Below are positions 1-40,068 of a stretch of DNA of 40,068 bases, piece by piece (the first letter of the stretch is position 1; each line of letters begins with the position of its first letter). Made by a program: the position numbers and the translations under genes. The notes under the pieces are model-generated. The model saw only the letters and a list, made by a program, of their open reading frames with translations, was not told the DNA's origin and searched no databases. The stretch spans positions 1 through 40,068 of the forward strand of contig JAPLLI010000086.1 in the NCBI GenBank assembly GCA_026387615.1, in the 5' to 3' direction. The DNA comes from Nitrospirota bacterium (GTDB lineage: Bacteria; Nitrospirota; Nitrospiria; Nitrospirales; Nitrospiraceae).

Positions 1-2
1 AT

Positions 3-2591
3 GAGGGCAATTGGGAACATCACAGCATCCCCAATCGGCTGCGGCCCATCGAGGCCGTGACCAAGGAGCTGGACCTCACCAGCGATGAACTGCACGAAAC
101 AATTCAGCGCGTGCGTCCCCTTCTCTATCGCGCCCGCCAGCAACGAGTCCCGCCTGCGCTCGACGACAAGATCATCACAGCCTGGAATGGCATGATGATC
201 TCGGCGATGGCCGAGGCCGGCCGTGTGTTCGGGGTGAGCCGCTACCTCGACGGGGCCAGGAAGGCGGCAGACTTTCTCTTGTCGGTCCATCGAACGTCTG
301 ATGGCAGGCTGCTCCGTACCTCGCGGCAGGGCCGGGCCCATCTCGACGGGGTCCTGGAGGACTATGCCTATCTGGCGGAGGGATTGATCGACCTCTATGA
401 AGCCTGCGGGCAGGAACGGTATCTCACTGCCGCGCTTCAATTGGGAGAGACCATGGTGCGCTCCTTTCAGGACAAGGACCAGGGAGGCTTCTTCACCACC
501 GCTGAGGGACATGAAACGCTAATCATTCGCACGCGTGAAGGGGCTGACGGCGCGACGCCCAGCGGCAACTCCGTGGCGGTCTCAGCCCTCGCCAGGCTCT
601 CTTTCCACTATGATCGCCAGGACCTGCGAGAGGCAGCGATTGGAGGGATTCGCGCCTATGGGCGCCAGATGGCCCGCTATCCAAGGGCCTTTGCCAAGAG
701 CCTTGCCGTAGTCGATTTCCTGGCAGAGGGGCCGATTGAATTGGCTCTCGTGGGAGCGCCCAACGATCCAGGATTGGAGGCCTTGCAGCTCGCAATCCGC
801 GACGTCTTCTTGCCGCACCGCGTGATTGCCTCCAGCGAGGGAACGGGCCAGCCTTCCTGCCATCCCCTGCTCGCAGGTAAAGGCTTGGTGGAGGGAAAGG
901 CCGCTCTGTATATCTGCCGGAGTTTTTCCTGTCAGCAGCCTCTCACAGATCCAGGGGAGGTCACAGCAGCGCTTCTGTCTGCAGCTCAACGAACGGATCA
1001 CACGACCCCACAGCCTCTCTTGCAAGGCACCGCGCTCCCAGGAGCTGCCAGTCCTGAAGGAACGGCCAGATATGTCGGGCGCATCCTGAGTCAGTCAGGC
1101 CCTGACAGTCATCTGGAACAGGGCTATGGCCGATTCGGTGGGACGGGACTCACGACCTCCCGATTGGGATTCGGGACCTATCGAGTCAATACGAGGGAGC
1201 CGGAACATCGAGAAGCCCTCAAATACGCGCTGCGAGAAGGGGTAAACCTGATCGATACCTCAACGAATTATATGGATGGAGACAGCGAGCGATTGGTCGG
1301 CTCTGTCTTGCGCGAGTTGATCGAGAGCGGAGAGGTGGCTCGTGACGAGATGATCGTCGTCTCAAAAATCGGCTATGTGCAAGGACAGAATCTGAAACAG
1401 GCGGAGGCTCGGGAACAGGCCGGGCGCCCTTACCCTGAGATGGTGAAATATGGCGAGGGCATCTGGCATTGTCTCCACCCGGAGTATCTGGCCGATCAAC
1501 TCACCCTGTCCCTGGACCGGCTGGGACTGGCCACCCTCGACGTTTGCTTGTTGCACAATCCTGAATACTTTCTTTCCGAGGCCGCGCGTCACGCTGGTGG
1601 AGATCTCGTGGCGACGCGGGAGATTTTCTATCGCAGGCTTGAGCAGGCCTTCATCTTTTTCGAGTCGCAAGTGGCGACGGGACGGATCCGCCATTATGGC
1701 GTGTCGTCGAATACGGTCACAGCAGATCCATCCAATCCAGAAGCGACGTCGCTGTCGCTCATGTGTGAGGCAGCAAAAGCTGCAACTGCGTCACAAGGCA
1801 TGGGCCGTCACCATTTCGCAGTGCTGCAATGTCCCATGAATCTCTATGAGGCAGGCGCTCTGCTGACGCCCAATACGGGAGTGGAGCAACGGGAAACGGT
1901 GCTGGCAGTGGCGCAACGAGAAGAGATCGCGGTGCTCGTCAATCGTCCGCTCAATGCCATGCCGACCAAAAAGAGCGGCGTCATTCGATTGGCGGATTTT
2001 CCGCTCGAAGGCGAGCCGGTGGATTTTGACCGGCAGTGCCGGACCGTGGCGGCGCTGGAAGAGGCATATCGCAAGTCCATTGCCCCCAGCCTTCAGCATA
2101 ATGGCCAAGGAATGGCTCCGGCCGACTTCTTTACCTGGGCCTCTGAGCTAACCAGGATACGGCCTCACATCCAGGGGCTGGAACATTGGGAACAGATTGA
2201 ACAGCAATTGATCGCCCCCCAGATGAATCAAGTCATGCAGGCCCTCTCTCGACACTTAACCGGCACGGCAGCCGAGCAGTGGGATAACTGGCGCGATCGC
2301 TACGTGCCGCAGTTACTCACCCTGTTGGGAGGACTTCGCTGCGAGGCCACAGAACGGAGTCGCGCGAGAACCGCTTCGCTGTCGTCGGTCCTCGATCCCC
2401 TGTTACCAGAAGAAAAACGCAATGAATCGCTGTCCAGGAAATCCTTGTGGGTGCTGGCTAGCACTCCTGGAGTGACCTCGGTCTTGAACGGGATGCGCTC
2501 TCGAATTTATGTCGAAGATTCTCTGGGGATTCTCAAGTGGGAGCCGATAACGGCAGTGGAACCGCTTTATAACGCAGTGACGCCGCGCTAA
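3..2591 (+). CDS. YyaL/Spata20-type protein fused to an aldo/keto reductase (5' end outside window)
   Basis: The frame is open from base 3, so the true start lies upstream; the GTG at 57 is internal. About 862 residues are visible. The first ~340 match the C-terminal glycosidase-like half of the YyaL/Spata20 (DUF255) family: the LDDKIITAWNGMM block, SGNSVA, and the closing CRSFSCQQPLTDP. The missing N-terminus would normally be a thioredoxin-like domain. After a short linker an aldo/keto reductase follows (LGFGTYRVN onward). Its catalytic tetrad appears intact: Asp and Tyr in LIDTSTNYMDGD, Lys in VVSKIGY, His in LLHNPEYF. The reductase carries long insertions after the Lys and in its second half. 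YyaL proteins are normally separate, about 680-700 residues long, and of uncertain function, so the fusion is unusual. The substrate is unknown. The next gene begins 159 bp downstream behind a candidate Pho box, so they are probably separate units. Confidence 0.85.
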   Translation, partial: EGNWEHHSIPNRLRPIEAVTKELDLTSDELHETIQRVRPLLYRARQQRVPPALDDKIITAWNGMMISAMAEAGRVFGVSRYLDGARKAADFLLSVHRTSDGRLLRTSRQGRAHLDGVLEDYAYLAEGLIDLYEACGQERYLTAALQLGETMVRSFQDKDQGGFFTTAEGHETLIIRTREGADGATPSGNSVAVSALARLSFHYDRQDLREAAIGGIRAYGRQMARYPRAFAKSLAVVDFLAEGPIELALVGAPNDPGLEALQLAIRDVFLPHRVIASSEGTGQPSCHPLLAGKGLVEGKAALYICRSFSCQQPLTDPGEVTAALLSAAQRTDHTTPQPLLQGTALPGAASPEGTARYVGRILSQSGPDSHLEQGYGRFGGTGLTTSRLGFGTYRVNTREPEHREALKYALREGVNLIDTSTNYMDGDSERLVGSVLRELIESGEVARDEMIVVSKIGYVQGQNLKQAEAREQAGRPYPEMVKYGEGIWHCLHPEYLADQLTLSLDRLGLATLDVCLLHNPEYFLSEAARHAGGDLVATREIFYRRLEQAFIFFESQVATGRIRHYGVSSNTVTADPSNPEATSLSLMCEAAKAATASQGMGRHHFAVLQCPMNLYEAGALLTPNTGVEQRETVLAVAQREEIAVLVNRPLNAMPTKKSGVIRLADFPLEGEPVDFDRQCRTVAALEEAYRKSIAPSLQHNGQGMAPADFFTWASELTRIRPHIQGLEHWEQIEQQLIAPQMNQVMQALSRHLTGTAAEQWDNWRDRYVPQLLTLLGGLRCEATERSRARTASLSSVLDPLLPEEKRNESLSRKSLWVLASTPGVTSVLNGMRSRIYVEDSLGILKWEPITAVEPLYNAVTPR

Positions 2592-2609
2592 ATCTCCTCC
2601 TCCTTCAAA

Positions 2610-2649
2610 AGTTAACAATTCTGTAACAATCCGGTCACCCACTCGTCAC
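2610..2649 (+). promoter_or_regulatory. Candidate Pho box (four half-sites, 11-bp period)
   Basis: Seven-base units begin at 2610, 2621, 2632 and 2643 (AGTTAAC, CTGTAAC, CGGTCAC, TCGTCAC). All end in TNAC and are spaced exactly 11 bp apart. PhoB-type regulators bind 7-bp direct repeats separated by 4 bp, two repeats per dimer, so this would hold two dimers. The downstream genes, a phosphate-type porin and a PstS-like protein, fit PhoB control. The regulator itself is not in this window. Confidence 0.72.
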
Positions 2650-2659
2650 ATCAATCCTT

Positions 2660-2665
2660 GATAGT
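2660..2665 (+). promoter_or_regulatory. Candidate -10 element of the Pho-controlled porin promoter
   Basis: GATAGT (4 of 6 matches to TATAAT) starts 10 bp after the last Pho half-site. That is the spacing seen where PhoB replaces the -35 contact. No separate -35 is visible, as expected for such a promoter. Confidence 0.45.
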
Positions 2666-2750
2666 GCGCTTGGCTATGGCCACGATTCATTGCAACTCGA
2701 CAGATGTCAGGGAGTTTGTCATGGGGCTACAACACAAGGAGGGTGACAGG

Positions 2751-4286
2751 GTGAGCAACACGATACGTCTGAAATCTCGAAGGGGCCTTCTCTTCTCATG
2801 TGCCATGATGATGGCGCTCTGTTCGTGGAGCAATCAGGCTCAGGCGCAAGCGCTGCATTCCACGCCGCCACCATCCAAATCCCAGCCCGTCCTAATGGCT
2901 GCGACCGGGGGAAGTGCCACGGCCTCCTCCTCCGGTGCTCGCTCGGCAGGCCTTTCCGAGTCGCAACCGAGCCAGCTCGAAGATGTGTTGCTCGAAAAGG
3001 GCATCTTATCCATGGACGATTGGGTCCGTATCAAGGCGGAGAGCGAGGCGCGCGCGGCCGAGCAATCGAGCCTGCAGGGGGTGGTGGCCAACCCTCATTG
3101 GTATGAGCGTATGCGCATGCAGGGGTTCGTGCAGACCCGCATGTCGTTTTATGACAATGGCAAGGGCGATCTTTCCCTGACCGATTCGAAGGCGGTGATC
3201 GCTAAGGGAAATGGAATCGGAGCGGTTGGCGGCGGCCAGAAAATGTATTTCCGTCGGATTCGCTTGCCGATTTCAGGGCAACCATCGGAACGGCTGTTCT
3301 TCTTCATCCAGCCTGCCTTCGAAGGTGACGGATATAATACCGGCAATGTGGTGAATCTCGTCGACGCCTTTGCCGACTATATGATCACGAAGGATCAAAC
3401 CTGGCGCCTCCGGTTCGGCATGCAGCGGGCGCTGGTCAGCTTCGATACCCTCAGGACCAGCAGCCAGAGGCAGGAGCTGGACCGCCATGAATCCATTCAA
3501 ACCAGCGCTCCTGGCGAGCGGGATATGGGTATCGCATTATTTTATACGACGCCGGAATCCAAGGCCCGCTATCAAACGATGACCCAGTATCACAACGGTC
3601 CTGGGGACTATGGCAATATCGCATTCCAGATGTATAACGGCCAGGGGCGGAACGCCGTCGACTACAACAAAGACAAACATTTTGCGGGGAAAATATCGTA
3701 CCCATTTGAGCTGCCGAACGGACGGCTCATCGATGTCGGCGCCCATGCCTACACCGGTCTCTGGGATGCCACTGGTGTGACTTCGATGACGACAGGGGCC
3801 ACGCGCTGCAGCCATAGCATCAGCACCGATGGGTTTTGCACGATCAGGGATGAGCGTCTCAGCGCCTATGTCTGGACGCCTCCACAGCCCTGGGGAATCA
3901 TGAGTGAAGCGGTGGTCGGACGGGGTCCTGAACGGGGCTCCGATGGCTTCCTCCGGGAAGCGTCCCTCTATGGAGGCTACATACAGGGAAACTACACCTG
4001 GCGTTATTCAGATACGGGCCTGGTCACTCCCTACGTCCGTTACGGCGAATATTACGGTGGCAGTAAGAACAGCACCTCAGGCGCGAACTATGACAGCAAA
4101 AACGTCAATGCTGGATTGGTCTGGGAGCCAGACACCCATTGGCGCTTTGTGGCGGAATACCTCTTTAAGCATGGCACCAATGCCGCGTCATCTGCCGCCG
4201 ATGAGTCGGCGCTGACATTCGGGCAGAGCCAGCAGGTTTTCAATATGCAGATGCTCCGTCTCCAAGCGCAATGGCTCTGGAACTAA
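2751..4286 (+). CDS. OprP/OprO-type phosphate-selective porin
   Basis: The 511-residue product is an outer-membrane beta-barrel of the phosphate-selective porin O/P family. The chosen GTG start at 2751 has AAGGAGG at 2736-2742, 8 bp upstream; an in-frame ATG at 2721 has no comparable site. A signal peptide (LLFSCAMMMALCSWSNQAQA) is followed by a short linker and a helical stretch (QLEDVLLEKGILSMDDWVRI) typical of the OprP N-terminus. The barrel follows, with alternating aromatic strands (MRMQGFVQTRMSFYDNG, RLRFGMQRALVSF) and a C-terminal aromatic-rich strand ending in LQAQWLWN; the terminal residue is Asn rather than the usual Phe. The Pho box upstream and the PstS-like gene 94 bp downstream support a role in phosphate or other anion uptake under phosphate limitation. 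Whether it selects phosphate, polyphosphate or another anion cannot be read from the sequence. Confidence 0.88.
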   Translation: MSNTIRLKSRRGLLFSCAMMMALCSWSNQAQAQALHSTPPPSKSQPVLMAATGGSATASSSGARSAGLSESQPSQLEDVLLEKGILSMDDWVRIKAESEARAAEQSSLQGVVANPHWYERMRMQGFVQTRMSFYDNGKGDLSLTDSKAVIAKGNGIGAVGGGQKMYFRRIRLPISGQPSERLFFFIQPAFEGDGYNTGNVVNLVDAFADYMITKDQTWRLRFGMQRALVSFDTLRTSSQRQELDRHESIQTSAPGERDMGIALFYTTPESKARYQTMTQYHNGPGDYGNIAFQMYNGQGRNAVDYNKDKHFAGKISYPFELPNGRLIDVGAHAYTGLWDATGVTSMTTGATRCSHSISTDGFCTIRDERLSAYVWTPPQPWGIMSEAVVGRGPERGSDGFLREASLYGGYIQGNYTWRYSDTGLVTPYVRYGEYYGGSKNSTSGANYDSKNVNAGLVWEPDTHWRFVAEYLFKHGTNAASSAADESALTFGQSQQVFNMQMLRLQAQWLWN

Positions 4287-4380
4287 CTATCACCCGCGTC
4301 TTCCCCTGAACCGGGGAAGACGCAGTCCCTGTGCACTGAGAAGGCTCAGTGATCTGGGATTGAATGAAGGAGGAGATTGA

Positions 4381-5463
4381 ATGAACGTGCAGAATAGGCC
4401 CCAGACAATACTGAAACCATCGGTCCTCGCGGCAGGGCTGATCGTTGCCCTGCTATCAGGGACCGGCTCGACCGCCGGAGCTGAACAGGTGGAACGGATC
4501 ATCCGAGTCGCAAATGTGACCGCCACGGAAGCCTACCAGCCCATGACAGCCGTTGAAGGCCGTCTCTCCATTGCCGGCTCCGACACCATGAGGCCTCTCC
4601 TGGTCAAGCTGGCTGCGGATTTTTCCCGCAACCATCCGAAGGCCAAGGTCGCGGTGGAAGGGGGCGGGTCTTCGCAAGGATTGCGAGAGTTCGTGCTGGG
4701 GCTTTCCGGGCAACGCCGTGGGGACAAAGCGCGCGGCACCGGAACCGAGGGAGCGTCCACTGTCACCGTCTTTGCCTCCTCTCGCGCCTTGAACGAACAG
4801 GAACATGGACATTTCACGTCGCGATTCGGCTATGAGCCGCTGGCGATTCCCATTGCCATGGATGCGGTGGCCATCTACGTTCATGCCAGCAATCCAATTC
4901 CGCACCTCTCGCTTGAGCAGCTCGCGAGCATTTACGGAACTGGCTCGGCATCGCCCCTTACGACTTGGGGCCAGCTCGGCTTGGGCGATCGCTGGAGCCA
5001 AGCGCCGATTGACGTCTACGGCCGTGACAATCGTTCCGGCACCAAGACGTTTTTCTCCGAGCTGGTGCTGCATGGCAAACCACAAAAGTCCACGGTCCTT
5101 GAGGAGCCAGGCTCTGCAAGCGAGGTCTTGACGATTGCCCGCAATCCCTTCGCGATCGGTTATGCCGGAATCGGCTTCAACATTTCCGATATCCGGGTCG
5201 TGCCCTTGGCCAAAACCGATGGTGACCAGGCTGTAGCTCCTACGGCCGAGACGGTGACGACCGGTTCCTATCCCCTGAGCCGGCCCTTGTATTTGTACAT
5301 CAACAGCGACCCGAAGTCGGAGATGCATCCGGTGCTGCTGGAGTTCTTACGCTATGTGAATAGTGCTCAAGGACAGGCGGTCGTGCTGGCGGCGAAAGTC
5401 TATCCATTGCCGCAGACGATTCAGGAGAAAAATCAGACGCTCCTCAAGGCCTTTACGAGGTAG
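4381..5463 (+). CDS. pstS: PstS-like periplasmic phosphate-binding protein
   Basis: The 360-residue product is a type-2 periplasmic binding protein of the PstS family. The ATG at 4381 is preceded by AAGGAGG. The N-terminus is a signal peptide (LAAGLIVALLSGTGSTAGA). Phosphate-binding signatures are visible: LSIAGSDTMRPLL near residue 60 (the first ligand loop), VEGGGSSQGL near 92, and DNRSGTKTFF near 217 (the GR-x-SGT-type loop). The family normally feeds phosphate to PstCAB, but no permease or ATPase gene follows; the next gene is an unrelated lipoprotein behind two strong hairpins. The gene therefore forms a two-gene unit with the porin. It is an orphan binding protein that must use a transporter encoded elsewhere, or act as a scavenging or sensing protein. 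The gene symbol reflects family, not proven orthology. Confidence 0.87.
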   Translation: MNVQNRPQTILKPSVLAAGLIVALLSGTGSTAGAEQVERIIRVANVTATEAYQPMTAVEGRLSIAGSDTMRPLLVKLAADFSRNHPKAKVAVEGGGSSQGLREFVLGLSGQRRGDKARGTGTEGASTVTVFASSRALNEQEHGHFTSRFGYEPLAIPIAMDAVAIYVHASNPIPHLSLEQLASIYGTGSASPLTTWGQLGLGDRWSQAPIDVYGRDNRSGTKTFFSELVLHGKPQKSTVLEEPGSASEVLTIARNPFAIGYAGIGFNISDIRVVPLAKTDGDQAVAPTAETVTTGSYPLSRPLYLYINSDPKSEMHPVLLEFLRYVNSAQGQAVVLAAKVYPLPQTIQEKNQTLLKAFTR

Positions 5464-5480
5464 CGCTTTCATGATCCTAC

Positions 5481-5510
5481 GGAGGCCTCATGCTTGTGCG
5501 TGAGGCCTCC
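5481..5510 (+). terminator. Strong hairpin after pstS
   Basis: A perfect 10-bp inverted repeat (GGAGGCCTCA / TGAGGCCTCC) with a 10-nt loop sits 17 bp after the pstS stop. An outer 7-bp pair (CATGATC at 5470-5476, GATCATG at 5514-5520) extends it. No T-run follows, so intrinsic termination is uncertain; it may instead protect the mRNA 3' end. Confidence 0.55.
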
Positions 5511-5526
5511 GCCGATCATGCACCCA

Positions 5527-5563
5527 CGGCCGGAAAATCATCCGCACAATGATTTTCCGGCCG
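5527..5563. repeat. Perfect 15-bp inverted repeat with 7-nt loop
   Basis: Arms at 5527-5541 and 5549-5563 are perfectly complementary (CGGCCGGAAAATCAT and its reverse complement). It lies between the pstS hairpin and the lipoprotein gene. There is no T-tract on either side. It may be a second terminator, an mRNA stabiliser or a binding site. Confidence 0.7.
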
Positions 5564-5606
5564 CAGGCTGTTAGACTGTATCCGGTTGACGTATAAGGGA
5601 ATCGAT

Positions 5607-6293
5607 ATGCCGCTTCATGTGACATCGTTCGGAATCGGGCTCCTCGCCGTTCTGTTGCTGGCAGGCTGTGTCACTAATCCTCCGCCGAAAGTCGTCATGG
5701 AAAATGAGGTAACGCGGATAGAAATCCGTACGGACGAGCGGGCCACGCGTCCCCATGCCCATCCCGCGCCCCTCTCGCCTGAGACGATGCGGGCGCTCCT
5801 CAGCGGCATGCGGATTCAAGTGCAGACGGACCGACTTTTCGGTGTGGTGAACGGCTGGTCCGCACCTCGCCCCGTGTTCTCCCAGACGGACCTGGCAGCC
5901 ATCTCCGGGCCGCTGGCTGAAGCCCTGGCGCAGGCAGCCTCACATGAAATCGTGACATTTTATCGGCGGGTCAACGATGCATCGATCGGCCTGGCCTACA
6001 CGACCGGCGGCCTATTCGTACAAGAGGGGCTGGTCTACATGGTTATGGCGAATTTCTGGTCCTTGCCAGTCGATGCGATTGTCCCTGCCGTCCCTGGTTA
6101 CATGATTGATCCCATCGATCAGCCGCTGCTCACGCTTGGACGAAAATTCTACCTGCTCTCCCATAAGCAAGAGCAAGCCGATGTCCACCTCCCCGATTGG
6201 CAAGAGCGGCATCCGGCAGATAAGACCCTGGTCGTGAACCTCTCCCTGCTCCGTCCAGAGAACGGACGTGTCGCCCCCCGCACGAGTCCATAG
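5607..6293 (+). CDS. Lipoprotein of unknown function (228 aa)
   Basis: I do not recognise the family. The ATG at 5607 is chosen because AAGGGA lies 6 bp upstream and because it puts a clean lipoprotein signal at the N-terminus: a hydrophobic segment followed by LLAGC, with the lipidated Cys at residue 21. The mature part has no transmembrane segment and no recognised catalytic motif. Its middle contains a hydrophobic stretch (LVYMVMANFWSLPVDAIVPA) that could pack in a beta-rich fold. The next lipoprotein gene begins 14 bp after this stop, so the two are probably co-transcribed. Position +2 after the Cys is Thr, so by the E. coli rule (Asp at +2 is retained) it would be expected in the outer membrane. 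Confidence 0.8.
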   Translation: MPLHVTSFGIGLLAVLLLAGCVTNPPPKVVMENEVTRIEIRTDERATRPHAHPAPLSPETMRALLSGMRIQVQTDRLFGVVNGWSAPRPVFSQTDLAAISGPLAEALAQAASHEIVTFYRRVNDASIGLAYTTGGLFVQEGLVYMVMANFWSLPVDAIVPAVPGYMIDPIDQPLLTLGRKFYLLSHKQEQADVHLPDWQERHPADKTLVVNLSLLRPENGRVAPRTSP

Positions 6294-6307
6294 CCCTATT
6301 GGGAGCC

Positions 6308-6751
6308 ATGACACTCATATCGAAACGTACAATTCTGAGCTGGATGGCCGTTCTCATGCTGACGGGAATGGTCACCGCTTGCGCGGCCAGTCGCCCAGTC
6401 CCTCCGTCACAGGTCTTGGCAGCGCCTGCGACGACCTCCGAAAAGGCGGCCCCCTACATGGCTGAAGGGACCAGGCATTTTCTGGCAGGCGACTGGAACC
6501 GGGCCTCCCAAGCATTTCAGCAAGCCGTGGTCGCGCAACCGGAATTGGCAGAGGCCCATTACAACCTGGCTGTGTCGCTCGATCACGAGGGAGAAACCGC
6601 CGAGGCGAAGAAACATTACTTTCTGGCTGCGAGCCTCGCTCCGGGAAACAAAATCATCTGGAACGCCCCGCCGCTCCTCGAGGCCGTGAAAGCCAAGCCT
6701 CTTCTAAGAAATCCTCCCATTCAAAAGAATTACCCCGCCGTCGCGTTCTAA
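6308..6751 (+). CDS. TPR-repeat lipoprotein (147 aa), paralogue of the gene at 32569
   Basis: The ATG at 6308 follows GGGAGC closely and gives a lipoprotein signal ending MVTAC, with Cys at residue 25. The mature part contains about two tetratricopeptide repeats (LAGDWNRASQAFQQAVVAQP, then AEAHYNLAVSLDHEGETAEA). It ends in a conserved tail HYFLAASLAPGNKIIWNAPP followed by a short Pro-rich end. The same tail (HYMEAANLAPGNKVIWDAPP) occurs in the product of 32569-32973, so the two are paralogues. TPR lipoproteins usually act as periplasmic or outer-membrane assembly scaffolds; the partner here is unknown. The gene follows the 5607 lipoprotein by 14 bp, which suggests joint expression. Confidence 0.82.
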   Translation: MTLISKRTILSWMAVLMLTGMVTACAASRPVPPSQVLAAPATTSEKAAPYMAEGTRHFLAGDWNRASQAFQQAVVAQPELAEAHYNLAVSLDHEGETAEAKKHYFLAASLAPGNKIIWNAPPLLEAVKAKPLLRNPPIQKNYPAVAF

Positions 6752-6911
6752 CGTCATCCCTCTTAGAAGTTATTCGCCACCACGCCTCTTCTGCTGGAAG
6801 GCTATTTTCTTGTCCGATAACGGCCTAGACGATATAGTGGCCGCTTTACCGCCGGATTGCCGTTCTCCGGCTCGAAGACACTCACGTCGTTACATGAGAG
6901 CAGGAGAAGGT

Positions 6912-7604
6912 ATGACCCGATCGAGACTGTTAGCCCTCAGCCTAAGCTGCAACGTGTTGGTCGCAAGCATCCTGTTGATCGGCTGGGTGGCCCCGAATGT
7001 GAAGACCACGTTCAACCCCGACGTCGATGTGCCGGTCATTGCTAAGACCGCGCGCATCCACCCGCTCGGGGCGGTCAGTGGCTCGACCGTCATCGGTGAG
7101 CACGTGTTTGTCGCTCCTGGGGCATCAGTTCGCGGGGACGAAGGAGAACATATTTTCATTGGCGATAACAGTAATGTGCAGGATGGCGTCGTCGTGCACG
7201 GACTTGAGACGTTCGAAGGCGGCCATGAGCTACTTGAAAACGAAGTGGAAGTCGAGGGGAAGAAGTACTCCGTCTATATCGGGCAGCGAGTCTCGTTGGC
7301 CCATCAATGCCAGGTCCACGGTCCTGCCAAAGTTGGCAACGATACCTTCGTAGGAATGCAGTCGTTCGTATTCAGGAGCGAGGTTGGAGAGCACGTTGTG
7401 ATCGAGCCGGGAGCGAAACTGATCGGTGTCAAAGTCCCCGCAGGGCGCTATGTGCCAGCCCTCTCCCTCATCACCAAACAGGAGCAGGCCGACGCCTTAC
7501 CCAAGATCTTCGAGGGCTATACCTATCAGAAGCTCAATGAAGGGGTCGTGCGGGTCAACGTGCAATTGGCAGATGCCGGGCAGCCGCTACCAATCACTCG
7601 ATAA
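6912..7604 (+). CDS. cam: Cam-type gamma-class carbonic anhydrase, exported or membrane-anchored
   Basis: The 230-residue product is a left-handed beta-helix carbonic anhydrase closely resembling the archaeal prototype Cam. It interconverts CO2 and bicarbonate. The three metal-binding histidines appear as H96 (VVVHGLE), H131 (SLAHQ) and H136 (QVHGP). The assisting residues are also present: R74 and E77 in SVRGDEG, N88 and Q90 in SNVQDG, E99 after the first His, and an acidic loop (GGHELLENEVEVEG), which CamH proteins lack. The ATG at 6912 has AGGAGAAGG just upstream. It starts a hydrophobic N-terminal segment (LSCNVLVASILLIGWVA) that would export or anchor the enzyme, placing activity in the periplasm. 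In an autotroph this could supply inorganic carbon or set local pH. The gene stands alone, 160 bp after the TPR lipoprotein gene. Confidence 0.92.
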   Translation: MTRSRLLALSLSCNVLVASILLIGWVAPNVKTTFNPDVDVPVIAKTARIHPLGAVSGSTVIGEHVFVAPGASVRGDEGEHIFIGDNSNVQDGVVVHGLETFEGGHELLENEVEVEGKKYSVYIGQRVSLAHQCQVHGPAKVGNDTFVGMQSFVFRSEVGEHVVIEPGAKLIGVKVPAGRYVPALSLITKQEQADALPKIFEGYTYQKLNEGVVRVNVQLADAGQPLPITR

Positions 7605-7922
7605 CCGGCCTTGAAACTCTGCTGTAAGGAATAGTTCCTGGCGGAGTCACTCGATCGCAAGCGTCAATCACCGCGTTCCCCTCATTGCGATAGCCTCCCC
7701 TCCAACAACTTCGATCCATGCACGGCCACGAGCGTCGCTCATCGCTTCGTTGCGCGTATCGTGTTACGCGAAAACGGTCAGCGCGAGGCCTCGCTCGAGA
7801 CAAGCCACAGGATTGTCGGGCAGATGCCCGTTCCCTGCCGGTCTGGCTTCTCACGGTTGGGCTGAACAGGTAGAAAACATGAGGGGACGGGATGGAGGCA
7901 CCCGTCTTCGAGAAGGAGCCGC
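7605..7922. other. 318-bp gap without a supported gene
   Basis: This stretch lies between the convergent ends of cam (plus) and the psiE operon (minus). I see no open frame with a start, ribosome-binding site and protein-like composition. The only structure noted is the short inverted repeat at 7886-7906. Confidence 0.6.
7886..7906 (-). terminator. Weak hairpin downstream of the psiE operon
   Basis: GACGGG and CCCGTC form a 6-bp stem with a 9-nt loop, 16 bp past the last stop of the minus-strand operon. There is no clear T-run, so termination is only a suggestion. Confidence 0.3.
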
Positions 7923-8189
7923 TTACGCGACGAACGTGGTCGAGAACAGCGTGTACTCAAATCGATGTCGTCGAAGGACAACTTTCTTGCATCGGGCGAG
8001 GGCGTCGACGCGGTGAAAAATTTGATTCCAGCTATATTCCGGCATGAGACAGACGAGCGAGTCCAGCGTGATGACGGTCTGCTCCTCGAGATGGTCGAGG
8101 ATGGTTGCCGTGAGCATATCGGCAGATGAACGCCCCAATCGTGAGGAATAGACATCCGGCCCTGATTCAAGCAGTACGCATGTCGGCAT
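7923..8189 (-). CDS. Small unknown protein (88 aa), possible winged-helix fold
   Basis: I do not recognise a named family. The ATG at 8189 is preceded by AGGAGGT with about 4 bp spacing, so it is well translated on sequence grounds. The product is soluble and ends in a basic, hydrophobic strand pair (KKVVLRRHRFEYTLF). The order of predicted elements is helix (ADMLTATILDHLEEQ), a TLDSLVCLMP helix, then SWNQIFHRVDALARC and a beta wing. This resembles a small winged-helix module, but that is inference. It is the last gene of the minus-strand run, 21 bp after psiE, and could regulate that operon. Confidence 0.72.
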   Translation of the reverse strand: MPTCVLLESGPDVYSSRLGRSSADMLTATILDHLEEQTVITLDSLVCLMPEYSWNQIFHRVDALARCKKVVLRRHRFEYTLFSTTFVA

Positions 8190-8210
8190 AAAGACCTCCT
8201 GGTGAAAAAA

Positions 8211-8726
8211 TTAGGGACATGATGATCCCGGTTGACTGGCCTGTTGTGCCACCGATGGCGGCGCCGGGCTGTATCGGATGGCCACGACGCGCATGAGCCC
8301 CAGCGTAATGACGATGCCGCCCAGTATCGCGAATTGATGCCACTCCCCGCCTGTGAACCATCGGGAAATGATCTCCGTCAACATGACGACAAGGACCGTA
8401 TCCACGATAAAGGTGACGCGCACGCGCCCGTCTGAACAATAGGTCAGCGTCGTCCGCAAAACTTCCACCACGGCAAGCAAGGTGAGCGCATCGACGATGA
8501 TGTGCCGAAGCGCGACTTCAAGATCCGTGGAGAGGAGCAGTCGCAGGTCGAGAAACGTTTTGACGACCCCACCTGCCAGACCAAGGAGGATCGTCAGGGT
8601 GAGCAGGCTTAGAATGAATCGCGTGCCAGCCTCCCAGACACGCGTGAAGTCATAGTCCGTGAGCATGAGAATAAATCGCTTGGGCCAGCCGCTCGGTAGA
8701 GTCTGTGTCATGGAAATTTGGGTCAT
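8211..8726 (-). CDS. psiE: PsiE-family membrane protein
   Basis: The 171-residue product has four hydrophobic segments and the family's conserved core around VVEVLRTTLTY and TFIVDTVLVVMLTEII, matching the phosphate-starvation-inducible PsiE family (PF06146). The role of PsiE is unknown; in E. coli its gene responds to phosphate limitation and cAMP-CRP. The ATG at 8726 lies 4 bp after the stop of the 41-residue upstream gene, so translation is probably coupled; a second in-frame ATG at 8711 is possible. The Pro/Ser/Gln-rich C-terminal tail is not conserved. Its place behind a candidate Pho box (9632-9660) agrees with the family's name. The likely location is the inner membrane. Confidence 0.82.
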   Translation of the reverse strand: MTQISMTQTLPSGWPKRFILMLTDYDFTRVWEAGTRFILSLLTLTILLGLAGGVVKTFLDLRLLLSTDLEVALRHIIVDALTLLAVVEVLRTTLTYCSDGRVRVTFIVDTVLVVMLTEIISRWFTGGEWHQFAILGGIVITLGLMRVVAIRYSPAPPSVAQQASQPGSSCP

Positions 8727-8730
8727 CTTC

Positions 8731-8856
8731 CTATTCGTGCCTCGAAAACATATTGCGGAAATCCCGGCCGATTGAAACGATGAATAGCATGGCGCCGACC
8801 ACGAGCGTGAGTTGCGCGCCCAGGGCAAAGAGTGAGTTGAAGAGATCAAGTGCCAT
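8731..8856 (-). CDS. 41-residue single-pass membrane microprotein
   Basis: The ATG at 8856 has AAGGGGG about 10 bp upstream. The product has a short amphipathic start (MALDLFNSLFALG), one hydrophobic segment (LTLVVGAMLFIVSIG) and a basic tail (RDFRNMFSRHE), giving a likely N-out, C-in single span. It lies exactly between the CBS gene and psiE, 52 bp after the former and 4 bp before the latter. An in-frame ATG at 8919 would extend it into the end of the CBS gene but lacks a ribosome-binding site. It may be a small subunit of a PsiE complex. No known family is recognised. Confidence 0.62.
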   Translation of the reverse strand: MALDLFNSLFALGAQLTLVVGAMLFIVSIGRDFRNMFSRHE

Positions 8857-8908
8857 GTCTGCGAATCCCCCTTCATGTGACAGATCCTGTACCGTGAGCC
8901 ACGAACGC

Positions 8909-9292
8909 TTAAAATTCATCGATGGATACCGGGTGCAGCAGGTCGCGCACCGATAAAATCCCCACAATCGAGTTGTCCTTGAGCACCGCCAAATGGCGGG
9001 TCCCATGCCGCTCCATCAGATCAGCCGCGTCCGTCACAGACCGGCGGCCGTCGATGCCGATGACGGGGCTGCTCATGATGTCTTCCACCGGAATGCCATA
9101 GGGCACTCCGTCTACTCCGACGACTTTCCGGACAATATCCGGCTCCGTCACAATGCCGACGATACGGTCCTGCTCCAGCACAAATACACTTCCGATTTTG
9201 TGATTCTTCATCAGTTTCGCCGCATCAATGGCTGAGGTGCCGGCTTCGACATTGACCATGTGGCGAGTCATGAGCCGATCAACGGTGATCAT
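8909..9292 (-). CDS. Tandem CBS-domain protein (127 aa)
   Basis: The product is essentially a Bateman module: two CBS domains at about residues 8-62 and 72-125. Each has the typical DAAxLM helix (IDAAKLMKNHKIGSVFV; VTDAADLMERHGTRHLAVL) and the GIVTEPDIVRK or GILSVRDLL end. Such pairs bind adenine nucleotides and gate partner proteins, often transporters. The ATG at 9292 overlaps the stop of the upstream gene as ATGA and has AAGGGAGG upstream, indicating translational coupling. The open frame continues further upstream, but that part is out of character for a protein and overlaps the preceding gene. Inference: it senses energy state for the membrane proteins encoded on either side. Confidence 0.88.
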   Translation of the reverse strand: MITVDRLMTRHMVNVEAGTSAIDAAKLMKNHKIGSVFVLEQDRIVGIVTEPDIVRKVVGVDGVPYGIPVEDIMSSPVIGIDGRRSVTDAADLMERHGTRHLAVLKDNSIVGILSVRDLLHPVSIDEF

Positions 9293-9597
9293 AGGGCCTC
9301 CCTTGGTTGTGTGACTGTGGTTGGGTTCACGTCGATATGGTGATCGACAGACGATGCGCAATGGGGGCAGAGGACGGCCTCTATCGTTCGGACCGAGGCG
9401 ATCATTGTGGTGAATTGTTGTCCTGTCTGTACCCGAAGAAGAGGGACGATGACTCGTGCCCGCATGGCCAGTAATGTCTGAATGGCCCGCACGATTGGCG
9501 CGGCGAGCAAGAGCGTGACTACGAGTACGAACAGATAGGCGTCTGGGTTCTTCATCACTTGCTCCAGGGTTGAGGTAACCGGGTTCTGCATCTTCAT
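9289..9597 (-). CDS. Membrane-anchored small protein with a CPHC motif (102 aa)
   Basis: I do not recognise the family. One strong transmembrane segment spans about residues 20-38 (YLFVLVVTLLLAAPIV). It is followed by a basic region (AMRARVIVPLLRVQTGQQF) and a C-terminal CPHC pair at residues 77-80, like half of a zinc ribbon. The ATG at 9597 has AAGGTAG upstream; the ATG at 9591 is an alternative. It is the first gene of the five-gene minus-strand run and its stop overlaps the CBS gene start. Dimerisation through a shared metal site is possible but unproven. Confidence 0.75.
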   Translation of the reverse strand: MKMQNPVTSTLEQVMKNPDAYLFVLVVTLLLAAPIVRAIQTLLAMRARVIVPLLRVQTGQQFTTMIASVRTIEAVLCPHCASSVDHHIDVNPTTVTQPREAL

Positions 9598-9631
9598 GTG
9601 CAGCTACCTTACCGGCGACACATTCCAGTTG

Positions 9632-9660
9632 AGTCAATTCCCTGTAAACTATGTGTAAAT
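9632..9660 (-). promoter_or_regulatory. Second candidate Pho-type box (three half-sites, 11-bp period)
   Basis: On the minus strand the units ATTTACA (9660-9654), GTTTACA (9649-9643) and ATTGACT (9638-9632) repeat every 11 bp, each with a TNAC core like the array at 2610-2649. They lie 35 bp upstream of the first start codon of the psiE operon. The match to the PhoB consensus is weaker than at 2610 and no good -10 follows at the expected distance. Confidence 0.45.
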
Positions 9661-9812
9661 TGTCGATAGAATGGAGCGATTGGGCGATTCTGGAAGTCGC
9701 GTGAGCCGCTGTCCCGCGCTCACGCCGGAGTGGCGCTAGTCAGTTCATGGCGTGGAGACGAGTACACGGTGGATGTTCGACAAGAGAGAAAACGGAGAAG
9801 GGAAAAGAACAG

Positions 9813-10052
9813 CTACTTCTCCCGTTCGATCAGCCGCCAGCCTTCTTTTTGGACGCAACGTTCCGTGGCATTAAGAAGGAGTACCTGCAAGCCCTGCTGC
9901 AGCTTAGGGTCTCGTGAAACATCTTGCTGGCATTTATTGTAATCGCTCGTGAACGCATCCCCTGGCTTATTGGGATGAACCCATTCGGTTGAGGAGCAGG
10001 CAGTGAGAAGGAATCCAACCACGACCAGAGACCATCCTGAGATCTTACGCAT
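9813..10052 (-). CDS. Small lipoprotein of unknown function (79 aa)
   Basis: The ATG at 10052 is preceded by GAGGAGG. The N-terminus is a lipoprotein signal (WSLVVVGFLLTAC) with Cys at residue 19. The mature 61 residues contain two more cysteines (YNKCQQDV and TERCVQKEGW), which could form a disulfide in the periplasm. The spacing resembles small bacterial lipoproteins with a C-x(n)-C-x(2)-KEGW pattern, but no function is known. It is monocistronic, with a possible promoter at 10086-10115. Confidence 0.8.
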   Translation of the reverse strand: MRKISGWSLVVVGFLLTACSSTEWVHPNKPGDAFTSDYNKCQQDVSRDPKLQQGLQVLLLNATERCVQKEGWRLIEREK

Positions 10053-10085
10053 CAGCTCCTCCTCAATGAATGAATCGTACGCGAC

Positions 10086-10115
10086 AAGATACCCCCGTTA
10101 TTCACGAACCGTCAA
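10086..10115 (-). promoter_or_regulatory. Possible sigma70 promoter for the 79-residue lipoprotein
   Basis: On the minus strand TTGACG (10115-10110) and TATCTT (10091-10086) are separated by 18 bp. The -10 ends 33 bp upstream of the start codon. Confidence 0.4.
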
Positions 10116-10283
10116 GCAAGCAAGCCGCCTCGCTCTTCCGGATTAGCAAACGAACCAGGGGGGCTGGATGAGAGATGCCGCCAGATGGCAAGCAGACAAT
10201 CGCACCACACAACAGATGAAGAATTGGATCAATAACTCACGTTTATGCGCAATAGCTAAACCGTCACATGACCAACCCGTTCG

Positions 10284-10289
10284 TATAAT
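10284..10289 (+). promoter_or_regulatory. Perfect -10 hexamer upstream of the 80-residue gene
   Basis: TATAAT lies 58 bp before the ATG at 10348. No good -35 is present at 16-18 bp, so another factor or an extended contact would be needed. Confidence 0.35.
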
Positions 10290-10347
10290 TGTCGCAGCCA
10301 GCTGGGTCTGTTACCCTGCGACGTCGAAGGCACGAATGGGAGGCCCC

Positions 10348-10590
10348 ATGACAGCTGTTGACGCACTCATGCTGGAAGCGAAGCAGGCGATCATGGAAGA
10401 GCATCATCACCGCTTCCAAACCCTCCGACAGGAAGGGCGTTGGGGGGAAGCCCTCCAGCAAGTTCACGTCACCCTGAGCTGTGCCACCGATCTACTCAAT
10501 GAGTCGCTCCGGGTCCTGAACGACTCACTCGATGGTCGCAACGGCAGGCCAGACGAGCCGACGACCCCTCCGGCAACCGGCCATCAATAA
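10348..10590 (+). CDS. Short unknown protein (80 aa)
   Basis: The ATG at 10348 has GGGAGG 4 bp upstream; an in-frame ATG at 10336 is possible. The product is soluble and mainly helical: a first helix (VDALMLEAKQAIMEEHHHRF), a second with a TPR-like tone (LRQEGRWGEALQQVHVTL), then LLNESLRVLNDSLDG and a polar tail. No named family is recognised. The perfect TATAAT at 10284 and the in-frame composition support expression. It precedes tRNA-Thr by about 95 bp. Confidence 0.6.
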   Translation: MTAVDALMLEAKQAIMEEHHHRFQTLRQEGRWGEALQQVHVTLSCATDLLNESLRVLNDSLDGRNGRPDEPTTPPATGHQ

Positions 10591-10685
10591 GTTTCGGCTC
10601 GCACGAGCCACGCTTGACAGGCTCCCACGCAATTGCTAGCTTTCTGCCGGTGCGCGCGGCCTTCGTCCGCACCGACCTCATTCAA

Positions 10686-10760
10686 GCTGGCGTAGCTCAA
10701 TGGCAGAGCAGCGGTTTTGTAAACCGCAGGTTGGGGGTTCAATTCCTCTCGCCAGCTCCA
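10686..10760 (+). tRNA. tRNA-Thr (anticodon UGU)
   Basis: The 75-nt cloverleaf includes an encoded CCA. The acceptor arm GCTGGCG pairs with CGCCAGC, the D arm is GCTC/GAGC, and the anticodon stem GCGGT/ACCGC holds loop TTTGTAA with anticodon TGT at 10718-10720. The T loop is TTCAATT with a GGGGG/CCTCT stem that includes two G-U pairs. Confidence 0.97.
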
Positions 10761-10877
10761 CACAATGCTGACCCTGACCCGGAGCTCCTGCAACGGGATA
10801 ACCCCTACCAATACGACGGTGGCTTGAGAACGATGCCGGACATCCCCGGTCGATGCCACTGATGATTCCGCTTCTGT

Positions 10878-12794
10878 TCAGGTCCCGGCCGGTCCCTCTT
10901 CTTTTGGGAACAGGAGCGTGAGACTGGTGCCGCGTCCTGGAGCGGACAGGATCTCAAGTCCCGCGCCAAGCTTCCTGGCCCGCGTCTGCATATTGTTCAA
11001 CCCATGCCCGGCTCCCTGGCGCGACTCCAGGTCGAACCCCTGGCCATCGTCCTCAATGGTGAGTCGCAGCACACCGTCGGACAGGCCAACCCGGATAGCG
11101 CCAGTGGTCGCCTGCGCATGTTTCGAAATGTTACTGATCGCCTCACGCAGGATAAACAGAATCTGCGCGCCCCTGTCCCCGGTCAACCTCGCCAGAGCAG
11201 CCGGATCGACGGCCAAACTGAAACGGGTCGGCGTCGTCTGATGCGCAGCCTGCACCAGCCCTTCCATCGCCTGCTCCAGATCCATGGGCAAGAGGAACTC
11301 GGGAGGCTCGGCCACGAGCAGGTTGCGCAACTCAGCCAACACGCCGTTCAGGCCGGCCTTGGCCTCTTTGAGGCGAGCGGAGACCTCTTGATGGTCGTTC
11401 CCGATCAGTTGCAGCATGTATTCGAGGCCCAGTCCGATGCCGTAGATGGACTGAATACTTCCGTCATGAAGATCCAACGCGAGCCGTTCCCGCTGCTCCA
11501 ATGTCCACTGGAGCATCTGTTCGCTTCGCTGGAGCGCCTGCTCTGTCTGCTGACGCTCCGTGATATCGCGCGCGATGCCGGTCGTGCCGGACCATTGGCG
11601 GTGGCGCGCATAGATCCCGGACGCGTTCACGGCAAAGACCTTCACGTCGCCGGCCTTGGTCTTCATCCGTACAAGCAGGTCCCTGGTGGCCCGGAGCCCC
11701 TTGCGTCGTTCATGAAAATGGGGACCATCGTGCGGCAGATCGTTCGGGCTGAGAATGGCAGAATAGTGCGCGCCGATCAGGTCCTGTTCGGTATAGCCCA
11801 ACAGATTTTTGACCGAGGCACTGACATAACGGAAACGGCCCTCCACATCCAACTCATAGACGAGGTCTGTCATATTTTCGAGCACGCGGCGATATTGCCC
11901 CCTGGTCTCTGCCAGCGTCCGACGGAGGTCTCGTTTTTCCGCGACGTCGCGGGCCGCCGCCACCAGCTCCTTCGCCATATTCGACGACTTCTTGAGGTAG
12001 TAGTCTGCCCCGGCGCGCCGCGCCGCGATGGCGACCGCCTCGTCCTCTTGGCCGGCGAACATCACGATACCGGCGTCGGGAGCCAGCCGCCGGATTGTGG
12101 GAAGGACCTCCAGTCCGCTTTGGCCCGGCAGCTGGTGATCCAGAACAATCATCGTCCAATCCTGTTGCCCGGCCAGGGCGAGGCCCTCCTCAGCCGTCCG
12201 GGCGATCGTGATCGAGCCAGAGCCCTTCATCTGTTGTAAGGCCTGGCTGGCGAGCGCGATATCGTCCGGCTCATCCTCGATCAGCAGAATAGACTCGACC
12301 TGGGGCTCCCTGTTCATCGCCGGCTGCCGCTGGCTGGCTGCCGGATCCTCCGGCTCCTGGGCCGCAGGAATATTGGCCTGTGTCCAGTAGAGTTCCACCG
12401 TCTTCATCATGGCCTGAAAGGCTGTAAATAGGAGCGGTTTTCGAATAAACGAGTTCGCACCCACATCGTACGACTGCACGAGGTCTTCATCTCGTTGCGA
12501 GGTGGTCAGAACGATCACGGGAATCCGGCGAAGGACCGGCTCCTGCTTGATACGACGGAGGACCTCGACCCCGTCCACCTTCGGCAACCGGAGGTCCAGC
12601 AGAATGAGGCTGGGGATGATACGTGGCGGGTTCGCGGTCCCATCATGGCCGAGCAGGTAGCTGAGCGCTTCATCTCCGTCTCTGAGCACCGTCAAGCTCT
12701 TGATGCTCTTGCCCACCTTCAATGCGGCCCGGGTCAGCTCAATGTCGTCTTCGTTATCTTCGATCAGGAGAATGTCAATTCCGGCCACACGCAT
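10878..12794 (-). CDS. REC-REC-PAS-HisKA_3 sensor kinase
   Basis: The 638-residue cytoplasmic product has a first receiver at residues 5-130 of the Rcp1 type (LILLDLRLPKVDG, phospho-Asp D67, K119). A second receiver follows at 167-285 (IVLDHQLPGQSG, D219), then a PAS domain at about 300-415 (YRYV-type core, GIARDITERQ). A NarX/DegS-type kinase core completes it: H443 in LALDLHDGSIQ and an HATPase_c domain with REAISNISKHA and DDGQGF. The ATG at 12794 is chosen because GGAGGAA sits upstream. It lies 31 bp after the stop of the Cache-GAF kinase gene, so the two form an operon. Rcp1-type receivers are typical partners of phytochrome-like kinases, so the upstream kinase probably phosphorylates D67. 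No DNA-binding output domain is present, so the kinase must signal to another regulator. Confidence 0.9.
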   Translation of the reverse strand: MRVAGIDILLIEDNEDDIELTRAALKVGKSIKSLTVLRDGDEALSYLLGHDGTANPPRIIPSLILLDLRLPKVDGVEVLRRIKQEPVLRRIPVIVLTTSQRDEDLVQSYDVGANSFIRKPLLFTAFQAMMKTVELYWTQANIPAAQEPEDPAASQRQPAMNREPQVESILLIEDEPDDIALASQALQQMKGSGSITIARTAEEGLALAGQQDWTMIVLDHQLPGQSGLEVLPTIRRLAPDAGIVMFAGQEDEAVAIAARRAGADYYLKKSSNMAKELVAAARDVAEKRDLRRTLAETRGQYRRVLENMTDLVYELDVEGRFRYVSASVKNLLGYTEQDLIGAHYSAILSPNDLPHDGPHFHERRKGLRATRDLLVRMKTKAGDVKVFAVNASGIYARHRQWSGTTGIARDITERQQTEQALQRSEQMLQWTLEQRERLALDLHDGSIQSIYGIGLGLEYMLQLIGNDHQEVSARLKEAKAGLNGVLAELRNLLVAEPPEFLLPMDLEQAMEGLVQAAHQTTPTRFSLAVDPAALARLTGDRGAQILFILREAISNISKHAQATTGAIRVGLSDGVLRLTIEDDGQGFDLESRQGAGHGLNNMQTRARKLGAGLEILSAPGRGTSLTLLFPKEEGPAGT

Positions 12795-12825
12795 GGGTTC
12801 TTCCTCCAGAGACGATCGCAACCCC

Positions 12826-15261
12826 TTAGGCTGTCAGCGGCGACGGCTCAGTGGCTGTTGCCGCAGGCATGCGCCTCGAGGACGAGGGCGACGGTTTGGG
12901 AATCGTGAACTGAAACGCACTCCCCTGCCCGAGAGCCGACTCCACCCAGATCCGGCCCCGATGGAACTCTACCCCTCGCTTCACGCTGGCCAGCCCCACG
13001 CCGGTCCCTGCATAGACCCCTGACGGGTGCAGACGATGGAAGAGCTTGAAGATACGCGCATGAAATTCCGGTGCGATGCCAATGCCGTTATCCCTGATTG
13101 TACAGACGACATGGTCCTGCTCCTCTCGACAGGACACCGTGATCTGCGGAACGACGCCTGGCGCGACATATTTGATCGCGTTGGCCAGGAGGTTTGTCCA
13201 GATCTGCCTGAGCCTGGCAGGGTCCGCCCAGAGAATCGGCAAGGGATCATTGAGCTGAAGGGTCGCGCCAGATGAGTGAATCACCTCCTGCAAATCATGT
13301 CTGACCTGTTCGAACAGGTCACCCATCGAGACCCAGGTGAAGGCGGCTGACATTCGGTCGATGCGGGAATATTCCAGGAGATCATGGATCAGCCGTTCCA
13401 TCCGTTTGGCGCCGGCTTGGATGCGGCCCAGATAATGCTGCTCCTGCTCGCTCAGACGGTCGTTGGCTTGATCGACGAGCAGGTCGGCAAAGCCATGGAC
13501 GGCGCGAAGGGGGGTCTGAAGATCATGCGAAACGGCATAGACGAAGTTCTCCAACTCTTGATTGCTGGCCCGGAGGGCGACATCGGTCTCACGCAGGCTC
13601 TGTAGCAAGAGGGCATTTTCAATCAACACACCGGCCTGGCTCGCAAAGGCGACAAGGATCTGTTCATCGACGTCGGTAAACTCATCGCCGGCCTGCCGCT
13701 CAGTCAGATAGAGGTGGCCGAAAAAACAGCCATGGGTCTTGATGGCGACACCGAGGAAGGAATGCATCGGAGGATGGTGGGGCGGGAACCCGACAGAAGA
13801 TGGATGAGCCGTCAGGTCCTTCAGCCGCAGGGGCTCCTCGCTGTGAGCCAGCGTTCCCAATAGGCCACGCCCCTCGGGAAATTTTCCGATGGCAGCCTGG
13901 GCCTCCTCATCCATTCCCACCGCGATAAATTCCGTGACATTCGTTCCCCCCTCGTCAAACCGGGCCAATGCACCATACCGAGCATTGACGAGGGAACAGG
14001 CTGATTCAGTCAGGCACTGGAGGAAGCGTCGTAGATCGCCCGACTCAGTCGAGATCTCTCTGATCTGCTGCACTAACGCTTTCAGGGCGTCGGCCTGTTT
14101 TTTGAGCGCCGCTGAGGTCGATCGAGCCTCAGACTCGTGCGTCTGAATGGCGCCAACCATCCTAGCCAGCCTTCCTTGCAAAACTCCAATCGTATCGACG
14201 CGATTCGTGTCTTGCGGGATGGCCGCCACCTGCCCCTGCTCGATCTGCTGGGCTGCGACGGCTAAGGCTCTCAGCGGTTGCAACAGATGCTTGCGCGTCT
14301 GCTGCAACAAGAACAACAGTCCCAGCAAGAGGCTCACCATGATGGCGAGGGAAACAGGAATCGAGAAGGGCGTTCGGGCCATTCCGCTCACATCCGAGGG
14401 AAAGACGCCGATCGTCCAGCCGAGGCCCCGATAGGCGCCAAAACCGGAGGAGGAGAGCAACACAAGCGGCTGGGGCATCACATCCAGCGAGGCCTGCCAA
14501 TTCTGTTCATGAGCTGCGCCAATCCGCCGCCCGTCCTTGGCAAAGAGGGCGAAACGCACGGCATCGCCAGTTTCCACCGATCTCTCCACTGGCTGCAGCA
14601 ATTGTGCGATGGTCGGCTCAGACATCCGGCTCGACCAGACACCGACCGTCGTCCCCTCCTTCCCCCTCACAGCAGGACCCTGGATCCGGCTGGCAAAGGT
14701 CACAGTCCGTTGCGCCTCGGAGCCATAGACCTGTTGGACCAGCGAATCGGCCTGTAGATCAAAGATGGAGACCCCCTGGTTCATCAGCGCCTGTTCAAAC
14801 CAGGGTTGCCCACGTACGCTCTGACCAACCAATTGCTGGCTGGAAATAGGCTGTCGCTTCCCATCGATTGAGTTAACGGCCCGAATGATCCCATTCCGAT
14901 CTGCCACTACCACCAAGCTGTAATAGGGACTATAGGTGGTGACCAATCCCTCCGCGATGGCCGTCAGGCGCTCCGCCTCCATCCCTCGCACCGCAGGGAT
15001 TTGAGTCATGAGCTGGGTGTCGCCATAGCGCTCAAAGAACAGGCGGTCCAGGCTCTCGAGTATATGGGCGGCCAGGATACGCGCATCGTCTTCCGTGGCT
15101 TGTCGGAGGTGCGCATACTCATGATGTGCAAACCATATCGAGAGCGTCACGGGGGGAAGCGCCACCACCAACAGCAAGGCGATGAGACGAACCTGGAGGC
15201 TCTGGCGGATCAGGCGAGAAAAGAGATTCGCACGATGAGTCTGAGCAATGGGAGACGCCAT
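12826..15261 (-). CDS. Cache-HAMP-GAF histidine kinase
   Basis: The 811-residue membrane kinase (from ATG 15261) has a first membrane segment at about 26-44 (LIALLLVVALPPVTLSIWF) and a large periplasmic Cache-like sensor at about 45-300. A second membrane segment (301-320) leads to a HAMP linker, a GAF domain at about 405-550, and a phytochrome-style HisKA. The phospho-His is H579 in AVSHDLQTPLRAVHGFADLL. The HATPase_c has LLANAIKYVA, DNGIGIA and GTGVGLASV. TTG 15270 with GAGGAG 9 bp upstream is a likely alternative start. ATG 15399 is also in frame, but the -10-like TATAGT at 15319-15324 lies inside that longer version. The sensor begins with FFERYGDTQLMTQ, a motif also found in the divergent kinase at 15680. 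Confidence 0.88.
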   Translation of the reverse strand: MASPIAQTHRANLFSRLIRQSLQVRLIALLLVVALPPVTLSIWFAHHEYAHLRQATEDDARILAAHILESLDRLFFERYGDTQLMTQIPAVRGMEAERLTAIAEGLVTTYSPYYSLVVVADRNGIIRAVNSIDGKRQPISSQQLVGQSVRGQPWFEQALMNQGVSIFDLQADSLVQQVYGSEAQRTVTFASRIQGPAVRGKEGTTVGVWSSRMSEPTIAQLLQPVERSVETGDAVRFALFAKDGRRIGAAHEQNWQASLDVMPQPLVLLSSSGFGAYRGLGWTIGVFPSDVSGMARTPFSIPVSLAIMVSLLLGLLFLLQQTRKHLLQPLRALAVAAQQIEQGQVAAIPQDTNRVDTIGVLQGRLARMVGAIQTHESEARSTSAALKKQADALKALVQQIREISTESGDLRRFLQCLTESACSLVNARYGALARFDEGGTNVTEFIAVGMDEEAQAAIGKFPEGRGLLGTLAHSEEPLRLKDLTAHPSSVGFPPHHPPMHSFLGVAIKTHGCFFGHLYLTERQAGDEFTDVDEQILVAFASQAGVLIENALLLQSLRETDVALRASNQELENFVYAVSHDLQTPLRAVHGFADLLVDQANDRLSEQEQHYLGRIQAGAKRMERLIHDLLEYSRIDRMSAAFTWVSMGDLFEQVRHDLQEVIHSSGATLQLNDPLPILWADPARLRQIWTNLLANAIKYVAPGVVPQITVSCREEQDHVVCTIRDNGIGIAPEFHARIFKLFHRLHPSGVYAGTGVGLASVKRGVEFHRGRIWVESALGQGSAFQFTIPKPSPSSSRRMPAATATEPSPLTA

Positions 15262-15679
15262 CAATGCCAACGGCTGATACTCCTCGGTTGTCTGCCTCGT
15301 GGCAAAGAGGTCCCTACTATAACAGCTTTGAGCCTGCCCGTGAGGCCTGCAATAGTCATTGCGGACGTCAAGCAATCGTGCCAGAGGCCCTTTTCCCATC
15401 TGAGGCCACCCTCCCCCGCTTAAGTTTATGAATGAACAGTCCGAGAAGGTTATTGGGTAGTAACGTCCTGTAACAGCAACGATTGCGACAGGCTCACATT
15501 TCCCGTGGGGCAACGCCTCGAAGCATGGCATCTGTGATCTCAGGGGGAGCGGTGAAAAAAAGCTGCGCGCCTACACCCAGAGGGGTAGAATCGGCCTTGG
15601 TCACTCACGGCTGCCGAGGTGACAGTATCGTCCTCCAGTTGATGGCTCCGATACAACGACATTATCACGAGGCCACGAG

Positions 15680-18600
15680 ATGAGGTTCCAGAACATGCGC
15701 GCACAGGCCCGATGGCTGTCGGCGTTGCTTGGCGCCATCAGCGTGATCATGCTCCTGACCGGAAGCCTCGCGCTCCGCCAAGTTGAAAAGAGCATGGTCG
15801 CCTCCGCTGGTGAGAGCCTGGCTGTGGCCGCAGACAATATCGCGGATAAGCTGGACATGCAGATGGTTGAGCGCTACGGCGACATCCAGCTCCTCGCGCA
15901 GTCACAGGTGTTTCAGGGGCAGGATTATGCGGTCATGGAGCACCGGCTCCAATCGTTGATGGACGTCTATCCCGTCTATCGCTGGGCAGGAGTCACCGAT
16001 GCCAATGGACTCGTCCTGGCTGCCACAGACCAGGCCAGCCAGGGGACGAATCTGGGGTGGGAGCCCGGCTTCAAGGCGCTGAAATCTGGAACGCACGTCG
16101 TCGTCCAGAACGCGGTGCCGGACGCAGATGGCGTCCTCACGGTGACCTTCATGAGCGGGATCCACAATAAGGATGGGGCGTTTACCGGCGCCGTCTTTTC
16201 CCGCTTAGGGCTGCCGATTCTAAAGGATGTCTTCGCACGCTCCGTACAGGCGCTCCAATCACAATGGGGCTCCAAAGCCCGCATCGAATATCTCTTCCTG
16301 GATCATGCCGGCAATGTATTCGTCGATTCTCTGCTGAGGAAAGAGGGCCAGCTCAACCTCAAGGAGCAGGGGCTCCCTTCAGCCAACTTGCTCGATCAGG
16401 CCCCGTCCGGATACGTTGAAGAAATGCATGGGCGGCGCAACGTCGAGGTTGTGACCGGCTATGCCAAGACCAAGGGCCTGAAAGCGCTCAAGGGGCTGCA
16501 ATGGGGCGTGCTGGTGCGAGTAGACCGGGGCGACATCCTGATTCCCGTCAGGGTCGTCCTGTGGAAGGTCGGCGCGATCGGCATCGCCATGCTGCTGCCG
16601 CTGGTCGCCGTCCTCCTGTGGAGCACTCACCGGCTGACTCAGTCGTGGAAGGCGGAGAATGAGGGGCGCACCCGGGCGCAGGCAGCCGAGCAGAAATTTC
16701 ACCTCTTGCTGGAGATGGCGCCGGACGCCATCGTCATGACCGACACAGCCGGCACCATCGTCTTGACCAATCGCATGGTAAACCATGTCTTCGGCTATCC
16801 ACCGGGCCAGTTGATCGGTCAACCAGTCGAGGTCCTGGTGCCTGAGTCTGTTCGCGGTCTCCACCGGATGCATCGAGCGCGCTACCATGAAGCGCCGAAC
16901 AACAGACCGATGGGGACAAACCTCCTGCTGACCGGGCGTCGGCAGGATGGGACCCTGTTTCCAATCCATACCAGCCTGAGCTACACGGAAACGGCGGAGG
17001 GCCCCTTCGCGATGGCGGCTGTCCGCGATGCCACGCAGCAAATCATAAAAGAGGCGGAACAGGACCGCCTGAACCGTGACATTCGTCTGTTGCTGGATTC
17101 GACGACCGACGGGATCTATGGGATGGATGGTCGAGGCCATTGCATCTTTATCAACCAAGCTGGCGCCGAACAGCTGGGATATCAACCGGAAGAATTGTTC
17201 GGGAAGAACTTGCATGAGATCGTGCATCACTCCCGTCAAGACGGCTCGCCTTACCCCCTTGACGAATGCCCCGTCTACCAAGTCTGCAAGACCGGAGTGC
17301 CCTCACAAATCGAGGGCGACGTGTTATGGCGACGGGATGGGAGCTCCTTCCTCTGCGAGATTGCGTCTCGTCCCATCTACGAGGATGGCCTGCTCAAGGG
17401 CGCGGTGGTGACCTTTGCCGACATCACCGCACGGAAACAGGCTCAGCAGGAATTACTGGTGGCGAAGGAGTTGGCGGAAGCCAGTGCCCGCGCCAAGAGC
17501 GAGTTCCTGGCCACCATGAGCCACGAAATTCGCACCCCCATGAACGGGGTCATCGGCATGACGGGACTTCTGCTCGACACGGATCTCACGGCGGAGCAGC
17601 GGGAATTCGCCGAGACCGTCCGCAACAGCGGGGAACACCTGCTCACCATTATTAACGACATCCTCGATTTTTCCAAGATTGAAGCGGGCAAAATGACCTT
17701 GGAGACCATCGACTTCGATCTGCGCACCGCCGTGGCCGAAGTGATGGACCTGTTGGCGGCGCGCGCGGCCAGCCAAGGCCTGAACCTGGCCTGTCTCTTT
17801 CACGCCGATGTGCCCGGATCGCTACGCGGCGATCCGGGGCGGCTCCGCCAAATCCTGATTAATCTGTTGGGGAACGCCCTGAAGTTTACGGAGCACGGCG
17901 ATGTGACCCTCGCCGTGAAACTGCTGGCACAAACCGACAGCGAGGTCCGGGTCCGGTTTGAAATCCGTGATACCGGCATCGGCCTGTCCCCCGAGGCGCA
18001 AGGGGGCCTGTTTCAATCGTTCCAGCAAGCCGACAATTCGACGACGCGCAAATTCGGCGGTACCGGCCTGGGCCTGGCCATCTGCAAACAGCTCACGGAA
18101 CTCATGGGCGGTGAGATCGGGGTGGAGAGCCAGCTCGGCCAAGGCAGTACCTTTTGGTTCACCGTGCCACTCGGCAAACAACCGCCCATCGCGGCCTCGG
18201 CCAGGGACCTGGCGTTCCGGGATGCGCACCCGCTGCAGCTCTGCATTGTAGATGACAACCCCATCAACCGGCGGGTCCTGGAACTCTATGCCCAGCGTTG
18301 GGGCGCCCATTGCGTCCTGGCGAAGGATGGCCCGGAAGCGCTGGATCTCATGCGCCAGGCGGCGGCACGAGGCCAGGCCTGCGATCTCGCGATTATCGAC
18401 ATGCAGTTACCCGGCATGAACGGGCTGGAGCTGGCCCGCGCGATCAAAGCCGATCCGGCGCTGGCACGGATCAAGCTGGTCATGGTGACGTCGCAGGGGC
18501 TGCGCGGCGATGCCAAAGCGGCGCACGAAGCCGGCTATGCCGCCTACCTCTCCAAGCCGGTGCATGCGGCGCAACTCTACACCTGCCTCACCACAGTGCT

Positions 18601-19129
18601 CCAGGCCCCCGCCGAGCCGGCCGGCATGCCTGCACCACCGGAACTGGTCACTCGCCATAGTCTGGCTGAGAAGCAGGCCCAGGCCAGCGTGAGGATCCTG
18701 CTGGCCGAGGACAATATCATCAACCAGAAGGTGGCCGTTCGCATGTTGGAAAAGCTGGGCTACCGGGTAGACCTCGCGGCCAACGGCCTGGAGGTCCTGG
18801 AGGCTCTGTCGCGCATCCCCTATGCCGCAGTCTTGATGGATTGCCAAATGCCGGACATGGACGGGTTCGCCGCCACGGCCGAGATTCGCAAACAGGAGGG
18901 AACGGGGCCCCATATCCCGATTATCGCCATGACGGCCAATGCCAGACAAGAGGATCGAGAGCGCTGTCTCGCCTCCGGCATGGATGACTATCTGAGCAAG
19001 CCCGTGCAGCCAAAAATGTTGGCCGAAATCCTGGCGCGCTGGGTCGTCACTGCGAACGGAGGCATCCCCTCACTCAAGGATCGCCCGCTGCCGCAACCTT
19101 TGGCCGAACAGCCTGATCCTCTCCCCTGA
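15680..19129 (+). CDS. Hybrid histidine kinase (Cache-PAS-PAS-HisKA-HATPase-REC-REC)
   Basis: The 1149-residue product has a membrane segment at about 12-32, a periplasmic Cache-like sensor ([12 protein letters not shown] at its start) and a second membrane segment near 291-315. Two PAS domains occupy about 340-460 and 465-590. The HisKA phospho-His is H615 in [20 protein letters not shown]. The HATPase_c ([28 protein letters not shown]) is followed by two receivers with phospho-Asp D907 ([11 protein letters not shown]) and D1054 ([11 protein letters not shown]). The ATG at 15680 has only a weak GAGG upstream. The architecture is that of BarA/LuxQ-type kinases, which normally pass phosphate to a separate Hpt domain; none is fused here. 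The response-regulator gene 71 bp downstream has an Hpt-like tail without His. Confidence 0.93.
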
Positions 19130-19206
19130 TTTTCTGCTCTCCGCCCAATGAAAACCGTGCTACATTGACCCCTGATCGATAGGCAACCCAGCAAGGAACT
19201 ATGACG

Positions 19207-19911
19207 ATGTCCATTCTGATTGTGGAAGATAATCCGGTCAACGCGCGGCTGCTCGCGCTGATCCTGCAGGCTCAGGGCTATCAAACGGTATTGGCCAAGA
19301 ATGGCAAGGAAGGCCTGACCATGCTGGCTGACACACCGGACATTCAGCTCATCATCACCGATTACATGATGCCGGAAATGGATGGCATGGAATTGATCAG
19401 CAAGGTCAGGGCCTTGCCGAAATTTAGCCAGCTTCCCATTCTGATGGCCTCGGCGCATGCCGATATCGACACCATTAAACGGGTGCAGGGCTTACGATGC
19501 GACGGGTTCCTGGTCAAACCGATCGACCGGAAAGATCTGCTCAAACGGGTTGAGCTCCTCGTACGCGTCGAGTCGCGCAGCGTGAGTCCCAGGCAAGCAT
19601 TGATGGAGAAAATGGACCTCCGGCCAGCGGACTATACTGAGCTCGTCAATACCTTTATGGCCCAATTGGCCGATACGCTGCCCTTGGTGCAGTCGGAGTC
19701 GGCAGACTCGGACGAGCTGATTTCCGAGAAACTGGGCCGCTCACTCAAGGACTTGGCCGAAAGCGCCTCGATGTTGGGGTCCGACAAGTTTCGCCAGATC
19801 TATGTGGAGGAGAGCAAAAAAGACGGACGGCCTGCCCGGTCGCAATGTTCGACCTTGTTACAGGTGCTTCAAGAAATGAACACCTCTCTCCGGTCCTATC
19901 TCGAGGCGTAG
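19207..19911 (+). CDS. Response regulator with Hpt-like C-terminal domain lacking a clear phospho-His
   Basis: The 234-residue product (from ATG 19207, AAGGA 9 bp upstream; ATG 19201 is too close to it) has a canonical receiver at 1-118: acidic pair ED, phospho-Asp D52 in IITDYMMPEMDG, and K104 in FLVKPID. The remaining ~110 residues are helical. They contain LKDLAESASMLGSDKF, which has the shape of an Hpt helix (consensus roughly HxLKGxxxxLG), but the His position is occupied by Lys (K181) in the best alignment. It probably works with the hybrid kinase just upstream; with no phospho-His the tail could dock or inhibit rather than relay. The possibility that the tail is an unrelated helical domain remains open. 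Confidence 0.82.
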   Translation: MSILIVEDNPVNARLLALILQAQGYQTVLAKNGKEGLTMLADTPDIQLIITDYMMPEMDGMELISKVRALPKFSQLPILMASAHADIDTIKRVQGLRCDGFLVKPIDRKDLLKRVELLVRVESRSVSPRQALMEKMDLRPADYTELVNTFMAQLADTLPLVQSESADSDELISEKLGRSLKDLAESASMLGSDKFRQIYVEESKKDGRPARSQCSTLLQVLQEMNTSLRSYLEA

Positions 19912-20096
19912 CCACTGCCCTCACGGCAACCTGACGCGCCCCTCCCCCGTTACTCCGAACCACAACGCGATCAGCGATCGCGAGCCCCCGTCCCCTTCTC
20001 CAGAGATTTTCGGGCTCACGGGCTCACGCCAATCGCACCACGCAATGGGTGCGGCATCACTGAACAGGCCTGCCCGTTGACGCAGAGGCACGAATC

Positions 20097-20975
20097 CTAG
20101 CGGTCACGATTGAACGGAGACGCAAAGCGCCGCTGGCGTCGCGAATACCCATGGAGCGAGGCGAAGAGATGGCCGCGGAATAAGAGCATGGCCACGGCAA
20201 GCGGCGGAGTGAGCAGGAGCCCGAGATACCAGCTGATCGACGAAGGGATGCCGGCATAGTCCAGCCAGCTTCCGAGGATCGTGAAGGGCAGCACGAGGAG
20301 CTGAAAAAAATCCAGCCCCGCTCCCCTTCCCGCTCGGCTGGAGAGGGAGAAGAACGATTGCAGCCCCATGGGGGACAGGACGATGGGAACCAGGATCACG
20401 GCAAAGGGGAAAAACCATTCGATCCAATGCTCAAGCACGAACTCGTACGAGGTCTTGAACACGTCCAGCGGAGAATCGTGGCGCACTTGATAAATCACCT
20501 CAGGGGCCGGATTCAATAAGAGAAAGAGGAGCAGGAGCACGGCATAGGACAGGAGCTGCCCATAGGGGTTCGTCTGCATGCTCATGTCGAGCGCCATGAG
20601 CGGCAGCCAGAGCACGAATCCGACGCCGATCACATCCCAGAAATACTGGCCGAGGCTGTCGCGAATGTCGTGAACGGTGAGGGCCCTGGTAGAAATGATC
20701 GATTGTTCAATCAGGCCCAGGGTGGCGCCGACCAGGAGCGCATTGGCCGCGCCGAGCAGGAAACCTCCGATCATGCCGAGGGGCGCGGCGATCTGGGCGG
20801 CGAGGACCAGCAGGAATCCAAACCCGACCACCGCCACCATGGTCATCCAGCCGCGGATCAGCGAGTGGCCTGTCTTGCGAAAGGCGTTTCGATAGAGTTC
20901 GATGGTTTCAGCTAGAATGTGCGGCATGCGAGACAATAGTCCGAGCGAACTTCCTTGGTCAAGCCGCCCCTTCAT
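20097..20975 (-). CDS. Polytopic membrane protein of unknown function (292 aa)
   Basis: I do not recognise a named function. The product has about six hydrophobic segments (for example MTMVAVVGFGFLLVLAAQIA and LLSYAVLLLLFLLLNPAPEV) and a basic C-terminus (HGYSRRQRRFASPF). It resembles the loosely defined membrane proteins whose N-terminus reads ETIELYRNAFRK and which have paired helices with small-residue motifs. The ATG at 20975 has AGGGGAAG about 10 bp upstream; ATG 20927 is an alternative without a ribosome-binding site. It diverges from clpB with 76 bp between the starts, so the two may share control elements, including the palindrome at 21006-21024. Confidence 0.78.
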   Translation of the reverse strand: MKGRLDQGSSLGLLSRMPHILAETIELYRNAFRKTGHSLIRGWMTMVAVVGFGFLLVLAAQIAAPLGMIGGFLLGAANALLVGATLGLIEQSIISTRALTVHDIRDSLGQYFWDVIGVGFVLWLPLMALDMSMQTNPYGQLLSYAVLLLLFLLLNPAPEVIYQVRHDSPLDVFKTSYEFVLEHWIEWFFPFAVILVPIVLSPMGLQSFFSLSSRAGRGAGLDFFQLLVLPFTILGSWLDYAGIPSSISWYLGLLLTPPLAVAMLLFRGHLFASLHGYSRRQRRFASPFNRDR

Positions 20976-21005
20976 GGGAGGTTGACTTCCCCTATCCTAT
21001 GATTA

Positions 21006-21024
21006 TGTACTTGTCAGTAGTACA
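21006..21024. promoter_or_regulatory. 19-bp inverted repeat in the clpB / membrane-protein divergent gap
   Basis: TGTACT (21006-21011) and AGTACA (21019-21024) form perfect 6-bp arms around 7 bp, 28 bp before the clpB start. The layout fits a dimeric repressor site. It is not CIRCE or a sigma32 promoter. Confidence 0.35.
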
Positions 21025-21051
21025 CACCGATGAGCCGAGAGGAGCAACGAC

Positions 21052-23484
21052 ATGGATATGAACCGCATGACGATCAAGTTGCAAGAGGCGCTCCAGACCG
21101 CCTCATCCCACGCCGCAAGGCGAAGTCATCAAGGGATCGACGTGGAGCACCTCTTACTCTCGTTCGTGGAACAAGACCGGGGTCTCGCCTCCTCGCTCCT
21201 CGAACAAGCAGGCCTGTCGATGCCCTCCGTTCGCCAGGCAGTGGAGCAGGCGCTCACGAAGCTGCCGCAAGTCCAGGGGGCCGGCGCGGGCCCGGGACAA
21301 CTCCATGTCACCTCGCGGCTCAGCCAGGTGCTCGCCAAAGCGGAAGACGAACAACGAACGTTAAAAGACGACTATCTGAGTGTCGAGCACGTCATCCTGG
21401 CCATGGTCCAGGAAGGCGGCGTCTTCAAAAAGCTGGGTCTGACAAAGGAACGGCTCCTGGGGGCGCTGCAGCAAGTGCGAGGATCGCAGCGGGTCACGAG
21501 CCAGGACCCGGAAGGCACGTACCAGGCATTGGAAAAGTATGGCCGCGACCTCACTCGATTAGCAGGACAAGGCAAGTTGGATCCTGTCATCGGGCGCGAT
21601 GAAGAAATCCGCCGCGTCGTGCAGATCCTCTCGCGGCGTACCAAAAACAATCCCGTGCTCATCGGCGAACCGGGCGTCGGAAAAACCGCCATCGTCGAAG
21701 GACTGGCCTCACGCATTATCAAAGGCGACGTGCCGGAAGGACTCAAGAAGAAACGCGTCATCACCCTCGACATGGGATCGCTGGTGGCCGGCGCGAAATT
21801 TCGCGGCGAGTTCGAGGAACGGTTGAAAGCGGTCTTGAAAGAAGTACAGACGGCAGAAGGCCAAATTCTGTTGTTCATCGACGAGCTGCACACCGTCGTG
21901 GGAGCCGGCGCAGCGGAGGGGTCCATGGACGCAGCCAACCTGCTCAAGCCCATGCTGGCCCGCGGCGAATTGCATCTGATCGGCGCAACCACGCTGGATG
22001 AATACCGGAAACATATCGAGAAGGATGCGGCGCTGGAACGGCGGTTTCAAACCGTATTGGTCGATCAGCCCTCGGTGGAAGATACCATCTCGATTCTGCG
22101 AGGACTCAAGGAACGGTACGAAGTGCATCATGGGGTGCGTATCAAAGACGCAGCCCTGGTTGCGGCCGCGAAACTCTCGAACCGCTATATTGCCGACCGT
22201 TTTCTCCCGGATAAAGCCATCGACCTGGTGGATGAATCGGCCGCCCGCTTACGGACGGAAATCGATAGTTTGCCGGCGGAGCTGGATGAAGTCTCGCGCA
22301 AGGTGATGCAATTGGAGATCGAGCGGGAGGCCTTGCGGAAAGAGCAGGATCAGGCCAGCCAGGCACGACTGGCCACGCTGGAACTGGAATTGAATGAGAA
22401 ACAGGACGTACTACGGGAACTCAAGACTCGCTGGGATTCAGAAAAAGCCTCCGTCGCGAAACTGCGCACAATGCGGGAAACGATGGAAGAGGTCAAGCAA
22501 TCGATGGAGCGGGCTGAGCGGGCCTACGATCTGAATCGGGTGGCAGAACTGCGCTACGGAGAGCTGCCTCGCTTAGAGCGGGAGCTGGCCTTGGAACAAG
22601 AACAGCTCGGCAAGAAACAGGGCGAAAGCCGGTTGCTCAAGGAAGAAGTCGATGAAGACGACATCGCCGCCATCGTGAGTCGCTGGACCGGCATCCCCGT
22701 CTCCCGGCTGGTCGAAGGCGAAACGGAAAAACTCTTGAAACTGGGCGACCTGCTGCATCAGCGCGTCGTTGGCCAGAATGAAGCCGTGGAAGCGGTCGCC
22801 GATGCGGTCCTCCGGGCACGCTCCGGCATCAAAGATCCCAACCGGCCCATCGGCTCGTTCCTCTTTCTCGGTCCGACCGGCGTCGGCAAGACCGAGTTGG
22901 CTCGGGCCCTGGCAATGACGCTCTTCGATGACGAGGCCAATCTGATTCGGATCGACATGTCCGAGTACATGGAGAAACATACGGTGGCCCGTTTGATCGG
23001 CGCCCCTCCCGGCTATATTGGCTATGAAGAGGGCGGACAACTGACGGAAGCGGTCCGGCGGCGTCCATTCTCCGTCATCCTGTTCGACGAGATCGAAAAG
23101 GCCCATCACGACGTGTTCAATGTTCTCCTGCAAGTACTGGACGACGGACGACTGACGGACTCACAGGGGCGGACGGTCGATTTCAAGAACACGGTCTTGA
23201 TCATGACGTCGAACATCGGCAGCCCTCAGATCCTGGAGGCGCAACAACGGCGCGCCTCCTATGAGGAGGTCTGTGCCCTCGTGATGGTGGAACTGCGAGA
23301 ACATTTCCGTCCGGAGTTCTTGAACCGCGTGGATGAAACGGTGGTGTTCCATCCGCTGGAAACGGAGCAGCTGGCGAAGATCGCGGAGATTCAGCTGGAG
23401 CGGTTGCGGGCTCGGTTGGCGGAGCGGCGGATCACCCTCACCATCACACCAGCCGCCTTACGGCACTTGGGTGAGAGAGGGTAA
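21052..23484 (+). CDS. clpB: ClpB-type AAA+ disaggregase, C-terminus cut short by an out-of-frame deletion
   Basis: The 810-residue product is ClpB, the hexameric disaggregase that works with DnaK. It has the double Clp-N repeat (1-145), nucleotide-binding domain 1 with Walker A GEPGVGKT at 205-212 and FIDELH, the coiled middle domain at about 400-525, and domain 2 with Walker A GPTGVGKT at 607-614, [10 protein letters not shown], sensor 1 TSNIGS and the [11 protein letters not shown] region. The ATG at 21052 has GAGGAG 7 bp upstream. The family is usually about 850-865 residues long and continues after the ERG motif with YDPVYGARPLKR (sensor 2) and a C-terminal strand. Here TAA follows ERG directly. 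The expected last residues are still encoded at 23484-23591 in another frame. A deletion of about 50-55 bp therefore removed sensor 2. A functional intact copy may exist elsewhere, or this may be a sequencing error. Confidence 0.93.
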
Positions 23485-23591
23485 CGCCGATGGCGCGGCA
23501 ATTGATCAAGGGCGAGTTGCGCGACGGAGACACGGCGACCGTGGATCTGAAAGACCAGCACATCGTGATCGTCCCGACGGTCACTGCATAA
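23484..23591 (+). pseudogene. clpB: Displaced 3' end of clpB
   Basis: Reading from ACG at 23484 gives [18 protein letters not shown] and then VDLKDQHIVIVP to a TAA at 23591. This is the normal ClpB C-terminus (…LIxGEFxDGDTVxVD…). It has shifted frame relative to the main frame by a deletion of length 3k+1. An ATG at 23490 has no ribosome-binding site of its own beyond GAGAGAGG. Confidence 0.82.
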
Positions 23592-23602
23592 GACATAAGA
23601 AC

Positions 23603-23640
23603 GGGTCCGTTGTCCGGTATCAGCCGAGGACGACGGACCC
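23603..23640. terminator. Bidirectional hairpin between clpB and the 141-residue gene
   Basis: GGGTCCGTTGTCC (23603-23615) pairs with GGACGACGGACCC (23628-23640) over 13 positions with one G-T. It overlaps the last codons of the convergent minus-strand gene. It lacks a T-run. Confidence 0.5.
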
Positions 23641-24045
23641 GCCCTTCACATCTTGCGTCGTGCCGCTGGCACGGAGCTTATCGATTTTCCATTCGGTGGG
23701 AGAGACCTCGAACACATGGGCTTTGACCGTGTGGAAGGTTCCCTTCGTGAAGGCAACCAGGTCCGGCGTCTTCAATTCCATCTTCAAGATGATATTCCCC
23801 GATGCCAGATGGATGAGCTCCAGGCTCTTCGGCGTCTTCGTCACTTCGTAGGCGCGCTTCTCATTGATCATGAGAGTGCTGTCGTTGAGCTTGGCCGTCA
23901 CTTTCCCGTTCGCATCGAACAGGGCAAAGTTGACAAGTAAGGCGCCGGTGGTCGGTTTCAGGGTCAGCTGGATTTGCGGAATCCCCTCCACTTCAATCGT
24001 GCCGTCGGTGTTGCGATATAAGTTTGAACCTACTTCCACGTCCAT
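23620..24045 (-). CDS. Unknown beta-rich protein (141 aa)
   Basis: I do not recognise a family. The ATG at 24045 has GAGG 6 bp upstream; ATG 24057 sits directly against the preceding AAGGAA and is less likely. The product is soluble with no signal peptide. It is rich in short beta strands (GIPQIQLTLKPTTGALLVNF, GNIILKMELKTPDLVAF), like a small beta-sandwich or a phage/VgrG-associated receptor-type protein; that resemblance is weak. It follows a 72-residue membrane protein and comM on the same strand at 37 bp, so joint transcription is plausible. Its end is convergent with clpB. Confidence 0.7.
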   Translation of the reverse strand: MDVEVGSNLYRNTDGTIEVEGIPQIQLTLKPTTGALLVNFALFDANGKVTAKLNDSTLMINEKRAYEVTKTPKSLELIHLASGNIILKMELKTPDLVAFTKGTFHTVKAHVFEVSPTEWKIDKLRASGTTQDVKGGSVVLG

Positions 24046-24082
24046 AGCTGGCCTCATTTCCTTCGATGTGAGAAAGAATCGA

Positions 24083-24301
24083 TTATGCTTGTTTGATCCG
24101 ATCTAAGATCAGCGCGATACAGCCGCCGAGCAGCCCCCCTCCCAGAATGGTCGTGAACAGCTCGACCAATTTAAGCTCCCACACGGACCCCTGCGCTTGC
24201 ATGACTTCTCGCATACCGCCTTGCAGAAGGATCACAGCCAGCGCCATCAGCGAGCCGACCACAAACCACCAGACAAACACCTTCATGGTCGCCACCATCA
24301 T
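24083..24301 (-). CDS. Small two-span membrane protein (72 aa)
   Basis: Two hydrophobic segments (VFVWWFVVGSLMALAVILL and LFTTILGGGLLGGCIALIL) flank a short polar loop, and the protein ends in DRIKQA. The start at 24301 lies 3 bp after the comM stop, which provides AAGGA, so translation is likely coupled to comM; ATG 24286 is an alternative. No family is recognised. It may be a membrane partner for a neighbouring product. Confidence 0.65.
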   Translation of the reverse strand: MMVATMKVFVWWFVVGSLMALAVILLQGGMREVMQAQGSVWELKLVELFTTILGGGLLGGCIALILDRIKQA

Positions 24302-24304
24302 TCC

Positions 24305-25834
24305 TTAAAACTCCATTCGGCGGTCGAGACTACGGTATTGAATCGCTTCCGCCAGATGCACCGGCTCAATCGTATCAGAATCTGCGAGATCGGCAATGGT
24401 TCTTGCGACGCGCAAGATGCGCCCATGGGCCCTGGCAGACAAGCCGAGCTTGGTCAGCGCCTCGTCGAGCAGCTCCCGCGCCGAAGGTTCCAGGCCACAA
24501 TACCGCTTCAGGAGGCGCGGCTTCAACTGGGCATTCGTATGGATCCCGTCCTGACGGTACCGGTGGCGCTGCCGATCCCTGGCCGCCAGGACGCGCGCGC
24601 GAATCGTAGCGGAACTTTCCGGCAAGGGACCCTGGTCATGGAGATCCCGCAGCGAGACCGGAGGGACCTCGATATGGATGTCGATCCTGTCTTGAAGCGG
24701 CCCGGATAATTTCGCGCGATAGCGGCGGATTTGCTGCGGGCTACAGAGGCATTCATGCGTGCGATCCCCATAATAGCCGCAGGGGCAGGGATTCATCGCG
24801 GCAATCAACATGAAGCGGGCCGGGTAACGGAGCGAACCGCTGGCCCTGGTCAGGGTGACCTGTCCATCCTCTAATGGCTGCCGCAATCCGTCCAGGACGG
24901 GACGGCGAAACTCCGGAGACTCGTCTAGAAATAACACCCCATTGTGGGCCAAGGATACTTCTCCCGGCCGTGGGACGGTACCGCCGCCGATGAGTCCTGC
25001 ATCGGAAATACTGTGGTGCGGCGCGCGAAAGGGACGGACGGTCAGCAGCGGATGATCGGCCGTCAATTGGCCCGCGACGCTATGGATGCGAGTCGTCTCG
25101 ATCGCTTCGTCCTGTTCCATGAGGGGGAGAATCGTCGGCAGGCGCTTGGCCAACATGGTCTTGCCGGATCCAGGCGGTCCTACCATCAAGAGGTTATGGC
25201 CTCCTGCAGCGGCGATCTCCAAGGCGCGCTTCGCATGGTCTTGCCCCTTCACCTCGCCATAGTCGTCTTCCTCCGCCGGGCGAGTCGTGAACAACCGATC
25301 GCGGTCTGCCTGGATCGGCGTCAGAGAAATCGTGCCTTGAAGAAAACCCACGGCTTCAGGAAGCGTGTGGAGCGGATAGGCCGTCACGCCCTGCACCATC
25401 GCGGCCTCCTGACAATTCTCCGAGGGCAAGAGCAGGCGATGGTCTGGTCGACAGGCGATTCCCATGGATAGGGCGCCGGTAATCGGCTTGATCTGTCCGT
25501 CCAGCGACAGTTCCCCGGCACAGACGACGTTTCGGACCTTCTCAGGGGGAATGACATCTTCCGCGACAAGGATGGCGATGGCCATGGCCAGGTCAAGCCC
25601 GGACCCTTCCTTCTTGATGCCGGCCGGCGCGAGGTTTACGGTGATCTTCTTGGCAGGGAAATGGAAGCCCGTATTCTTGAGCGCGGAGCGGACGCGGTCG
25701 CGGCTTTCTTTGACGGTGGTATCGGGAAGACCGACGACTGAAAACTGCGGCAGTCCTCCGGCAATATCGACTTCCACGTCGATCAGATGCGCATCAATAC
25801 CGACAAGGGCCACACTCAGAACCTTTGCAAGCAT
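24305..25834 (-). CDS. comM: ComM/YifB AAA+ protein, Mg-chelatase-like
   Basis: The 509-residue product matches YifB/ComM throughout. The N-terminal domain begins MLAKVLSVALVGIDA and includes FSVVGLPDTTVKESRDRVRS. The AAA+ core has Walker A GPPGSGKT at 219-226 and the FLDESPEF Walker B region. The Cys-rich motif NPCPCGYYGDRTHECLCSP and the C-terminal Mg_chelatase_C region (ARAHGRILRVARTIADL) complete it. ComM is a hexameric helicase that drives branch migration during natural transformation, although the gene is widespread in non-competent bacteria. The length is normal. It is the first gene of a minus-strand run with the 72- and 141-residue genes and diverges from the secreted protein at 25952. 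Confidence 0.95.
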   Translation of the reverse strand: MLAKVLSVALVGIDAHLIDVEVDIAGGLPQFSVVGLPDTTVKESRDRVRSALKNTGFHFPAKKITVNLAPAGIKKEGSGLDLAMAIAILVAEDVIPPEKVRNVVCAGELSLDGQIKPITGALSMGIACRPDHRLLLPSENCQEAAMVQGVTAYPLHTLPEAVGFLQGTISLTPIQADRDRLFTTRPAEEDDYGEVKGQDHAKRALEIAAAGGHNLLMVGPPGSGKTMLAKRLPTILPLMEQDEAIETTRIHSVAGQLTADHPLLTVRPFRAPHHSISDAGLIGGGTVPRPGEVSLAHNGVLFLDESPEFRRPVLDGLRQPLEDGQVTLTRASGSLRYPARFMLIAAMNPCPCGYYGDRTHECLCSPQQIRRYRAKLSGPLQDRIDIHIEVPPVSLRDLHDQGPLPESSATIRARVLAARDRQRHRYRQDGIHTNAQLKPRLLKRYCGLEPSARELLDEALTKLGLSARAHGRILRVARTIADLADSDTIEPVHLAEAIQYRSLDRRMEF

Positions 25835-25939
25835 AGGTCGCTCCGGTACAAGGCGAAAGGCTACGGAATTATAGAAACCAGAGCCTGCTGTTGCAACACT
25901 AGAGACGAAGTACTGCGTGATATGGTTTCATTTCATCTG

Positions 25940-25945
25940 TATAAT
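25940..25945 (+). promoter_or_regulatory. Perfect -10 hexamer 6 bp before a start codon
   Basis: TATAAT at 25940-25945 is followed by 6 bp and the ATG at 25952, so transcription would begin at or beside the start codon. No ribosome-binding site is present, as in a leaderless mRNA. No good -35 is visible. Confidence 0.45.
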
Positions 25946-25951
25946 CCCTCA

Positions 25952-26518
25952 ATGTGTATTCTCTCCCGCACACTGCCTCTCTATGTTCTCTTCGGCGGCC
26001 TGATCCTGGGGACGGCCGGTCTGGACTGGGCTCAAGTGCCGGCTCGTGCCGCCACCCAGCCTGGACCCATTGGCGCGTCGATGGCCGTCCTGGCCATGCT
26101 GCAAGATGCCGAGGTGCTTCCGCCCGAAGACACGCCCGAGGCAAATCGCGTGATTAAAGCGGTCATCCAATTTCAATCGGTCTTCATGAAGAGTCCTGAT
26201 CCTGCCGTGCGCGCCTTTCTGAGTCAGGCGCTGGCAGCACAAGGGGCCGGCTCTGCCGACGACACCCTGTCCAGATTTCGTGCATTAGGCTGGACTTCTG
26301 AGGTGCTGGAGGCGCTCAATAGGCAGTGGACGGCTACGGCGGCCGAGCAGCGAGCGATGTTGGCGCCAGGCTTTGGCCAATTCAACGTCAGTCTAGAAGA
26401 TTTCGATCAATTGACGGGACTCGTCACGAAGGCAGGGACTGCCTTCAGGCAACGGGGTCAGACGATTCACCAAGTGTTTGCGCAGCGACGGCGGGAGATG
26501 CCGGGCGGCGCACCATAA
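25952..26518 (+). CDS. Secreted protein of unknown function (188 aa)
   Basis: The ATG at 25952 starts a signal peptide (LPLYVLFGGLILGTAGLDWA, cut near ARA). The ATG at 25922 has no ribosome-binding site and precedes the TATAAT, so it is less likely. The mature part is helical and soluble: EANRVIKAVIQFQSVFMKS, then VRAFLSQALAAQGA, then LNRQWTATAAEQRAMLAPG. It is not recognised as a known family. It ends 19 bp before the Lrp-type gene, so the two are co-transcribed. The lack of any ribosome-binding site is unusual among the genes of this window. Confidence 0.72.
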   Translation: MCILSRTLPLYVLFGGLILGTAGLDWAQVPARAATQPGPIGASMAVLAMLQDAEVLPPEDTPEANRVIKAVIQFQSVFMKSPDPAVRAFLSQALAAQGAGSADDTLSRFRALGWTSEVLEALNRQWTATAAEQRAMLAPGFGQFNVSLEDFDQLTGLVTKAGTAFRQRGQTIHQVFAQRRREMPGGAP

Positions 26519-26537
26519 CCACAACAGGGAGGACGCA

Positions 26538-26774
26538 ATGGCCACGAAAGCTTATATCCTGATCAAGGTCAAAGCCGGACGGACGAAAGACGTGCTGCAA
26601 TCCCTCAAGCGCCTTCCCGGCGTCGAGCAGGCCCACTCCTGCTTCGGGCGACCGGATATCATTGTCTTCATCGGCGTGGCGGATGAGCGGGCTCTCTCGG
26701 ATGTCGTGATCACGAAAATTCACCAGATCGAGGGAGTGGAAGAAACAGACACGCACATCGTCGCCGACGCCTAG
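26538..26774 (+). CDS. Stand-alone Lrp/AsnC-type ligand-binding (RAM) domain protein
   Basis: The 78-residue product (ATG 26538, AGGGAGG upstream) is a beta-alpha-beta-beta-alpha-beta domain like the C-terminal half of Lrp/AsnC regulators (YILIKVKAGRTKDVLQSLKR, GRPDIIVFIGV, VVITKIHQIEGVEETDTHIV), without the DNA-binding helix-turn-helix. Stand-alone copies form octameric rings that bind amino acids. It follows the secreted protein gene by 19 bp. The 3' end is immediately followed by a short repeat element (26784-26836). Confidence 0.9.
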   Translation: MATKAYILIKVKAGRTKDVLQSLKRLPGVEQAHSCFGRPDIIVFIGVADERALSDVVITKIHQIEGVEETDTHIVADA

Positions 26775-26783
26775 CAAAAATGT

Positions 26784-26836
26784 TTGTCGCTTGTCGCTCG
26801 TCGCTCGTCGTTCGCGAACGACGCTTCACGCTTCAC
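26784..26836. repeat. Structured 7-bp repeat element spanning a gene end
   Basis: Four tandem copies of a TTGTCGC/TCGTCGC-like heptamer (26784-26811) run into an 18-bp perfect palindrome CGTCGTTCGCGAACGACG (26806-26823). Heptamers of the type ACGCTTC follow, and ACGAGCGAC then pairs back with GTCGCTCGT. The element fills the gap between two convergent genes and supplies the final codons and stop of the oxidoreductase gene. Confidence 0.6.
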
Positions 26837-27821
26837 GAGCGACGGCACCGACGTTGACGGTGGCCCCGCCCTGTTCTGCCGAACGGTAACAGGCGTCGGC
26901 CACCTCAACGGCGCGGCACCCATCCAGCCCGGTAATCGGCGGTGGCGTCTTCGTTTCGATGGCAGAGACGAAGGCACGAAGCGCCGCAAGAATCGTCTGC
27001 TGCGGTTGGACGATCCATTCTTGAGGGACAGCGTTCCCGATGACGCCTGTCACTCGCTGGTGATGCCAATCAGCCGTGAGCTGCCCCTTTGTTCCCACCC
27101 ACTCGGTCCTCGCCACCCTGCCGGATTCAACTCGTGCAATGTCCATAACGCATCGCAGGCCACTCTCTGTATGGGCCTGCACGAGCGCCAGGGTCTCCGG
27201 CGCCAGAGGCGGACATTGGTCCATCTCACAGCGGACATCCACGATGGACTCGCCGGTGAGGAATGGCACTAAGTCCAAGAGGTGAACCCCCAATTCCAAA
27301 AGCGCCCCTCGCTGACCCGGCATCGATGACCAAGCCTGAGCACTGGCTTTCGCTTCAATCCGGCTGCTGAAGGTGGCGTAACGAAGCCGGCCAATTTCAG
27401 GGAGATGCTCTTTCAGCAGAAGAATCGTCCGGTCAAAACGCAGGGTCTGCGCAGTCATGAGCAACAGGCCAGCCTCTTCTGCCGCCCGCACTATGGCTCG
27501 TGCTTCGCGGCCTGTCGGCGCTAACGGCTTTTCAATGAGCAGTGGTTTTCCCGCTTTCACAGCAGCCAGACAGACCTCAAGGCAAAGCGCAGGAGGCGTG
27601 ACCACCACGACTGCGTGGACCGCCGGATCGGCGATCAAATCGCGATAGTCTCCATACATCGGGATCTCGCGCGTTGGAAGATTGCCTACCCCCTCCCCGA
27701 TCCGTTTCCGGCAGAGAGCCGCGAGGCTCACTCCTGGCAGATCATGCAACAGATGATGCATATACCGGCTGCCATGGCGGCCGACACCGATAAGCCCGAT
27801 TCCAAGCGACCTGGTCGTCAT
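26826..27821 (-). CDS. Gfo/Idh/MocA-family oxidoreductase
   Basis: The 331-residue product has an N-terminal Rossmann fold with GLIGVGRHGSRYM (the nucleotide loop) and AVVVVTPPALCLEVCLAAVK. The conserved EKPLAPTGREARAIV motif bears the catalytic-site Lys of the family, and a beta-sheet C-terminal domain (LLELGVHLLDLVPFLTGE) follows. It is NAD(P)-dependent and probably acts on a sugar or inositol-like substrate; the substrate is not readable. The ATG at 27821 has AGGGGGAAT upstream. The last residues (VAREA) and the TGA lie in a repeat element. It diverges from the dienelactone-hydrolase-like gene with a 196-bp gap. Confidence 0.9.
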   Translation of the reverse strand: MTTRSLGIGLIGVGRHGSRYMHHLLHDLPGVSLAALCRKRIGEGVGNLPTREIPMYGDYRDLIADPAVHAVVVVTPPALCLEVCLAAVKAGKPLLIEKPLAPTGREARAIVRAAEEAGLLLMTAQTLRFDRTILLLKEHLPEIGRLRYATFSSRIEAKASAQAWSSMPGQRGALLELGVHLLDLVPFLTGESIVDVRCEMDQCPPLAPETLALVQAHTESGLRCVMDIARVESGRVARTEWVGTKGQLTADWHHQRVTGVIGNAVPQEWIVQPQQTILAALRAFVSAIETKTPPPITGLDGCRAVEVADACYRSAEQGGATVNVGAVAREA

Positions 27822-27895
27822 AGATTCCCCCTTGCAGGAAAACTGTAATGGCTCGCACAGGCTGGGTCAACCCACAGCCATCCAGGATGGTCCGA

Positions 27896-27925
27896 TTGAC
27901 AACCCGACAGCCCGGTCCCTATAGT
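27896..27925 (+). promoter_or_regulatory. Sigma70-type promoter of the DLH-like gene
   Basis: TTGACA (27896-27901) and TATAGT (27920-27925) are separated by 18 bp. It is the best promoter match in the window. Transcription would start near 27932, inside the tandem repeat. Confidence 0.65.
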
Positions 27926-27960
27926 ACGCGCGCGTTGTATCAGTACGCGCGCGTTGTATC
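27923..27960. repeat. Perfect 19-bp tandem duplication at a promoter
   Basis: AGTACGCGCGCGTTGTATC occurs twice without a gap (27923-27941, 27942-27960). Each copy contains the palindrome ACGCGCGCGT. The first copy overlaps the end of the -10 hexamer and the expected start of transcription. It could be a double operator or a simple duplication by slippage. Confidence 0.85.
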
Positions 27961-28017
27961 GGCCCTGTCTGAAGAGGGCGCACCTTGCAAAGCCTTGATA
28001 GGAAAGAGATTGCCCCC

Positions 28018-28815
28018 ATGATATCCACCATTGCTCCCTTTACCTTAGATCAAATCGGTACCGGCACCGCACGCTTTCCAAGCGGCGTGGCCATCCCGAC
28101 GCTGACGGATGCCGCGGTCGATCCCTATATCCAGACCCGCGTCTCAAAACATGTGCATGTGGAATGTGTGCAGTTCTGGCCCCAGCCAAAGGGGCTCTAC
28201 CCAGGGCTGGTCCTCCTGCATGAAGAATGGGGGCTGACCTCGCAAATCAAGGATCTCGGCGCCAGACTGGCCTGCGAAGGCTACGGGGTCATCATTCCCA
28301 ACTTGTACGGGCGATTGGGCGGCATGGTGACGGCGAATGCAGAAGTGGCAGACGCGCTCATGGCCAAGCTGAACGAGACCCTCGTGTTGCAAGACATCAA
28401 TTCCTGCTGCGAGTTTCTGAATACGCGCGACCACATCAAGCAAAATATCCACGGAGTCGTCGGCTACGGCATGGGCGGATCCTATGCGATTCGCTTTGCC
28501 TGTCAGCGGAAACGGCTCAGAGCGGCGGTCTCCTATTACGGGCGGGTGGCGCAGCCAGCGACCGAGATCAAAGATTTGTACCCTCCCCTGCTCTATCACC
28601 AGGCAGGGCAGGATCAGTGGGTGCCCAGTGGAGATGTCGACCGGCTTCGCGCCGCTGCGGCCGAATATAAAAAACGTGTCGAGATCAAAACCTATCCCAA
28701 TGCCCCCCATGCGTTTTGCAATGAGCAACGGGTAGAGAGCTATCGTGCCGATGCAACAGCAGAAGCCTGGGAAACAACGGCCGCGTTTCTCAAGACCTGC
28801 TTCAAGGGCCTCTAG
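28018..28815 (+). CDS. Dienelactone-hydrolase-like alpha/beta-hydrolase without nucleophile
   Basis: The 265-residue product (ATG 28018, GGAAAGAG upstream) has the DLH fold: LVLLHEEWGL near the oxyanion region, GVIIPNLYGR, AVSYYGR, and YHQAGQDQWVP with D199 as the acid and H231 in APHAF as the base. At the nucleophile elbow the family reads G-x-C-x-G-G (or Ser), but here it is GYGMGG, with Gly at position 151. The catalytic Cys/Ser is absent although Asp and His remain, so hydrolysis by the usual route is unlikely. It may be a binding protein or use another residue. The next gene starts 65 bp downstream and the promoter is at 27896. Confidence 0.9.
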   Translation: MISTIAPFTLDQIGTGTARFPSGVAIPTLTDAAVDPYIQTRVSKHVHVECVQFWPQPKGLYPGLVLLHEEWGLTSQIKDLGARLACEGYGVIIPNLYGRLGGMVTANAEVADALMAKLNETLVLQDINSCCEFLNTRDHIKQNIHGVVGYGMGGSYAIRFACQRKRLRAAVSYYGRVAQPATEIKDLYPPLLYHQAGQDQWVPSGDVDRLRAAAAEYKKRVEIKTYPNAPHAFCNEQRVESYRADATAEAWETTAAFLKTCFKGL

Positions 28816-28880
28816 CCACTTCCCCCATTGCGGCACAGCTCAGCTTGAGGGCACAAGCAAAAGGACGATAGAGGAGTTCC

Positions 28881-29852
28881 ATGCGCCATCACGTGAGATC
28901 CCTTCCACCGGTCCCTTCCAGAATCTGGCTTGCCCTTGCGATCCTGACCGTCTCTATCATCACCTCCTGGCTCACGGCTGAGGCAGGCGAATCCCTGCCA
29001 AGCGCCACGCCGGATTTCCCCTCGCTCATGCGCCCCCAGGCCGATCAACTGGCCAAACTAGAGTCCAACAAAAGCGCGATCAATTTATTCGTGTCGGCAA
29101 TCGGTCCCTCCCTCCAACTGGGCGACGTGGCCAGAACATTGGGAACGACTGCGTTGCCGCCCAAGCTCACCAAAGAACTCCTGGTGCCGGATCTGACGGG
29201 GGCGGTCCAACGATTGATGGGCAGTCTGGCAGCCTGGCATCTTGCCTCAACCGTGCGGCAAGCGATCAGGGAACGTCAATTCGCAACCGTGACCGAGCGT
29301 CTGTCGGGAACCACCGCATCACGAGCCTGGCTCGATCAACAGGATAACGTGTCCTGGCATGACCAGTTGAAGCAACTCGGCGAGGCGATCGCCTCGCCGG
29401 AATGGGCCCAGGGACAGCAGGGAGAACCGGCATCGGCTCTGGCGATGACTGTTTTGGAGCGAGTCACCAGCCTGGAGGTGGAGGCCCTGCAGGCCAGCTA
29501 CAAAGAATGGGATCGGATCAGGAATTGGAAGGATCGGGTGCGGGGACTCCGCGGACAGACCCGCCTCTGCGGAACCTGGCAATGGATCATTCACAACCAC
29601 CAGCAGCACCATCAAGAGCAGAAGCTCTCGCTCCTCTTTCCACCGGTCGGCGCGGCGCAACCGACCCCCGGTCTCGTAGAAACGATCGTACTGGGCGATA
29701 ATGTCTATTTACGGTGGGAGATCGACGGCCAGGCCCAGGAAGACAGTCTGCAATTCAGCAAAGAAGGTCAGCGGCTCGAAGGAACTTTTGTGAACTCCCA
29801 GGGTGGCTGGGGATCCATCAGTGGAAAGAGATCGGCTGGCTGTACGCCTTAA
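28881..29852 (+). CDS. Secreted protein of unknown function (323 aa)
   Basis: I do not recognise the family. The ATG at 28881 has GAGGAG 5 bp upstream. An N-terminal signal (WLALAILTVSIITSWLTAEA) is followed by a helical region of about 180 residues with TPR-free amphipathic helices, then a C-terminal beta-rich domain. That domain has the pattern CGTWQWIIHN ... GDNVYLRWEIDGQ ... EGTFVNSQGGWGSISGKR, like a small lipocalin-type or extracellular barrel with a GTW motif. It is exported to the periplasm, with two Cys residues (CGTW and the C-terminal GCTP) that could form a disulfide. It lies 65 bp after the DLH-like gene on the same strand. Confidence 0.78.
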   Translation: MRHHVRSLPPVPSRIWLALAILTVSIITSWLTAEAGESLPSATPDFPSLMRPQADQLAKLESNKSAINLFVSAIGPSLQLGDVARTLGTTALPPKLTKELLVPDLTGAVQRLMGSLAAWHLASTVRQAIRERQFATVTERLSGTTASRAWLDQQDNVSWHDQLKQLGEAIASPEWAQGQQGEPASALAMTVLERVTSLEVEALQASYKEWDRIRNWKDRVRGLRGQTRLCGTWQWIIHNHQQHHQEQKLSLLFPPVGAAQPTPGLVETIVLGDNVYLRWEIDGQAQEDSLQFSKEGQRLEGTFVNSQGGWGSISGKRSAGCTP

Positions 29853-29894
29853 CGTAGCGCAGTAACGCGCGAGATTGGCGAAAAGGGCGCGATC

Positions 29895-30302
29895 CTAAGT
29901 TTTCCCCGTCTCGCGTATCGCACTTCGCCAAACTCGCCAGCCCAACAGCAACCAGCCTGCCAGGAACGCCGCCCCTCCGATCGGTGTCACCGCTCCCATC
30001 CAGCGAACTCCTGCCAGAGACACCACGTAGAGACTGCCGGAAAAAAGAACAATGCCGATGGTGAAAAGCCATCCGGTCTGTTCAAGCCGTTGCCCCGGGT
30101 AACGATCGATTGCCCAAGCCACGATACAGAGTCCGAACGCATGATACATCTGGTAGCGGGTGGCTGTGTCGAAGACTTGCAGTCTGTGCTCATCCAGAAT
30201 TTCTTTTAGCGCATGGGCGCCGAACGCGCCGGCCGCAACCGCCAGTCCCGCAAAGGCCGATCCCAGCACCAGGAATCGTTGGGAAAGCGAACGACCGATC
30301 AT
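29895..30302 (-). CDS. DUF423 membrane protein
   Basis: The 135-residue product (ATG 30302, GGAGG 5 bp upstream) matches the DUF423/YgdD family: AAGAFGAHALKEILDEHRL, then TATRYQMYHAFGLCIVAWAI, and a Gly-rich C-terminal span (AVTPIGGAAFLAGWLLLGW). There are four predicted membrane segments. The function of the family is unknown; it is in the inner membrane. It stands alone between the convergent secreted-protein gene and tRNA-Leu on the same strand. Confidence 0.9.
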   Translation of the reverse strand: MIGRSLSQRFLVLGSAFAGLAVAAGAFGAHALKEILDEHRLQVFDTATRYQMYHAFGLCIVAWAIDRYPGQRLEQTGWLFTIGIVLFSGSLYVVSLAGVRWMGAVTPIGGAAFLAGWLLLGWRVWRSAIRETGKT

Positions 30303-30354
30303 GAGATCCTCCAACGGATAGGATGAAGTGAACGTTTAGGGGAATAGGGCGCGA

Positions 30355-30443
30355 TGGTGGGGATGGAGGGGCTTGAACCCTCACGTCGATTGCTCGACTC
30401 AGGATTTTAAGTCCTGTGCGTATGCCAATTTCGCCACATCCCC
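30355..30443 (-). tRNA. tRNA-Leu (anticodon UAA)
   Basis: An 89-nt class II tRNA with encoded CCA. Acceptor GGGGATG pairs with CATCCCC. The anticodon stem CAGGA/TCCTG holds loop CTTAAAA with anticodon TAA (30409-30407 read on the minus strand). The long variable arm GTCGAGCAATCGAC and the T loop TTCAAGC are normal for Leu. Confidence 0.97.
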
Positions 30444-30677
30444 TCGCCATCTTCGATGGCAACGAGATGGGATAATCCCACGAAGGAGAGGAGAGCCGCA
30501 AGCCTGAAGGAGAGAGAAGACCTTTGCCTCTGTCAATGCCAGAATCCAGCAACAGGCTCAAGAGGCAGAACGCTGGAATCGTGGAGCGAGACGCTCGTCT
30601 CACTGGCCAACAGCCTGCACCAGGAATGGCACAGACTGTTGGCGAAATCTATCAGCTGAAACGACACATCGATCGGC

Positions 30678-30938
30678 TTAGACCGCTTCGATCCGCGCGC
30701 GCGGATCGTCCTTCCGGATGAGAGCCTTGCTGCGATCCACGACGTCTTTCACGCCAGATTGGACGGAGCGGCTCCAGCGAGTCGCCTGCACTTGCGCCTT
30801 CTTCGCATAGCGACTGATATCCCGACGGGTCTCTGCTCCCGCTTTCGGCGCGAAGAGCAAACCAATTCCCGCTCCGATCACTGCCCCACCTGCCACCAAC
30901 GCTGCGACCTTTGCCACCTGACGTCCCTGGTCTGACAT
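30678..30938 (-). CDS. YtxH-like small membrane protein (86 aa)
   Basis: The ATG at 30938 has AAGGAGGTG 5 bp upstream and starts MSDQGRQVAKVAALVAGGAV, a single glycine-rich membrane helix. LLFAPKAGAETRRDISRYAK follows, the hallmark of the YtxH family (PF12732), and then a basic amphipathic tail. Members are associated with stress response in Gram-positive bacteria and are widespread in other phyla; the role is unknown. The open frame extends upstream to 31061 but has no supporting start there. It is transcribed alone. Confidence 0.85.
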   Translation of the reverse strand: MSDQGRQVAKVAALVAGGAVIGAGIGLLFAPKAGAETRRDISRYAKKAQVQATRWSRSVQSGVKDVVDRSKALIRKDDPRARIEAV

Positions 30939-31271
30939 GGTGCACCTCCTTGAAACGGTTAAATGAAGGACTGCGATTTCGGCACCCACGCACTCATGCC
31001 CGATCCCTACGCAGTAACCATGCCAGACGGAAAACCATGAGAATATCCTCTGATTCTTCACCTGCCTCCCTCTGCGATTAGGACTGTTTAATTTTCAGTT
31101 GTGTTTTCCTCACAGGTCAAGACACAGGCGTGACAGAAAACCAACAGCCGAATAACAGGGTTCAACCCGGCTCTCCACAACGATCAGGCAGCTCTCCTGC
31201 CGGGACTTCCGCCTGGTTGCAATGGGCCAGTGCCTCCCCTATGATCCTGCAACAAATCACATGAGGCACGC

Positions 31272-32084
31272 ATGAACTGGTTGCACGAGATCCCGTACCC
31301 CAACATTAGCCCGGTTTTTTTTGAGCTGGGGCCCCTGCAGTTTCGCTGGTATGGCTTGATGTACCTGATCGGGCTGGCCAGCGCCTACTTCCTGATCACG
31401 CGTCGAGTCGAGTCGAAGGGGCTGCCCCTTACCAGAGATCAAGTCTACGATATGGTCGTGTGGGCTGCCTTAGGGGTGTTCATCGGGGGACGGATCGGCT
31501 ATACGCTCTTCTATAATTTTTCGTACTACGTGCAACATCCGGCCAAGATTCTGGCAGTCTGGGAAGGGGGCATGTCTTTCCACGGCGGACTGCTCGGCGT
31601 CATCGTCGCCTTGTTTTGGTTCAGCCAACGGCAGCAGATTCCCGCCTACACCGTCGCAGACTTGGCAGCGGCTGCCACGCCGATCGGGCTAGGCTTCGGA
31701 CGGCTGGGCAATTTCATCAATGGGGAATTATACGGCCGAGCCACCGATGCCGATTGGTGCATGGTGTTTCCGCACGGAGGGCCTGTCTGCCGCCATCCCT
31801 CGCAACTCTATGAAGCGGGCCTTGAAGGGCTGCTCCTCTTCACCCTTCTCTGGGTGATTGCAAAGACCCTGCCGCCGCCTGGGACGATTTTCTGGAGTTT
31901 TATCGCCGGCTACGGATTGTGCCGCATGATCGTAGAATTCTTTCGCGAACCGGATGCCCACCTGGGCTTCATCCTGGGCTCCTTCTCCATGGGACAACTC
32001 CTCTCCCTCCCCATGATCCTGGTGGGAGTCTTCATGCTCACGCTCGGCTACCAACGCCGCACCGTGATGCAGGCTAAATCTTAG
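31272..32084 (+). CDS. lgt: Prolipoprotein diacylglyceryl transferase
   Basis: The 270-residue inner-membrane enzyme transfers diacylglycerol from phosphatidylglycerol to the lipobox Cys of prolipoproteins, the first step for the several lipoproteins encoded nearby. Conserved motifs are visible: FRWYGLMYLIG, WEGGMSFHGGLLGV (with the essential His), GRLGNFINGELYGR (the Lgt signature) and the HPSQLYEAGLEG block. There are seven or so membrane segments. The ATG at 31272 has GAGG upstream. A bidirectional hairpin follows at 32091-32153. Confidence 0.97.
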   Translation: MNWLHEIPYPNISPVFFELGPLQFRWYGLMYLIGLASAYFLITRRVESKGLPLTRDQVYDMVVWAALGVFIGGRIGYTLFYNFSYYVQHPAKILAVWEGGMSFHGGLLGVIVALFWFSQRQQIPAYTVADLAAAATPIGLGFGRLGNFINGELYGRATDADWCMVFPHGGPVCRHPSQLYEAGLEGLLLFTLLWVIAKTLPPPGTIFWSFIAGYGLCRMIVEFFREPDAHLGFILGSFSMGQLLSLPMILVGVFMLTLGYQRRTVMQAKS

Positions 32085-32090
32085 GCAATT

Positions 32091-32153
32091 ACTCAGGCAG
32101 CTAGGCTGAAGGCCGCAAGAATCAACTTCAGCCTTCAGCCTAAACACCTGAGT
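32091..32153. terminator. Bidirectional hairpin between lgt and the metallopeptidase gene
   Basis: TAGGCTGAAGGC (32102-32113) and GCCTTCAGCCTA (32131-32142) form a perfect 12-bp stem. An outer 7-bp pair (ACTCAGG 32091-32097, CCTGAGT 32147-32153) encloses it. It lies between convergent genes, 7 bp past the lgt stop. No long T-run. Confidence 0.6.
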
Positions 32154-32163
32154 CGTTACAGCT

Positions 32164-32550
32164 TCAGTACGGCATGTCCTCGTCATCCAACCCCACATGG
32201 TGTCCGAGTTCATGGACCACCGTATCGCGGACCTCGTGCATGACGTCAGCCTTCGTCCGGCAGAGACGCAAAATAGGGCCTCGATAGATGGCAATGCGGG
32301 CAGGCAGCTCACCGGCAGGCTGAAAAAAGGACGCCTCGTCGACCGAGACTCCTTGATAGAGCCCCAGCAAATCGTCTCCTGATTCCAATTCAAGATCTTC
32401 CAGAACATCGGCAGGGGGTTCTTCTTCGACCACGATGGAGACCTCGCCGGCAAGCGACACGAATGGAGCGGGCAATCCGGCGAGCGCCTCTTGAATCCAC
32501 CCATCGAATTCCTCAGGCGAGATAGTCAAGATCGGTCGAGATCGTGGCAC
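32164..32550 (-). CDS. Zincin-like metallopeptidase (128 aa)
   Basis: The product matches the small 'possibl zinc metallo-peptidase' (MPN-unrelated, zincin_1) family. HELGHHVGLDD at residues 113-123 supplies two His and the catalytic Glu (HExxH) plus a third ligand Asp, and VRDTVVHE precedes it. The N-terminal ISPEEFDGWIQEALAGLP is the family's usual beginning. The GTG at 32550 has GAGG 7 bp upstream. It is a soluble cytoplasmic protein of unknown substrate. It follows the TPR lipoprotein gene at 18 bp on the same strand. Confidence 0.9.
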   Translation of the reverse strand: MPRSRPILTISPEEFDGWIQEALAGLPAPFVSLAGEVSIVVEEEPPADVLEDLELESGDDLLGLYQGVSVDEASFFQPAGELPARIAIYRGPILRLCRTKADVMHEVRDTVVHELGHHVGLDDEDMPY

Positions 32551-32568
32551 GCACGTTCCTCGCGATGG

Positions 32569-32973
32569 CTATTGCGGCTTGGGGTCCAAGTACGATTTCT
32601 TGCTGAGATCGTAATTGAAGCTGCTTGCACGAAGTGGCGGCGCATCCCAGATGACCTTGTTGCCCGGAGCCAGATTTGCCGCCTCCATATAATGTTTTTT
32701 CGCTTCAACTGTCTTGCCGGCACGATGCAATGTCGTGGCGAGATTATAATGGGCTTCCGCCAAGGTCGGCTCGGCGGCAATCGTTTGGCGATAAACCTGT
32801 TCCGCCTCGTCCCACTTTTGCGCCACGAACAACGCGTTACCTCGATCCAATTGCGTGGCCAAGGCAGGAGAGATTCCCGACGGAGCCGGCAAAACCGTGG
32901 GCGGTTTCTGTATCGGACTCGTACAGGCCACAAGAATCCCTATTCCGATGAGCCCTAACAATTTTGCGTTCAT
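32569..32973 (-). CDS. TPR-repeat lipoprotein (134 aa), paralogue of the gene at 6308
   Basis: The ATG at 32973 has GGGGGAG upstream. The lipoprotein signal ends ILVAC with Cys at residue 17. Two TPR-like repeats follow (FVAQKWDEAEQVYRQTIAAE, then AEAHYNLATTLHRAGKTVEA), with the shared tail HYMEAANLAPGNKVIWDAPP and a variable end. The gene lies 12 bp after addA, so it may share that transcript. The role is unknown. Confidence 0.85.
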   Translation of the reverse strand: MNAKLLGLIGIGILVACTSPIQKPPTVLPAPSGISPALATQLDRGNALFVAQKWDEAEQVYRQTIAAEPTLAEAHYNLATTLHRAGKTVEAKKHYMEAANLAPGNKVIWDAPPLRASSFNYDLSKKSYLDPKPQ

Positions 32974-32985
32974 AGGCGCCTCCCC

Positions 32986-35900
32986 CTAAAGATCAATCGC
33001 GACCGCAGGTCTCAGAAAAATCAATTGGCACGAAACAGATGACAATTGTAACGCATGGGCGACGGCTCGTGAATAGTGTTCCGATTGGGACCGGTACCGG
33101 TCGGCTCTGGTCCACACCTCCTCAGGCTCCACATCATCCGTCTTATAGTCGGCAATCCAGATCTGCCCGTCAAGCCGGTAAATCAGATCGATCACTCCCT
33201 CCATCGTCTGGCCCTCGCCCAAGGGCATGACGAAAGGCACTTCCCGTCCCAGCACCGTTGCACGTTGTAGTCTCTTATAGGGATCGGAGGCCAGAAAGTG
33301 CCCAAAGAGAGCCGTGAGGTCCTTCGCGATATCAGCCATCAGTTCAGGATGATCCTGCGCCACAGCGCGGCGGATGGCCTGTTCGATTCCAATCTTCATG
33401 TCAGAGGGAGGACTGGCGAAGTCCCACCGTTCGAGCACCGCATGGGCAGAGATTCCGATCAGCCGGGCCATATCCGCATCACGTCCTGTTACGGCAGAGG
33501 GAACAACCGCCTGTGTCTTGCGTCCTGCCAGACTTGTAGGGGTCACTCGCCGCGGCATCGCTCGACGTTGCTCCCATTCCGCTTGCCGTCCCAGCCGACG
33601 CATGAGCATCGGGCCAAGATCCGGTTGCGAGGCGATCGTGGAGAGGGGGTCTGGTCTGCGACGCCGCTCTGCCATGGTTGCCTGAGTCATGACCCGCGTG
33701 AGCCGGCTCGTTCCAATGCCAATCTGATCCGCCGCCGCTGGCGCCTCCTCGTTGGTCATCGCCTCTCCAAGCAGGGAGAGGACTGTGTCATGTCCCGGTT
33801 TGCTGGTCTGCCCGCCGGACAAGACCAAGAGATCGCGAGCCCTGGTCATGCCGACATAGAGGAGCCGTCTCTGCTCCGCCTCTTCCCGCACCGCCATCTT
33901 CATGTCCACGAGCAGGGCTCCGAGATTCGAGCGGCCTCCCATCTGCAGACTGTAACAACGGCTCGACCAATCATGATGAATGGAGGGGCCCTTGCGTGGA
34001 TTCTTTGAGCCCTGGTGCAGGCCTGGCAAAATCACCACAGGAAATTCCAGTCCCTTGGCCTTATGGATGGTCAACACACGGACTGCGTCTAGCGATTCCT
34101 CAGCCAAGGCACTTTCCGCCTCATCCGGCTGTTCCGACACCCTGGTCATCATGAGATCGACGAACCCGGTCAGGGTGAGATGGGGGCGATCGGCGAGCGC
34201 CTCTGCCACATCTCTCGTCTTCCGCAGATTGGCCACCGCTTGCTCGCCATGAAGCGACGCGGCGGCCAACTCTAAGACCGGCAATCGTTCGAAAATCAAA
34301 TCGATCGCGTCAGATACAGGCCGCAAGGGAGCCTGCCGATGCAGTTCGGCTAGCTGCCCATAGAGCCGCTTCAACAGCTCTGCCTCGGGGGAGTTCCAGG
34401 CAGACAGCCGTTCCGCCTCCTGATAGTCCAATCCTTCGATCTGCTGGAGGGCCAGGAGATCCCGGTCCGTCATGCCGCCTAAGGGGGAGCGCAATAGTCC
34501 GACCAACGCAATCCTATCGTGCGGGTTGTCGATGACGCGCAGAAGGTTAACGAGATCGATCACCTCCTGCCGCCGGTAAAAATGTTTCTCCCCGTCGCTG
34601 ACATAGGCGATACCATAACGGCGTAGCGCGTCCAGATAGATTTGGGCCTGGGTCAATTTCCTGAAAATGAGGGCAATGTGGCCTGGTTGAAGCGGCCCTT
34701 CGCGCCCCTCTCGATCCGTGATGGTCGTGCCGGCAAGGAGTTCCTCCTTCAGCCAGCGCGCCAGCGCCTCCGCTTCCTCCCTGGTCGCAGCCTGTACATC
34801 GAACGGCTCATCCTCCTCTCCCGGCATGACGAGGCGGAGTTGCGTCCCGGATAGTGACAGCTCCGGCTTCCGTTGCGGCTTGGCGGCCAGCCGTTCATTG
34901 GGCGGCTGGACATGTACTGTCGGATGAAAGAGCCGGTCAAAGACGTTATTGACGACGTCGAGCACGGCCGCGTCGCTCCGAAAGTTCGTCACCAAGGAAT
35001 AGGTTCTCCCTCCGCCAGCGCGGATTTTCTCCACCACTCGCTCGAAGGCTTCAATATCGGCCCGGCGGAAGGCATAGATCGATTGTTTGGGATCCCCCAC
35101 GATAAACAGTTTCCCCGGCTCCAACTCCACGTCCTGCCAGGCAATCCCATGGCTGCCGGCCCGTTCACCGAGATAAAGAATAATCTCGTACTGGACCGGA
35201 TCTGTGTCCTGAAACTCATCGACCAGGATCGCCCGATAGGCCTGCTTGATCCTCGTGCGGACGGAGGGATGATCGCGCAAGAGAATTTTCGCCTTGGCTA
35301 GCAAGCCATCGAATGCAATCCACCCGGAGGCGCGAAACTGATGATGGACCTGATCGAGAAAGGGCCGTACCAGCGTCACCACTTCTTGGAAATAGGACTG
35401 ATCGACCGTGAGGAGCTGTTGGGCCAGCCCGATGACGGACGCCGCCTCCTGAAATGCCACCTCATCCCATCCGGCAGGGGCCTTGCCTAAATCCTTCCCC
35501 AGGACGGTCTGTTCCTCCTGAGATAGCTGAGCGAGACCCTGCGGTCCTTCTTTCAGCAACAGGGTCAGCACCTGCACCCCTGCTGCGAGCATCTGCTCCG
35601 CCTTACGTCGTTTTGGTCGATCCTGTGCGGCCAGGAGACTGACCGCATGGCCCTGAGTCGACACGATCCAGTCCCGCAAAGCTCCCTCCAAAACAAGAGA
35701 GCGACATTGCCGTTCCAGCTCATCCAGGTCTACGAAATCCCCAGCGAGGGCGGCCGTCAATTGCCGGAGATCCTCAAGGCTGGCTCCAGCCAGCACCAGT
35801 CTCCATCGGTCATGCTGCCTGCCCGATACGCCAAGCTCATCGTCCAGCCAACGGTCCCAACATGAGTGAAACAGTTCCTTGAACCGCGATCCATCATCCT

Positions 35901-36336
35901 CTTGAAATGATGGATCTATTTCAGACTCCAATGGATGGAGCCTCAGGAGGTGCGCCGCAAAACTATGGAGGGTGCCGATCTGAGCTTTCTCCAACTGTGC
36001 AAGCGCCACCTTCGCCCGTTCGCCTACCTGCCCTGCTGAGATGTGGTATCGGTCCAGGAAGGTGGTGACCAGATCATCGCCTACCTCGGCCAAGCGAAGG
36101 AGCTGCTCGCGCAGCCGCTTCTTCATTTCCGTTGCAGCCTTATTGGTGAAGGTGAGGGCCACGATCTCCGTAATGGCCAGGGGATTCGGCTCTCTCATCA
36201 GCAGATTGAGGATACGATTGACCAAAATTGTGGTCTTGCCGGTCCCCGCTCCTGCCACCACCACGACATTGTGGTCCCAGGTGGTCTCAGCCTGGAATCG
36301 ATCCTGTGAATCCGAGAGGGTGAGAACCTCACTCAT
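32986..36336 (-). CDS. addA: AddA-type helicase-nuclease
   Basis: The 1116-residue product is the UvrD/RecB-like helicase-nuclease of the AddAB double-strand-break repair complex. The SF1A motifs are in order: Walker A GAGTGKT at 29-35, TFTNKAATEM, LVDEFQDTDPVQYEI, GDPKQSIYAFRRAD, TIHKAKGLEFPVVILPG and YVGMTRARDLLVLSG. The C-terminal PD-(D/E)xK nuclease has GVIDLIYRLDGQIWIADYKTD with Asp and Lys in place. The ATG at 36336 overlaps the addB stop by 8 bp, so the subunits are translationally coupled. Length is within the family range (about 1100-1230). Loss would abolish recombinational repair by this route; a Chi-like site cannot be recognised here. Confidence 0.93.
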   Translation of the reverse strand: MSEVLTLSDSQDRFQAETTWDHNVVVVAGAGTGKTTILVNRILNLLMREPNPLAITEIVALTFTNKAATEMKKRLREQLLRLAEVGDDLVTTFLDRYHISAGQVGERAKVALAQLEKAQIGTLHSFAAHLLRLHPLESEIDPSFQEDDGSRFKELFHSCWDRWLDDELGVSGRQHDRWRLVLAGASLEDLRQLTAALAGDFVDLDELERQCRSLVLEGALRDWIVSTQGHAVSLLAAQDRPKRRKAEQMLAAGVQVLTLLLKEGPQGLAQLSQEEQTVLGKDLGKAPAGWDEVAFQEAASVIGLAQQLLTVDQSYFQEVVTLVRPFLDQVHHQFRASGWIAFDGLLAKAKILLRDHPSVRTRIKQAYRAILVDEFQDTDPVQYEIILYLGERAGSHGIAWQDVELEPGKLFIVGDPKQSIYAFRRADIEAFERVVEKIRAGGGRTYSLVTNFRSDAAVLDVVNNVFDRLFHPTVHVQPPNERLAAKPQRKPELSLSGTQLRLVMPGEEDEPFDVQAATREEAEALARWLKEELLAGTTITDREGREGPLQPGHIALIFRKLTQAQIYLDALRRYGIAYVSDGEKHFYRRQEVIDLVNLLRVIDNPHDRIALVGLLRSPLGGMTDRDLLALQQIEGLDYQEAERLSAWNSPEAELLKRLYGQLAELHRQAPLRPVSDAIDLIFERLPVLELAAASLHGEQAVANLRKTRDVAEALADRPHLTLTGFVDLMMTRVSEQPDEAESALAEESLDAVRVLTIHKAKGLEFPVVILPGLHQGSKNPRKGPSIHHDWSSRCYSLQMGGRSNLGALLVDMKMAVREEAEQRRLLYVGMTRARDLLVLSGGQTSKPGHDTVLSLLGEAMTNEEAPAAADQIGIGTSRLTRVMTQATMAERRRRPDPLSTIASQPDLGPMLMRRLGRQAEWEQRRAMPRRVTPTSLAGRKTQAVVPSAVTGRDADMARLIGISAHAVLERWDFASPPSDMKIGIEQAIRRAVAQDHPELMADIAKDLTALFGHFLASDPYKRLQRATVLGREVPFVMPLGEGQTMEGVIDLIYRLDGQIWIADYKTDDVEPEEVWTRADRYRSQSEHYSRAVAHALQLSSVSCQLIFLRPAVAIDL

Positions 36337-39300
36337 CGTTGATCTTCTGCTTTCGTAACAGGCGTAACACACGCGCCTGGGGCGACCGGTAGGAGCGCCC
36401 CCAGGCGATCGTGTCGTTCCGGCGACAGGCGCCGGAAAAATCACAATAGTCGCAATAGCCATCCGGCAGAATGAAGAACTCTCGCTGCGTGATCCCGTGA
36501 ATCAAAGTAGAGAGGGTCTGCCGGATCATGTCTCCGGTGTCGCCGGTCCAGAGCCCCGCATCAAAGGTCGAACGGGAGATTTGCTGCTTCCATTCCGGAG
36601 CCAGGAACAGCAGCTGAACGTCGGTCGCAGCAGGCAACGACGGCAGGGTCATGCTGGCATAAAGCGGTGGTTGCAGCCGAAGTCCCCGCACGGCCGACAG
36701 GGCCAGGTTGCGATCCACGGGGCTCATCTCACTTCCCTGCTTAAATTTATAATCCACGATCCGGAGGGCCGGAGGCTCAGCTCGATAATCGACCCGGTCC
36801 AACGTCCCATGGATCTTCAGGGATACCGATGCATCGGACTTCAGCAACAGGGTTCCTTTGGCTGACGCTTCGAATGCCACGGGGCGAAATCCGGTTGCCA
36901 GATACTCAACCTGGTCGGACGAGATCGCAGCCGTGACGAGTTCTATGACCTGCTCGCGCGCCAAGATCCAGAGGAGCGCATGGCCTGTCCCCTGAGTCGC
37001 AGCATGGGACGCAAAGGTATCGGCCACGGCCTCCTGCACCAGGCATTGCACACTGGATTCGGAAGCCAGCTCATCCGGCCAGTGACCGAGCAACAGCCGT
37101 TCATAGCTCACCCGAAGCGATTCATGGACCAGAGTTCCGATCGTGAGTGGAGGCAGGTGGTCCGGCTGAAGCCGTCGCACCGGCTCCAACCGGAGAACTT
37201 TCTCAGCGAAATACTGAAAGGGACAGGTCGCATACCGTTCCAATGCTGTGGGCGAAAAGCTCCTGGTTTCTGTTGTCGCTGAAGCCGCCCTCTCTGCGCC
37301 GACCATGCCGTCGAACGGACCAAGCTCAGGGGATGCCCGCTCAATAATGTTCAAAGTCGCGAGTCCCTGCTCAACAAGGGGCCAGTCCCGTCCCATGGCT
37401 TCGAGAACTGGCTGCGCATCGTGGCCCTGCAAGAGGCAACTCAACGCCAATTCCTCTGCCGGCAACAGGCCTTGGATCGAGGGCTGCTCGCTGATCCGTT
37501 GAGTCAACCGTCGAGGAACCTGCTCCTCCTGCTTCCCGATGAATCGCGGATCGCGCAGCGCCAGGGAGATAAAGCCGGATGGCGCCATGACTCGCCCTGC
37601 CTCATCGGCTCGCTGGTACGAGAGAGAGAGCCGGTTGGTTGCCGAGCGGCTGAGGAGCTCGAACAATAACAGCTCCTCTTCATGCCCGGCTAACTTCTCA
37701 TCGATCTTGTAGCCCAGGGTCGATTCCAGCACGACTCGTTGCCGGTCACGGAGAAAGGGGTCCTCACGCACGTAGCGAGGAAAGAGCTTTTCGTTCATGC
37801 CGAGCATGAACAAGGCCCGGACCGTCCTGCCGCGAGCCGTCATGGCATCCAGCACCTGCACTCCCTGGTGCCGCTCCTCTTCGATGGGGATACCGGTCTC
37901 ATCCAATGCCAACCGAAGCAGTGCAACCCATTCTTCCCATGAGAGGTCCCCTCCGAGCGGATCCAGCTGCCGGAGACGGGTTAGCGCAGATCGGACGAGC
38001 CAGCCGACTTTGCAGAGCTGGGCCTGCTCAGAGGACTCGCTCGAGGGCTCATCGAACAGGCCAGGCACATGGAGATGGGATGCCACCAATGCATAAAATG
38101 CGTCGTTCAACGTTCCGATCGATCCTTGCAAGGGAAGAGCCTGACAATCGTGAATCAACCGCGACACGACGTCCCATAAAAAGGTCGCTTGAGCAGTCTC
38201 GCCTTCCCCGGCCATGGCCTCCTCATCTTCGTCGCGCACCTCTTGTGCCTCGCGAAGAATCGATACAGCGGCCGGCTCTGCCAGGCGTGTCCATTCCGCT
38301 TCCCCCTTTGTAATCCCCAATGTATAGACAAGGGAACGCCAGATGTCGGGCCGGAAATCAGTCCTGTCGGAGCCGTCTCCCTGCGCGCCATAGAACGGCG
38401 ACGTGACGACATCCAGCATGGCGGCACGGTCGAAATCATTCAGCGGAAGGGATGCGAGACGCAACAGGGTCTTGACCAATGGCTCGCGCGACAGAGGCTT
38501 GGCCGCCGTCGTCGTGAAGGGCACCAGATGATGATCGAACACCGATTGCAGCCTGGCCCGGTAGGGCTCCAACGTGCGGGCCACAACGCCAATCTCGTCG
38601 AACCGATAGCCGTTCACCTCAACCAGGGTCAGGATGTCACGACAGACCTTCGCCAGCTCCTCCTCAACCCCGATCACGTTCGTCACGGACAGCTCGACCA
38701 GCTCCGCCAAAGCCATGCGGTCCCCATCCCCACTTCGATCCTCATGGGTCTCTGCCAGAGGCAGGAGATGCCGCTCGAAAAATTGACGGGCAAAGAAATA
38801 CGCTGGACGGTCCTGCAGGGGGAAATACAGGCTGGTCGGGACGATTTGCACCACGGATTGAAAGAATGACAGTTGCACCTGCGAGAGGTCATAAAACCCA
38901 TAGTAGAACAGTCGATGCAGCCCTGCGATAAAGGGAGAACCAGAGAGGTCTCTACCGAGTGACGCAGCCAGATCATCCGGAGAGCCGACCCCGAGTGACC
39001 GGCTTGCCTCCATGATGGCGGCATGGAGGGTAAAGAGGGAACGGAGCCAGTCCCGGTCTTCCTCTTCGAAGACCCCTTCCGCAAGGGCCTTCAAAGCGGT
39101 CGTCGGCGCGACGACGGCATCCTTTAAGTCACGCACCGTCGCCCAGAGACCTTTCCAGGTTCCCGGCGAAGCAGGCAAGCGCGAAAGGGGCTCGAGCCCC
39201 GGGAGCCTGCGCTGCACCACCTGCCGCACCAATTGCTCAAAAAAGAAATCGTCGACCAACTGGAGTGGAGGTTCCTGGCTGGCCCCGGCGACCGCTGCGA

Positions 39301-39529
39301 GATCGTCGCGCAGACGGAGCGCCAGCTGGTGGAACGTCAGGAAGTGGATATGGAGAACGGTGCGAGGCTCGTGACGCGTAAGGGATTGTTTCAGCTGCTC
39401 GACCAGAGAAGCGGAGGGCACAATGACTGCGAGCGGAGCAAAGGGATCGGCGCTCTTGCAATGCCGAATATCTTCGACCAGCGCCTGTTCAAGGATCGGA
39501 TGGAAAGGCCCTGTGACGATGCGAAGCAT
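36329..39529 (-). CDS. addB: AddB-type subunit with Fe-S nuclease domain
   Basis: The 1066-residue product is the second subunit of AddAB, with an inactivated helicase core and a C-terminal nuclease. The nuclease reads HGTLDRVDYRAEPPALRIVDYKFK, giving the catalytic Asp and Lys. The four Fe-S cysteines are visible as one in TCPFQYFAEKVL and three in GYCDYCDFSGACRRN (C-x2-C-x5-C). The N-terminal Walker A is degenerate (TGPFHPILEQAL), as expected for this subunit. The ATG at 39529 is chosen; a TTG at 39565 is also in frame but lies in repeat-like sequence and lacks a ribosome-binding site. Neither start has a strong one. addB precedes addA, as in Bacillus. Confidence 0.9.
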   Translation of the reverse strand: MLRIVTGPFHPILEQALVEDIRHCKSADPFAPLAVIVPSASLVEQLKQSLTRHEPRTVLHIHFLTFHQLALRLRDDLAAVAGASQEPPLQLVDDFFFEQLVRQVVQRRLPGLEPLSRLPASPGTWKGLWATVRDLKDAVVAPTTALKALAEGVFEEEDRDWLRSLFTLHAAIMEASRSLGVGSPDDLAASLGRDLSGSPFIAGLHRLFYYGFYDLSQVQLSFFQSVVQIVPTSLYFPLQDRPAYFFARQFFERHLLPLAETHEDRSGDGDRMALAELVELSVTNVIGVEEELAKVCRDILTLVEVNGYRFDEIGVVARTLEPYRARLQSVFDHHLVPFTTTAAKPLSREPLVKTLLRLASLPLNDFDRAAMLDVVTSPFYGAQGDGSDRTDFRPDIWRSLVYTLGITKGEAEWTRLAEPAAVSILREAQEVRDEDEEAMAGEGETAQATFLWDVVSRLIHDCQALPLQGSIGTLNDAFYALVASHLHVPGLFDEPSSESSEQAQLCKVGWLVRSALTRLRQLDPLGGDLSWEEWVALLRLALDETGIPIEEERHQGVQVLDAMTARGRTVRALFMLGMNEKLFPRYVREDPFLRDRQRVVLESTLGYKIDEKLAGHEEELLLFELLSRSATNRLSLSYQRADEAGRVMAPSGFISLALRDPRFIGKQEEQVPRRLTQRISEQPSIQGLLPAEELALSCLLQGHDAQPVLEAMGRDWPLVEQGLATLNIIERASPELGPFDGMVGAERAASATTETRSFSPTALERYATCPFQYFAEKVLRLEPVRRLQPDHLPPLTIGTLVHESLRVSYERLLLGHWPDELASESSVQCLVQEAVADTFASHAATQGTGHALLWILAREQVIELVTAAISSDQVEYLATGFRPVAFEASAKGTLLLKSDASVSLKIHGTLDRVDYRAEPPALRIVDYKFKQGSEMSPVDRNLALSAVRGLRLQPPLYASMTLPSLPAATDVQLLFLAPEWKQQISRSTFDAGLWTGDTGDMIRQTLSTLIHGITQREFFILPDGYCDYCDFSGACRRNDTIAWGRSYRSPQARVLRLLRKQKINDE

Positions 39530-39642
39530 CAGGAACCGTGACGAGTGATCGGTGAGGGGTGACAAGCAAACACAGGACAGCGCGCCATGATGTTCTTATT
39601 GTAGCCGGGACGCATCACTCTTCACAGATCACGACTCACTGA
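39530..39642. other. Short gap with repeat-like TCAC/GTGA motifs
   Basis: The gap between addB and the zinc-ribbon gene contains repeated TCAC/GTGA words (for example GTGACGAGTGATCGGTGAGG near 39541 and ATCACTCTTCACAGATCACG near 39613). These resemble the dispersed repeat at 26784-26836 in style but not in sequence. No gene is apparent. Confidence 0.4.
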
Positions 39643-39801
39643 CTAGCCGGTTTCCGGCCCCAACAGTTCGCCGTTACAGTCGACACAGCACCAGTCGCCA
39701 TCGATGAACTTCATCGGGTCGCCGCACATGGGACATTCCGGCGGAGGCCCCTTGTCGATGCGAGGAAGCTCGGGCAATTCAAAATCGTCGTCATCGACCA
39801 T
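39643..39801 (-). CDS. Zinc-ribbon microprotein (52 aa)
   Basis: ATG 39801 has AGGGGAAG about 9 bp upstream. The product has an acidic N-terminal half (VDDDDFELPELPRIDKGPPP), then CPMCG, MKFIDGDW and CCVDCNG, so four Cys are placed as a zinc ribbon (C-x2-C ... C-x2-C, with an additional adjacent Cys). It lies 15 bp after the thioredoxin-like gene on the same strand, and the two are likely co-transcribed. No function is known; such proteins may be metal chaperones or subunits. Confidence 0.75.
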   Translation of the reverse strand: MVDDDDFELPELPRIDKGPPPECPMCGDPMKFIDGDWCCVDCNGELLGPETG

Positions 39802-39816
39802 GGAAATCTACTTCCC

Positions 39817-40068
39817 CTACTCGCGCGGTTTCATTTTGAGCAGCAGCGCCTTCTCGGCGCTCTCGCGACTCGGAACACCGACGAACGTCAACCGTCCATC
39901 GATAATGCTGGCAGGCACAGCCCTCACCGAATGCCGGTCTGCGAGAAGCCGGCCATCCTCGGTGGTGATATCCACTTCGCGATAACCGAAGCTATATTTG
40001 ACGCGCAACTGTTTCCAGAGACTCTTTGCCGAGGGGCAGGCCCCGCAACTCGGCGAAATTAATAGCAC
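39817..40068 (-). CDS. Thioredoxin/glutaredoxin-like protein (partial, 5' end outside window)
   Basis: The visible 83-84 codons contain the redox motif CGAC (SPSCGACPSAK). A thioredoxin-fold body follows (VKYSFGYREVDITTEDGR, the cis-Pro region AVPASIIDGRLTFVG) and a Lys-rich tail. The frame is still open at the window edge, so the start lies beyond 40068 and the N-terminal strand is probably missing. It most resembles small single-domain thioredoxins of the type that have C-x-x-C in an 80-110 residue protein. It could reduce the neighbouring zinc-ribbon protein. Confidence 0.8.
   Translation of the reverse strand: MLLISPSCGACPSAKSLWKQLRVKYSFGYREVDITTEDGRLLADRHSVRAVPASIIDGRLTFVGVPSRESAEKALLLKMKPRE

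Follow-up and report, generated by a model that had tools for sequence, protein, structure and literature searches.

The locus raises the question of whether five small, tightly packed genes, one of them encoding a protein of the PsiE family, form a defined system that serves the cell under phosphate limitation, as a sequence-only reading of the DNA had suggested when it proposed a nucleotide-gated membrane complex behind a Pho-like box. The window, meaning the whole stretch of 40,068 bases that we analyzed, is an entire contig (C234) of a Nitrospira-type genome, in a 2.64-Mb assembly that is 89% complete, and its PsiE is 92% identical to that of N. lenta, the nearest named relative in the search. 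All five genes lie on the minus strand and were recovered with the packing that had been described for them. Gene A (9597-9289) encodes a single-transmembrane (TM) protein of 102 aa, or more likely 100 aa, as translation probably begins at the second ATG (9591), which relatives retain; gene B (9292-8909; 127 aa) overlaps it through an ATGA and encodes a CBS pair, or Bateman module (Pfam CBS, 2.5e-25). A gap of 52 bp leads to gene C (8856-8731), a single-TM microprotein of 41 aa, and one of 4 bp to gene D (8726-8211; 171 aa), the PsiE family member (PF06146, 34.2 bits versus a Pfam gathering cut-off of 23.9), after which 21 bp that hold an AGGAGG precede gene E (8189-7923; 88 aa), a predicted winged-helix protein. 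For A, C and E no significant Pfam family was found. Hydropathy placed a single TM segment in each of A and C, about four in D and none in B or E. No gene had a median Ka/Ks of 1 or more (B and D about 0.12, A 0.44, C 0.31 and E 0.28) and the same order recurs in relatives, so these are real genes and not chance open reading frames. An Rfam scan of the region returned no match, and signals in a promoter and terminator scan were not above chance level.

Evaluating gene content across relatives revealed that the set is far from fixed. When the 64 PsiE proteins of a tree were labelled according to neighbouring genes, 16 loci held ABCDE, 4 ABDE, 3 ACDE, 24 DE, 4 BDE, 10 BD and 3 D by itself, and we therefore rejected a fixed five-gene system, with the full arrangement present in 16 of 64 loci and A, B and C each missing in several lineages. 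The conserved order that had been proposed as a check holds within a Nitrospira clade and fails as a fixed set over the 64 loci. Since A, B and C vary in presence from locus to locus, none of them is obligatory, and the absence of a CBS gene beside PsiE in 30 of the 64 loci (the DE, ACDE and D classes) means that this partner is not indispensable unless it is encoded elsewhere. The usual Nitrospiraceae unit is PsiE plus E, and CBS-PsiE is the pair common to Nitrospiraceae and their sister family, where the two genes are adjacent or overlapping. Gene A is lineage-specific and C was found in two subclades, while three loci (L006, L009 and L010) have lost the CBS gene and carry a truncated A. The CxxC emphasized in the sequence-only reading, CPHC in A, is confined to one subclade, and as it is missing in another we rejected it as an essential feature. 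In one metagenome-assembled genome a frameshift, either an assembly error or a sign of decay, splits the CBS gene (L007, 3562-3965).

The three TNAC units at an 11-bp period that had been reported ahead of the operon are present as three TTNAC units at 9633-9659 (minus strand), in a Pho-type box (TTTACACATAGTTTACAGGGAATTGAC) built of TTTACA, TTTACA and TTGAC with CATAG and GGGAA between them. The exact TTNAC triplet has a single match in the 2.64-Mb genome, and the reversed-pattern control has 0. Upstream of A, the box is aligned and conserved in 14 relatives, and TTTAC-N6-TTTAC-N6-TTNAC is the best-conserved segment of the 15-locus alignment; a more distant subclade has two perfect TTAAC units and one degenerate third. 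We tested the box by pattern searches of genomes and by scoring retrieved loci as positions matched of 12. Exact-pattern searches of 32 genomes of the genus gave 27 sites against 5 for the reversed-pattern control, with 15 of the 27 ahead of the PsiE cluster (one of these, L055, lies at a contig end and was assigned through its neighbour gene) and 4 ahead of pstS. A further 40 loci were sampled across genera by their PsiE match, irrespective of context, 31 from Nitrospiraceae and 9 from the sister family, and 26 of the 31 had an upstream box of at least 10/12 (background 5%). In a separate test the same was true of 29 of 40 distinct pstS upstream regions, or 25 of 36 when the four that came from the pattern search itself are left out. 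Length-matched random windows reached this score in 2.8% of cases, and among 165 pstC, pstA, pstB and phoU genes a single one did; all of these counts come from upstream sequences of related genomes, which are non-independent samples. The box was mostly absent from the sister family, where 1 of 9 loci reached 10/12. A second, weaker box (10/12) lies in the window at 2612-2638 (plus strand), directly ahead of the porin gene that opens the convergent operon, and a comparable 10/12 box precedes the porin in L096. In the genome G008, four exact TTNAC triplets lie within about 54 kb (C8:166000-224000), one before pstS, one just past a PhoB-type regulator gene and the rest before unrelated genes.

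The surroundings of the cluster connect it with phosphate uptake. On the plus strand of the window, and convergent with the cluster, the boxed phosphate operon begins with a porin O/P-type gene (2658-4286; PF07396, 1.1e-21), followed by a gene for a PstS-type phosphate-binding protein (4381-5463; PF12849, 2e-39; TIGR02136, 1.1e-51, below the curated cut-off). Beyond it on this strand lie a lipoprotein-like gene, lipo235 (5586-6293), and, as convergent neighbours of the cluster, genes for a TPR protein (6299-6751) and a gamma-carbonic-anhydrase-like protein (6810-7604). Homologues of lipo235 adjoin CBS-PsiE divergently in the sister family (L154-L157, L159 and L173-L175). In relatives the cluster usually adjoins and converges with pstS-pstC-pstA-pstB-phoU (L012, L016, L091, L096, L098 and others), and PhoU, PstS-type, permease and ABC domains were confirmed in these operons. 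The retrieved stretch included pst genes in 21 of 31 Nitrospiraceae loci (within 2 kb in 17 of the 31) and in 6 of 9 sister-family loci, and the position opposite the cluster is filled by two dissimilar types of pst operon. CYTH-CHAD genes, which are frequently linked to polyphosphate, lie close to some of these loci. N. lenta (L003) carries pstC-pstA-pstB-phoU between its TPR and carbonic-anhydrase genes, where the window has 58 bp (6751-6810); the window genome retains the boxed porin/PstS-type operon without pstC-A-B-phoU at the N. lenta position. Because no true PstA or PstB was found in the assembly (89% complete), the window lineage may have lost its high-affinity Pst transporter. On the other side, upstream of the box, a 79-aa lipoprotein-like gene (9813-10052, minus strand) and a small open reading frame (10168-10590, plus strand) keep their positions in many relatives.

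The Pho-like character of the box is backed independently, because such boxes recur ahead of pstS and of the porin gene and because the cluster adjoins pstSCAB-phoU. Promoter and locus alike give a Pho link strong support, much more than the sequence-only reading could offer. Since the operon adjoins phosphate-uptake genes and shares their control box, it very probably belongs, as judged from sequence, to the phosphate-starvation response of Nitrospira. The candidate regulator is of the PhoB type, which occurs in 30 of 32 genomes and once in the window genome (G000 C45:7176-7844), with a match to TIGR02154 at 2.6e-71; these PhoB-like proteins fall below the curated PhoB cut-off. In L140 about 1 kb separates the box from a PhoB-type gene that diverges from the cluster. 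An orphan OmpR/PhoB-type DNA-binding domain, with no receiver seen, is encoded in L092 (3316-3636, minus strand), divergent from pstS and with a TTNAC box of its own at 3806-3832.

We next consider the proteins themselves. Protein B has two CBS domains whose nucleotide-contact motifs, G-h-h-T-x-x-D and G-h-h-S-x-x-D, are kept in 45 homologues with one S-to-A change, and a conserved tail, HPVSIDEF in the window, follows the second domain; because the motifs are nearly invariant, a nucleotide-sensing CBS partner for PsiE is plausible. Alignment of D revealed invariant residues at E88, G100-R101, D109, E118, W123-F124 and R146. Its AlphaFold model, built from 27 sequences, was of low confidence (pLDDT 61, pTM 0.28) and was not used for a fold search, and we found no solved structure related to PsiE. 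A second PsiE-family gene of the window genome (L108; G000 C12:23951-24331) lies outside any such cluster. Protein E was modelled as helix-helix-helix-hairpin (mean pLDDT 72.6, about 76-87 in the ordered part), and its Foldseek neighbours were mostly winged-helix proteins, for example of the ArsR and MarR types, with a best E of about 0.01, so that E is predicted to be a winged-helix DNA-binding-type protein, a fold that the sequence-only reading had not recognized. Diverged paralogues of E occur in the window genome (L028, L029 and L030), and one of them directly precedes a phosphoribosyltransferase-like gene.

Many of the PsiE domains from other classes of Nitrospirota sit inside open reading frames of about 300 aa. 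We rejected the idea that these are CBS-PsiE fusions, as those checked (L187-L190 and L192) are protoglobin-PsiE fusions with an N-terminal protoglobin (PF11563) ahead of PF06146, both over the cut-off. One fusion was compared with solved structures, and its best match was 2w31, the globin of Geobacter sulfurreducens (1.9e-34). A CBS-pair gene lies beside globin-PsiE in 4 of 15 retrieved loci (L187-L201), on the same strand in 2, and no pst genes were detected near the fusions. These globin fusions and neighbouring CBS pairs are the best hint that PsiE is an output or effector under cytoplasmic sensors.

Comparison with known systems separates what is familiar here from what is new. The psiE gene of E. 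coli stands alone. It is a Pho-regulon gene of unknown function that belongs to the same PF06146 family and, as predicted for the window gene, is under Pho-type control, in its case by PhoB and CRP (PMC4415409), whereas psiE of the window lies beside phosphate-uptake genes of the pst type and shares its operon with genes for a CBS protein, a winged-helix protein and small membrane proteins. Pho boxes are direct repeats with an 11-bp design (PMC4415409), and the Nitrospira box resembles those of PhoB and PhoP in its direct repeats at this period ahead of pstS but differs in its TTNAC unit, in its three copies and in having a candidate regulator only. The globin-coupled sensor of G. sulfurreducens, whose globin domain was solved as 2w31, has a C-terminal membrane domain, and in the other Nitrospirota a 2w31-like globin similarly precedes PsiE, which forms the membrane domain; unlike these, the window PsiE has no protoglobin domain and a separate CBS gene instead. 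Protein B, whose nearest solved chain is PH0107 (2yzi), shares with other Bateman subunits its two CBS domains and their intact nucleotide-contact motifs, and is unlike them in being encoded next to PsiE. A PsiE family member also belongs to the multi-gene island known as the locus of heat resistance or tLST, there with different partners (ClpK, sHSP, KefB, Trx and DegP) and with neither a Pho box nor a pst context mentioned in the available portion of the source (PMC7010813). Within the literature searched we found no paper on PsiE paired with CBS or protoglobin and no description of a phosphate regulon for Nitrospira.

From the computed evidence on gene order, selection, box, locus, CBS motifs and winged-helix prediction, we infer the following course, to which regulator identity, complex formation, nucleotide gating and transport or signalling activity belong as its proposed parts. 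When phosphate is limiting, a PhoB-type response regulator would bind the three 11-bp repeats, about at the position of the -35 element, and would switch on the operon jointly with the opposite pstSCAB-phoU, or in the window genome with the porin/PstS-type operon. PsiE would be the central product, a four-TM inner-membrane effector with conserved charged residues that may alter ion or phosphate handling or signal to the Pst/PhoU/PhoR machinery. CBS modules regulate several channels and transporters by adenine nucleotides, and the cytoplasmic CBS-pair subunit would probably tune PsiE activity to such nucleotides. E would probably be a dedicated regulator or adaptor, perhaps in feedback, and A and C would be optional single-TM accessory subunits in one clade. 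A nucleotide-gated PsiE complex is in our view reasonable, given the retained CBS contact motifs and an old pairing of CBS with PsiE, though inferential, and the proposal as a whole, a Nitrospiraceae Pho-regulon operon with PsiE as effector, a CBS subunit, E as regulator and A and C as accessories, has about an even chance of being right. More tentatively, and with somewhat less than an even chance, PsiE may be a general sensor-gated effector, a four-TM pore or transducer with a fused protoglobin or a separate CBS protein, whose CBS version, with a winged-helix partner, was wired into the Nitrospiraceae Pho regulon.

Other explanations bear on different parts of this proposal. The genes could be Pho-regulated without forming any complex, with PsiE active alone and the CBS protein, A, C and E merely sharing its promoter; the repeated loss of A, B and C while PsiE persists would fit this, as would CBS homologues near pstS without PsiE (L046 and L052-L054), yet CBS and PsiE genes are adjacent or overlapping in two families and CBS pairs recur next to globin-PsiE in further lineages, and we regard such a loose arrangement as rather unlikely. 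It is likewise doubtful that PsiE and E regulate Pho signalling through PhoR, PhoU or Pst, E acting in transcriptional feedback, instead of forming a route for ions or solutes. The tight convergence of the cluster with phoU, the predicted winged helix of E and a PsiE that seems too small for a classical transporter all speak for it; against it, PsiE is also encoded at sites remote from pst and, in fusions to globin sensors, with no pst gene detected nearby.

Quite improbable, finally, is that the box serves a different OmpR-type regulator or another stress response, with the proximity of pst incidental and PsiE a membrane protein of general stress. In its favour, Nitrospira has numerous OmpR-type regulators, and the E. 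coli locus of heat resistance encodes and expresses a PsiE (PMC7010813); against this, pstS has the same box, far above both background and the internal pst genes.

While psiE is already known as a Pho-regulon gene, the partner set of this probable Pho-regulon psiE operon is new. The CBS pair, the winged helix and, elsewhere in the phylum, the globin fusions offer a concrete and testable idea of how PsiE may be controlled, and the TTNAC triplet would provide a Pho-box definition for Nitrospira, a nitrifier genus.
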